A stretch of DNA of 43,285 nucleotides from a virus. Both the position numbers and the translations under genes were made by a program. Shown here piece by piece: positions 1-43,285 of this stretch; positions within the stretch are counted from its first letter, which is position 1; each line of letters opens with the position of its first letter. Under the pieces are notes generated by a model that made no database searches, had not been told where the DNA came from, and saw nothing but the letters and a program-made list of their open reading frames with translations. The stretch spans positions 1 to 43,285 of IMG/VR virus record IMGVR_UViG_3300033388_003324. The stretch is one strand, 5' to 3'.

Positions 1-284
1 TGAATCGTAATAGGGAAACCTTCTACCCCACTCTCTCCAACGGTCAACGTCTCGTTCCAAGTTACGCCACGTTTCAGGTTAATAGTGGGTAGATTACCAA
101 GTGCAGCCTGTGCGTTTAGCATTGTCCAGACAGAACCGGTTATCTCAGAAAAGGGGCCGTATGGATTTCCGATTGAACCATCACCGCCAGTTCCGTCATT
201 GTCAAGATAAATAACAAAGTCCGCCGGCGTAACTTGAGCGCCTATCGCCGCTACGCTCGTTAGAGCAGGATTTAGTGATAACAT
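1..284 (-). CDS. Putative head/tail spike protein, N-terminal part (beta-helix type), cut by window edge
   Basis: The frame starts at 284 behind AAGAGG and is open to base 1 (94 codons visible). The middle has a YLDNDGTGG stretch and the end has LKRGVTWNETLTV followed by GFPITI. This resembles the run-in of right-handed parallel beta-helix proteins, where a KRGDTW-like strand and a GTxGNPITI-like strand precede the helix coils; that is family knowledge, and no catalytic residue is visible. It directly follows a spike-base homologue, so a surface spike or fibre is likely. If the window ends are joined, the frame closes after two more codons (His, Glu, TAA), giving only 96 residues. Otherwise the protein is longer and continues outside the window. 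Confidence 0.6.
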   Translation of the reverse strand, partial: MLSLNPALTSVAAIGAQVTPADFVIYLDNDGTGGDGSIGNPYGPFSEITGSVWTMLNAQAALGNLPTINLKRGVTWNETLTVGESGVEGFPITI

Positions 285-293
285 AATAGCCTC

Positions 294-578
294 TTAATAG
301 ATTGCTGATATTCCAGTAGCCGTTAATCCGGTAGCCCAAACGCGTCTCACATGACATAGTAAATACCCCGCAGGGACAGTTAGCAGCCGGTCTTCGCCCA
401 TTAAAGTTGTAATCTTTATGACCCCGCCCACGGCTATGAGTAACGCTCTAGCCGGTGCGTCTACCGATCCATTGCCGAAATTATATTTCAGATTAATAGT
501 ATCACTCGGGGTAGCTACCGGAACGATATCAAACCCTGGATCTTTAACATCTAATACTTCTTTTGGTGTTTTGGCCAT
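294..578 (-). CDS. Head spike base protein, RCAP_Rcc01079-like
   Basis: A 94-residue protein. It has the pattern of the small spike-base family first named in the Rhodobacter gene transfer agent: VATPSDTINL, then DAPARALLIAVGGVIKI, a VPAGYLL turn, and a C-terminal VRRVWATGLTATGISAIY. In that particle the protein forms the base on which a head-spike fibre sits. Here it lies between the portal gene (14 bases after its stop) and a beta-helix-like gene, matching a base-plus-spike pair. RBS AAGGGAG lies upstream. The family assignment is from remembered motif pattern, not a search. No membrane segment or signal peptide. Confidence 0.7.
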   Translation of the reverse strand: MAKTPKEVLDVKDPGFDIVPVATPSDTINLKYNFGNGSVDAPARALLIAVGGVIKITTLMGEDRLLTVPAGYLLCHVRRVWATGLTATGISAIY

Positions 579-598
579 CTCTATTCTCCCTTAATTTA

Positions 599-2299
599 TT
601 ATAGACCTGTCTGCTCTATTACTTTATCGAGCAAGTTTCCGTCTTTAGTTTGCGCCTGGCTTAAATCCTTAGCCCCAGACGCCATCCCCGCGAGATCCTC
701 CTTCGCTTGCTCCGCTTGTTGTGCTTGAACATCCGCGGCCATCAGCTCATCTGCTACCTCATTACTGTTTATGATACCTGGAGGTATATTAGTATAATGG
801 CTGTATTTGTCAATAGCGCCGTATGTATTATATTTGTATCGTGCTTTAGGATCTACCATGACCTGTCGCTCAATAAACGCCGCGGTTCTCTCAATAGAGT
901 CAACCTCAACTCTCTTCTGGGCTTGGGCCAATACAGATATGTATACGATCTTAAGATTCTGACCTTCGAGTTCAGAAGGGGGCTCCGGAAAAGCATTAAA
1001 ATCGTCCAGTAGATCATACGTCCGTTGAATAGTCGGGTCGTGCTGCTCATCGTGTATTCTATTAAGAACAGGTCCAAGAAGATGAAGTTTCTCCTCGTGC
1101 CCCTCAATTATTTCTGTAGCAGTTTGTCTACTCTTATCATTTCCTAGTACAGACAAAAACAGATCATAAAAATAGAAAGTCTTTATACGATCCATCACTG
1201 TACCTATCTCATGCGCTATCGCCTGGTAGTCAGGACTAACCTGATACGAAGGAGTGAAACCCGTTGACCCTTGAGTAGACGCAAAAAAGTTTATACCACC
1301 AGGAAGTATCGTACCACCTTTTCGTTTTAAGTCCGGAGTAGCATTCATTGGAGGATCAGCCTGTTTCTCCAGAAGCTTAAGTTTAGTTTCCTCTTCCTTC
1401 TGAAGCATCTGCGCGTCGCCTAATGCCATCGATCCTATACCGTCCCCTACAACATCTATCCCAACGACGTCCCATCGAGGAGAGGTAAAAGGCTTCGTTC
1501 TGTACCCACCTATCCGTAAGAACTCATCGTTGTTCTCTTGATCTGGTTGATAATACACCGACTCAAATTTCTTACCCGCTACATCGTCCCGCCCAGGAGA
1601 GTACCTAGTGTTGGGCTGAATGACATGTACTACTTCAAATCGATCTTCGCCTTTATAACTAGACATAGCGTCTCTTACTGATCGGGATACGTTTTCCTCT
1701 CCGAACTCATTAGTCAACATGGTAGCGGTCATTTGAAACTTCCGGACCTTTGTCATAACCCTATAGTTCTCATCATACCCAAGCATGTACTCCCCAATAG
1801 TATAAGGTCTGCACCGGATACCCGACTGAAAATCTTCCTCTATCATCATACACGCCACCCCAAAAGTAGGAAGCTCCATATACTGACTGTACGTAGACGC
1901 GTAGAAATTAGATCTCGCGAAAGCGTTAAGCATTATGTTCCTAACCGTGAACAACCACTCGTGAACCGGACCGAAAGCCGCAAGATCAGGATCATCAAGA
2001 GTAAGTTCAAACCATGGGTACGAGGGTGAAGTAGACCCGCTTTGAAGACCGGCAGCAACAACACGAGCCACATACTCCGGCGTACCGTTCAGTATATCAT
2101 CTCTGTTAGTAAATGACTTCCTGGCCATGTTATCCGCGTTAGGAGATTGTAGATATCTCCCTCTCCTCGGCATAAAGCTCTCGGCTAACTTTAAGAAATG
2201 CGGTCGCCAGGTATTATAATCGTCGTCCATCTGCCCTACTAACGTCTTATATGGCCCGAGCCTGGTTGTCCTCGTCTGCTTTATTGTTTTATCTTCCAC
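599..2299 (-). CDS. Portal protein (head-to-tail connecting protein)
   Basis: A 566-residue protein starting at GTG, with GGAGAG ten bases upstream. The opening region (ARKSFTNRDDILNGTPEYVARVVAAGLQSG) and the length fit the podoviral head-to-tail connecting protein family (T7 gp8 / BPP-1-like), which forms the dodecameric ring at the unique capsid vertex through which DNA is packaged and ejected. A Gln/Ala-rich helical tail (QAQQAEQAKEDLAG) ends the protein, as usual for portals. It lies two genes downstream of the large terminase subunit and upstream of head-spike genes, the normal place for a portal. No truncation seen. Confidence 0.9.
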   Translation of the reverse strand: MEDKTIKQTRTTRLGPYKTLVGQMDDDYNTWRPHFLKLAESFMPRRGRYLQSPNADNMARKSFTNRDDILNGTPEYVARVVAAGLQSGSTSPSYPWFELTLDDPDLAAFGPVHEWLFTVRNIMLNAFARSNFYASTYSQYMELPTFGVACMMIEEDFQSGIRCRPYTIGEYMLGYDENYRVMTKVRKFQMTATMLTNEFGEENVSRSVRDAMSSYKGEDRFEVVHVIQPNTRYSPGRDDVAGKKFESVYYQPDQENNDEFLRIGGYRTKPFTSPRWDVVGIDVVGDGIGSMALGDAQMLQKEEETKLKLLEKQADPPMNATPDLKRKGGTILPGGINFFASTQGSTGFTPSYQVSPDYQAIAHEIGTVMDRIKTFYFYDLFLSVLGNDKSRQTATEIIEGHEEKLHLLGPVLNRIHDEQHDPTIQRTYDLLDDFNAFPEPPSELEGQNLKIVYISVLAQAQKRVEVDSIERTAAFIERQVMVDPKARYKYNTYGAIDKYSHYTNIPPGIINSNEVADELMAADVQAQQAEQAKEDLAGMASGAKDLSQAQTKDGNLLDKVIEQTGL

Positions 2300-2308
2300 T
2301 GTTCTCTC

Positions 2309-4059
<1,751 letters not shown>

Positions 4060-4076
<17 letters not shown>

Positions 4077-4587
4077 GTATAGCCTCTTCGTTTGCCTGTT
4101 TGACTTCTTCGGATTCTACGTCTACCGCTTCTACTTCAGGCGCCAGTAGCTTCATTCTGTCTTCAATGTCAATAGCTGTATGTTTAATCTCTCCGGTATG
4201 CTCCACCGTAGCGTCTACCTTAATCTGCTTCGGGGGTTCTAGCCCGTATAGCTGCATCAGCTTAGAAGACGCTGACACCATTACCGCCGTGTGCCCTTTC
4301 TCCAACGCCATCTCGTACGCCTCCTGCAGATCAGTAGCGATATCTTCAACATCAACTCCGCTTTTTCGTTTGAGCCTGTACTGCGCGCGTTTAAGATAGC
4401 GCTGAACTTCTGGGGTCTTTAATAGAGCGGAACCATAACCTTCAGAGAAGCCACTGTCCCGCGCGGCCTTTTGAGCATCGAACCCATTCCGCAACCAGGT
4501 ATACGCGAACTTCTCACGTCTTATCGCCACTTCCGGTGTAGCAGGAACTAATAAAATGAATCCATTTTCACCACAGTTCTCACTCAT
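4060..4587 (-). CDS. terS: Terminase small subunit
   Basis: A 175-residue protein. The N-terminal third has the DNA-binding helical pattern of small terminases: FAYTWLRNGFDAQKAARDSGFSEGYGSALLKTPEVQRYLKR, that is, an Ala-rich helix, a GFS turn and LLxxPEV. This is followed by a long helical region for oligomerisation and an acidic C-terminus (VEAVDVESEEVKQANEE) that may contact the large subunit. The subunit recognises the packaging site and loads the DNA on the motor. It starts in a TAATG overlap with the upstream lysis gene and overlaps TerL downstream. The position immediately before TerL is the strongest support. Confidence 0.85.
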
Positions 4588-5048
4588 TAATCACAGTACT
4601 TTCTATAGTTTTTTACATATTCTTCCGTCGTGCCTCTACCTCCGGCGGTATTATAATATCGTTTCCAATATTCAGCCTGATCGTAAATATCTTTCGGAAT
4701 AGCCCCAGGTTTTCTTAAGTAATGTACTCTCGCCATTGTTATAGAATATAAAAGATTAGTTTCCATAGACAACGGGTCCGGACGCGTTACTCCGGTCTCA
4801 ATTATTATCTGAGTTCTTAAATCAAACCGGTGCTTCAGGTAATTCTCCCAAATACATCTCTCAGTTTCTGGCTCCATCTGAAAAGGGCCCTTAGCGGGGC
4901 CCCCGCCAAGCTGAGTAAGATACGTACCGAAAGCCGATTCCTGGGCTGCAGTACCAAGAAGGAGTTGTGTGGCTTCCGGTGAATAGGCGTCGATACCATT
5001 GAGCACTCTCGTTATTAGTTTTTTAAAATGGGTCTTATTATACGACAT
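4587..5048 (-). CDS. Endolysin, lysozyme/transglycosylase-like
   Basis: A 153-residue soluble protein without a signal peptide. LLLGTAAQESAFGTYL holds a candidate catalytic glutamate (E37), followed by GGGPAKGPFQMEPET. That is the E-x(n)-GPFQ(M) arrangement of phage peptidoglycan hydrolases with a lysozyme-like or SLT fold. The enzyme would cleave the glycan backbone at lysis. It is the third gene from the start of the late operon, behind a single-TM holin candidate and a small basic gene, and ends in a TAATG overlap with terS. RBS CAGGAG is placed 6 bases upstream. Lacking a signal, it depends on a holin for access to the cell wall. Confidence 0.8.
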   Translation of the reverse strand: MSYNKTHFKKLITRVLNGIDAYSPEATQLLLGTAAQESAFGTYLTQLGGGPAKGPFQMEPETERCIWENYLKHRFDLRTQIIIETGVTRPDPLSMETNLLYSITMARVHYLRKPGAIPKDIYDQAEYWKRYYNTAGGRGTTEEYVKNYRKYCD

Positions 5049-5050
5049 TC

Positions 5051-5350
5051 TTACTCCTGGGGGGATTTCCGTCTGGGTTTTAGTTTTGGCGCTTTCGGAC
5101 CACCGTCACGCGCGAAAACTTTCCGTATCAACATCCGACTCTTAAGTACTATTGAATTTGGAAGTCGGGCCGTTAGTGGGGACCCGATAGGTTTTAGGTC
5201 TTCGTACTCCTTCTCAATCTCGTTCATAATACGCACAAACTTCCGCTGCCATCTCTTAGGCATGTCCTCTAACAAAGCTCTCGGGAGTATTATCCAACGT
5301 CTCTTGTCTTGACCAAACCACTCTTCTAATATTGTCGGTTTAACTGGCAT
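5051..5350 (-). CDS. Small basic protein of the lysis cluster, unknown function
   Basis: A 99-residue protein rich in Lys/Arg at its end (KAPKLKPRRKSP). No transmembrane segment, lipobox or enzyme motif is visible. Its stop codon is 2 bases from the endolysin start and its own start is a TAATG overlap with the holin candidate, so it is co-translated with the lysis genes. The sequence has a central helical charged stretch (RWQRKFVRIMNEIEKEYEDLKP). It could be a regulator of lysis or an unrelated virion gene. I see nothing that makes it a spanin, because there is neither a TM helix nor a lipoprotein signal. Confidence 0.6.
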   Translation of the reverse strand: MPVKPTILEEWFGQDKRRWIILPRALLEDMPKRWQRKFVRIMNEIEKEYEDLKPIGSPLTARLPNSIVLKSRMLIRKVFARDGGPKAPKLKPRRKSPQE

Positions 5351-5772
5351 TATCCGCTCCCTCCGACTTTAATAAACTGCTTAACTGCATACCATAATGT
5401 AGCGCCAATACCACTCATCACAGCGCCAACAGTTGTGATCACCATACAAATAACAAAGGCCGTCGAAACTTTATCGCTTCGCAGCCTCTGTTTTGTCAAC
5501 CACTTCTGGTTCTCGTTATTTACTTCCAGATATTCCGCCAGTTTGCCCTCATGCCTTTTACTTAAAAGACTATAATACTCCCCGATAAGGGCCGCATCCT
5601 CTTTCCGCAATCCGATAAACTGGCATCTGAGGGGGTGACGGTTTAACTCCTCGTTTACAGCTTTGTGTACTATTAACGGAAGCTCCTGCTTTACCGACTC
5701 GCTTATTATATTAGATAAATCCTTACGCCATTCAGGATCCTTTAACAAGTCTTTCATAGTTTCAACTGTCAT
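5350..5772 (-). CDS. Holin/membrane protein candidate, one C-terminal TM segment
   Basis: A 140-residue protein. Residues 1-100 are hydrophilic and helical; residues about 104-130 (from STAFVICMVITT to ATLWYAV) form one convincing membrane helix, followed by a short tail. The position directly upstream of the endolysin cluster suggests a role in membrane disruption, but holins usually have a shorter soluble part, so this could instead be an inner-membrane regulator or an antiholin-like protein. It is the first gene of the leftward late unit. There is no strong Shine-Dalgarno sequence before the ATG at 5772; an alternative ATG five codons later is also possible. Confidence 0.55.
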   Translation of the reverse strand: MTVETMKDLLKDPEWRKDLSNIISESVKQELPLIVHKAVNEELNRHPLRCQFIGLRKEDAALIGEYYSLLSKRHEGKLAEYLEVNNENQKWLTKQRLRSDKVSTAFVICMVITTVGAVMSGIGATLWYAVKQFIKVGGSG

Positions 5773-5805
5773 CGTGTAACCCGTATATCGTTAGCATTTA
5801 AACCT

Positions 5806-5834
5806 CGAGTACCATATAGAGCGGGTCCTGTCAA
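5806..5834 (-). promoter_or_regulatory. Candidate late promoter facing left
   Basis: Read on the minus strand, a perfect TTGACA lies at 5834-5829. A spacing of 17 bases leads to TACTCG (5811-5806), a poor -10 element; TATATG lies closer than a normal spacer allows. Start of transcription would fall near 5799, about 27 bases ahead of the first late gene. The weak -10 would fit a promoter needing an activator. This is the only promoter-like sequence I found for the whole leftward block. Confidence 0.35.
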
Positions 5835-5852
5835 GCGCTATGTCCTAAATAA

Positions 5853-5900
5853 ATGTAAACTGACAAATTTGCCTGTTTACATAAATTTGTCAGTTTACAT
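5853..5900. repeat. 18-bp perfect inverted repeat, candidate operator
   Basis: Arms at 5853-5870 (ATGTAAACTGACAAATTT) and 5883-5900 (its exact reverse complement) flank a 12-base loop. The loop itself holds a further GTTTACAT, identical to the end of the right arm. The motif GTTTAC thus occurs at 5875, 5893 and 5936, and inverted at 5855. It sits just upstream of the leftward promoter candidate, suggesting a protein-binding site for repression or replication initiation. As RNA it would form a strong AU-rich hairpin without a U-tract, so a terminator is less likely. Confidence 0.75.
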
Positions 5901-5927
5901 ATTAGGGGTTCTTATTTACTCAATAGT

Positions 5928-5946
5928 TGTAAGTAGTTTACTTACA
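5928..5946. repeat. 8-bp inverted repeat TGTAAGTA/TACTTACA
   Basis: Two perfect 8-base arms are separated by GTT. The element shares its GTTTAC core with the larger inverted repeat 28 bases to the left and may be a second binding site for the same protein. It is followed directly by the AT-only tract 5951-5973. Confidence 0.55.
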
Positions 5947-6108
5947 CTGTTTATAAAAATTTTTAAAATTTTTCCGGAAGGTACTAAGAAAAAAAGTTTG
6001 AGATCTTGTAGAAGGTTTATTTTCATTATTCTTCATTTTATAAAAAGGGGTTCTCGTTATATAGGATCTTGTTTCAACGCTTCTTGTATCTGACTAGCAT
6101 GGTACAGC

Positions 6109-6167
6109 CAACGACAACAGCAACAGCAACAGCATAGATAAGATGGATTAAAACAACAGCATGATAT
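6109..6167. repeat. Direct repeat, copy 1 (59 bases)
   Basis: The unit runs from CAACGACAACAGCAACAG to GCATGATAT and includes CATAGATAAGATGG and ATTAAAACAACAG. Copy 2 follows after five bases. Copy 1 has one extra CAACAG hexamer; otherwise the copies are identical. CAACAG micro-repeats explain the length difference by slippage. Iteron-like use in replication initiation is possible but not shown. Confidence 0.85.
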
Positions 6168-6172
6168 ACCAT

Positions 6173-6225
6173 CAACGACAACAGCAACAGCATAGATAAG
6201 ATGGATTAAAACAACAGCATGATAT
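6173..6225. repeat. Direct repeat, copy 2 (53 bases)
   Basis: This copy is identical to copy 1 apart from the absence of one CAACAG hexamer. Perfect identity over more than 50 non-coding bases in a fast-evolving genome points to a recent duplication or to selection. Confidence 0.85.
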
Positions 6226-6264
6226 TAACAGCAGGTATGCACAAGCTATTCGCTCGTGTATATC

Positions 6265-6433
6265 TGAGGCGGCGCAGCCGCCAAGGCGCAAAAGCGCCAG
6301 GCGGAAAGCGTCAGGATCTTGACGATTAGATAGATTTAGTTCGTCTTCGTTATGGTAAGTATTTGAGGCATTTTAACCAAGCGCTCATGCGCCTGGCGCA
6401 AGGCGCAAAAGTATAGCGGTGTATGTGTACACC
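6265..6433. other. GC-rich hairpin cluster
   Basis: Local stems are GGCGGC-GCA-GCCGCC (6268-6282), GGCGC-AAAA-GCGCC (6285-6298), GCGCC-T-GGCGC (6389-6399) and GGTGTA-TGTG-TACACC (6418-6433). In addition, 6294-6303 is the exact reverse complement of 6390-6399, and TGAGGCGGCG at 6265-6274 is complementary to 6644-6653. Alternative local and long-range foldings are therefore both possible. The GC-rich island stands out from its AT-rich surroundings. Confidence 0.6.
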
Positions 6434-6524
6434 GTACACCCTATAGAAGGAAAAACACGTTTTGAGGCGGTTCAATTTATTATTCTGATATTCGCTGAAG
6501 CATCAGACACTTAACCTACAACCC

Positions 6525-6591
6525 ATGAGCATAATTTTCTATTGTCATGAAAAGACAAGAAAATTGCAGGGTCACGCCTTTTTATGCTCAT
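6525..6591. other. Two-tier stem-loop
   Basis: Outer arms ATGAGCATAA (6525-6534) and TTATGCTCAT (6582-6591) are perfectly complementary. Inside, AATTTTCT-AT-TGTC (6533-6546) pairs with GACAAGAAAATT (6554-6565), leaving a two-base bulge and a 7-base loop. A 16-base single-stranded stretch remains on the 3-prime side. The inner and outer stems share two bases, so they compete slightly. It has no trailing U-run, arguing against a simple terminator. A smaller imperfect hairpin follows (GTTTTCAG 6658-6665 with CTGAAAC 6670-6676). Confidence 0.6.
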
Positions 6592-6749
6592 AACTCACAG
6601 CATAACATATTGATTGCACTTCATTTACCGGAACAAAAGCGGCCGCCGCCTCACGCTGTTTTCAGCATTCTGAAACTGTGTAGCCTGGTTTATTAATCAT
6701 TTATTATGTATTTATTTTACTTATGCGCCATTATTATTAAAGTTTTTAC

Positions 6750-6777
6750 TTGCATTATCCGATAAGTATATTATAAT
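6750..6777 (+). promoter_or_regulatory. Early promoter, sigma70-like, facing right
   Basis: TTGCAT (6750-6755), a 16-base spacer, and a perfect TATAAT (6772-6777). Transcription would begin near 6784, 35 bases before the first early gene. It is the best sigma70 match in the control region and is the natural driver of the early small-gene block. Confidence 0.7.
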
Positions 6778-6818
6778 AAGAAGTATAGAACATTAAACCT
6801 AAACAGGAGTAGAATACT

Positions 6819-7199
6819 ATGACAAAAAAGATTGAAAACATAACAGACTTTTTGCAGTGGGCGAAACAGGTTAACCTTTGCTTTTCATCCAAGGGCATGC
6901 CGGACCTCCAGGATGAATTCGCACGAACAGACAGAAAAGTACTACAGGATATATTTATCGGTGCAGAGCAGAACGATCGGCGATTGTTATTATTTGGCAT
7001 TTATAAAGCTATGTCAGATGATGTTTTTTTTGATTATATTAATCATGTTGTAAATAATAAGGTTAATAAAATAGCTGAACAGTTAGAGCTTGAAATATCT
7101 AACAGGTGGACGGAAATTAAAACAGAACAGATTGCCCTGGATGAAACAAAAGAACAGATAAATAACCACATGCAGGCGATTATAAATATATGTAAGTAG
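6819..7199 (+). CDS. First early protein, unknown function
   Basis: A 126-residue, mainly helical protein; the last 50 residues (NKIAEQLELEISNRWTEIKTEQIALDETKEQINNHMQ) look like a coiled coil. No motif is recognised. RBS AGGAG is placed 9 bases before the ATG, and the strong promoter TTGCAT/TATAAT lies directly upstream, so this would be the most strongly and earliest expressed phage protein. Genes in this position often act on host functions; that is only inference. It is followed by a structured repeat element. Confidence 0.7.
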   Translation: MTKKIENITDFLQWAKQVNLCFSSKGMPDLQDEFARTDRKVLQDIFIGAEQNDRRLLLFGIYKAMSDDVFFDYINHVVNNKVNKIAEQLELEISNRWTEIKTEQIALDETKEQINNHMQAIINICK

Positions 7200-7207
7200 A
7201 CAGCAAG

Positions 7208-7273
7208 AACAGTCTGAAGGCTCCAGGCGCAAACCCTGGAGCTTTCAAGCGGTTTTTAATGTAGTCTAACGAT
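7208..7273 (+). repeat. Structured intergenic element A
   Basis: A 66-base unit shared with 7512-7577 at 61 of 66 positions. It contains a hairpin with 8-bp stem GCTCCAGG/CCTGGAGC and loop CGCAAAC (7220-7242), followed by CAAGCGGTTTTTAATGTAGT and TAACGAT. The T-stretch lies about 10 bases after the stem, too far for a classical terminator but compatible with an RNA processing or translation-control leader. It sits between two early genes, 20 bases before the next ATG. Confidence 0.75.
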
Positions 7274-7293
7274 CAATTTTAAAAGGTGATGAT

Positions 7294-7497
7294 ATGACAA
7301 CGTACTATGAAAAAATGAGAATAATACTTTTGAACAACGATCAGAGCACAAACGAAACAGTAGTATTTACTGAAGACTTCAACGTCTCAGCCGCTGATTA
7401 TTGTTCAAGAGATCAACGCATTATATCCGACAGTATTATAGAAGGCTTCGAATTACCGGACAGTTTCCCTTTGGATTATGAATTAAACAGAAGCTAA
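7294..7497 (+). CDS. Early protein, unknown function (67 aa)
   Basis: A 67-residue acidic protein; N-terminal MTTYYEKMRIILLNND suggests a beta-strand start. No family recognised. It is flanked on both sides by the two copies of the 66-base structured element, so gene and element may have moved or duplicated as one unit. RBS AAAGGTG lies 7 bases before the ATG. Confidence 0.6.
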   Translation: MTTYYEKMRIILLNNDQSTNETVVFTEDFNVSAADYCSRDQRIISDSIIEGFELPDSFPLDYELNRS

Positions 7498-7511
7498 ATA
7501 ATAACATACCG

Positions 7512-7577
7512 AACAGTTTGAGAGCTCCAGGCGCAAACCTTGGAGCTTTCAAGCGGTTTTTAATGTAGTATAACGAT
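7512..7577 (+). repeat. Structured intergenic element B
   Basis: Second copy of the 66-base element. Of the five differences from copy A, the stem change (C to T on the 3-prime arm) turns a G-C pair into a G-U pair, so AGCTCCAGG/CCTTGGAGCT (7523-7547) still folds. The loop CGCAAA and the downstream GCGGTTTTTAATGTAGT are unchanged. Retained pairing suggests selection on the RNA structure, though two copies are little evidence. Confidence 0.75.
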
Positions 7578-7601
7578 AACCAAAAAAGGAGATCAACAAA
7601 A

Positions 7602-7796
7602 ATGAAACGATTAAAGACAACCAGAAACGATAAAGCCAGGCTTGCTAAGCTCTACAGGCAATACACAAACAGCTTTTCAACTGTTTCAGATTTTGCTAAA
7701 TCCATCGGATGCACTGAGGACCAGGCGAACCTCATAATCTCCAACGGTAAGAAATACCACGACGCAAAACCTCCGGCAGAAAGGGAGAAAAACTAA
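7602..7796 (+). CDS. Small HTH-like protein, paralogue of the 10936 gene
   Basis: A 64-residue protein. The segment YRQYTNSFSTVSDFAKSIGC, followed by TEDQANLIISNGKK, resembles helix-turn-helix proteins in which a leading helix is followed by FAxxxGI and an EAxxII helix. The 52-residue protein encoded at 10936-11094 aligns over this stretch with Y, Y, N, F, T, S, FA, A, II and G conserved. DNA binding is therefore plausible but unproven. A strong RBS (AAGGAG) precedes it. Its TAA stop is followed without gap by the ATG of a 28-residue membrane peptide. Confidence 0.65.
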   Translation: MKRLKTTRNDKARLAKLYRQYTNSFSTVSDFAKSIGCTEDQANLIISNGKKYHDAKPPAEREKN

Positions 7797-7883
7797 ATGC
7801 TTAGTTCACTTAAACGAATTTTTATTGGTGCGATCCTGGCAGGGGGATTATTTTTATTAATATTAATCGGTTTAATTTTTTAA
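7797..7883 (+). CDS. 28-residue membrane peptide
   Basis: A very small frame starting immediately after the preceding stop (TAAATG) with AGGGAG ten bases upstream. The sequence has a short basic start (MLSSLKRIF) followed by a single hydrophobic helix (GAILAGGLFLLILIGLIF) to the end. It is a single-span membrane peptide of unknown role. A second 28-residue membrane peptide occurs at 9577. Its stop overlaps the RBS (TAAGGAG) of the next gene, a tight arrangement that supports real translation. Confidence 0.55.
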   Translation: MLSSLKRIFIGAILAGGLFLLILIGLIF

Positions 7884-7896
7884 GGAGATCAAGACC

Positions 7897-8277
7897 ATGT
7901 TCGCAAAAAACACAACGATAAACGAGCTTGAAAAAGTATTGGCAGAAGTGGCAAAGAAATATAATAATAATCTTATCTTTAACCGGATAGAGCAAACAGG
8001 GCGAAGGGTATTATTTACTCTCAGGGTCAAAGACTCAAGCGGATCCGGTGCCAGGGTGTCGAACTCCGGGCGCAAAATGATCTCCGCCTGTTGGCATTGC
8101 CACGGGGATTTCTTTGACGAACTGTTAAAACAAAATCCAAAATCTGAAATTCTATCGCTTGGCAACAAAAGGATCTATAAAGATTCAGACGGTGCGACGA
8201 TAGGAAACTGGGAAGATATTTCCTGCGGCTCTCAAATGTACCCATCGTATATGTCCGAGCTTTGCAACTGCAATTAA
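7897..8277 (+). CDS. Conserved phage-type protein, unknown function (126 aa)
   Basis: A 126-residue protein with a predicted alpha/beta character. The middle and C-terminal parts hold the features WHCHGDFFDELL and ISCGSQMYPSYMSELCNCN, familiar from phage hypothetical proteins of this length that I cannot attach to a function. The Cys/His spacing (CWHCH, then C..., CNC) may bind a metal. RBS AAGGAG lies 9 bases before the ATG. It is followed by a long hairpin element at 8286. Confidence 0.65.
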   Translation: MFAKNTTINELEKVLAEVAKKYNNNLIFNRIEQTGRRVLFTLRVKDSSGSGARVSNSGRKMISACWHCHGDFFDELLKQNPKSEILSLGNKRIYKDSDGATIGNWEDISCGSQMYPSYMSELCNCN

Positions 8278-8285
8278 ATTATTAC

Positions 8286-8348
8286 CAGGCATACAACCCG
8301 GAGCAAATCCCTGGAAGTTAGGATATACTCAATCGGTTTGTATGCCTG
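8286..8348 (+). other. Structured intergenic element C
   Basis: An 11-bp perfect stem CAGGCATACAA/TTGTATGCCTG encloses 41 bases. An alternative stem CCAGG (8285-8289) with CCTGG (8310-8314) uses the same left arm and brackets GCAAA, as in elements A and B. The two folds exclude each other, as in an attenuator. It ends in TTGTTTAATGTAGTTTAA, matching the tail of A and B, about 40 bases before the next ATG. Confidence 0.6.
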
Positions 8349-8391
8349 ATTAGTTGTTTAATGTAGTTTAATTTAATATGAGGTGTATGTT

Positions 8392-8508
8392 ATGAGTAAA
8401 AGAATTATAACAATAGAATATGATGAATATGATATTGAAATAACCGATATTATTATAAAAATAAGTAATAGTAATAATATTAAAATAATAAGTGATAAAT
8501 ATAAATAA
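8392..8508 (+). CDS. 38-residue early peptide
   Basis: A short frame rich in Ile, Asp and Lys with alternating hydrophobic residues (RIITIEYDEYDIEITDIIIKI), suggesting beta strands. RBS GAGGTG lies 7-8 bases before the ATG. It is flanked by structured elements C and D. No family recognised. The low-complexity codon composition (ATA, AAT and GAT rich) means it could be a chance frame, but the RBS and cassette-like setting favour expression. Confidence 0.5.
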   Translation: MSKRIITIEYDEYDIEITDIIIKISNSNNIKIISDKYK

Positions 8509-8514
8509 CAATTT

Positions 8515-8535
8515 AGCACCTGTCAGAGGGGTGCT
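8515..8535 (+). other. Structured intergenic element D (short hairpin)
   Basis: A 6-bp stem AGCACC/GGTGCT with a 9-base loop. It is followed by TTCTTTAATGATAAC, similar to the tail of the other elements, and then the RBS of the next gene. Confidence 0.45.
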
Positions 8536-8574
8536 TGATGGTTCTTTAATGATAACTTTATAAGGAGAATGGGC

Positions 8575-8745
8575 ATGAGAATACAATATCTTGAAACATT
8601 CCAAACAATAGACCGGTGCGTGGATTATCTAGTAAATATCGGCTGCAAATGGTCATATGAAAAAGAATGTGAGTTAAATAAAAATAGTTGTTTCACGTTT
8701 AAGAAAACACTTGTACTTTACGATAAGTATAATATTTTAGATTAA
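8575..8745 (+). CDS. 56-residue early protein, unknown function
   Basis: Begins MRIQYLETFQTIDRCVDYLV and has three cysteines (RCVDYL, IGCKWSYEKEC) plus one later. No recognised domain. AAGGAG is placed 8 bases before the ATG. It lies between hairpin elements D and E. The composition is that of a small folded protein rather than a random frame. Confidence 0.55.
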   Translation: MRIQYLETFQTIDRCVDYLVNIGCKWSYEKECELNKNSCFTFKKTLVLYDKYNILD

Positions 8746-8755
8746 ATAATCAATT

Positions 8756-8790
8756 TAATGTTACCAGGGATATGAGACCTGATAACATTA
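8756..8790 (+). other. Structured intergenic element E
   Basis: Stem TAATGTTA-C-CAGG pairs with CCTG-A-TAACATTA around a 9-base loop, with one C/A mismatch. It is followed by GTTGTTTAACGATGTTTAATTTAA, again the tail seen in the other elements, then RBS AGGAGG and the next ATG. Confidence 0.6.
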
Positions 8791-8834
8791 CATGGTTGTT
8801 TAACGATGTTTAATTTAATAGGAGGTATCCGGCT

Positions 8835-9095
8835 ATGATTTATAAAAAAGAGATAACAATAAGAAAAACAATTTTTGTTGAACCGGACAATATACCTGAT
8901 TTACCCAGGGGCACAATTTTTGCAAACACCAAACCAACGCACAAAAACGCTAAAATCTTACACGACGGCGGCCTGGACTTTAGAACTGAAACCCTAAACG
9001 GCTTAAAAACAATAGAGCAATTACAAAAAGAAAACAAGTTTTTAATATTATATAAAGGTCTTAAATATCGGTACGCATACACAATTAATATATAA
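8835..9095 (+). CDS. Early protein, unknown function (86 aa)
   Basis: An 86-residue basic protein, N-terminus MIYKKEITIRKTIFVEPDN with alternating hydrophobics, C-terminus LKYRYAYTINI. No family recognised. It is the last gene preceded by a hairpin-type leader (RBS AGGAGG). Its stop codon is part of the first copy of the repeated boundary motif TAACTTACGGAG. Confidence 0.6.
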   Translation: MIYKKEITIRKTIFVEPDNIPDLPRGTIFANTKPTHKNAKILHDGGLDFRTETLNGLKTIEQLQKENKFLILYKGLKYRYAYTINI

Positions 9096-9125
9096 CTTAC
9101 GGAGTATTTAAAGGAGATAACCGCC

Positions 9126-9326
9126 ATGAGAAAAAGTCTTTTAAACGATAACAATATAATGTTCCTGGGGGGCTATTATAGATATGTTTCTCATTTATAT
9201 CAGTTAGCGTCTACCGGATGGAAAGCCAAAAGTAAATTGCTCTCCGGCAGGGATATTATCAGGACCGATAAAAGCGCGCTTATTATAATGAATAAAAGAT
9301 ATAGAGCGTTTTTTAATTGTAGATAA
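9126..9326 (+). CDS. Early protein, unknown function (66 aa)
   Basis: A 66-residue basic protein (LASTGWKAKSKLLSGRDIIR, then KRYRAFFNCR at the end). No recognised motif. It has two potential ribosome sites: the boundary motif 22 bases upstream and a better placed AAAGGAG. The high Lys/Arg content would permit nucleic-acid binding; no more can be said. Confidence 0.55.
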   Translation: MRKSLLNDNNIMFLGGYYRYVSHLYQLASTGWKAKSKLLSGRDIIRTDKSALIIMNKRYRAFFNCR

Positions 9327-9352
9327 TAGCCATTAACAAGAGAGGTGATATT

Positions 9353-9547
9353 ATGAAAAGATGGGATGATATGAAAGTTAAGCCGAAGTTAAATTATAAG
9401 CTTTATACAACAGAACTGAAACTTGACTCAACTAAAATATATAAAGCGGAAATAGCAACCAATCAGCCGGACTTTGAAAAACAAGGGCTAATATTTGTAA
9501 ATGAAATCCTTTTAAACAAAGATGAATATATAATAATCGAATCTTAA
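9353..9547 (+). CDS. Early protein, unknown function (64 aa)
   Basis: A 64-residue protein with alternating polar and hydrophobic residues (YKLYTTELKLDSTKIYKAEIA), ending NKDEYIIIES, suggesting a small beta-rich fold. RBS GAGAGGTG precedes the ATG. No family recognised. It sits in the run of short early genes between two boundary motifs. Confidence 0.55.
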   Translation: MKRWDDMKVKPKLNYKLYTTELKLDSTKIYKAEIATNQPDFEKQGLIFVNEILLNKDEYIIIES

Positions 9548-9576
9548 TGTTAATGTTAACTTACGGAGGTAAAAAC

Positions 9577-9663
9577 ATGGAAACGATCATAATCGCAGTA
9601 GGGACGCTTACATCCTGGGCAGTAGTTATGCTAATGATTTTTAAATTTTATCTATTAACTTAA
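9577..9663 (+). CDS. 28-residue membrane peptide (second)
   Basis: Starts 8 bases after a full boundary motif with GGAGG. The peptide is almost entirely one hydrophobic span (METIIIAVGTLTSWAVVMLM then IFKFYLLT). Its stop codon TAA is embedded in the next boundary motif (AACTTAAGGAGG), which serves the following gene. The same length and design as the peptide at 7797, without clear sequence similarity, suggests two single-span membrane effectors. Confidence 0.6.
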   Translation: METIIIAVGTLTSWAVVMLMIFKFYLLT

Positions 9664-9673
9664 GGAGGAAAAA

Positions 9674-9856
9674 ATGACAAAAACCGAAGCGTTATCTAAA
9701 TTGATAAAAACTAAAGATTTAACGACAGACTTACTTAAACCTTTAAATATCAGATTTTCAAGTTTTTTAGACTTTTGTCAACTGGACACCGAAAGAAGAA
9801 AAGATATAGTTGAAGATTTAATTGAAGATTTAATTGACCGATTAAATAATGAATAA
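9674..9856 (+). CDS. Early protein, unknown function (60 aa)
   Basis: A 60-residue helical protein with an acidic repeat at the C-terminus (VEDLIEDLIDRLNNE). No family recognised. It starts 6 bases after GGAGG of a boundary-motif copy. The small, acidic, helical character is common among phage inhibitors of host enzymes, but there is no specific evidence. Confidence 0.55.
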   Translation: MTKTEALSKLIKTKDLTTDLLKPLNIRFSSFLDFCQLDTERRKDIVEDLIEDLIDRLNNE

Positions 9857-9881
9857 ACCATTAACTTAAGGAGGAAAAACC

Positions 9882-10319
9882 ATGCCAAAATACCGAGTGA
9901 TACTATCGCAAGAAGTAGAAGCCAACGACGAACAAAACGCAGAAGAAAAAACCCTTTATAACCTGAGAAACTCCTATCTTGAAAACCCTCCAGATATAGA
10001 AGTTGAAAAAGTCCTTAATGATATTGAAATACCTTTCGAATGGACACGAGTAAACAGCGATATAAACGGAAACCCCAGACACGTTGTCCATTTTCTTGAG
10101 CTTATCCGAGTGCTTAAACACTTTGATAAATGGACAGACAACCCAAGCCCATTTCACAGACTCAAAGGCGATTACGAATATATCTGTAAACTTGCCAATA
10201 AACTTGGCGGCCGAAAATTCCACAACAAACAGTACGGCGGCGGGATTGTTTTTCAGACATACAGCACCGATTGCACCGAAAAATTCATCAAAGAGAATTT
10301 ACATAAACACGTTAAATAA
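9882..10319 (+). CDS. Early protein, unknown function (145 aa)
   Basis: The N-terminus YRVILSQEVEANDEQNAEEKTLYNLR resembles the short beta-alpha unit with a VEANdEeeA turn found in many phage and mobile-element hypotheticals. The C-terminal part (CKLANKLGGRKFHNKQYGGGIVFQTYS) has a Gly-rich turn between basic residues. No catalytic motif. The boundary motif variant CTTAAGGAGG gives its RBS, and its TAA stop forms part of the next boundary motif. Confidence 0.65.
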   Translation: MPKYRVILSQEVEANDEQNAEEKTLYNLRNSYLENPPDIEVEKVLNDIEIPFEWTRVNSDINGNPRHVVHFLELIRVLKHFDKWTDNPSPFHRLKGDYEYICKLANKLGGRKFHNKQYGGGIVFQTYSTDCTEKFIKENLHKHVK

Positions 10320-10338
10320 CTTACGGAGGAAAAAACAC

Positions 10339-10920
10339 ATGCATAAAATAACAAGAGAATATGAAGTATACCCTTACGAAGAGTTATCAGACGAAGCAAA
10401 AGAGACAGTCCGAAACAGCTTCGGAGAAGACTCACAATTTGAAACGGAATGCTTACCAGAATATTTTTCCGAACAACTCAAAGAAAAATATCCTTATTTT
10501 TCAGGAGCGGAATTTATATGGTCCTGCTCCAGTTGTCAAGGCGACGGCCTGAGCTTTTCATGTGATATCGACCTGACTGAATTTATCAAAGCAGAATTCC
10601 CAGATATGAAAACCTCAATCGCAGACACCCTTACCAATGAACTTTCTGTATCATCGACAGGTAATCAAGGACGGTATACCTATTGTTCTGAAAGTAATAT
10701 CGCAGTATCCTGCCTTCCCTTTGGGGATCATCCAAAATTAGAAGAAAAAATATGTGAAGTGGTTCAAGCCGTTAAAGAAAAATACACGGACGTTTGTCAC
10801 GAATTTTTCGTATATGCGGAAAACGCATATCAATTTCTATACACGGACGAATACGCAAAAGATATATGCGGCGCAAACGAATACACTTTTTTATCAACTG
10901 GAGAGATGTTTAACTATTAA
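10339..10920 (+). CDS. Conserved phage-type protein, unknown function (193 aa)
   Basis: Starts at the ATG 10 bases after GGAGG; longer readings would run inside the preceding gene in another frame. The N-terminus YEVYPYEELSDEAKETVRN and the segment WSCSSCQGDGLSFSCDIDL are typical of a widespread phage family in which a 'fdELsdeAke' helix precedes a 'CSCQGDGasF' segment. The function is unknown to me; four closely spaced cysteines suggest metal binding. Both ends are joined to neighbours by boundary motifs. Confidence 0.7.
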   Translation: MHKITREYEVYPYEELSDEAKETVRNSFGEDSQFETECLPEYFSEQLKEKYPYFSGAEFIWSCSSCQGDGLSFSCDIDLTEFIKAEFPDMKTSIADTLTNELSVSSTGNQGRYTYCSESNIAVSCLPFGDHPKLEEKICEVVQAVKEKYTDVCHEFFVYAENAYQFLYTDEYAKDICGANEYTFLSTGEMFNY

Positions 10921-10935
10921 CTTACGGAGGTTATT

Positions 10936-11094
10936 GTGACCAGGGACGAAACCGAAAAAATGTATCTTGATTACGTTAATAATTTTCTAACGCTTTCCGC
11001 TTTCGCAGAGCATTACAAGATATCACTTACTGAAGCTTACTATATCATCGAAGAAGGCCGAGAAATACGAGCGCATAATAAAAGATATCGATAA
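10936..11094 (+). CDS. Small HTH-like protein, paralogue of the 7602 gene
   Basis: A 52-residue protein starting at GTG 6 bases after the boundary motif GGAGG. MYLDYVNNFLTLSAFAEHYK is followed by ISLTEAYYIIEEGREIR. This matches the pattern of small helix-turn-helix proteins with FAexyxIs and EAxxIIeeGr, and aligns with residues 16-53 of the protein from 7602. DNA binding is likely by pattern; a target is unknown. It is the last gene before the degenerate stretch and promoter at 11173. Confidence 0.65.
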   Translation: MTRDETEKMYLDYVNNFLTLSAFAEHYKISLTEAYYIIEEGREIRAHNKRYR

Positions 11095-11315
11095 ATTAGC
11101 TATTAACTTACGGAGTATTTTACGGGGGAAAAATGCGTAAAATCGCAGGCGAAAAATAATTTGAGATTTATCTTGACATGACATGCCATTTAATGATAAT
11201 AACGATATCAACATTTAACTTACGGAGTAATAGGACGGAAAAATCGCAGGTGAAAAACTAAAACTAAAACCTAATTAATTAATAAACAAAGCCCCGCTCA
11301 TGGAAAAGAGGCAAT
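11095..11315 (+). other. Gene-poor stretch with promoter and boundary-motif relics
   Basis: Two boundary motifs (11105 and 11217) are each followed by near-identical AAAATCGCAGGyGAAAAA segments, but the first gives only an 8-codon frame (MRKIAGEK) and the second has no ATG. Between them lies a promoter almost identical to that at 14765. The arrangement looks like remnants of lost small-gene cassettes or leader sequences kept for regulation. Confidence 0.55.
11173..11200 (+). promoter_or_regulatory. Middle promoter P1 with operator-like spacer
   Basis: TTGACA (11173-11178), 16-base spacer, GATAAT (11195-11200). Thirty of 33 bases from TCTTGACA to ATAATAAC match the promoter at 14765. The spacer carries TGACATGACATGCCA, holding a CATG core related to the palindrome GACATGTC of the second promoter. 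It would transcribe the genes from 11316 onward. Confidence 0.75.
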
Positions 11316-11504
11316 ATGGAACATATACTGTTTATGAATGACGCTCCTATAGCTGTCGTTAAAGGTGATGATGAATATCGTCGTGAGGTTCTTGACGCAA
11401 AAATGCTTGAACATTACGACGCAGCAGGCCGTAGGGATTTTAAGGGATATAGAAGATCTGTTTACTGGCACTATCGTGCCGTGGAGGTGATACATGCTAA
11501 ATAA
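11316..11504 (+). CDS. Small protein, unknown function (62 aa)
   Basis: A 62-residue protein with a charged centre (KGDDEYRREVLDAKMLEHYD) and a basic, aromatic C-terminal half (GYRRSVYWHYRAV). AGAGG lies 4 bases before the ATG. The last 11 bases overlap the start of the DUF1353-like gene, indicating translational coupling. First gene behind promoter P1. No family recognised. Confidence 0.55.
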   Translation: MEHILFMNDAPIAVVKGDDEYRREVLDAKMLEHYDAAGRRDFKGYRRSVYWHYRAVEVIHAK

Positions 11505-11901
11505 AAGAACCATAATAGAACTTGGGCATATAACTTACGAGGTCCGGAAAGAGAAGTATAAGTATCTGATGCTAAAGGGTTACGGGGTCTATACGAATAT
11601 ACATCCGGCTGAAAGGATCAACCATAGCTACTATACCCTTTGGGAAGACGGGTACTTGATCATACGCCCAGGGTATGCCTGGAATGGGGCGGACGTAATA
11701 CCGGATCGAGACGCAGTTATCAGATCGTCCCTGGTGCATGACATAATGTGTCAGCTTTACAGATCCGGTTTACTTGACTCATCATACATCTCTTTTTTCA
11801 ATGATCTGTTCATAACCATGAGTGAAGAGGATGGTTTAAACGGGTTCTTATGCGGGGCTTATCGGAAGATACTCCGTCTAAGATGGAGGATAAGAGGGTA
11901 A
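11494..11901 (+). CDS. DUF1353-like protein
   Basis: A 135-residue protein. The core YYTLWEDGYLIIRPGYAWNGADVIPDRDAVIRSSLVHDIMCQL has the signature of DUF1353-like phage proteins: a beta-strand, 'pgYaWNGas', then 'RaSlvHDalYqL', with a conserved His-Asp pair that looks catalytic or metal-binding. The biochemical role of the family is not established. GGAGGTG precedes the ATG. The C-terminus is rich in Arg. It lies in the middle region under the inferred control of P1. Confidence 0.7.
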   Translation: MLNKRTIIELGHITYEVRKEKYKYLMLKGYGVYTNIHPAERINHSYYTLWEDGYLIIRPGYAWNGADVIPDRDAVIRSSLVHDIMCQLYRSGLLDSSYISFFNDLFITMSEEDGLNGFLCGAYRKILRLRWRIRG

Positions 11902-11930
11902 ATATCAATTTAAAATAGATTGGAGGATGA

Positions 11931-12323
11931 ATGATAAATAATATACAAGATAAGTACAAAAAACAAACAGGTGGAAAAGCATTATACAGAAAAGATGCAT
12001 CTGATTATCATACGCTTAAATATGTCAAATGGCTTGAGCAAGAACTATCCAAAGACAGTGAGATGCTTAATGAAAGCGACATTAAACATTTAAAATGGAT
12101 GTATGGACGAATGAGAACTGCCCACAACGAACCCCCGAACATTGATTATATGTTAAGGTTTAGAAAAATACTAAACAAGCTCGATTTAACCTCAGCCATG
12201 AAACAGCAGGCAGATACACAAAAAACTCTGTGTGAGCATGATTGGATTCCCACAAGATGGATTATGGTATGTGAAAAATGTAAACTAGCCTCTAAAATAA
12301 TAACCAAAACCATGAAAGGGTAA
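11931..12323 (+). CDS. Zinc-ribbon-ended protein, unknown function (130 aa)
   Basis: A 130-residue protein. The first half includes YHTLKYVKWLEQEL, a pattern seen at the start of phage early proteins, and the C-terminus has CEHDW followed after 10 residues by CEKC, a likely single zinc-binding site. GGAGG lies 5 bases before the ATG at 11931 (an ATG 4 bases earlier is out of frame and stops at once). The last 19 coding bases before the stop recur exactly as a non-coding leader at 12989. Confidence 0.6.
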   Translation: MINNIQDKYKKQTGGKALYRKDASDYHTLKYVKWLEQELSKDSEMLNESDIKHLKWMYGRMRTAHNEPPNIDYMLRFRKILNKLDLTSAMKQQADTQKTLCEHDWIPTRWIMVCEKCKLASKIITKTMKG

Positions 12324-12326
12324 GTT

Positions 12327-12638
12327 GTGGATAAAATACAACTAGCAAAGTTTTTTCATAAAACATATGAGGATTTAGCAACGGGGTTTTTCTATAAAAC
12401 AAGGGAAGATACAAAAGAGTTTAACCCTAATTCTGCCAACGGTAAACTTATGATTGCTACTTGTGGAGCAGTTTTGGAAGAACTATCCAAACAGAGCAAA
12501 GACAGTGAGATACTTGATTGGATAGATGAAAATGTTATTTCTATTGGTTTGAGTGCTTATGACCAATATAATGTCTGTGAAAGAACAATATACATACAAA
12601 CAGACTTAGACAACATACGAGACTTACTAAAGCAATGA
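12327..12638 (+). CDS. Protein of unknown function (103 aa)
   Basis: Starts at GTG four bases after the preceding stop, with AAAGGG upstream. A 103-residue, mainly helical, acidic protein (CGAVLEELSKQSKDSEILDWIDENV). The string SKDSE recurs in the preceding gene's product (LSKDSEM), perhaps by chance. No domain recognised. Its stop TGA is inside the leader AATGAAAGGCGGTAACTG of the next gene. Confidence 0.6.
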   Translation: MDKIQLAKFFHKTYEDLATGFFYKTREDTKEFNPNSANGKLMIATCGAVLEELSKQSKDSEILDWIDENVISIGLSAYDQYNVCERTIYIQTDLDNIRDLLKQ

Positions 12639-12651
12639 AAGGCGGTAACTG

Positions 12652-12810
12652 ATGTTCGATGTAGCATGGGTGAAAAGGTGGTTAGTAAGTAGGTGGCATT
12701 CTTCGAGGCTGTTCCATAGGTACCTGAGGATAGTAGCCTTTGAGGAGCGCAGTAAAGAAGTAAATTTTATGGTGGGACCAGGGTCCAAAAAAGAGGCTAA
12801 AGACACCTAA
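12652..12810 (+). CDS. Small basic protein (52 aa)
   Basis: A 52-residue protein rich in Trp, Arg and Phe in the first half (VAWVKRWLVSRWHSSRLFHRYLR), which would form an amphipathic basic helix able to bind membrane or nucleic acid. The leader AATGAAAGGCGGTAACTGATG is almost the same as the leader of the following gene, which argues for real translation. Too short for family assignment. Confidence 0.5.
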   Translation: MFDVAWVKRWLVSRWHSSRLFHRYLRIVAFEERSKEVNFMVGPGSKKEAKDT

Positions 12811-12829
12811 CCAAAATGAAAGGCGGTGA

Positions 12830-12991
12830 ATGATGATAGTTTCCACATATGATCCAAAAGACGCAAAAGCAACTTGTCCAAAATGTGGGTTTGTTGACTG
12901 TGAACTGCTCGAAGCATTTTTAATTTATCCCCCTAAACGTCTTAAATTTTATCACAAAGACTGCCAAACAACTTGGGAAATATATGTATAA
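12830..12991 (+). CDS. Zinc-ribbon miniprotein (53 aa)
   Basis: Residues CPKCGFVDC near position 16-24 and HKDCQ near 42-46 form a four-ligand zinc-ribbon-like pattern. Two adjacent ATG codons are possible starts; the first fits the duplicated leader (AATGAAAGGCGGTGAATGATG). The stop is followed directly by the 19-base repeat TAACCAAAACCATGAAAGG. Small zinc ribbons in early phage regions often bind host proteins or nucleic acids; no target is visible. Confidence 0.6.
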   Translation: MMIVSTYDPKDAKATCPKCGFVDCELLEAFLIYPPKRLKFYHKDCQTTWEIYV

Positions 12992-13015
12992 CCAAAACCA
13001 TGAAAGGAACAAAAA

Positions 13016-13321
13016 ATGAAGATTAGAATAGGAATATTACTTACACTCATAACAATGTTAGCCGGATTCTATATATGGATCGGTGAAAAAGAATCCCTGT
13101 ACGCAAGAGCGGAAGATCTAACCATCACAAAAACCACGCAGACAATTCATTTACTTGACCATGAACTCGGCATAATAAAAGGCAGGGTTTGGGATCTGGA
13201 ATGGGAAAGCAAAAACCGAGAGCTTACCAAAAAGGAAACCCTCGTGCTAAAGGAAGGGCTGCAGCGGATGGAAGAGATAACGCTGATGAAAAGCAAATAC
13301 TTAGATAAGGTGGTTAAGTAG
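13016..13321 (+). CDS. Membrane-anchored coiled-coil protein (101 aa)
   Basis: The N-terminus MKIRIGILLTLITMLAGFYIW is a single membrane anchor or uncleaved signal, followed by about 75 charged helical residues (IHLLDHELGIIKGRVWDLEW onward) likely to form a coiled coil. The architecture resembles an i-spanin, but the gene is far from the lysis genes and has no overlapping lipoprotein gene, so spanin function is doubtful. RBS AAAGG is 8 bases before the ATG. Its TAG stop is directly followed by the next ATG. Confidence 0.6.
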   Translation: MKIRIGILLTLITMLAGFYIWIGEKESLYARAEDLTITKTTQTIHLLDHELGIIKGRVWDLEWESKNRELTKKETLVLKEGLQRMEEITLMKSKYLDKVVK

Positions 13322-13702
13322 ATGCTTTCAAAAGAAGAAGTCGCAGCAAGACAACATAGATATTACCTCAATAACAGAGAGGAAAGAATATATAAAGCTA
13401 ACATAAGAGCGGATATTTGGCGTAAACTAAATCCCAAAAAAATCGCAAAAATACAACGCCGCACCTATCTCAAAAACAAAGAGGACAGAATAGCCAAAGC
13501 CACAAAAAGGAATAAAAAACAGGCAGCGGAATTGCAGGATCGTTATATTCGTGTACTCTTATCAAAAAACACAGCACTTTTATCCGAAGATATCCCACAG
13601 GCTCTTGTCGAACTGAAACGAGAGGAGCTTAAACTAATCCGTTTAATTAAAAGGGAGAAAGACAATGGAAAAAAACACCAAAGCACCAAAAACAGCAACT
13701 GA
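13322..13702 (+). CDS. Basic phage protein, unknown function (126 aa)
   Basis: A very Lys/Arg-rich 126-residue protein. The first half has YYLNNREERIYKANIRADIW and similar 'nrEeriak' repeats, as in DNA-binding linkers of HNH proteins, but no nuclease centre. The C-terminus ELQDRYIRVLLSKNTALLSE, followed by DIPQALVELKREELKLIRLIK, matches a common phage helical module ('lkdrYVrkll... ipqelielKReqLkLkRlik'). Function unknown. It overlaps the next gene by 38 bases. Confidence 0.65.
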   Translation: MLSKEEVAARQHRYYLNNREERIYKANIRADIWRKLNPKKIAKIQRRTYLKNKEDRIAKATKRNKKQAAELQDRYIRVLLSKNTALLSEDIPQALVELKREELKLIRLIKREKDNGKKHQSTKNSN

Positions 13703-13874
13703 ATTAAGAGAGCATCTTTGTGAAACTTTTAACGAGCTCCAGACCGGAATTATCAATGTTAAAGTAGCATGTGAGATGTCAAACATGGCAGGGAAGATAA
13801 CCACTACCATTAAAATGCAACTGGAATATGCCAAATTGCGTAAGGAAAAACCCGAGATACCTTTTTTGAAATAG
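13665..13874 (+). CDS. Conserved phage-type small protein (69 aa)
   Basis: A 69-residue protein. 'TELREHLCETFNELQTGIIN' and 'ACEMSNMAGKITTTIKMQLEYAKLRKEKPEIPFL' match a frequent phage family I remember with a 'tl.dLRe.L...f..lr.G.i....A.e..N.AGKii...K.qLeya.lr.e.P.I.FL' pattern. It has no known biochemical function and is usually found near replication genes and nuclease genes, as here. The start lies inside the previous gene behind AAAGGGAG. Confidence 0.7.
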   Translation: MEKNTKAPKTATELREHLCETFNELQTGIINVKVACEMSNMAGKITTTIKMQLEYAKLRKEKPEIPFLK

Positions 13875-13886
13875 CGGAGTAAATAA

Positions 13887-14240
13887 ATGTCACTAAGAAC
13901 AACCATGACTAAAAACTACCTTGACAAAAAAGGCATCCCGAACGGATTAGTAGAGCGGTATGTCATGCAAGCCAGGAAGAAGTTCGATCTGTTTGGTATC
14001 ATCGACATCATCGCTCTGTATCCGGAAGGTGTATGCGGCATTCAGGTATGCGGCTCAGATTGGCAGGAACACATCAAAAAAATAAGCGGGAGCGAGTATA
14101 AGGATCTATGGCTCAACACTCCAGGGACGCTCCTGGAACTCTGGGGATGGCGGAAACTTAAACTAAAACGGGGGGGTGCTGCTGTTAGGTGGACCCCCAG
14201 AATAAAACGGTTCAGGTTATTGGACGAAATATTAAATTAA
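13887..14240 (+). CDS. VRR-NUC/Holliday-resolvase-like nuclease
   Basis: A 117-residue protein. The pattern R4-TT-, E23-R, KKFDLFGIIDII (D34, D40), GIQVCGSDW (Q53) and a C-terminal LLELWGWRKL is that of small phage PD-(D/E)XK-type nucleases, in which DLFGf.Dila supplies the metal ligand and iQvc replaces the usual E-x-K strand. It would cut branched or flap DNA during replication or packaging. The position shortly before an SNF2 helicase is typical, since VRR-NUC and SNF2 genes often neighbour each other in phages. The Gln at the third motif is an oddity but normal for this subfamily. Confidence 0.7.
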   Translation: MSLRTTMTKNYLDKKGIPNGLVERYVMQARKKFDLFGIIDIIALYPEGVCGIQVCGSDWQEHIKKISGSEYKDLWLNTPGTLLELWGWRKLKLKRGGAAVRWTPRIKRFRLLDEILN

Positions 14241-14255
14241 CTTACGGAGGATAAA

Positions 14256-14447
14256 ATGGACATAACGAGTTGTAGTCGATGTGGTGTTGTTTTAGATAGG
14301 GATAATATGGGAGAGTTCCCCAATCCATACTACGAAGGGCAAGACGAAGCGGACACCGCTATCAGTGAATGGTCTGAATCACGTAGCGAGCACGTAGGTT
14401 TTTTGGAGTGCCCTGTTTGCGAAAATCATATATTAGAAAGGGACTAA
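14256..14447 (+). CDS. Zinc-ribbon miniprotein (63 aa)
   Basis: CSRCG near residue 6 and CPVCENH near residue 53 form two CxxC knuckles separated by an acidic linker (NPYYEGQDEADTAISEWSES). A likely single zinc ribbon. It starts 5 bases behind the last copy of the boundary motif (GGAGG). The acidic linker could mimic DNA; this is speculation. Confidence 0.6.
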   Translation: MDITSCSRCGVVLDRDNMGEFPNPYYEGQDEADTAISEWSESRSEHVGFLECPVCENHILERD

Positions 14448-14448
14448 A

Positions 14449-14622
14449 ATGAATGGAAAGAAAGCGAGAGCGTTACGAAAAAAGGCGACCGAAATGACCG
14501 TCTACAATAGTTCTCGGTACAAGTGGAAGACAGGCGTAACCGCTTTAGGCAGGCCCTGTCGTTCTTTAACCTGTATCGGCCCAAGGGCTGAATACAAAAA
14601 ACTTAAAAAGGAGAACAGATAA
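14449..14622 (+). CDS. Small basic protein (57 aa)
   Basis: A 57-residue protein beginning MNGKKARALRKKATEMTVYN. The GKKARALRK opening is known to me from short phage proteins of unknown role. Ends KKLKKENR. Thirteen of the first 30 residues are positively charged or small, fitting nucleic-acid binding. The stop overlaps the start of the ribbon-helix-helix gene (TAATG), so both are made together. Confidence 0.55.
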   Translation: MNGKKARALRKKATEMTVYNSSRYKWKTGVTALGRPCRSLTCIGPRAEYKKLKKENR

Positions 14623-14768
14623 TGGGAAAACCTAAACCTGAAATGGTGAGTGTAACCATCCGATTACCCAAGGCTTTAGTTGAAATTATCGACGCGGATG
14701 CTGATATGGAAGATCGGGACAGAACAAAACAGATAGCGAAAATATTAAAAGATAAATATATGTCTTGA
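14622..14768 (+). CDS. Ribbon-helix-helix transcriptional regulator (CopG/Arc type)
   Basis: A 48-residue protein. VSVTIRLPKALVEIIDADAD gives the beta-strand with alternating residues that enter the DNA major groove, followed by helix 1; then DRDRTKQIAKILKDKYM gives helix 2. This is the complete RHH fold; dimers bind short palindromes. AAGGAG lies in the previous gene. The stop codon TGA is part of the TTGACA of the next promoter, whose spacer holds GACATGTC, so binding there and at the related promoter 11173 is likely (inference). It would regulate the replication operon and the middle genes. Confidence 0.8.
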   Translation: MGKPKPEMVSVTIRLPKALVEIIDADADMEDRDRTKQIAKILKDKYMS

Positions 14769-14792
14769 CAAGACATGTCATTCAATGATAAT
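14765..14792 (+). promoter_or_regulatory. Replication-operon promoter P2 with palindromic operator
   Basis: TTGACA (14765-14770), 16-base spacer, GATAAT (14787-14792). The spacer contains the perfect 8-base palindrome GACATGTC (14772-14779), well placed for a repressor to block polymerase. It differs from P1 (11173) at 3 of 33 bases. It lies 27 bases before the first gene of the replication block, and its -35 box overlaps the stop codon of the RHH gene. Confidence 0.78.
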
Positions 14793-14818
14793 AACATATT
14801 TCATTTAAAGGAGGCGTT

Positions 14819-15166
14819 ATGAACGTATTACAAAACGGTAAAATCGTAGAAGTACCAAACAACCCAGAGCACTGTAACAATCTCGGTGAGGTATGCTCTT
14901 TAGATATTGAGTTGTGTAAAAATGGGGGCCACCCCTGCGGATACCTCCGAGATCCTGTCATAAACAGGGCCTTATTCAGCCACGGTACGGTTTATGAACT
15001 TCGTTTTCTTGAGAACCTCGGCAAAAGGGAGTTCTCGCCAAGGCTGTTTAATCGTGCGTTCTGTTTGAGAGGATACCAGGAAAGCGCCGAACACCGGACA
15101 CGATGGGGATCGATAGACAGATACGTAGTTCTTCAATACGTGGAGGAGGAACTCAATTGTTTATGA
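14819..15166 (+). CDS. Protein of unknown function (115 aa)
   Basis: A 115-residue protein. The first third has four cysteines (CNNLGEVCSLDIELC, then PCGYLRD), possibly a metal site. The rest is basic (FSPRLFNRAFCLRGYQ). No family recognised. First gene behind promoter P2, with AAGGAGG 7 bases before the ATG, and coupled to the SNF2 gene by an ATGA overlap. Possibly a partner of the helicase. Confidence 0.6.
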   Translation: MNVLQNGKIVEVPNNPEHCNNLGEVCSLDIELCKNGGHPCGYLRDPVINRALFSHGTVYELRFLENLGKREFSPRLFNRAFCLRGYQESAEHRTRWGSIDRYVVLQYVEEELNCL

Positions 15167-16734
15167 AAATCTGTATAGAAAAAGGAATCTATTGGGCTGA
15201 GAACATAGCTGAGTATAATTCCTACATGATTAAAGCAGGGTGGGTATACGACAAAGAGCGGAACGCCTTCGCTACGCCGTATCCGGAACTGGCTGAGAAG
15301 CTGCTAGGCGCTGAATCTTATATGATAAAATCGGGTAAATTACATAACGACTATCACTACCAAAACAGTTTTAAAAAAACAAACCCCTTAATTTATCAAC
15401 ATTTTTCTAACTCAGGAAAAAGGGCCTACCCGTACCAGATGGCGGGATGTGATAGCATGATCGATATGGTGGGTGTTCTATTAGCAGATCAGATGGGATT
15501 AGGGAAAACAATCCAAGCTATACTGCTTTGTAATTTTATCGCTCCTTTAAACGTGCTTATCATCTGCCCCGCTTCTATAAAAGAAAACTGGAAAAATGAA
15601 TGGCAAGAATGGAGCTGCTTCACTAATGAGATAGCAATAGCCTACGGGAACCATCTCCCCAAAACAGATGTCGTAATCATTAATTTTGATATCTGCGCCA
15701 GGCATAAGAAAGAGCTTAAAAAACGAAAGTGGGACGTCCTGATTATAGACGAAGCCCACTATCTTAAAAACCCAACGGCCCAGAGGACCAGAGCAATACT
15801 TGGTGGCTTGTATAGGACGAAGCCGATAGAAGCGAAAAAGGTCATCGCTTTGACGGGAACGCCGGCCAAGAACAGGCCAATCGACCTCTATCCTGTTATC
15901 AAAAGACTCTCTCCCTACGGGTTCGGTACGAGGAGGCAGTTTGCCATCAGGTATTGCAACGGGCATATGGGTCATTTTGGGTGGGATGAGTCAGGACACT
16001 CCAATTTGGAGGAACTCCAGAATCGCCTCAGATCGACTATTATGATCAGAAGGATGAAAGCGGACGTTCTACCCGATCTACCACCGAAAGTCCGTCAGAT
16101 CGTATATTTGGACGCCACCACAGCCGGAAAAAAGCTTCTCTCAGCAGAAAGGAGTATATTTGGGAAGCCGAAGACAGAATTATCAGAGCAAGAGTATAAA
16201 TTAGTGGTCAAAAAGTTGAAAGGAGTTAAAGCAGGAATAGCAGAAATGAGTACTTTGAGACGCGAAACCGCAGTGTCAAAAGTACCGGCAGTAGCCTCTC
16301 ATGTCAGGGATGCTATAGATTCAAGCGGTAAAGTGATCCTTTTTTGTCATCATGCCGCAGTAGTTGAAGCTCTATACAAAATTTTCAAAGACGAAGCAGT
16401 AGCAATAAGCGGAAAAACAGACTCCAAAAAAAGGCAGCCAATAGCGGACAGGTTCCAAACAGATCCGGCTATAACGCTGATGATAGCCAATATACAGGCA
16501 GGGGGCGTTGGGCTTAATCTTTTTGCTTCGAGTCATGTTATTTTTGCAGAGCTTCCCTGGTCCCATTTTGATATGGAACAGGCGGAAGACAGAGCGCACC
16601 GTATCGGGCAAAAGGATTCTGTACTTGTGCAGCTTATCGTGCTAAAGGATTCTCTCGATGCAACGATGGCGAGAACGATGTTAAGAAAACAGGAGTCAGT
16701 GGAACAAGCAATTAATCTTAAGAAGGGAGGCTAG
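15163..16734 (+). CDS. SNF2-family DNA helicase/translocase
   Basis: A 523-residue protein. I chose the ATG at 15163, which overlaps the previous stop (ATGA) and follows GGAGGAGG; the frame is open further upstream, but that lies inside the previous gene. Superfamily 2 motifs are complete: Walker A MGLGKT (about 111-116), DEAH (196-199), LTGTP, RRMKADV, then the second RecA domain with GGVGLNL and HRIGQ (479-483). The N-terminal ~90 residues are a small substrate module. Such phage enzymes, similar to SMARCAL1-type annealing helicases, act at replication forks or on recombination intermediates. Neighbours are replication genes. Confidence 0.9.
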   Translation: MKICIEKGIYWAENIAEYNSYMIKAGWVYDKERNAFATPYPELAEKLLGAESYMIKSGKLHNDYHYQNSFKKTNPLIYQHFSNSGKRAYPYQMAGCDSMIDMVGVLLADQMGLGKTIQAILLCNFIAPLNVLIICPASIKENWKNEWQEWSCFTNEIAIAYGNHLPKTDVVIINFDICARHKKELKKRKWDVLIIDEAHYLKNPTAQRTRAILGGLYRTKPIEAKKVIALTGTPAKNRPIDLYPVIKRLSPYGFGTRRQFAIRYCNGHMGHFGWDESGHSNLEELQNRLRSTIMIRRMKADVLPDLPPKVRQIVYLDATTAGKKLLSAERSIFGKPKTELSEQEYKLVVKKLKGVKAGIAEMSTLRRETAVSKVPAVASHVRDAIDSSGKVILFCHHAAVVEALYKIFKDEAVAISGKTDSKKRQPIADRFQTDPAITLMIANIQAGGVGLNLFASSHVIFAELPWSHFDMEQAEDRAHRIGQKDSVLVQLIVLKDSLDATMARTMLRKQESVEQAINLKKGG

Positions 16735-16735
16735 T

Positions 16736-16945
16736 ATGGTCAAAACAATGTATGTACTGGTTGATGCCGCTACCAGAAAACAGATAGGCTATCGCGATAA
16801 ATTGGAGGTAGCAGAAACCGAAGCTAAACGACTTTTAGAAAGCGAGGGTTATAGTATTAAAGCGATCCATATTTATAGCAGAATAAAAACCTTAACCGTA
16901 AAAGTCAAAACAGAAAACATTAAACAGGAGAAGGGAGTAAAATAA
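16736..16945 (+). CDS. Small protein of replication operon (69 aa)
   Basis: A 69-residue protein starting one base after the SNF2 stop, with AAGGGAGG. MYVLVDAATRKQIGYRDKLE and a C-terminal beta-strand (LTVKVKTENIK) suggest a small alpha/beta fold. No family recognised. Tight packing between the helicase and the LEM/HeH-like gene indicates co-expression. Confidence 0.6.
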   Translation: MVKTMYVLVDAATRKQIGYRDKLEVAETEAKRLLESEGYSIKAIHIYSRIKTLTVKVKTENIKQEKGVK

Positions 16946-16946
16946 C

Positions 16947-17597
16947 ATGGATGTATCAATCAATAAAAAAGGGGAACTATTTGTTCAGGCGTACACCGAT
17001 ACAGAGCAGTTCGCGCTTGATATGTGGAAGAAACATACTGACGGAAAGTTGGTGCTTTCACTTACGAAGTTTGAATATGAAAAGCTAATACCCATCATAG
17101 GGACAGCCCCTGAAGATGGAGACACTCCAGAACCTATCACAACTGCTTTGGAGGAGCAAATTCCGGACGCGAAAGACAGGGAAACCATAAAGGCGGAACT
17201 GGACGCTCTCAAGATACCCTATAACGGCAGAGCGGCTACCACTACCTTATCGAAACTTCTGTTGAAATCTCAGGAAAAACCAAATCAAGAGTCGGACCCT
17301 GTATTGGACGCCGATGCGGATATACCTGAGAAACTTCCTGGGCAGACATCTCTCGAGGAAAGTACCAATGCTGAGTACAAGTTTATGACTACTGATGAAC
17401 TCGGTATGTTGACGCAAAAGTTCTTTGACTTAACAGGACACCTGGACGCGGATAATAAGCACAAAGGCCCCGCTCTCATGGCGCAATACAAGGTCAAAAA
17501 ACTGTCCGAACTTAAGGGCGAAAACCTCCACAATTACATCCTCGCGATTGAAACAGAAGTGGTCAAGGCGGAAAGCGCCCAGAAAGGAGCGTCCTAA
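16947..17597 (+). CDS. HeH/LEM-like domain protein of replication operon (216 aa)
   Basis: A 216-residue protein. Residues about 75-105 (DRETIKAELDALKIPYNGRAATTTLSKLL) fit the short helix-extended-helix pattern of HeH/LEM or SAP-like modules, which bind DNA. An acidic linker (QESDPVLDADADIPEK) separates it from a C-terminal helical region (KHKGPALMAQYKVKKLSELK) that also resembles a small SAP-like fold. It may recruit replication proteins to DNA. The stop overlaps the start of the DUF2800 gene (TAATG). Function is inferred from context. Confidence 0.55.
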   Translation: MDVSINKKGELFVQAYTDTEQFALDMWKKHTDGKLVLSLTKFEYEKLIPIIGTAPEDGDTPEPITTALEEQIPDAKDRETIKAELDALKIPYNGRAATTTLSKLLLKSQEKPNQESDPVLDADADIPEKLPGQTSLEESTNAEYKFMTTDELGMLTQKFFDLTGHLDADNKHKGPALMAQYKVKKLSELKGENLHNYILAIETEVVKAESAQKGAS

Positions 17598-18817
17598 TGC
17601 CTCTTGAACCTACCAAACACGCTCCACTATCACCTTCGGACGCTTTACGGTGGATCAACTGCCCAGGGGCTATTAGGGAGAGCAAGAAGTTTCCGCCGTC
17701 CCCCGATTCTTCAGCAGCTATGCTTGGAACTGCGGCGCATCAACTCGCGGAGAAGTGTCTGAACGAAGATAGAAACGCCAGAGAGTATATAGAGCAGAAA
17801 CTATTGGTGATCGGAAGTTCATCCAAAGCGGATGTGTTCACCGTTGATGATGATATGGTCCCTGCTGTTCAAGTATATCTTGATACAGTCAGAGAGTTCA
17901 GCGGAGCGGGGGTTATAACAGCTACAGAGCATAGAGTGTCGGTTCCATATATACACAAGGGGGTGTATGGCACAGCGGATTACACTGCTTTCATTCCAGA
18001 AGAAAAAAAAGTTGTAATCTGCGACTATAAACACGGCGTTGAAATCTCTGTCGATCCTGAGTGGGAACCCCAATTTCTTATCTACGCTTTAGGTGAGATC
18101 GATGATCTTGTTCAGAGAGGGATCGCCAAGGCCCTTGGTGATATCGAGACAGTTGAAATAATAGTGGTTCAACCAAGAGACCGGCATAACGAGAACGCGG
18201 TTCGCAGATGGGTTATATCGATAGAGCAGTTAACGACATGGGCGGAAACGGTACTTCGTCCTGCTGCAGAGAGAACTGACGATCCGGTGGCCCCTCTCGT
18301 AGTGGGTAAATGGTGTAGATTCTGTAATGTTGCTTTGTGCGACGCCAAAGGCGCGGAAGCTCTCGCTCTTGCTAAAACAGAATTTAGTAACCCAATATTT
18401 CCTGATCCTGCTAATATGTCAGCGGAAGAATTAGGGAAAGTAGTCGCGTTCGTTAGAGCGTTCTCTACATGGACTGAACAGGTAGACTCTTTCGCGCTCC
18501 AACAGGCGCAGAACGGCGTATTAATTCCTGGGTGTAAACTTGTAGCTAAAGGCTCTAAACGCAGATGGAAAGACGAAGAAGAAGCCGAAACGAAGCTAGC
18601 ACCAATGCTCGGTGAAGACAGCTACAAGAAAAAGTTTCTGTCTATGCCGCAAGCAGAAAAGAAGCTAACCGAACTTGGTTTAAATCCCGCTACCGTATTG
18701 GACGGTCTGTGGGAGAAACCTGATAACGGAGTAGTATTAGCAGACATAAGCGATAAAAGGAAAGCAGTTGCTCCGGCTATCACGGAGTTTGCTAAAACCG
18801 CCGCTTGGATGGGGTAA
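17597..18817 (+). CDS. DUF2800 PD-(D/E)XK nuclease, Cas4/RecB-like
   Basis: A 406-residue protein. Motifs in order: GTAAHQLAE (H48), GTADYTAF (D128), VVICDYKHG (D143, K145) and QFLIYALG (Q159, Y163), the H, D, D-x-K and Q-x3-Y series of RecB/Cas4-type nucleases. Cysteines C22, C240, C243 and C248 are placed as in enzymes with a 4Fe-4S cluster pinning the N- and C-termini. The family is known as DUF2800 in phage replication modules and is paired with DUF2815, as here. It is probably an exonuclease in recombination or DNA end processing. Full length. Confidence 0.82.
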   Translation: MPLEPTKHAPLSPSDALRWINCPGAIRESKKFPPSPDSSAAMLGTAAHQLAEKCLNEDRNAREYIEQKLLVIGSSSKADVFTVDDDMVPAVQVYLDTVREFSGAGVITATEHRVSVPYIHKGVYGTADYTAFIPEEKKVVICDYKHGVEISVDPEWEPQFLIYALGEIDDLVQRGIAKALGDIETVEIIVVQPRDRHNENAVRRWVISIEQLTTWAETVLRPAAERTDDPVAPLVVGKWCRFCNVALCDAKGAEALALAKTEFSNPIFPDPANMSAEELGKVVAFVRAFSTWTEQVDSFALQQAQNGVLIPGCKLVAKGSKRRWKDEEEAETKLAPMLGEDSYKKKFLSMPQAEKKLTELGLNPATVLDGLWEKPDNGVVLADISDKRKAVAPAITEFAKTAAWMG

Positions 18818-18871
18818 GAAAGTAAAACATAAAGCAGTATAACTTTAACAAAAACGAAAGGAAAAAGTATT

Positions 18872-19465
18872 ATGGGACAATCAATAGTAACACCAAAAGG
18901 GAGAGTGAGTTTCCCGCATGTATTTGAAGCATATGGTTTTCAGAATCAGGCGCCTAAGTTTTCTATCCAGTTGATACTGGAAAAAGGTATTCCGGCAAAC
19001 GAGGAATTTGTAACTAAACTGAAAGCGGTCATCATGGCCACTATCGCGGATAAATGGCCAGATAGTGAGAAGAGACCCCTTAAACCTCAGCTTGCACTTA
19101 AGGACGGGGATATCTGGCTCGCAGACGACGGAAGTCTGAAGAAAGATAAGTATCCAGAATACGGTGGTGCGTGGGTTATATCGGCAGGCAACACTCGCGC
19201 CCCTGGTGTAGTGGACGAAAACATCGCGCCGATCCTTGACCGGAATGAGTTCTACGCGGGATGCTACGCGCAGATCTCAATAACACCTTTCGCGTATGAT
19301 AACGTAAAAAAGGGTGTTAGTTTTAGCCTTGGTAATGTCCGTAAAGATTCCGATGGCGAACCTTTTGGCGCAAGAGGAACCTCAGCGGAACAGGATTTTG
19401 GGCCACCGAATGAAGGACCTGGAAAAGCTCCTGCGGCGGAAGAAGCTGACAGTATATTCAACTAA
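18872..19465 (+). CDS. DUF2815 single-stranded DNA-binding protein
   Basis: A 197-residue protein. The N-terminal GRVSFPHVFEAYGFQNQAPKFSIQLIL and the central 'GGAWVISAGNTRAPGVVDEN' through 'FYAGCYAQISITPFAYDN' match the phage ssDNA-binding family DUF2815 (OB-like fold). An acidic, disordered tail ending AAEEADSIFN mirrors the interaction tail of SSB proteins. It should coat ssDNA at the fork and recruit the polymerase and nuclease. The gene follows the DUF2800 nuclease by 54 bases with its own RBS (AAAGGAAA). A large hairpin follows the stop immediately. Confidence 0.85.
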   Translation: MGQSIVTPKGRVSFPHVFEAYGFQNQAPKFSIQLILEKGIPANEEFVTKLKAVIMATIADKWPDSEKRPLKPQLALKDGDIWLADDGSLKKDKYPEYGGAWVISAGNTRAPGVVDENIAPILDRNEFYAGCYAQISITPFAYDNVKKGVSFSLGNVRKDSDGEPFGARGTSAEQDFGPPNEGPGKAPAAEEADSIFN

Positions 19466-19471
19466 CCTGTT

Positions 19472-19538
19472 AGGGCGCAGAGGGAATGAGAGTATATGCG
19501 TATTTTTGAGTGGCGTATACTCCGGCGTTCTGCGCCCT
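19472..19538 (+). other. Large two-part stem-loop behind the ssDNA-binding gene
   Basis: Outer stem AGGGCGCAGA (19472-19481) pairs perfectly with TCTGCGCCCT (19529-19538). Inner stem GAGTATATGC (19490-19499) pairs with GCGTATACTC (19513-19522), with one T-G wobble, around a T-rich loop. There is no U-run after it, and the next gene's RBS follows 10 bases later. It is more likely an RNA-stability, processing or translation-control element, or an operator, than a terminator. Confidence 0.7.
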
Positions 19539-19557
19539 ATACATAGAGGAGATTAAC

Positions 19558-19818
19558 GTGAAAAGAAGAAAAATACCTTTTTGGCGATATGGGGAGAGAG
19601 CGGCGTTAGCCCGAGAAATGAAAATAGATCAGTCTCATCTCAGCCAGATACTAACCAGGAAAAGAGGAGTATCAGTATCACGAGCGCAGATTATGCAGCA
19701 TCTTTGCAAAAAGCTTTTTAAAAAAAGCGTCCCATGGAGAGATTGGTTCTTCAACAAATCATCTTCGCACAAAGCATTCAGCGGTAAAAAGGAGAAAGCG
19801 ACTAATACCTTAACTTAG
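19558..19818 (+). CDS. YdaS/Cro-like HTH protein
   Basis: An 86-residue protein. I chose the GTG at 19558, 6 bases after GAGGAG; an upstream ATG in frame would include the hairpin's right arm. The segment GERAALAREMKIDQSHLSQI followed by LTRKRGVSVSRAQ is a Cro/YdaS-type helix-turn-helix, where the second helix reads DNA. The C-terminus is basic (KKLFKKSVPWRDWFF, then KSSSHKAFSGKKEK). It may repress or activate the primase-polymerase genes behind it; the hairpin just upstream could be its own control site. No lysogeny genes are near, so a CI-type role is unlikely. Confidence 0.7.
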   Translation: MKRRKIPFWRYGERAALAREMKIDQSHLSQILTRKRGVSVSRAQIMQHLCKKLFKKSVPWRDWFFNKSSSHKAFSGKKEKATNTLT

Positions 19819-19831
19819 CAGGAGGACGACA

Positions 19832-22030
19832 ATGCCAACAAAGATACCGGATCGTCCTGTTGAGAGGGTGGAGTACGCCCTCGATATCCACGGTCTCAAG
19901 ATATTCCCTGTTAAAGGTTGTGGATCGAAAGACCCACAAACAGGAGGTTTAAAAGATAAAACCCCTACCGTTACCGGATGGAGCGAATGGGCGGAGAAGA
20001 CAAAAAGAAGAAAGATCACTGATTACGCCAAATCAAATAGAGCTACAAATTGGGGTGTTCATACAGGGCATTCCGGAATAGTTATAATAGATGTAGATGT
20101 CAAACACGGGAAAGACGGACGGATAGCGTTACTCGCTTTGTGTACTGAGAGAGGTCAGAAATTAGATCCTACACTCACGGTTAAAACTCCATCCGGAGGA
20201 ATCCATTATTATTATAAACTTCCTGGAGGGAAACACGTAACTGGAGGTGTCAATAAACTTGGGGAAGGTGTTGACGTTCAAGCCGGTGGTAAATATGCCC
20301 TGATGTATGGGTCTCGTATAGAGACAGGAAAAACATTTGACGGTAAAGAGCAAACCGGTGGAACGTATGAAGTAATATCAGAAGCAGACGATATCAAACC
20401 TATCCCTATATGGCTGCTCCAGGAACTGCAATCTCCTAACGGCGACAAACCACAAGAAATACTCGGTAAGAAACCAACGCCAAAGATCGAAGGTATAGAC
20501 AGCGAAGAGAACATAGAGAAAGCGACTCTTTGGCTAACGGATGAAGCACCGCCTTGCGTTGAGGGTAGCGAACGTGGTGGTGAGTATCTGCTCCAAATCT
20601 TTTATAAGCTTCGTGATATGGGCATCAGTAAAGATACCGCGGACGTATTAACGTGTGACCACTACAATGAGCGCTGCGAACCTCCGTGGTACACCGCTGA
20701 TGATGGCGTTGATAAGATCCATTGGTACGCAAAACTAAAGAACGCTTACAACTACGCACAAAACGAAAACATAGGAGCAGAAACCCATGAAGCACGATTA
20801 CTTGAAGCGAAAGACGAATTTAAAGACTACGACAAACAAAACCCTCCTCCACCTCTTGAATACGAACGCTCTATTCCTTTACATGATTTCGTCGGGGACC
20901 CCCCAAAAAGAGAATGGCTTATACCGAATTGGTTGCCTCTCAATGAAATCTCGTCTTTGTACGGGGCGGGCGGTGCGGGGAAATCATTACTGGCTCTCCA
21001 AATGGCGATGTCAGTATCAACGGGCAATCCCTTTCTCGGACTTGCTATACCTAATAAGATACCTTCTCTTGTGGTGTTCTGCGAAGACAGTAAAGACGAA
21101 CTGCACCGAAGAATAACAGCGGTAAGGGCCGCGCCTGAATACACTTTCGTCGAAGCGCAGGAGCATATGCCTTTGCGCTTATGGCCCAGAGTTGGTAAGA
21201 CAAATGATATAGCCAGGACAAGTAACTCAGGAAACGATATCGTCGATGGTCCTTTTAAAAAGATACTTGAGAAAGAACTATCTCTTATGCCGGAAGGTAA
21301 CAAACTTTTAATTCTCGATACGCTATCTGATGTGTATATGGGCGATGAAAATGTCAGGGAAAAAGTTAATAAATTTGTAAAGACTCACCTAGGTGGTTTG
21401 GTAATTAAGCATAGTTTAACAGTTCTTATCCTGGCGCATCCATCACGTACAGGACAGAACACAAAGGATATGCTCTCCGGATCTACAGCGTGGAACAACG
21501 CGGTTCGAAACCGGTTAGTTCTCATGCAATATAAGAAAGAACCCGACACAATGGTGTTTGTAAGGATGAAATCAAATTACGCCAAGCAGGGAGAAGAGAT
21601 ATTTTTGCAGTGGAGAGACGGAAGGTTCGAGCTAAGACCCGCTGATCCTAACAGAAAAATAGAGTTAGCCGCAGATGATCTTGATCTACTCACTCTGGTA
21701 AGAAGAGACTTTTCCACTACGGGAACGTATTCCTTAGCTATGTTATCGCGTAAGCTTATAAGCGATCAGCGCAATAGCCATTTAATGTTAGGTCAATCTC
21801 CCGAAACTGTTGTAAGAAAACTTATGAGAATATTCAGATACCGCAGAACTGTTAACGGACTAAGTTATTATTATGCCGAAGGAGATATCTACGGCAAGCA
21901 AGGCCGCAGATGGTTGGTGATACGACCCGCAGAAGAGACAGAAGCGCAGGGGGATAAACAGCTTAAACAGTTAGGCGCTCCGGATTTAGTCGGGGAAGAA
22001 AAACTTAAAGCGTCGGGGATATGGGGATGA
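19832..22030 (+). CDS. Primase-helicase (AEP prim-pol fused to RecA-like ATPase)
   Basis: A 732-residue protein. Residues ~5-200 form an archaeo-eukaryotic prim-pol domain: ALDIHGLKIFPVKG, the metal-binding VIIDVDVKHG (D87, D89), and TPSGGIHYYY with the catalytic His. Residues ~345-610 form a RecA-like helicase: Walker A GAGGAGKS (K384), Walker B LLILDTLSD (D496), then ILAHPSRTGQ and SGSTAWNNAVRNRLVL. The C-terminal ~100 residues are likely a winged-helix region. It would unwind DNA and prime synthesis at the fork. AGGAGG before the ATG. It ends in an ATGA overlap with the following gene. Confidence 0.9.
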   Translation: MPTKIPDRPVERVEYALDIHGLKIFPVKGCGSKDPQTGGLKDKTPTVTGWSEWAEKTKRRKITDYAKSNRATNWGVHTGHSGIVIIDVDVKHGKDGRIALLALCTERGQKLDPTLTVKTPSGGIHYYYKLPGGKHVTGGVNKLGEGVDVQAGGKYALMYGSRIETGKTFDGKEQTGGTYEVISEADDIKPIPIWLLQELQSPNGDKPQEILGKKPTPKIEGIDSEENIEKATLWLTDEAPPCVEGSERGGEYLLQIFYKLRDMGISKDTADVLTCDHYNERCEPPWYTADDGVDKIHWYAKLKNAYNYAQNENIGAETHEARLLEAKDEFKDYDKQNPPPPLEYERSIPLHDFVGDPPKREWLIPNWLPLNEISSLYGAGGAGKSLLALQMAMSVSTGNPFLGLAIPNKIPSLVVFCEDSKDELHRRITAVRAAPEYTFVEAQEHMPLRLWPRVGKTNDIARTSNSGNDIVDGPFKKILEKELSLMPEGNKLLILDTLSDVYMGDENVREKVNKFVKTHLGGLVIKHSLTVLILAHPSRTGQNTKDMLSGSTAWNNAVRNRLVLMQYKKEPDTMVFVRMKSNYAKQGEEIFLQWRDGRFELRPADPNRKIELAADDLDLLTLVRRDFSTTGTYSLAMLSRKLISDQRNSHLMLGQSPETVVRKLMRIFRYRRTVNGLSYYYAEGDIYGKQGRRWLVIRPAEETEAQGDKQLKQLGAPDLVGEEKLKASGIWG

Positions 22031-22248
22031 TAATAAAATATTTAGTATGTCCAGGGCGGGTTTCTTCGAAGACCGATGGCGACACCCACTATATAAACGC
22101 TAGAGTTCTTATGCGCCTTTATAAGGTGTTACCTGGAGAGTGCATAGTTCAGAGAGGGCCGTTTTTAAGAGGATTTCGGAGAGGACTTATACAACTAACG
22201 CCACAGTATTCAGGGGAGTACAGCTTACCGACGGAGGTCATAGAATGA
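22027..22248 (+). CDS. Conserved small phage protein (73 aa)
   Basis: Start chosen at 22027, the ATG that overlaps the primase stop (ATGA); another ATG two codons earlier is possible. MIIKYLVCPGRVSSKTDGDT, followed by HYINARVLMRLYKVLPGECIV, matches a common phage family ('yLVCPGrv.Sk.DGd.HfI.A.qLmrLYgV.p.eC'). No biochemical function is known to me. The end overlaps the polymerase start (ATGA), so primase, this protein and the polymerase are translationally coupled; a small replisome role is plausible. Confidence 0.75.
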   Translation: MIIKYLVCPGRVSSKTDGDTHYINARVLMRLYKVLPGECIVQRGPFLRGFRRGLIQLTPQYSGEYSLPTEVIE

Positions 22249-24347
22249 AAATCGTAATGGATATGGAAACAAGAAGCACAGTGGATCTTATAGCCGCAGG
22301 GGCCCATGTATACGCCGAACACCCTACTACGGATATACTCCTCATCTCTATTAAAGTCGGGGGGAGTAATCCGTACTTAGTATCTACGATGCCACCTAAC
22401 CCTATATCGGGTAACGCGTACCGGATGCTTCAGGATGTAAAAAGAGCGGAAGAGATACACGCCCACAACGTCCAGTTTGAGAGAATAATGTGGACAGAGA
22501 TAATGCACAAGCGATTCGGGTTAGATGAGATCCCTTTTGAAAAGTGGAGAGATACCGCCGCGAAAGCTGCTGCGTATGCGCTCCCTCGTGATCTGGGGAG
22601 AGCATGTTTAGCTCTCGGCCTAACAGTTAAGAAAGATATGGAAGGTAGAAGGCTCATGCTCAGGATGTGTAAACCCAGAAAACCTACAAAAGACCAAGAC
22701 CAAAACGCTATACTCTGGCATGAAACTCCAGATCAAATTAAACGATTAGGGGCGTACTGCAACCAGGACGTTGAAGCGGAATATGCTTTAGACCAAGCTT
22801 TGATAGACCTACCCCAATCAGAACTCGACATATGGCGACTCGATCAGAAGATAAACGACAGAGGGATCTACGCTGATCGTGATGAAATCCAGAACATAAT
22901 AACTAAGATAGAAACATATAACGAGAAGGCTTTAGCTGAAGTAGTTGAGATCACAAAAGGTAAAATAACATCAGTTAGACAGGTGGAGAAGACACGGTTA
23001 TGGTTAGCCGCGCAAAGCGTTTTTATGCCTGATATGACAAAGCAGACAGTAATAGAAACTTTGAAAGGGGATCTTCCGCCAAAAGCAAAACGTATTTTAG
23101 AATTACGACAGGCGCTAAGTATGAGCAGTGTAGCTAAGTTCAACGCTATGAAGATCAGGCAGACTAAAGGACAGGGTAGAATGAAAGGAACCATGCTCTA
23201 CCACGGTGCATCTACGGGTAGATTCTCTGGAAAAGGTGTTCAACCCCACAACTTCCCGCGTGTATGTTTCAACGAGCAGGAATACGACGCATATTTAGCC
23301 TCCACGGTTAAGGATTTCGAAGAAAGCAACTGGAGCCTTCTGGCCGGAGCAAGCGCGGCGCTGAGAGGAACACTCAGATCCGCTCCAGGGAACAGGCTCC
23401 TATGCGGTGACTTCTCAGCTATTGAAGCAAAGATACTGGCGTGGGTAGCGGGGGAGCAGTGGGTACTCGATGCTTTTAACGAAGGCAAAGACATTTACAA
23501 AGTAACCGCAGGAACGATATACCACGAAAAATATGAGACTGTAACACCGGATATGCGTAACGTAGGAAAAGTAGCTGACCTTGCACTTGGTTATCAAGGG
23601 TGGCTAGGGGCTTTTGTAATGTTCGCTGAAGTTTATGGCGTTTCTTTTCCCGAGGAACTAAGAGAAAGTCTTTCAGCTAAAGTTTATAATAAAGCTAAAA
23701 GCAGAATTGACCATCCAGATCAATTTACTACAGCCGAAGTCAAGGCCGCTTGGTTAGTCGTCGACGCAGGAGCAACAGAAGAGGATCTGTTTGAAGCGTG
23801 GGCGGTTCCGATCATGGCCGATTGGCGTGAGTCACATAAAGCCACAACTGCTTTCTGGAGAGGCGTAGAAGAAGCCGCGATACTAGCTATAAAAACCGGT
23901 AAAACGTATCAGTACAGAGGTGTTAAGTTTGGTATGAGAGGGAAGTTCCTGCACTGCCGGTTGCCTAATGGTAGGCTGCTATCATATTACGATCCTAAAG
24001 TTAAATACCATAAAGATAGATACGGGAGATTTAAAGACCACATATCATTCATGGGCATGAACGCATATACAAATCAGTGGGAGAGAATGGGAACCTGGGG
24101 TGGTAAGCTCACTGAAAATATAGTACAGGCTTTAGCCAGAGATTTTTTAACCGACGCTATGATAAGATTAGAAAAGAAAGGGTACGCCATAGTGTTCCAT
24201 GTTCACGATGAAATTATAGCAGAAGTAAGAGACCCGAATAAAACGCTTAACGAATTTTTAAATTTAATGGCCGTTAAACCAGAATGGGCAAAAGACTGTC
24301 CGACTTCCGCTGCAGGGTGGGAGGGAATCCGATATCGAAAGGATTAA
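22245..24347 (+). CDS. DNA polymerase, family A, with proofreading exonuclease
   Basis: A 700-residue protein. The ATG at 22245 overlaps the previous stop; upstream codons in frame lie inside that gene. The 3'-5' exonuclease domain has VMDMETRS (D6, E8), AHNVQFERIMW and YCNQDVEAEYAL (D175). The polymerase domain has ASTGRFSGKGVQPHNFPR, motif A CGDFSAIEAK (D389), motif B around VGKVADLALGYQG and motif C FHVHDEI (D655, E656). All catalytic residues are present. It is the replicative polymerase of the phage, coupled to the primase-helicase. The insert between motifs B and C (LRESLSAKVYNKAKSRIDHP) is typical of this phage branch. Confidence 0.93.
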   Translation: MKIVMDMETRSTVDLIAAGAHVYAEHPTTDILLISIKVGGSNPYLVSTMPPNPISGNAYRMLQDVKRAEEIHAHNVQFERIMWTEIMHKRFGLDEIPFEKWRDTAAKAAAYALPRDLGRACLALGLTVKKDMEGRRLMLRMCKPRKPTKDQDQNAILWHETPDQIKRLGAYCNQDVEAEYALDQALIDLPQSELDIWRLDQKINDRGIYADRDEIQNIITKIETYNEKALAEVVEITKGKITSVRQVEKTRLWLAAQSVFMPDMTKQTVIETLKGDLPPKAKRILELRQALSMSSVAKFNAMKIRQTKGQGRMKGTMLYHGASTGRFSGKGVQPHNFPRVCFNEQEYDAYLASTVKDFEESNWSLLAGASAALRGTLRSAPGNRLLCGDFSAIEAKILAWVAGEQWVLDAFNEGKDIYKVTAGTIYHEKYETVTPDMRNVGKVADLALGYQGWLGAFVMFAEVYGVSFPEELRESLSAKVYNKAKSRIDHPDQFTTAEVKAAWLVVDAGATEEDLFEAWAVPIMADWRESHKATTAFWRGVEEAAILAIKTGKTYQYRGVKFGMRGKFLHCRLPNGRLLSYYDPKVKYHKDRYGRFKDHISFMGMNAYTNQWERMGTWGGKLTENIVQALARDFLTDAMIRLEKKGYAIVFHVHDEIIAEVRDPNKTLNEFLNLMAVKPEWAKDCPTSAAGWEGIRYRKD

Positions 24348-24547
24348 TGATGAGCGATACAGAGTTTAAGACATGCTACAAATGCGGGAAAGAAGTAAGA
24401 GGAAAAAGCAATATGATCCGGCGTTTCCTAGATGGGGAATCAAGGGTGTTATGCCTCTACTGTAACAGCAGACCACAAGAACCTATGCTCGTAAGGATCG
24501 CTGAACTATTAGAAAAACTAATTGAGATCAGGACAAAGGAGGGATAG
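24347..24547 (+). CDS. Zinc-finger miniprotein (66 aa)
   Basis: Start placed at the ATG that overlaps the polymerase stop (TAATG); a second ATG follows directly. CYKCGKEVR and CLYCNSRPQ form two CxxC knuckles about 25 residues apart, a zinc-ribbon pattern. The C-terminus is an amphipathic helix (RIAELLEKLIEIRTKEG). It probably acts with the replication proteins, but no specific role can be read. Confidence 0.65.
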   Translation: MMSDTEFKTCYKCGKEVRGKSNMIRRFLDGESRVLCLYCNSRPQEPMLVRIAELLEKLIEIRTKEG

Positions 24548-24549
24548 TG

Positions 24550-24711
24550 ATGTTAGAATTCGCACTTATATATGCTATGCGTAATTATGGAGAACTAATT
24601 CCTATTCTTGGAAAAGAAAAATTAGAATTCTATCTTAGTAATGGAATATACAAAATGGCGTGGGAAGAGATTATAGGAAAGCCAAATGAAAAAAAGACAG
24701 AAGAAAAATAA
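24550..24711 (+). CDS. Small protein (53 aa), end of rightward operon
   Basis: A 53-residue protein starting 2 bases after the previous stop, with AAGGAGG 9 bases upstream. MLEFALIYAMRNYGELIPIL followed by GKEKLEFYLSNGIYKMAWEE is helical with a hydrophobic face; the end is charged (KPNEKKTEEK). No family recognised. It overlaps the following gene by 26 bases. Confidence 0.55.
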   Translation: MLEFALIYAMRNYGELIPILGKEKLEFYLSNGIYKMAWEEIIGKPNEKKTEEK

Positions 24712-24865
24712 CACTAAAAAACGTCGAGGATGGCATCTGAATCTTGTAGACGATATTCCCATCAGCCCTGAAACCAGTAAGTGGCTCCGTAGATGTGAGA
24801 GGATCATAGACAGGTGCATGAAAAAGGAAAAAGAAGATTTTGTTGTCCCCTCTTACATGCTTTAG
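24686..24865 (+). CDS. Small basic protein (59 aa), last rightward gene
   Basis: A 59-residue protein starting inside the previous gene behind AGGAAAG. The N-terminus MKKRQKKNNTKKRRG is strongly basic, the middle includes two cysteines (RRCERIIDRC). Nucleic-acid binding is possible. Its stop codon TAG (24863-24865) abuts the stop codon of the convergent virion gene at 24866 with no base between. Confidence 0.55.
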   Translation: MKKRQKKNNTKKRRGWHLNLVDDIPISPETSKWLRRCERIIDRCMKKEKEDFVVPSYML

Positions 24866-25429
24866 CTACTTCACTGTAAGCTTCCCACTTCCGATACTAT
24901 CTATCAGAATCTGGACGCCTACGCCGAACATACATGCGTCTTTGGCGTAGGTGTCTTCAGTCGCTTTCCTTACCAACTGGAATAGCAGCCCTGTCCCGAC
25001 ATGTTTACCTGACATATCTATAGCTCCGAAACCTGAAGGCGTTACATTTTGAGTAGCCCCTGGACCAACAGGAGGGACTCCCTCAACAGGATCACTCCAG
25101 GGACCTAACGGGCTCAGGGCTTCTACTCTTTTATATCTAATCTCCCATTTAACGCTTCCTTCTTCGTCAGATGTTTTAGCCCAAGCGACGTACGGAAAAA
25201 CCGGAGATCCTTCTTTCCAGTTACTCTCCATGGGTACGAGCAAACTCACGCCATTATCCAAATTACCTCTGAATAAAAACAGCCCTGTTTCATTGTCTAC
25301 TTTTGGCGCGCCGGACATGCCTTGCGGTGAGATACTATGCGCGGGTACTTTTATAGAGGTCCATGCGGGTCGCGTTAATCTTAATGTTCCGGTTGGTCTA
25401 TCTATATAAAAAGAAAAATTTGGATTCAT
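24866..25429 (-). CDS. Virion-associated beta-sandwich protein B (187 aa), receptor-binding candidate
   Basis: Start at 25429 behind AAGGAGAG; upstream codons in frame lie inside the neighbouring gene. The protein is the paralogue of the one encoded upstream: both share a 'PTsTLxxx...SxW..l..P', 'D.e.GLllF..N.....l..m...WKeGS...PhV.W', 'IDMSGK' and a final 'iDSigSGK.' frame. This is a beta-rich, jelly-roll-like layout known in phage virion hypotheticals near fibre genes. The location after the fibres suggests a host-binding or fibre-tip protein. It is the last late gene, ending directly against the convergent early operon. Confidence 0.65.
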   Translation of the reverse strand: MNPNFSFYIDRPTGTLRLTRPAWTSIKVPAHSISPQGMSGAPKVDNETGLFLFRGNLDNGVSLLVPMESNWKEGSPVFPYVAWAKTSDEEGSVKWEIRYKRVEALSPLGPWSDPVEGVPPVGPGATQNVTPSGFGAIDMSGKHVGTGLLFQLVRKATEDTYAKDACMFGVGVQILIDSIGSGKLTVK

Positions 25430-25439
25430 AACTCTCTCC

Positions 25440-26006
25440 TTATTTAGTAAATTCCTTCCCACTCGCCACAGAATCTATCTCGTAATGAAGATCAAACTCA
25501 AGAAGTTTTGCGTCGCCTGTTAAAGTATCAAGCTCATCACCTCCTACGCGCTTCACCCGAAATTTAATTACACAACTTAAGGTTTTTCCAGACATATCGA
25601 TAGGGGTGAAGCCCCTTACCATTTGGAAATCTTCGTCTTCTATAGACGAAACAACCAGATCGTCGGATACCCAATCAGCGGGAAAAGCAGACTCAGCGTT
25701 AGCGATCTTATAGTCTAATCGCCAAAGAACATCCCCCGCATTGTCGTTAGTCGCTTGCCAGTGGACATGGGGCTTTATTGTGCTTCCCATTTTCCATGAA
25801 TGAGGCATTTGGCCAAAACCCGCGATAATTTCTGTGGAGTTATCATCGAAGAGTAAGCCCCCATCCTCACTGTCTATTCCTGGTGGACTGACTTGCCCCG
25901 CAGGGTTAAGACCTGTAGAAGGGAATCTTAAGTCATCCCAATTACTATCCAGATTATAATATAATGTAGAGGTTGGTTTATCCTGCTGTAAACATACTCT
26001 TTTCAT
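25440..26006 (-). CDS. Virion-associated beta-sandwich protein A (188 aa), receptor-binding candidate
   Basis: A 188-residue protein. YYNLDSNWDDLRFPSTGLNPAG, FGQMPHSWKMGSTIKPHVHW, GDVLWRLDYKIANAESAFP and 'GFTPIDMSGKTLSCVIKFRVKRVGGD' match a well-populated phage family of beta-rich virion proteins whose exact role is unknown to me. The downstream gene is a diverged copy, so the locus went through tandem duplication. RBS AAAGGAGAG lies 7 bases before the ATG. Likely exposed on the fibres or tail tip. Confidence 0.7.
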   Translation of the reverse strand: MKRVCLQQDKPTSTLYYNLDSNWDDLRFPSTGLNPAGQVSPPGIDSEDGGLLFDDNSTEIIAGFGQMPHSWKMGSTIKPHVHWQATNDNAGDVLWRLDYKIANAESAFPADWVSDDLVVSSIEDEDFQMVRGFTPIDMSGKTLSCVIKFRVKRVGGDELDTLTGDAKLLEFDLHYEIDSVASGKEFTK

Positions 26007-26019
26007 AACGTCTCTCCTT

Positions 26020-27120
26020 TTAAGATAATGGATCTAACGGCATCCATGCTCTCAGATATACATCTATGGAATCGTCGCTACTTGAACCAGGTAAGCTATT
26101 TGATATTTGTATCATACTCGCTACCCCCGTCTTAACCCAAATATAGTCAGGGTAAAATATTGTAAGTTCTGATCCAGGATAGGACTCGCCTCTTGGTCGT
26201 ACATTTATTTTGTAGGGCCCTATAGCCGGATTTGGGTTAGCTACGATATAGAGAAGTGCTAACCCGCTCTCTCCAGATTTGGGCAAAAAGCCTTTCCAAA
26301 CACCTTCAACTGTTGTGTCAATACTGAAATGAGTACTAGGCTCTATGGTGGATTCCAGAGACGGGATCTTAAGCCCTGCGGATATTGCTACAGCATCAAG
26401 ATAGGACTTAGCAGAACTCTGAGACGGAGGGGATATTTCACTTGGGGTCCCACCACCTAAAGTATCGTCATCAAGAGGCTCAACCTGTACTATAAGACTG
26501 TCAACTTCTGACTCGAGGGCTTTATCTCCTATCTTATCACTCATAGACACATCAGCAAATTCTTTAGCAGCGCGCTGTGATGGGGGTCTAGTCGTGCTTA
26601 AATCGTCCTCGGGTATTGGGTCGTCTATCACGAGGAACTCTTCCGCAGCGGCTACAGCTTCCGCGCTTATCTCTTCCGCTTCCGCCACTAACTCTGATTG
26701 AGATTCAGTTAGCGTCTCGCCATACGCTCCTGACGTAGGAGTTATTTTATGACACCGACCGAGTTCTTCTTTGAGCGTAAGCAATTTCTTAAGAAGCTCA
26801 TCAAAAGTATTTTCATGTTTTACTGAATGATACGGGCCAGAAAAAAATTTAACAGGCTGATCAAAACCCCTGTATATTCGTAGGACTATAGTCGCGCCTT
26901 CAGAAGGGGGGAGAAAAAAATCCACCGTGCCCCCTTCATCATCTCTTAATCCGGAGATACGGTAGTCAGTGGCGAACAGCAGCTCTTCTTCATCTTCGCC
27001 CACAGGTTTAACAACAACTTTCATATGCGAAGGTCTATCGACATTAAAATCGAAAGAAAAAGATAGCGTCTCCCCGTCCCCAATATGATCTACTCTTCTG
27101 TTATCAGATGTTATGGTCAT
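26020..27120 (-). CDS. Tail fibre protein 2 (T7 gp17-like N-terminus)
   Basis: A 366-residue protein. Residues 1-125 (TITSDNRRVDHIGDGETLSF through EDEEELLFATDYRISG and the KHENTFDELLKKLLTLKEEL helix) fit the N-terminal tail-attachment domain of T7-type fibres. Then come an Ala/Glu-rich coiled coil (~138-165), two repeats of a 'LDDDTLGGGTPS..S..SQSSAKSYLDA' module (about 164-190 and 214-242), and a C-terminal beta domain (~245-366) likely for receptor contact. Paralogue of the fibre gene upstream. Host adsorption is the inferred role. Confidence 0.8.
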   Translation of the reverse strand: MTITSDNRRVDHIGDGETLSFSFDFNVDRPSHMKVVVKPVGEDEEELLFATDYRISGLRDDEGGTVDFFLPPSEGATIVLRIYRGFDQPVKFFSGPYHSVKHENTFDELLKKLLTLKEELGRCHKITPTSGAYGETLTESQSELVAEAEEISAEAVAAAEEFLVIDDPIPEDDLSTTRPPSQRAAKEFADVSMSDKIGDKALESEVDSLIVQVEPLDDDTLGGGTPSEISPPSQSSAKSYLDAVAISAGLKIPSLESTIEPSTHFSIDTTVEGVWKGFLPKSGESGLALLYIVANPNPAIGPYKINVRPRGESYPGSELTIFYPDYIWVKTGVASMIQISNSLPGSSSDDSIDVYLRAWMPLDPLS

Positions 27121-27130
27121 ATTTTACCTC

Positions 27131-28213
27131 TTAGAATAGTTTTATTTCAGATATTCTATTAACTACGGTAGCCGCACTCGCGTCACAATTCCATGTCAGT
27201 TCCCCAGAGGAATCTGTTTTACGCCACAGATATCCCACGCTGTTACTAAGCACGGTTATGTTCCCGCCTTGAGTGTCGTCTCCTGGGGTTTGGACACTGT
27301 ATACCCTCTCAGCTCCAGTGTTGTTATATATTGCTATCAGAACCAGGCTCGACTCTCCGGTAAGAGCATCGAGAGTAACGCTGCCAGTTCCTATCGACGC
27401 GTCAAACATCGGCACTAACAAATCGTGAGCGGATACATCCTCCAATGCCGTGTTTAGGGTGTCATCCATCTCATCAGCATAAACTTTGGTTGAACTCTGC
27501 GTCGCGGCTTGGGTAGTACTCGGCGTACCGCCGCCAAGAGTGTCGTCGTCCAGTACTTCTATCGTCGCAACCGCAGCGTCCACATAAGCCTCTGTAGCGA
27601 AGTCAGGTACTCCCGCTACTTCAGTGTCTATATAAGCTTTAGTTGAACTCTGAGAAGCCGGAGAGGTGGTGCTAGGGCTCCCCCCGCCCAGGGTGTCATC
27701 ATCGAGTACAGTAAAAGTCTCAGCAGCAGCTACTGCTGTATCACGCGCTACACCAATATCTGTAACTTCCTGCTCGAGAGAGGCGTTTATTTCCTGAGCT
27801 TCTGAACCAGTGGCTACAGCGATCTTCAAACATCGATCGATCTCTTCTTTAAGAGCTAAAAGGATCCGAACTTGATAATCATATGTCTCTTCGTGCTTAC
27901 TTGCTTCAAATGAGTCCTGGTTAGCGAACGATTCTTCCTGGACCAGAGGCGGGTTAAGTCTCATAGTTATAGACCACCCATCGGTTAGAGGCCCTGCTAC
28001 AAGATCAACATTCCCCCCTTGGTCCCAAGGGCCTAAAACAGGATCGAGAGTGTAATCATCGTTCCATTCAAGCGTTTGGGCGTTCTCGTCGTTTTCATCG
28101 GCTATCTCCACCGTCAGTTCTGTGGGGGTCGTTATGCCAAATGTGAATGGAAAACTTTCCAGTGAGTCGTTCCCTAATTCCCTGTTTCTTCTGTTCTCTG
28201 ATGATACTGTCAT
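27131..28213 (-). CDS. Tail fibre protein 1 (T7 gp17-like N-terminus)
   Basis: A 360-residue protein. The N-terminal 130 residues (TVSSENRRNRELGNDSLESF, a TLEWNDDYTLDP turn, and KHEETYDYQVRILLALKEEI) match the T7-type fibre attachment domain. Two clear module repeats follow (about 169-196 and 220-247, each with LDDDTLGGGxPSTT and QSSTKxY), of the kind common in fibre shafts. The C-terminal 100 residues (FDASIGTGSVTLDALTGESS) form a putative tip. The start lies one base after the stop of the giant internal protein. Together with the next gene it forms a duplicated fibre pair. Confidence 0.82.
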   Translation of the reverse strand: MTVSSENRRNRELGNDSLESFPFTFGITTPTELTVEIADENDENAQTLEWNDDYTLDPVLGPWDQGGNVDLVAGPLTDGWSITMRLNPPLVQEESFANQDSFEASKHEETYDYQVRILLALKEEIDRCLKIAVATGSEAQEINASLEQEVTDIGVARDTAVAAAETFTVLDDDTLGGGSPSTTSPASQSSTKAYIDTEVAGVPDFATEAYVDAAVATIEVLDDDTLGGGTPSTTQAATQSSTKVYADEMDDTLNTALEDVSAHDLLVPMFDASIGTGSVTLDALTGESSLVLIAIYNNTGAERVYSVQTPGDDTQGGNITVLSNSVGYLWRKTDSSGELTWNCDASAATVVNRISEIKLF

Positions 28214-28214
28214 G

Positions 28215-31200
28215 CTATTCTCCTCTGTTACTTATTCCATCATATATTGTAAGTATCTCTTCTGATGATTTTATAGCAAGTATCCCCGTCTGAGCCTCGA
28301 TAGCTCGTCCTATAGATAGCGCCCATTGAGCGAACATCTGGTCCTCCCCTACAGCATTATACATATCTTTAGCGGAGTCAGCTACGATAGACACTCTCTT
28401 ACCCCATATACTCGTACCTATCGGTTGCCCGTAATACCAATACGACTTAAGATCTCTAACAACCGGAAGATTCCCTGGGACAAACCATACTGGAGCTAAC
28501 ATCATCTCATACCATTCAGGGAGCTCTCCACGGCCTAATAGGGAGCTTATTATCTCTCCACTTACCGAAGCCAGGCAGTATTCCAAAAAGAAGTGTCTCG
28601 CGAAAGCCTGTGGTGTTATCGCTTTATCTCTCAGAGCATTAACCTTACTCGTCATTCTATTCCAGTTCTTGAATGTCCATGTCATAAAAGATGTTACAAA
28701 TCTCATATACCCTTCACTTCTCTGTAACTTATTGAGATCGATAGGGAGTGTAGAGGGCTGAGTGGTTCTCACGATAGCGTCAGCGAACTCTACAGCTTCT
28801 TTTATACGAGCATCTTCGTCTGAGGTCTTGCTCAAATGCAAAGATTTCATAAACGCGCCCTGCCATACCACGCCAACGGTAGCCCTGTCATTCATCTGTA
28901 TAAATTCCATCATAACATTCATAACGTCATTTTTAGTAAATTCAATACCGGACAAGTTCCAGGTCTTAACAAGCGGGTCCATCTTTCCTCTGAGATCTGA
29001 TATTTCTCTGTCTATATTCTTCCCTCTGGTTCTCATATAAGGTGACATCTTAAGAACTTTCTGCCATGATTCGACGTTCTTCAAACCAAGTATCGAGCTT
29101 TTCCCATCAGTTGCGCTAAACCCTTTAACAACCCAATCTAAACCTATTTCCTGTACGGCGGAAAGCATAGACAGTCTCTGCTTAATACCAACTGATATAT
29201 CCGCGCCCAGGATAAGGACTGTGGAAGCCTGTTTCTCTGACTCTAAAAACGCTTCTATCGGGCCTTCAATACGTCTTGTTGGATTGGACTGATACTGGAC
29301 CCAACTCCTTATCTGAGAATACATCTGAGCGCCTAGCTTATCTTTAGCCATTTTAGCCCATCCAGGATCTAACGTCACTCTGTTCATATCTTTAAGGTAT
29401 TCAGCGTGGGATATGAACCTTGCGGTGTTAGTTAAATTCGTTACCCATACGCTAGTTGATAACTCAGGAGGGAGATTACTCCCCACTCTTCCGGTAAGGT
29501 TCCCATGTTCAGGCGTGGTCTTCCGGTAAATATTATTATTCTGATTCTGGAGTAGCGCCTTCTCTCGTTGTTCCGCTGTACGCTGATCCGCTATGGTGCT
29601 GATACTATTATCGAACTGAAGGGGGTAATACCCACCGTCAAGAGTAACAGCCTCCCCGCTTTTAGATATAAAGGACACGGGTTCGCCTTTTACCTTCTCT
29701 ACATGCTGATTATAGATGTTAAAGAAAACTTCGTCTGACCTCTTAAAAAGGATATCGTTTGAATCCCATATTCCTTGAAGAGCGGCCAGTTCATCGGTCT
29801 CAAGCATCTGAGATATGAACACCTCCTGCTCTGCGGTGAACCCATATGCTCCGGTGAGCGCTTTCTGGTTTCCTTTGTTTCCTTGGTTCAAGAGATATGT
29901 CACCACTCTCTCACCTGACCATTGGCCTTTACTTACCAACCGCATCATCTCCGGAAGCGGAACGTCCTGATCTAGAGCCGCTAATTCAGCCCCGTTTTTG
30001 TCAAGACGTTTCACTGCCGCAGCTATAACTTTCCAATGTGGCCTAGCCGCTTCAAAAACCTCATTCTTCATATCTACAAAAGCTGTTTCCGCTGCTACAC
30101 CTCTGTTAAATAATTTACGCATAGGTCCAAAAACACCATTCTTAGTGAAAGAGTACCCATCAAGTTTCTCAAAATCAAACTCCACCTGGGAGAGTTGTGC
30201 TGCAGCTCCATCGAGGAGCATCCTGGCTTTCGACCCAAATTCATGAAGTCTATTTTTAATGTCCTTCGCTGCATCTTTGGATGCTTGAACAAAAGAAGAC
30301 ACTTTGGCGTCCCCTTCCTGCTCGATAGATATCATAGCATCACTACCATAAGTAATTATCGAATCTAGAGACTTATCCAGTTGCTCCATCTGTCTTATGG
30401 TCAGGTCTTTCCAGGTTGTATATCCTTCGGGCTTTGACCGGCTATGAATCCAATCATTAACGATCTCGTTAAGAGTATCGTCCAGAGATTTTAAGCTTGG
30501 TATATTATCCGGTCTATTAGGCGCCAATGTTTTAGCAGTGGTTAGCCCGTACGCTTGCAATATGCTCTTTACATTTTCCTGAAAAGAATACTCCACGTTT
30601 TTAAGGCGCTTAAGAATAGCCGTGGGTTTATACTTAGCCTCCCATTTTATTCTGGCGTCTCTCGCTTTTACTGAAGCCTGAACTAAAGCGTGGTTCATAA
30701 GCACGTTTCGTCGGGCTTTATATGCAGCTTCAAAATCTTTAGCGGCTAACGCTCTAGCCCATTCACTCGAGTAGCGTTCTTCCGTCCTGGCCCACGAGTC
30801 ATATCGTGTTCCTTTTTTGATAGTCATACCTTTAAGTTTCTCTTCCGCTGTATCTCTAAGAACCTTAGTTGTAAGCCGCGGAATCCTGCGCTTACCTATC
30901 TTCTCTATTTGATCGATCAGAATATTATACTCAGCCACAAGATAGTCTAACTGGCGAGGATTATGATAAGCTTCATCCCCAGGGACAGTTTCATCTCGTG
31001 TAGCGAACTCACGTATTTCAGCTTCAAGATCTAAAACCTTTTTGTCTGTAAGTTCCTGAATGGCTTGGCTTTTAGATGTAGCGCCGGTTATATCTCTCAA
31101 CATAGCCTCCTCGTTAGCGTAGCCATAATCTATAACCGCACGAGCGAAGGTGACTTTACCGTTCTTTGTAACCATACTCGGGTTTATTGATTTCATCTGC

Positions 31201-34200
31201 TTGACAAGATCCGGACCATACGAAGACTCAATATCTGTCGCATTAAACGAACCTGATTTTACAACACCATCAACCATGCGATGCGTCTGGGACTCTTCTA
31301 CTTCCTCTTCCGCCTGTTCTGTTATGGCTGCTCGATCCCCATTCGCGGATAGGTAAGCCTGTAGCAAAGCTTTAACCTGTTTATCTAAAGCAGATAACCG
31401 GCCTTTTTCTTTTTTCCTGGCTAGAGTCTTTTTCTTCCGTTCTCCAATATCCACGATCTCGCTTAATTCAGCTTTATTTTTATAGTAATCCTGCGCCTCT
31501 TTTATCTCAACTCCTGCAGCGAGTGTCCGGTCAAAGACCTCTCGTATTGTGTCGTCGATCTTGATACCTGTTCCGGCGATAGAGTTGTATACGGCGCTGA
31601 ACCATTCAGATAATCGAGTAAAAGCATTCGCCAACTTCACGCTCGGCGCTTTCCCCTCAAGGATATACTGCTCAAAAGCTTCCGCTATCCGTTCCGCGCC
31701 TTTACTTGTGATTGGACCGCCTTGAAAAGGAATATCATCAAGCTCGGATTCAAGCTCTAAGGAAGTATCCTCCCCCACGAGATCCGCTTTATCGTTCTCA
31801 AGTGGAGTAAGAATATCTACCGCGTCTTTAAGATCCTTCTTAAGTTCGCGTCGTGTGTCTTTTTCCTCTCGGAATGCGCTCTGAGCTTGTACCAGTTTTC
31901 CTATCAAGTCGTCTATGGATATCCCCTCTCCTTCAGCGAGTTCATCGATAGCGGACCCGTCAGGACTCTTGTTGAAAAAGTAGTTGGTAAGCCCAGACTC
32001 CTTTAGCTCGGTTCCGTAATCTTTGGTTTTTAATTCAGGCGACCTCCAAATACTGATTAGCCCAAAGAAAGGTTTCTTGCCGCGGTATTTGTCAATTATT
32101 TTTTTTTCTTCTACTAAACCGTCTTCGAAAACCATAAGCTCTTGTTCCGCTATGGCTACGCCCTCTTCCGCTTCAGGTATCTTCTCATTAAGCTCCTTAA
32201 GTCTCGCCGATTCTTTTTCAGTTAAAACTCTTTTAGGCGGAGCCTTCTTTTCTTCAGGTACAGTATCTTCCGTAGTTTCAGTTACTTCGGGTACGATATC
32301 TTCCGTAGCTTTAAGGGTTCTCTCCGTTACTCTCCCATTAGCAAAATCAACCAGGGTCAGATAATCTTCAGTGAACTGATCGTCACCTAACCCATGATCT
32401 ACGATTGCTTTCATATCCTTCATGTAGATATGGCTTAGTTCATGGGCCAGAGTGGTCTTGTCCGCTTTACCTTTAAACAGATTTATTATGGTAGCCCCGT
32501 CAGTGAACTGCGTAGAACCTCTGGGGTCTATTTTCTTTCCGGTCTCAGGATCTATCTCGTCTCCTTCAAAAACCTGATCTGTTGTGATAGTCGGATTAAC
32601 TCTTTTAAACCACTGTTCTGTGGTCTCACCGGTCTGTTTGGTAAGCGTCTTAGCACTCGCCAGGAATACATCTAACACATCGTCAGCGTCTTGAGCTTTA
32701 TACCCGCCGCCGCCCTGGTCCTTGGGCTTCATAAGCTGAGCGCGAATAGCAGTGAGTTCTTCCGGATACTGACTATCATCGATAATAGTGTCTATATTAT
32801 CTTGTGCTTCTTTTACATAATCATCAAAGTTTTCTTTAAACACTTTTAACTCGTTCTCTGTCATAGTGCTTAAGTCAAACCGTACATCTCCTCGTAGAGA
32901 TTGCTCTATAGAAGTACCCGCCATTTCCTTAACCCAGGTAGGTAGGGAAACTTCAAGATCTTTTCCTGTTGCTAACGCTTCTGTTATCTGATCACCAATA
33001 TTAAGCTTAGCAATAAGATCGTCCATGCCATGAGGATCACTCTGAAAAAGTTCCTGAACAGCAGAAGTAGATACATAAACTTTAGCGTCAGGATCTAAGG
33101 TTTTTAAGAACTGCTCTGTTATAGCCGGATCTCTCTTATGCGCGGTAGATTTAGCAGCAACTTCCATCAATTTATCATAAGCAGCGATAGCCTTATCAGA
33201 TTTGCGAGCAGTATACAACTGCATGGGTAATCCTAACCCACCCGTAACCGCCGTAGTGAACGCTGCGATTAAGCCTTCGTAAGAACTCTGTGATAATGTC
33301 TGTGGCAGCGCTTCTAAAAAAGCATCTACCTGTTCGCCTGGGGTTAGCCCTTTCTCAACAGCAGTACCCCAAATCTGAGATATAGATTCTGGTAGCCCCT
33401 GCATTGTTTCTGTAATCTGTTCCGTCCCTACCGATTCAACATACCGCCTAAAATACTGCTTCATCCCTTTAGACTTAAAAAGCTTCAGCACTTTACTTAC
33501 ACTAAATACCTCCATAACAGACTGAACACTAGAGTTAAAAAGCGCTGAGACCGCGGCCCTTCCTTCATCCACATCCTGCTCTACAAGGTCAGAGTACGTA
33601 CCACCGTAAATATATGGCATCATAAAAAGAGATGACCCAACAGGGCTTCCAGTAAGCACCGAAGTCGTGATAGCACCCCCTAATTGAGGGAATATACCAA
33701 CCGCGTCTAATGTAAACTGCTCGAATCCGCCCTGCCCCTGGATCGGGAAACTATTCAAAGCTTCGGATTTAGTGATCCTGTCAAAAGCCTCGTTTACTGT
33801 TTCGCGTCCGCCCTCGATACCCTGCAGGGCGCTCATAGCCGCGTCGAACCCACTAATAGAAGTGGTGCTTACTTGTGGCGCCCCGCCTTCATCTCCTGAC
33901 TCCGCCGCGAAACCCGCTATGGATTGCGCTGTCTGTAGAAGCCTCACTGCGGCTTCTTTTGAACCATGGACCAGGTTATGATGCGCCTTTTCGCTATAAG
34001 TCCCCCAATAGCCGGTATGGATAGCCTCATACTGTTTAAGCGAGTCTATATCGTCTCCTGCTTTCCGCATCGCTACAGGGTCCATAAGGAACCTCGCAAC
34101 ACGAGGGAACTTATACGTCCCGTCCTCTCGTTTGGACATTACGTCCTGCAGGACAGCCCTGACCTCATCGTTAATCTGCCACTCGTCAGGATTCTTTAGG

Positions 34201-34589
34201 ACATGCTCAAAGGGAACATCATTACGTTGAGCGATCTTATCTAAAGCCGCTGCGCTTTCTCTGCTTACACCGTAGAACGCTCTCGCCGACCATCCAATTC
34301 TGAAATCGTTTTCAATAACTGATCTGGAGAAACCCATTTCGCCTTCAGCCAGATACTGCCTGTTGGTCTTTTCCGCCTGTTCCTTTTCGATAGAAGACCG
34401 GAGAAGTTTAGGCGTGTGCTGAAAATCGATCTGGTCATCGTCCATGTCCTCCCACCCGTCTTCGTCAGAAGCGAAAGCGTAGTCCGTCTTCGGGCGCTGA
34501 GCTAAACTCTGAGATAAGGATACCGATTCAACTGTCTCCTGGGGGATGTCTTCGTATTCGTCGGAAGCTATTTCTTCTAAAATCGACAT
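28215..34589 (-). CDS. Giant internal virion/ejection protein with zincin motif (2124 aa)
   Basis: The longest protein of the genome. Its place, last of the internal virion genes and before the fibres, is that of T7 gp16, but it is about 700 residues longer. TTLAHELSHIYMKDM (HELSH near residue 716) is a zinc-metallopeptidase signature, as found in large polyvalent phage ejection proteins. Long charged helical regions (~740-900, ~1080-1300) suggest extended coiled coils. No lysozyme motif was identified with confidence. Such proteins leave the capsid with the DNA and form a conduit through the cell envelope. Hydrophobic segments near residues 300-330 and 400-460 could insert in membranes. Confidence 0.78.
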   Translation of the reverse strand: MSILEEIASDEYEDIPQETVESVSLSQSLAQRPKTDYAFASDEDGWEDMDDDQIDFQHTPKLLRSSIEKEQAEKTNRQYLAEGEMGFSRSVIENDFRIGWSARAFYGVSRESAAALDKIAQRNDVPFEHVLKNPDEWQINDEVRAVLQDVMSKREDGTYKFPRVARFLMDPVAMRKAGDDIDSLKQYEAIHTGYWGTYSEKAHHNLVHGSKEAAVRLLQTAQSIAGFAAESGDEGGAPQVSTTSISGFDAAMSALQGIEGGRETVNEAFDRITKSEALNSFPIQGQGGFEQFTLDAVGIFPQLGGAITTSVLTGSPVGSSLFMMPYIYGGTYSDLVEQDVDEGRAAVSALFNSSVQSVMEVFSVSKVLKLFKSKGMKQYFRRYVESVGTEQITETMQGLPESISQIWGTAVEKGLTPGEQVDAFLEALPQTLSQSSYEGLIAAFTTAVTGGLGLPMQLYTARKSDKAIAAYDKLMEVAAKSTAHKRDPAITEQFLKTLDPDAKVYVSTSAVQELFQSDPHGMDDLIAKLNIGDQITEALATGKDLEVSLPTWVKEMAGTSIEQSLRGDVRFDLSTMTENELKVFKENFDDYVKEAQDNIDTIIDDSQYPEELTAIRAQLMKPKDQGGGGYKAQDADDVLDVFLASAKTLTKQTGETTEQWFKRVNPTITTDQVFEGDEIDPETGKKIDPRGSTQFTDGATIINLFKGKADKTTLAHELSHIYMKDMKAIVDHGLGDDQFTEDYLTLVDFANGRVTERTLKATEDIVPEVTETTEDTVPEEKKAPPKRVLTEKESARLKELNEKIPEAEEGVAIAEQELMVFEDGLVEEKKIIDKYRGKKPFFGLISIWRSPELKTKDYGTELKESGLTNYFFNKSPDGSAIDELAEGEGISIDDLIGKLVQAQSAFREEKDTRRELKKDLKDAVDILTPLENDKADLVGEDTSLELESELDDIPFQGGPITSKGAERIAEAFEQYILEGKAPSVKLANAFTRLSEWFSAVYNSIAGTGIKIDDTIREVFDRTLAAGVEIKEAQDYYKNKAELSEIVDIGERKKKTLARKKEKGRLSALDKQVKALLQAYLSANGDRAAITEQAEEEVEESQTHRMVDGVVKSGSFNATDIESSYGPDLVKQMKSINPSMVTKNGKVTFARAVIDYGYANEEAMLRDITGATSKSQAIQELTDKKVLDLEAEIREFATRDETVPGDEAYHNPRQLDYLVAEYNILIDQIEKIGKRRIPRLTTKVLRDTAEEKLKGMTIKKGTRYDSWARTEERYSSEWARALAAKDFEAAYKARRNVLMNHALVQASVKARDARIKWEAKYKPTAILKRLKNVEYSFQENVKSILQAYGLTTAKTLAPNRPDNIPSLKSLDDTLNEIVNDWIHSRSKPEGYTTWKDLTIRQMEQLDKSLDSIITYGSDAMISIEQEGDAKVSSFVQASKDAAKDIKNRLHEFGSKARMLLDGAAAQLSQVEFDFEKLDGYSFTKNGVFGPMRKLFNRGVAAETAFVDMKNEVFEAARPHWKVIAAAVKRLDKNGAELAALDQDVPLPEMMRLVSKGQWSGERVVTYLLNQGNKGNQKALTGAYGFTAEQEVFISQMLETDELAALQGIWDSNDILFKRSDEVFFNIYNQHVEKVKGEPVSFISKSGEAVTLDGGYYPLQFDNSISTIADQRTAEQREKALLQNQNNNIYRKTTPEHGNLTGRVGSNLPPELSTSVWVTNLTNTARFISHAEYLKDMNRVTLDPGWAKMAKDKLGAQMYSQIRSWVQYQSNPTRRIEGPIEAFLESEKQASTVLILGADISVGIKQRLSMLSAVQEIGLDWVVKGFSATDGKSSILGLKNVESWQKVLKMSPYMRTRGKNIDREISDLRGKMDPLVKTWNLSGIEFTKNDVMNVMMEFIQMNDRATVGVVWQGAFMKSLHLSKTSDEDARIKEAVEFADAIVRTTQPSTLPIDLNKLQRSEGYMRFVTSFMTWTFKNWNRMTSKVNALRDKAITPQAFARHFFLEYCLASVSGEIISSLLGRGELPEWYEMMLAPVWFVPGNLPVVRDLKSYWYYGQPIGTSIWGKRVSIVADSAKDMYNAVGEDQMFAQWALSIGRAIEAQTGILAIKSSEEILTIYDGISNRGE

Positions 34590-34598
34590 TATCGTTTC

Positions 34599-36491
34599 CT
34601 ATTTAATAGATACTTTTCTATCGAGTAAACCTATGGCGGGGAATGTAACCGCGCCCCTAAGAAATTTGTTTCCTGCTTTAATTTGTCTCGTTGCTCTCTC
34701 TTGATTGCTTTCCGTTTTCTCCGCGGATTCTGTCTCTTTAGTCGGAACCTCAATATCTTTAAGACTTATATTGTCGAAGCTGATAGCACCACTGGCTGAA
34801 ACCTTCTTACGTCTACCTCTTATAAAGAACCCATTTGTGTCATATACGATAGTTGTGTTTCCTGATTGAGTGTAGTAGACGTTAGCCTCTTTATCGTATA
34901 TTGCTGTTTTAGGAAGATTAGCCGGTCTGTTTGCTTCGAATATCGCGTCCGCGCTTTCGTGATACGGAACCTCAAATCTGTAATCAACAAAATTACGCCC
35001 AACATGAGGCGCGCCCATTAGCATCGCAGCGATATCACCCCCTGCATCCCCTTCCTTTTTAGAATCGGGAAGGTTATTATACGATATCCGGAACTGTTCC
35101 CAATATCTCTGCTCCATTGTGGCTTTCTTCAATTTAATGGCGTCACTGTCGCCGTTATCTTTCCTGAACAGCCCTGTCGCAGCGGCATACTGCTTAGCCG
35201 CTTGAAACGCTTGGTCTTCTGAGCTAGCCACGCCGGACTCTCTTTTCGTCGCTTGATCATTAATGATAGTCTTAGCCAAGGTTCCCAACACCATAACATG
35301 ATCGTTAGGATCGTACGCCTGTTGCTCATCAACTGACATGTTTTTATATCTCGCGTATTCCATAATGGCTTCTGGAGTGTTTCCTTTACCAAGGGTCGCC
35401 TTAGCGTTCCTCAACCGTCTTTCTCTTATCACATTCTCCAATTTACGTTCTTCAGCTATGTCCAATTTACCCCTTGGTATATCCGATTCGGAATAAGCAG
35501 GGTCATTAGCTTTATCGGCTTCCGACTCATAGAACTTCTTGTACGTAGCCTCTGCTATCACCTCGCCGTCTTGATGCCGTTTTCTCAAATCTCTTCGTAT
35601 GGCGTTTGTTACTTCAGCCGGAAGAGGATTACCTTCTACATCCATAGCAGTATCCGCCGCGTCAAGTTTTTCTTTAAGAGTGGTGAACCCCTTATTAATA
35701 GCGATAGACCTGGCCTTAATTATCTCTGTTTCGGAAGCCCCTTTCAGCTCCGCTTCGTACTTCGCGACAAGAGCCGGACTCATAGCCCCACCGTACTTCT
35801 GCAGCTTGGCGTAAGCACTCGTAGCTGAATCCGCATCTGCTGAAGCGTCTATTATCGACCCAAAATACGCATCTGTACCGGCCTGAACGTAAGCATCTAT
35901 TACATCTTTAGTCGCTTTATCCCCATGTTCCTGTTTCGCCAACTGAACCAGATTAGGAGCTATATGAGTCTTATAGTCGTTTATGATATCAAGGTCATTG
36001 TTTCTATTCTGAATTGATCTGTTCGTTACGGTCATGTTTCTGGCTTTTACCGTGGAGGTCTGATACTTTTCTATTTCCGATCTTTCGTGCGCGCCCACGT
36101 TTGTGACGTACCCCCGCCTGGAGTTCTGGACATTATTCCCAAACATCTCCTGCGCCGTTCCGCTTAACTTAAAATCAGTAATGGCTTTCTGACTTACTTT
36201 ATCGCTTTGCGAGGAAATTCTTTCCACCGCTCCGAGAGAATCCGCTTCGTTCTTCGCATACTCCTCTCCGGAAAACGCTATCATCTGATTGTCATAAGAG
36301 TTAAGCGCGTCACGAACCCGCGTTGTGTCTATCTTTTTTTGGAGGTCTGTAGCAGCGGCGGTAAGAGCGTCCCCGAATTGCGCTCTCTGGATATGCTTCG
36401 CTACGCCAAACGCGCCTCTTCCCACACCTGGGGTTCTTAATGCGCCCGTAACCGGTCTCCGTGCTATCGTTCCTATCTTTATGTCCGCCAT
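34599..36491 (-). CDS. Internal virion protein, T7 gp15-like (630 aa)
   Basis: Start set at 36491 behind GGGGAGA, one base after the preceding stop; the in-frame upstream ATG lies in that gene. Begins MADIKIGTIARRPVTGALRT. Mostly helical with Ala/Lys/Asp-rich segments (QAMIxx-free; for example TDLQKKIDTTRVRDALNSYD), like the gp15-class proteins that form the periplasmic tube for DNA ejection. The order gp14-like, gp15-like, giant gp16-like supports this. No enzymatic motif seen. Confidence 0.7.
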   Translation of the reverse strand: MADIKIGTIARRPVTGALRTPGVGRGAFGVAKHIQRAQFGDALTAAATDLQKKIDTTRVRDALNSYDNQMIAFSGEEYAKNEADSLGAVERISSQSDKVSQKAITDFKLSGTAQEMFGNNVQNSRRGYVTNVGAHERSEIEKYQTSTVKARNMTVTNRSIQNRNNDLDIINDYKTHIAPNLVQLAKQEHGDKATKDVIDAYVQAGTDAYFGSIIDASADADSATSAYAKLQKYGGAMSPALVAKYEAELKGASETEIIKARSIAINKGFTTLKEKLDAADTAMDVEGNPLPAEVTNAIRRDLRKRHQDGEVIAEATYKKFYESEADKANDPAYSESDIPRGKLDIAEERKLENVIRERRLRNAKATLGKGNTPEAIMEYARYKNMSVDEQQAYDPNDHVMVLGTLAKTIINDQATKRESGVASSEDQAFQAAKQYAAATGLFRKDNGDSDAIKLKKATMEQRYWEQFRISYNNLPDSKKEGDAGGDIAAMLMGAPHVGRNFVDYRFEVPYHESADAIFEANRPANLPKTAIYDKEANVYYTQSGNTTIVYDTNGFFIRGRRKKVSASGAISFDNISLKDIEVPTKETESAEKTESNQERATRQIKAGNKFLRGAVTFPAIGLLDRKVSIK

Positions 36492-36492
36492 A

Positions 36493-37071
36493 TTATCTCC
36501 CCGCGCTAAAAAACGCAAAATTTTGACTGCCTGTAGATGGCGGTGTTATTTTCTTTTTTGGTATAGCCGCTTTGACATTTGTAAACGAATTACTTAGCGC
36601 TCCTGCGTTTGATAACAGTGATGTGGCCCCCGCTAACAACGGAGAGGTTTTTGTGCTTCTGGCAAAATCCGCTCCGGTCAATAGCAGATCTCTCTCTGAC
36701 TCCAATCCCGCGGCTTCTCTTTCGGAGTTATTAATAATAACCATAGCATCAACTTCACTTTCGGCGTAAAGATCCGACAGATAATCGTGAAAAGACCCCG
36801 ATTCTGCTAAGAGATTAGAGGCCCCTTGATTGGCTACCTCACGCCCTCTCTTCACACGCGCTCTCCTCCGGAAGTTCTCCACGTCTGCCTCGCCCCTGGC
36901 GAGAGCATCCACTCTTGCCTGTTCCGCTCTCTTGGCATTATATTTAGCAATATCGCTTTCGTAATCAGCGGCATCATTCCTTGCTTGGGCAGCTTGGTGT
37001 GCGCTATACGCGGACACCCCCACTCCTACCGCCGATAAGATGGCGGGTATAAAAGGGACCACAGGCGCCAT
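36493..37071 (-). CDS. Internal virion protein, T7 gp14-like (192 aa)
   Basis: A 192-residue protein. The N-terminus MAPVVPFIPAILSAVGVGVS is a hydrophobic helix, followed by a long Ala/Glu/Arg-rich helix (DAADYESDIAKYNAKRAEQA). This is the usual layout of gp14-like ejection proteins, which insert in the outer membrane as the pore during infection. Further short hydrophobic stretch near 140-165 (SPLLAGATSLLSNAGALS). Located just upstream of the gp15-like gene. RBS TAGGAGAG. Confidence 0.7.
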   Translation of the reverse strand: MAPVVPFIPAILSAVGVGVSAYSAHQAAQARNDAADYESDIAKYNAKRAEQARVDALARGEADVENFRRRARVKRGREVANQGASNLLAESGSFHDYLSDLYAESEVDAMVIINNSEREAAGLESERDLLLTGADFARSTKTSPLLAGATSLLSNAGALSNSFTNVKAAIPKKKITPPSTGSQNFAFFSAGR

Positions 37072-37080
37072 AACTCTCTC

Positions 37081-37539
37081 CTAATTAATTTTCATTACAT
37101 AAAATAAATCTTGATTATCACCAAAAGTCCTAAGTCCACAGTACTCAAAACCACACCACATTAACCATTTTTTAGAAACGATATTCTCATGATGTACCAA
37201 AGTTTCAAGTGAACCCACTTCGTCTTTCATCTGCTTCACAAAACCCTTACTTTTACGAATAACTTCTATCTTTACCTGGTCTAGTTTTTCTGTCGCTACA
37301 AACCACGGGGCCCCTACAGGGTCCATGACCGTAGCTCTCCTCACTCCGAACGCCATTATCGCCTCACCATAAAGTAACACCACCCAGGCTTTATCAGACA
37401 TCTGAAAAGAATAAATAGCAGTAACATCCGCGTTACGCCCCCCTAAAGCTTTAGCAACCACTTCGTCAGACTCTCTAAGAGATCCCTTCATAAAGTCAAT
37501 ATGCTCTCTCTCTGCTTTTACTATCCGTACTCTATCCAT
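37081..37539 (-). CDS. GNAT-like virion protein, T7 gp13-like (152 aa)
   Basis: A 152-residue protein. The sequence has the GNAT-fold spacing: an N-terminal strand-helix (VRIVKAEREHIDFMKGSLRE), central strands KAWVVLLYGEAIMAFGVRR, and a C-terminal 'SKKWLMWCGFEYCG' turn typical of acetyltransferase-like folds. Such proteins stand between the tail tube B and internal virion genes in T7-like phages (gp13), and are thought to have lost or altered enzyme activity. No clear acetyl-CoA P-loop. It overlaps the end of the tail tube B gene by 8 bases. Confidence 0.65.
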   Translation of the reverse strand: MDRVRIVKAEREHIDFMKGSLRESDEVVAKALGGRNADVTAIYSFQMSDKAWVVLLYGEAIMAFGVRRATVMDPVGAPWFVATEKLDQVKIEVIRKSKGFVKQMKDEVGSLETLVHHENIVSKKWLMWCGFEYCGLRTFGDNQDLFYVMKIN

Positions 37540-39754
37540 CGCCGTATTCTATTTTAGCTGTATATGAAAGAACGGTTAATGGAACCGGATCTACCGTTTG
37601 TATATGAACCTTAGCGTCGGTTCCGCTATCTGTAGGGGTAAACGTAGTTTTCTTGGACCCCTCCCAAAGTTCGTTAGACTCTCCGTATTTCTCGTTTTCT
37701 CTGAAAGCTATCGGGTCAAGATGGTCCTCGTCCGGACCGACTAACGCTTGCCTGGCGTTTCGCACCCGTATCTCCAGTTCAACTACAGATTTCTCCCGCC
37801 CCTGAAGAGAGCTAGACTGTAGTGAGTTATTAGATGAAGCGGTACCCTGAAGCCCAAGAGAAGTAAAGTCGCAAACATATCCGAGCCCCACTACAACGTA
37901 TGACGCCTCTATACCTAAGTCCACCGTGCCGCTCTCTACCACTAAATTCCTAATTACATTTCCATCAGCTAACGCGACTACAGTTTCCCCCTCCAGATGA
38001 TCAAGCCCCGATATGACCTGAGCCGGTACGTCATCATACACAAGCCCACTATCAACCATAAAAGCCGTAGACACATCCCCCGCCACTTCTATTCTCTTCC
38101 TGGAGCGCTCGATATATCTTTTAGTTTCACCGTTTATAGTCCTATTAACCGCCCGATAAACGACATCTGCTTTAGCGCTTGTTCTTATACTTACTATATC
38201 TTCTACCTGATGCGCGCCCGAAGAACCTCCGGTAGTATGCTGATGCCACGCCCAGATTTTATGCTTTCTGTAATATGTAAGGCCCAGGACAACGCCATCG
38301 TCCCTTACACACCAAACTATTGAGTCCGGATATCTTTGGTAGCACCACGCTACAATATAATGACCTTCAAAAAGATGCTCCCCTAAAATAGATACGTCGT
38401 CCCCGTCATACCCTTCAACATCCAGGGAAAACGCGAGATCCTGGACAACTGCGTTATTCCCCTCTAAGAATAAAATCGTCTTACCTACCACGAGAGGTTG
38501 TATATATGAGACCCCTATATCTGTCTGCGTAATCATCTTTGGGATATCTGTAGGGGTAACAGGCCCTCCACCCTGGCCGGTAAGACTCCACACAGCTTCA
38601 TCAGTCCCGATAATAAGCTGCTCCATAGCGACGAACCACATTATCTCGCTAAGTCTCCTACCATCGATATTATACACGTAAGGGTCGCTCGCTTTTAACG
38701 GGCTAGATAAATTAAAATTATCTGGGTATTTTGTCTTAGAAGCTTGTATCCTACCAACGCTCTCGTTTGGTCTCCCATAAGTCATCCTCTGCTGATAGAA
38801 AGCTAAAACTCCAGGATATGTGTCTTCTTCCGACATAGGGTTCGCCACAATGGGCGCTGAGTCTAGTCTATCCACCCGCATAGTATCCGCCGGTATTTCG
38901 TACGAAGAGTCCACCGTGTTTCCTATCTTATAATGCGATCCATTTTCGATAAGGTATACGTTGTAACTCGTGGCTAGTTCATTGTCGTCCCAAGTTAATT
39001 CATCCCCCAAGTTCGCAGTAACCTCAGCAGCAGCTACCTCAGATTCGTCTCCGTTCACCCCTACCGCGGTAACATTATAAGTAAAGTTCGTTGATCCGGT
39101 CCCCGTAAGGTTAAGTACCTGGGTCATCGACGATCCTTTTTCGTTTTCTATAAACTCCCACTGTTCCACCCCATATCTGGTCAACGTCATTGTAGGGTGG
39201 TTCGGGTGTGTTAAATATATTATGTCCTTGTCTTGCGCGAACTTTATATAGGGTAACTCTGCTTCAGAATAAGGGGTCCTAATAGCCAGGATATCATCTT
39301 GCACCAACTGCCAGTTCTCGGGAGCAGCTAGAGGAGTGGGTAATGGCGTAGCTACATACACCGTAGCAACATAACAATAATACTTCTCGCCAAGATACGC
39401 TACATACGCCCCTAATGGGTAGCTGCTATCATCAGCCCAAACAGTAGCCTCCTCAGATATAAGAACCGCTCCATTTTCCCATATAAAACGCATAAGGTAC
39501 TCTTCAAGCTGAACCACAAAGTATTGGTCCACCGAGAACTGAAAAGTGAGCATCCGCCCCTTTTTAGAAGAGTCGCTATATTCTACTACATACTCATGCC
39601 CGCCCCTGTTCGAGAAGCCCCCGTGGGGGGAAACATAAAAGTTCCGTAGAAGACTTGCCCCTATAGGATATTTATCAAGAGAGGGCCTCTGATGTACTGC
39701 AGGAGTTAGCTCCCCGCCGGTAAATGCTTCCTGGGTTACTCTGGTAACGCCCAT
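37532..39754 (-). CDS. Tail tubular protein B (gp12-like nozzle)
   Basis: A 740-residue protein. The opening VTRVTQEAFTGGELTPAVHQ, RPSLDKYPIGASLLRNFYVS and 'PHGGFSNRGGHEYV' is the typical start of podoviral tail nozzle/tube B proteins ('nFs.GElsp.l.gR.DL.kY..g.....Nf.v.p.GG...RpG'). The remainder is beta-rich with fibronectin-like stretches (~210-290). The protein closes the distal end of the short tail and opens on host contact. Start in a TAATG overlap with tail tubular A; complete length. Confidence 0.85.
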   Translation of the reverse strand: MGVTRVTQEAFTGGELTPAVHQRPSLDKYPIGASLLRNFYVSPHGGFSNRGGHEYVVEYSDSSKKGRMLTFQFSVDQYFVVQLEEYLMRFIWENGAVLISEEATVWADDSSYPLGAYVAYLGEKYYCYVATVYVATPLPTPLAAPENWQLVQDDILAIRTPYSEAELPYIKFAQDKDIIYLTHPNHPTMTLTRYGVEQWEFIENEKGSSMTQVLNLTGTGSTNFTYNVTAVGVNGDESEVAAAEVTANLGDELTWDDNELATSYNVYLIENGSHYKIGNTVDSSYEIPADTMRVDRLDSAPIVANPMSEEDTYPGVLAFYQQRMTYGRPNESVGRIQASKTKYPDNFNLSSPLKASDPYVYNIDGRRLSEIMWFVAMEQLIIGTDEAVWSLTGQGGGPVTPTDIPKMITQTDIGVSYIQPLVVGKTILFLEGNNAVVQDLAFSLDVEGYDGDDVSILGEHLFEGHYIVAWCYQRYPDSIVWCVRDDGVVLGLTYYRKHKIWAWHQHTTGGSSGAHQVEDIVSIRTSAKADVVYRAVNRTINGETKRYIERSRKRIEVAGDVSTAFMVDSGLVYDDVPAQVISGLDHLEGETVVALADGNVIRNLVVESGTVDLGIEASYVVVGLGYVCDFTSLGLQGTASSNNSLQSSSLQGREKSVVELEIRVRNARQALVGPDEDHLDPIAFRENEKYGESNELWEGSKKTTFTPTDSGTDAKVHIQTVDPVPLTVLSYTAKIEYGDG

Positions 39755-40389
39755 TAGCCTCGCCTCGCTTTAACAAAAGAACTCTCCTGTTCAGGCTTAT
39801 GGTTGTCCACATTCGCGTTAAGCGCCTTAGCATTATCCAAAAACGCCTGATGCAAAGTCATAAGGTCCTGGTGTTTCTGGATATCACCTTTAAGAGGTAT
39901 AGCCAACTGCGCGCCAAGCCAGTACGTTAAATCCAAAATGAAATTTGGAGACATTAGATTAGTATCTTCTACCCTGGCCGTATACTCCATCTCCGCGTCA
40001 GCGTAATTAGTTAGAATCCTTTTTTGGTTTAGATCAGATATAGTTACTTCTTTAAACGGGATACCTTTTACCCCGTCGTTTCCGAAGATACTCCCCCCCT
40101 GATACGCGGAAGACTCAAGCGGATCTACAATACGTCTTAGTATTAAATTATTTGAAGGTACAACGTACGCATATGACCACCCTGTATAAACTTCATCCGT
40201 TAACGCGAGGGGCTTCCTTACACTAGCGAAAGTCCAATCCTGGGACTCCAAAAGAGAATCTTTAGCTAAGTCGTAAAGAAGCTCACACTGCCGAGCGGGT
40301 TCTGACAAACCATCAAAATCAGATATACTGCCCGCGCCCACGCGTGATAAGGAGATATTACATATCGCTATATAACCTGGATTAGGCAT
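39754..40389 (-). CDS. Tail tubular protein A (gp11-like adaptor)
   Basis: A 211-residue protein. MPNPGYIAICNISLSRVGAG and 'GLSEPARQCELLYDLAKDSLLESQDWTFASVRKPLAL' carry the N-terminal signature of podoviral adaptor/gatekeeper proteins ('iaNlAL.riGa..I.sl.d.s..A..c...yd.ardalL....W.FA..ra.La'). It joins the portal to the nozzle and anchors the fibres. A strong RBS (GGAGGAG) precedes the ATG. It is preceded by a GC-rich hairpin that separates head from tail genes. Confidence 0.88.
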   Translation of the reverse strand: MPNPGYIAICNISLSRVGAGSISDFDGLSEPARQCELLYDLAKDSLLESQDWTFASVRKPLALTDEVYTGWSYAYVVPSNNLILRRIVDPLESSAYQGGSIFGNDGVKGIPFKEVTISDLNQKRILTNYADAEMEYTARVEDTNLMSPNFILDLTYWLGAQLAIPLKGDIQKHQDLMTLHQAFLDNAKALNANVDNHKPEQESSFVKARRG

Positions 40390-40409
40390 TCTGCTCCTCC
40401 TCTATCAAC

Positions 40410-40442
40410 GGCAGGGCGCCTCACCTAAAAACGCCCCCCGCC
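40410..40442 (-). other. GC-rich stem-loop between head and tail genes
   Basis: Arms at 40442-40432 (GGCGGGGGGCG on the minus strand) and 40420-40410 (GGCGCCCTGCC) pair over nine positions with one wobble and one mismatch, loop TTTTTAGGTGA. There is no U-tract behind it, so partial termination, RNA processing or uncoupling of head and tail expression are all possible. Confidence 0.45.
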
Positions 40443-40449
40443 GGTAGTC

Positions 40450-40788
40450 TTATTTGAATATGTTAATCTCACCTTCATCTGTATGAGATTCAGCCAAAGG
40501 GCCTTTTCCGCCTTCAGCAAGTTTCTCAGCGTCACGCGGCTGCGTGTCTTTCTCCAGTTTTTCATTTTCATCAGATAACTCCTTAAGTGTTTTAGGAGCT
40601 TCGCTCACAGTAGACTCGCCCCCGCCGCTATTGGCGAGAGCAAGTTTTTCCCGTAAACGGTTTTTCATATCTGACTCCAATTCGAAGTGCTTATTAGGAA
40701 GAGTGGGATACTCAATAGTTTCACCGAATTTCCACATTCTCCTCTTATAATACGCTCCGCCTTTTCGTTTACAGATATAAGTCGCCAT
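40450..40788 (-). CDS. Small head-tail region protein, unknown function (112 aa)
   Basis: A 112-residue protein. The N-terminus is basic with aromatic residues (MATYICKRKGGAYYKRRMWKF) and looks folded; the C-terminal 60 residues are acidic and likely disordered (ELSDENEKLEKDTQPRDAEK). The first part resembles small phage proteins between the cement protein and tail tube A, for which no function is assigned. RBS GAAAGG is weak. It could be a head-completion protein. Confidence 0.55.
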   Translation of the reverse strand: MATYICKRKGGAYYKRRMWKFGETIEYPTLPNKHFELESDMKNRLREKLALANSGGGESTVSEAPKTLKELSDENEKLEKDTQPRDAEKLAEGGKGPLAESHTDEGEINIFK

Positions 40789-40800
40789 TTAAAAACCTTT

Positions 40801-41223
40801 CTATTCGTTAGTCTGACGATCAAGGTTTAGACCCGCAATTATCGTACCCGCGGTGAAATTCCCAGAACCCGCAACAGTATAAAGCAGATCAAGATACTGC
40901 AGCGCCCCTATCGGGACCATACCCAGAGAGAACTGGTACCCCGCCACCAGGACCGCTTCAAGTATCGCTGCGGTCTGATGCAGCACTATACTTGACCCGT
41001 CCATCGGAAGCGCAGAGTCAGTAACCAATGCTACGACAAGAGTCCCATCGTCAGCACCACTATCGAAGTCCGCGATTACCTGGCAAATAACTTCCACCAT
41101 TCTCTCTCCCTTGGAGACGCCTTTCGCTCCAAGGTCGATAGAAACAGCGGCTCTCGCTGTGGCAGTTATGTCCTGCCCGTCCATGTCAGTACAAAATAAG
41201 TTTTCTTTATCAAATACGCCCAT
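40801..41223 (-). CDS. Capsid cement/decoration protein, Bbp16-like
   Basis: A 140-residue protein. Start at 41223 behind AAAGGAG; an in-frame ATG 18 bases upstream has no RBS. MGVFDKENLFCTDMDGQDITATARAAVSIDLGAKGVS fits the Bbp16 family of BPP-1-like phages ('fDke.lFsdaqaiTata.StnviDLGa...'), a trimeric clamp that stabilises the capsid. The position directly after the major capsid protein agrees. Beta-rich, no signal peptide. Confidence 0.75.
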   Translation of the reverse strand: MGVFDKENLFCTDMDGQDITATARAAVSIDLGAKGVSKGERMVEVICQVIADFDSGADDGTLVVALVTDSALPMDGSSIVLHQTAAILEAVLVAGYQFSLGMVPIGALQYLDLLYTVAGSGNFTAGTIIAGLNLDRQTNE

Positions 41224-41262
41224 CTTATTTACTCCTTTCAAAGAGTTAAGTTTAAAAGAACC

Positions 41263-42270
41263 TTAAGTAGTTACGTGCTCCTCTGCTACGGTTAGGCTCT
41301 CACATTTCTGAACAGGGACACCATCGAAAGAAACGACTTTCCTACCCATGTAGTCGTCCAGAGTAAGATTCACGTTAGATTTCGAGGTTGCCTGTCGTCT
41401 CAACCAGGTTCTGATCTTTTTGCCGCAATAAAACACTGGTCTGCCTGCTTCCAGATCCGGAGGCTGCTCAAGAGCCTGGGTCATAAGATCAGAAAGGTTT
41501 TCTGAATCGCCGGTAGTACCATCAATGTGAAGATCAGACACATCAATATTAGCGATACGAACTACGTATCTCCAATCGCGAACAGTCAGGCCAATATCCC
41601 ATTTAAAATGAGAACTAACGCCCATGTACTTATTACCACTGGCGTCATACAGGATCTGCTCACCAAGATCGGTGTGAGTAAGCCCTACTTTTGACCCTTT
41701 AGGGAAAATACCATGACAGGTCTGAGGACCCCAGACAACAAGCCATATAGACGCGTTGTCACTATCAGATCCCGCACCATCAATGATATTATACCCGCTC
41801 TCCGATGAATCTGTTGAAATAACACTGTAACGCGGAGACAGGCCCAGGAACTTCTCTGGATCTGTATCGGTGTTACCATAGAACAGTGTCTCGGCTACTT
41901 CGTTGTTCATCGCCTGAAGGAAAGCCATATCTTCAGATGCGCGAAACTCTTTTGAGTTTCCGTTAAGGGTTATAAGAGACTTGTCAATGTCGGAAAAAGC
42001 CTCAAGCATTCCGGTCGTATCAGTTACCTGAGCCGTACGTGCTTTGGAATTTGCGACACCATAATTCAACATTCTCCATGTCGCAGAAGGTAATCCTGTT
42101 CGAATGGTGGTCTTGTGACCGGTTGGCAAGTTACCCTCTATAAACGGCATGTCCTGAAGAATAGGATTCCTCAAAGCAAGCTGTTCGATTATCGCGGCTA
42201 CTCCGCCGTCGGGGTCTTTACGACTCGCCCAATCAGTTAATGTTAAGTAATCTACTCCTACTGTAGTCAT
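41263..42270 (-). CDS. Major capsid protein
   Basis: A 335-residue protein. The opening MTTVGVDYLTLTDWASRKDP plus the segment 'PFIEGNLPTGHKTTIRTGLPSATWRMLNYGV' is typical of BPP-1-type major capsid proteins (HK97 fold). A conserved 'GKKIRTWLRRQATSKSNVNLTLDDYMGRKVVSFDGVPV' follows near the end. It assembles the icosahedral shell around the scaffold. AGAGGAG before the ATG. Flanked by scaffold upstream and cement downstream, the expected order. Confidence 0.9.
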   Translation of the reverse strand: MTTVGVDYLTLTDWASRKDPDGGVAAIIEQLALRNPILQDMPFIEGNLPTGHKTTIRTGLPSATWRMLNYGVANSKARTAQVTDTTGMLEAFSDIDKSLITLNGNSKEFRASEDMAFLQAMNNEVAETLFYGNTDTDPEKFLGLSPRYSVISTDSSESGYNIIDGAGSDSDNASIWLVVWGPQTCHGIFPKGSKVGLTHTDLGEQILYDASGNKYMGVSSHFKWDIGLTVRDWRYVVRIANIDVSDLHIDGTTGDSENLSDLMTQALEQPPDLEAGRPVFYCGKKIRTWLRRQATSKSNVNLTLDDYMGRKVVSFDGVPVQKCESLTVAEEHVTT

Positions 42271-42282
42271 TTTCTTCTCCTC

Positions 42283-42969
42283 TTAAGTTTTATCAGGGTA
42301 CATAGATTCCCCGATTGTTTTAGGTACGTTAGTTATTTTAGACTTAAGTCCTTCGACCAGTTTGCCCTCGCCGGTAGCCTTGTCAAAATTTACAAGAGTC
42401 TGGATCATAGCTTTGTGGTTCCCAAAGCCTAATTGCGCCCCCAACTCTTTTAATCCTGGCGCAGCATACGTACGCATAACTCTCGCAACCCGCTCTTTTG
42501 TTTCAGAAAGGTTGTGCCCGCCAATAACAGGATCACTTTCAAGTTCAGATTTCCACTTTGCAGTTTCGTTATTCCAGGCTTCAGTTATCCGCTCATTAAT
42601 CTTATCGCCGATTTGGTTCGACAGATCAATGTACTTCTGGGCTTGCGCCTGTGAAAGATTATCGGCTTTAGCAACCTCCTTGAACTCGGTCATAATACCT
42701 TCGTCCAGGACTTCCTGTCCTTCAGGCAGTTTAAAAGCTTCATACTCTTCCGGAGCACCTTTCTCTTCTTCGCCCTCTTCTTTAGGTTTCTCCTCTTCTC
42801 CTTCTTTGGGCTTCTCTTCGCCTTCATCAGGGGGTTTAGGGTCTCCTTCAGTACCAGGGGGCTTATCTACAGGATCCGTGTTAAGCATAGTATCCTGTCC
42901 TTTATCGCCCACATCCCCGATGTCAGTGTTATTTTGATCGGTTGTTTGGTCGTTAGTAGGATCAGTCAT
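42283..42969 (-). CDS. Scaffolding protein
   Basis: A 228-residue protein. The first 80 residues are a low-complexity acidic/Pro/Lys region (PPDEGEEKPKEGEEEKPKEE), followed by a helical C-terminal half (ADNLSQAQAQKYIDLSNQIG, later VARVMRTYAAPGLKELGAQL), the common design of podoviral scaffolds. It would guide prohead assembly and leave before maturation. Located directly upstream of the major capsid gene, and overlapping the previous gene by 8 bases. The acidic repeat region also yields a spurious antisense frame. Confidence 0.8.
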   Translation of the reverse strand: MTDPTNDQTTDQNNTDIGDVGDKGQDTMLNTDPVDKPPGTEGDPKPPDEGEEKPKEGEEEKPKEEGEEEKGAPEEYEAFKLPEGQEVLDEGIMTEFKEVAKADNLSQAQAQKYIDLSNQIGDKINERITEAWNNETAKWKSELESDPVIGGHNLSETKERVARVMRTYAAPGLKELGAQLGFGNHKAMIQTLVNFDKATGEGKLVEGLKSKITNVPKTIGESMYPDKT

Positions 42970-43267
42970 CTTTTACATCCTCCTCTCCAAATTTTAATAC
43001 TTCTATTAGTTTCTGAGAGTCCACTTTCATTAGTTGTTTAAATGTAAGCTGAGCCCTCGCCTTAAAACCTTCGTTATAATACGTCATACTATTACCTGTC
43101 ATAGAAGACCCCAAAAAATCAGAGTCTTCAAAAAAGCATCTGAAATATCTCATACCCGCGGGGGTGTTTATAATAGTTTTAAGATCTTCAAGTTCCTGGA
43201 TGTCCGAAAGATGAGCCTGTTCTTCTTTCTTTCTTACATCATCTGGATTTCCCGCGTTGTACCCCAC
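42962..43267 (-). CDS. Bbp19-like phage protein
   Basis: A 101-residue protein starting at GTG, with AAGGAG 8 bases upstream at the right edge of the window. HLSDIQELEDLKTIINTPAG followed by MRYFRCFFEDSDFLGSSMTG and NSMTYYNEGFKARAQLTF matches the Bbp19 family of BPP-1-like phages ('..dlr.vl..peGRrfl.rll...g.f.ssf.gn...tafreG.r..g..l...l'). Function is unknown, with a structural or head-assembly role presumed from its place before the scaffold. Confidence 0.75.
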   Translation of the reverse strand: MGYNAGNPDDVRKKEEQAHLSDIQELEDLKTIINTPAGMRYFRCFFEDSDFLGSSMTGNSMTYYNEGFKARAQLTFKQLMKVDSQKLIEVLKFGEEDVKDD

Positions 43268-43285
43268 TAGATTTCTCCTTATTCG

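Follow-up and report, generated by a model that had tools for sequence, protein, structure and literature searches.

The phage genome and its largest non-coding gap

The window, that is, the whole stretch of DNA analysed, is a single virus record of 43,285 bases given as one strand, and its gene set is that of a podovirus of about 43 kb. The leftward genes constitute the late operon and comprise an epsilon15-like portal, terminase, major head protein, tail proteins and internal virion proteins. The rightward genes constitute the early operon and include a SNF2-type helicase, an exonuclease, an SSB-like protein, a Prim-Pol/RecA-like helicase and a family A polymerase. A small early protein encoded at 7602-7796 has a weak HTH-like match. 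Both operons are separated only by the block described here, the largest non-coding gap of the window, flanked by the first late gene (5350-5772, minus) on its left and the first early gene (6819-7199, plus) on its right, with terS and terL just leftward. The best relatives are around 60% identical in the large terminase, with lower values elsewhere, and no close relative of the phage was identified among the collections searched. The contig is not a closed genome because its first bases cut into an ORF (1-279, minus), and the genome is therefore incomplete between the portal and protease genes. By eye, this truncated ORF resembles a beta-helix tail protein.

The elements of the block and the candidate initiator gene are the following (strand given where one was assigned):

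5773-6818: divergent intergenic control region of 1046 nt, between predicted genes 5350-5772 (minus) and 6819-7199 (plus)
5829-5834, minus: perfect TTGACA read from the sequence, possible -35 of a leftward late promoter with a weak -10
5853-5870/5883-5900: arms of a perfect 18-bp inverted repeat
5928-5946: operator-like 8-bp palindrome TGTAAGTA-GTT-TACTTACA (arms 5928-5935/5939-5946)
5950-5973: A+T-only tract of 24 nt read from the sequence, candidate unwinding element
6115-6167/6173-6225, plus: two 53-nt direct repeats (96%, 58-bp spacing) with CAACAGCA units
6232-6266, plus: 13-bp hairpin with two G.U pairs in the plus sense (z -6.6 on plus, -4.1 on minus)
6265-6653: three copies of TGAGGCGG (6265 plus, 6463 plus, 6646 minus), the only ones in the window
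6268-6298: two GC-rich hairpins, GGCGGC-GCA-GCCGCC and GGCGC-AAAA-GCGCC
6417-6434: perfect hairpin CGGTGTA-TGTG-TACACCG
6525-6591: two-tier stem-loop with a 10-bp outer stem and an inner stem
6750-6777, plus: TTGCAT-16-TATAAT read from the sequence, likely early promoter before gene 6819
19832-22030, plus: Prim-Pol/RecA-like helicase, candidate initiator (PF09250, 8.5e-25; PF13481, 6.3e-30)

Repeats and folding of the block

The arms and loop of the inverted repeat at 5853-5900 hold three copies of a TTTGTCAGTTTACAT-type site of 15-18 bp (two plus, one minus), being a candidate operator or initiator-binding site. Seven of the eight window copies of CAACAGCA are inside the block, and the three copies of TGAGGCGG compare with 0.81 expected (2 of 100 shuffles). 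These short sites (three, seven and three copies) could be candidate iterons, which the initiator may bind. Nowhere else in the 43 kb do repeated 9-mers cluster as densely as in the block.

The null for inverted repeats was formed by 1000 dinucleotide shuffles of the block. Local perfect inverted repeats of at least 10 bp numbered 2 versus 0.05 expected (P=0.003), those of at least 8 bp with a short loop 4 versus 0.28, and none of the 1000 shuffles contained one of at least 16 bp. The 18-bp inverted repeat, the local palindromes, the 53-nt direct repeat and the local folding are far beyond chance. A previous sequence-only reading had listed the 18-bp and 8-bp inverted repeats, the AT-only tract, the near-identical direct repeats, the GC-rich hairpins and the two-tier stem-loop, and all of them are present. 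It had also listed two long-range 10-bp complementarities, 6265/6644 (the outer two copies of TGAGGCGG) and 6294/6390. Both exist in the sequence but are near chance, with 2 long-range inverted repeats of at least 10 bp observed versus 0.35 expected, and they are weak evidence because this value is borderline (P=0.045).

Folding is concentrated in the right half of the block (6226-6720), with z of -4.93 on the plus and -4.96 on the minus strand; the left half (5900-6230) presented no excess (z=+0.3). Two windows stand out in the fold scan of the whole window: 6181-6300 in the block, the second most structured of 720 windows of 120 nt, and 7501-7620, which is an early-gene spacer hairpin.

Four early-gene spacers (7207-7290, 7511-7600, 8289-8385 and 8753-8830) contain a long hairpin, a TTTAATGTAGTxTAA-like string (TTTAACGATGTTTAA in the fourth) and then the next ribosome site. 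Stem differences between the first two copies mostly keep the pairing, and the four hairpins are a candidate attenuator or processing element. Other elements of the early region are a 38-nt repeat (87%) at 11166-11203 and 14758-14795, corresponding to a sigma70-like promoter TTGACA-16-GATAAT with an inner palindrome, and CTTACGGAG, a putative extended ribosome-binding motif identified seven times in 9096-14249, usually with a stop codon just before it and a start codon after it.

Searches for a coding or RNA identity

The earlier statement that no reading frame accounts for the block holds, its ORFs lacking a clear Shine-Dalgarno and having codon scores that are unremarkable or low. Neither tRNA nor DnaA boxes were identified in the block, and it has no match among the known RNA families of Rfam, including GOLLD. 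DNA homologues of the block were absent from 50,697 phage records and from a set of 235 loci. A pattern scan of IMG/VR with the inverted repeat arms gave no match; the scan with a 20-mer of the direct repeat gave two, discarded as coding DNA of two near-identical unrelated contigs.

The sequence-only reading had offered a structured non-coding RNA, a replication origin, or both. If taken as a discrete phage transcript some 430-480 nt long (6226-6700), with the 6265/6644 helix closing it, the first is unlikely, and a discrete RNA gene in the block is not supported. The folding is significant and the G.U pairs make the 6232-6266 hairpin better as plus-strand RNA, but 6370-6445 and 6515-6600 fold better as minus-strand RNA, and the z of about -4.9 is equal on both strands and therefore singles out no transcript. 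The closing helix belongs to the near-chance long-range pairs, Rfam gives no match, and a homologue was found in none of about 250 loci. Promoter and terminator are both absent: no sigma70-like promoter was reported at 5970-6740 on either strand, and no plus-strand terminator appears before 7215, so none closes a plus-strand transcript, with the reservation that the host may use another promoter consensus. Slightly less probable still is a new, large phage RNA transcribed from 6226-6700 and folded so as to take part in replication too, for instance as a primer or initiator-binding RNA.

Comparable blocks in relatives encoding a Prim-Pol

The comparison of blocks covered L092 and the five genomes encoding Prim-Pol relatives of the window protein (L119, L099, L013, L117 and L045). 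A search for Prim-Pol in 28 further records gave a clear match in L045 only. In all five, short repeats cluster in a non-coding stretch that also holds a strong hairpin:

L119, 8776-9012, upstream of terminase: TGAGAGGT repeats and a two-tier hairpin (8955-9012)
L099, 8080-8296, upstream of terminase: AATA[CG]GGACA repeats which themselves form a hairpin (8225-8295)
L013, 3045-3363, 3' of Prim-Pol: ATACGGACA repeats and hairpins
L117, 8170-8600, 3' of Prim-Pol: repeats and a hairpin
L045, 1500-1690, 3' of Prim-Pol: CGGAGCTTC repeats (1500-1660) and hairpins

In repeat density the block ranks first in L119, L117 and L045 (directly behind Prim-Pol in the last), among the highest in L099 and around fifth in L013. 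The genes flanking the three blocks located 3' of Prim-Pol run in one direction. L092 presents a comparable block, and its partial contig yielded no Prim-Pol. In L099 a repeat cluster at 3951-4450 is denser than the control block of that genome.

It was in L119, L099 and L092 that the pattern first emerged. L117 was inspected again for a stronger cluster, and its initial candidate (4840-4975) was replaced post hoc by the cluster at 8101-8650, 3' of Prim-Pol. L045 is the only genome inspected after the expectation had been formed, and it agreed with it. Control blocks rich in repeats may be a general feature of such phages, with or without Prim-Pol.

In the tree of six Prim-Pol proteins, L099 and L013 are supported sisters (100/99) joined by the window protein (98/97); the L117 and L119 proteins are mutual best matches (37%) and form no resolved clade. 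The two sisters share AATA[CG]GGACA, with 8 of 8 exact matches in both genomes within the blocks. GTGAGAGGTNTCTGMGAGGT is common to L117 and L119; when up to 3 mismatches are allowed, their 20-nt repeat occurs 3 and 5 times, versus at most 0.01 expected, though their blocks sit in different places. Motif sharing thus appears consistent with a link to Prim-Pol, in two pairs only. The repeats of the window block are its own, unlike the motif of the sisters, whose PWM is not clustered in the block (rank 382 of 4317), and this counts against a simple link between motif and Prim-Pol.

Interpretation of the block

The block is best explained, with a probability of roughly 0.55, as a divergent promoter and operator region that is also a probable Prim-Pol-dependent origin. 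As a control region it is unusual in size and of known kind, combining palindromic sites, an AT tract, repeats and hairpins between leftward late and rightward early operons. The palindromes at 5853-5946 would act as operators or initiator sites adjoining the late promoter, the AT tract (5950-5973) would unwind, and the repeats and GC-rich hairpins (those at 5853-5900, 6232-6298 and 6525-6591, and the others within 6115-6653) may let the Prim-Pol/helicase load and prime, a step modelled on the role proposed for the pRN1 stem-loop. The early genes would be transcribed from their own promoter near 6750.

An origin is supported by the largest non-coding gap, the densest repeat cluster and structure beyond chance; by a genome that encodes a Prim-Pol/RecA-like helicase, a family A polymerase and an SSB-like protein; and, as judged from sequence comparison, by the blocks of the Prim-Pol-encoding relatives. 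Against it are the 13 kb between block and Prim-Pol gene, the missing DnaA boxes, the unclustered sister motif, the L092 block despite no Prim-Pol found on that partial contig, and the 53-nt repeat, which may be a recent duplication without function. The GC-skew check suggested earlier does not help the origin: the sign flips at the block, yet this carries no information, since gene direction switches at the same place and skew within the block is close to zero, and the argument was dropped as confounded.

A purely transcriptional role, with divergent promoters, repressor or activator operators at 5853-5946 and replication starting elsewhere, is possible though clearly less probable, the repeats and hairpins then being leader, terminator or neutral debris. 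It agrees with the position between divergent operons, with operator-like palindromes adjoining TTGACA and the AT tract, and with the strong hairpins of other early spacers; however, it does not need some 800 bp of repeats and hairpins, and the L013, L117 and L045 blocks sit 3' of Prim-Pol between genes of the same direction. A packaging or terminus region (pac/cos or terminal repeat) adjoining the terminase genes is very improbable: terS/terL are next to the block and the terminase gene of Carin1 has 80 bp of upstream sequence before its record ends, but the contig, which is not closed, continues through the block. N4-like hairpin promoters for a virion RNA polymerase were rejected, the 2124-aa virion protein matching no polymerase.

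The general pattern in Prim-Pol phages is a more interesting lead than the single block. The suggested rule is that each of these phages has a block of repeats and hairpins specific to it, placed beside Prim-Pol or where early and late genes part, and that phages whose Prim-Pol proteins are alike can have the repeat motif in common. Should this hold, the sequence could be used to find the origins of many uncultured phages.

Comparison with known origins

To our knowledge, the origins of Prim-Pol-encoding phages have barely been mapped. The window Prim-Pol protein contains only the Prim-Pol and AAA_25 domains of Pfam, and its gene abuts the next gene. The Prim-Pol plasmid pRN1 (ORF904) requires a stem-loop of about 100 nt, kept in structure with low sequence conservation, and the same study describes similar stem-loops from some bacteriophages (PMC4234260). 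Shared with the window are a Prim-Pol replication protein in the same replicon (PF09250, E 8.5e-25) and a non-coding stem-loop region with structure but no sequence conservation. The pRN1 protein has an SF3 helicase and a winged helix, whereas that of the window is RecA-like (AAA_25); the pRN1 stem-loop is directly 3' of the replication gene, which is not so in the window, and is a single element in contrast to several stems and repeats. The pRN1-like placement was identified in L013, L117 and L045.

The passages of the NrS-1 report considered here (PMC7102993) describe a phage PrimPol with a helicase domain, likewise proposed to start at specific genome sites, which primes at an 8-nt template site present in two copies per genome; they describe no hairpin block. 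The PLE/RepA origin (PMC8263062) also has iterons in a non-coding region and varies between related elements along with the initiator, although this initiator, RepA_N, belongs to another protein family.
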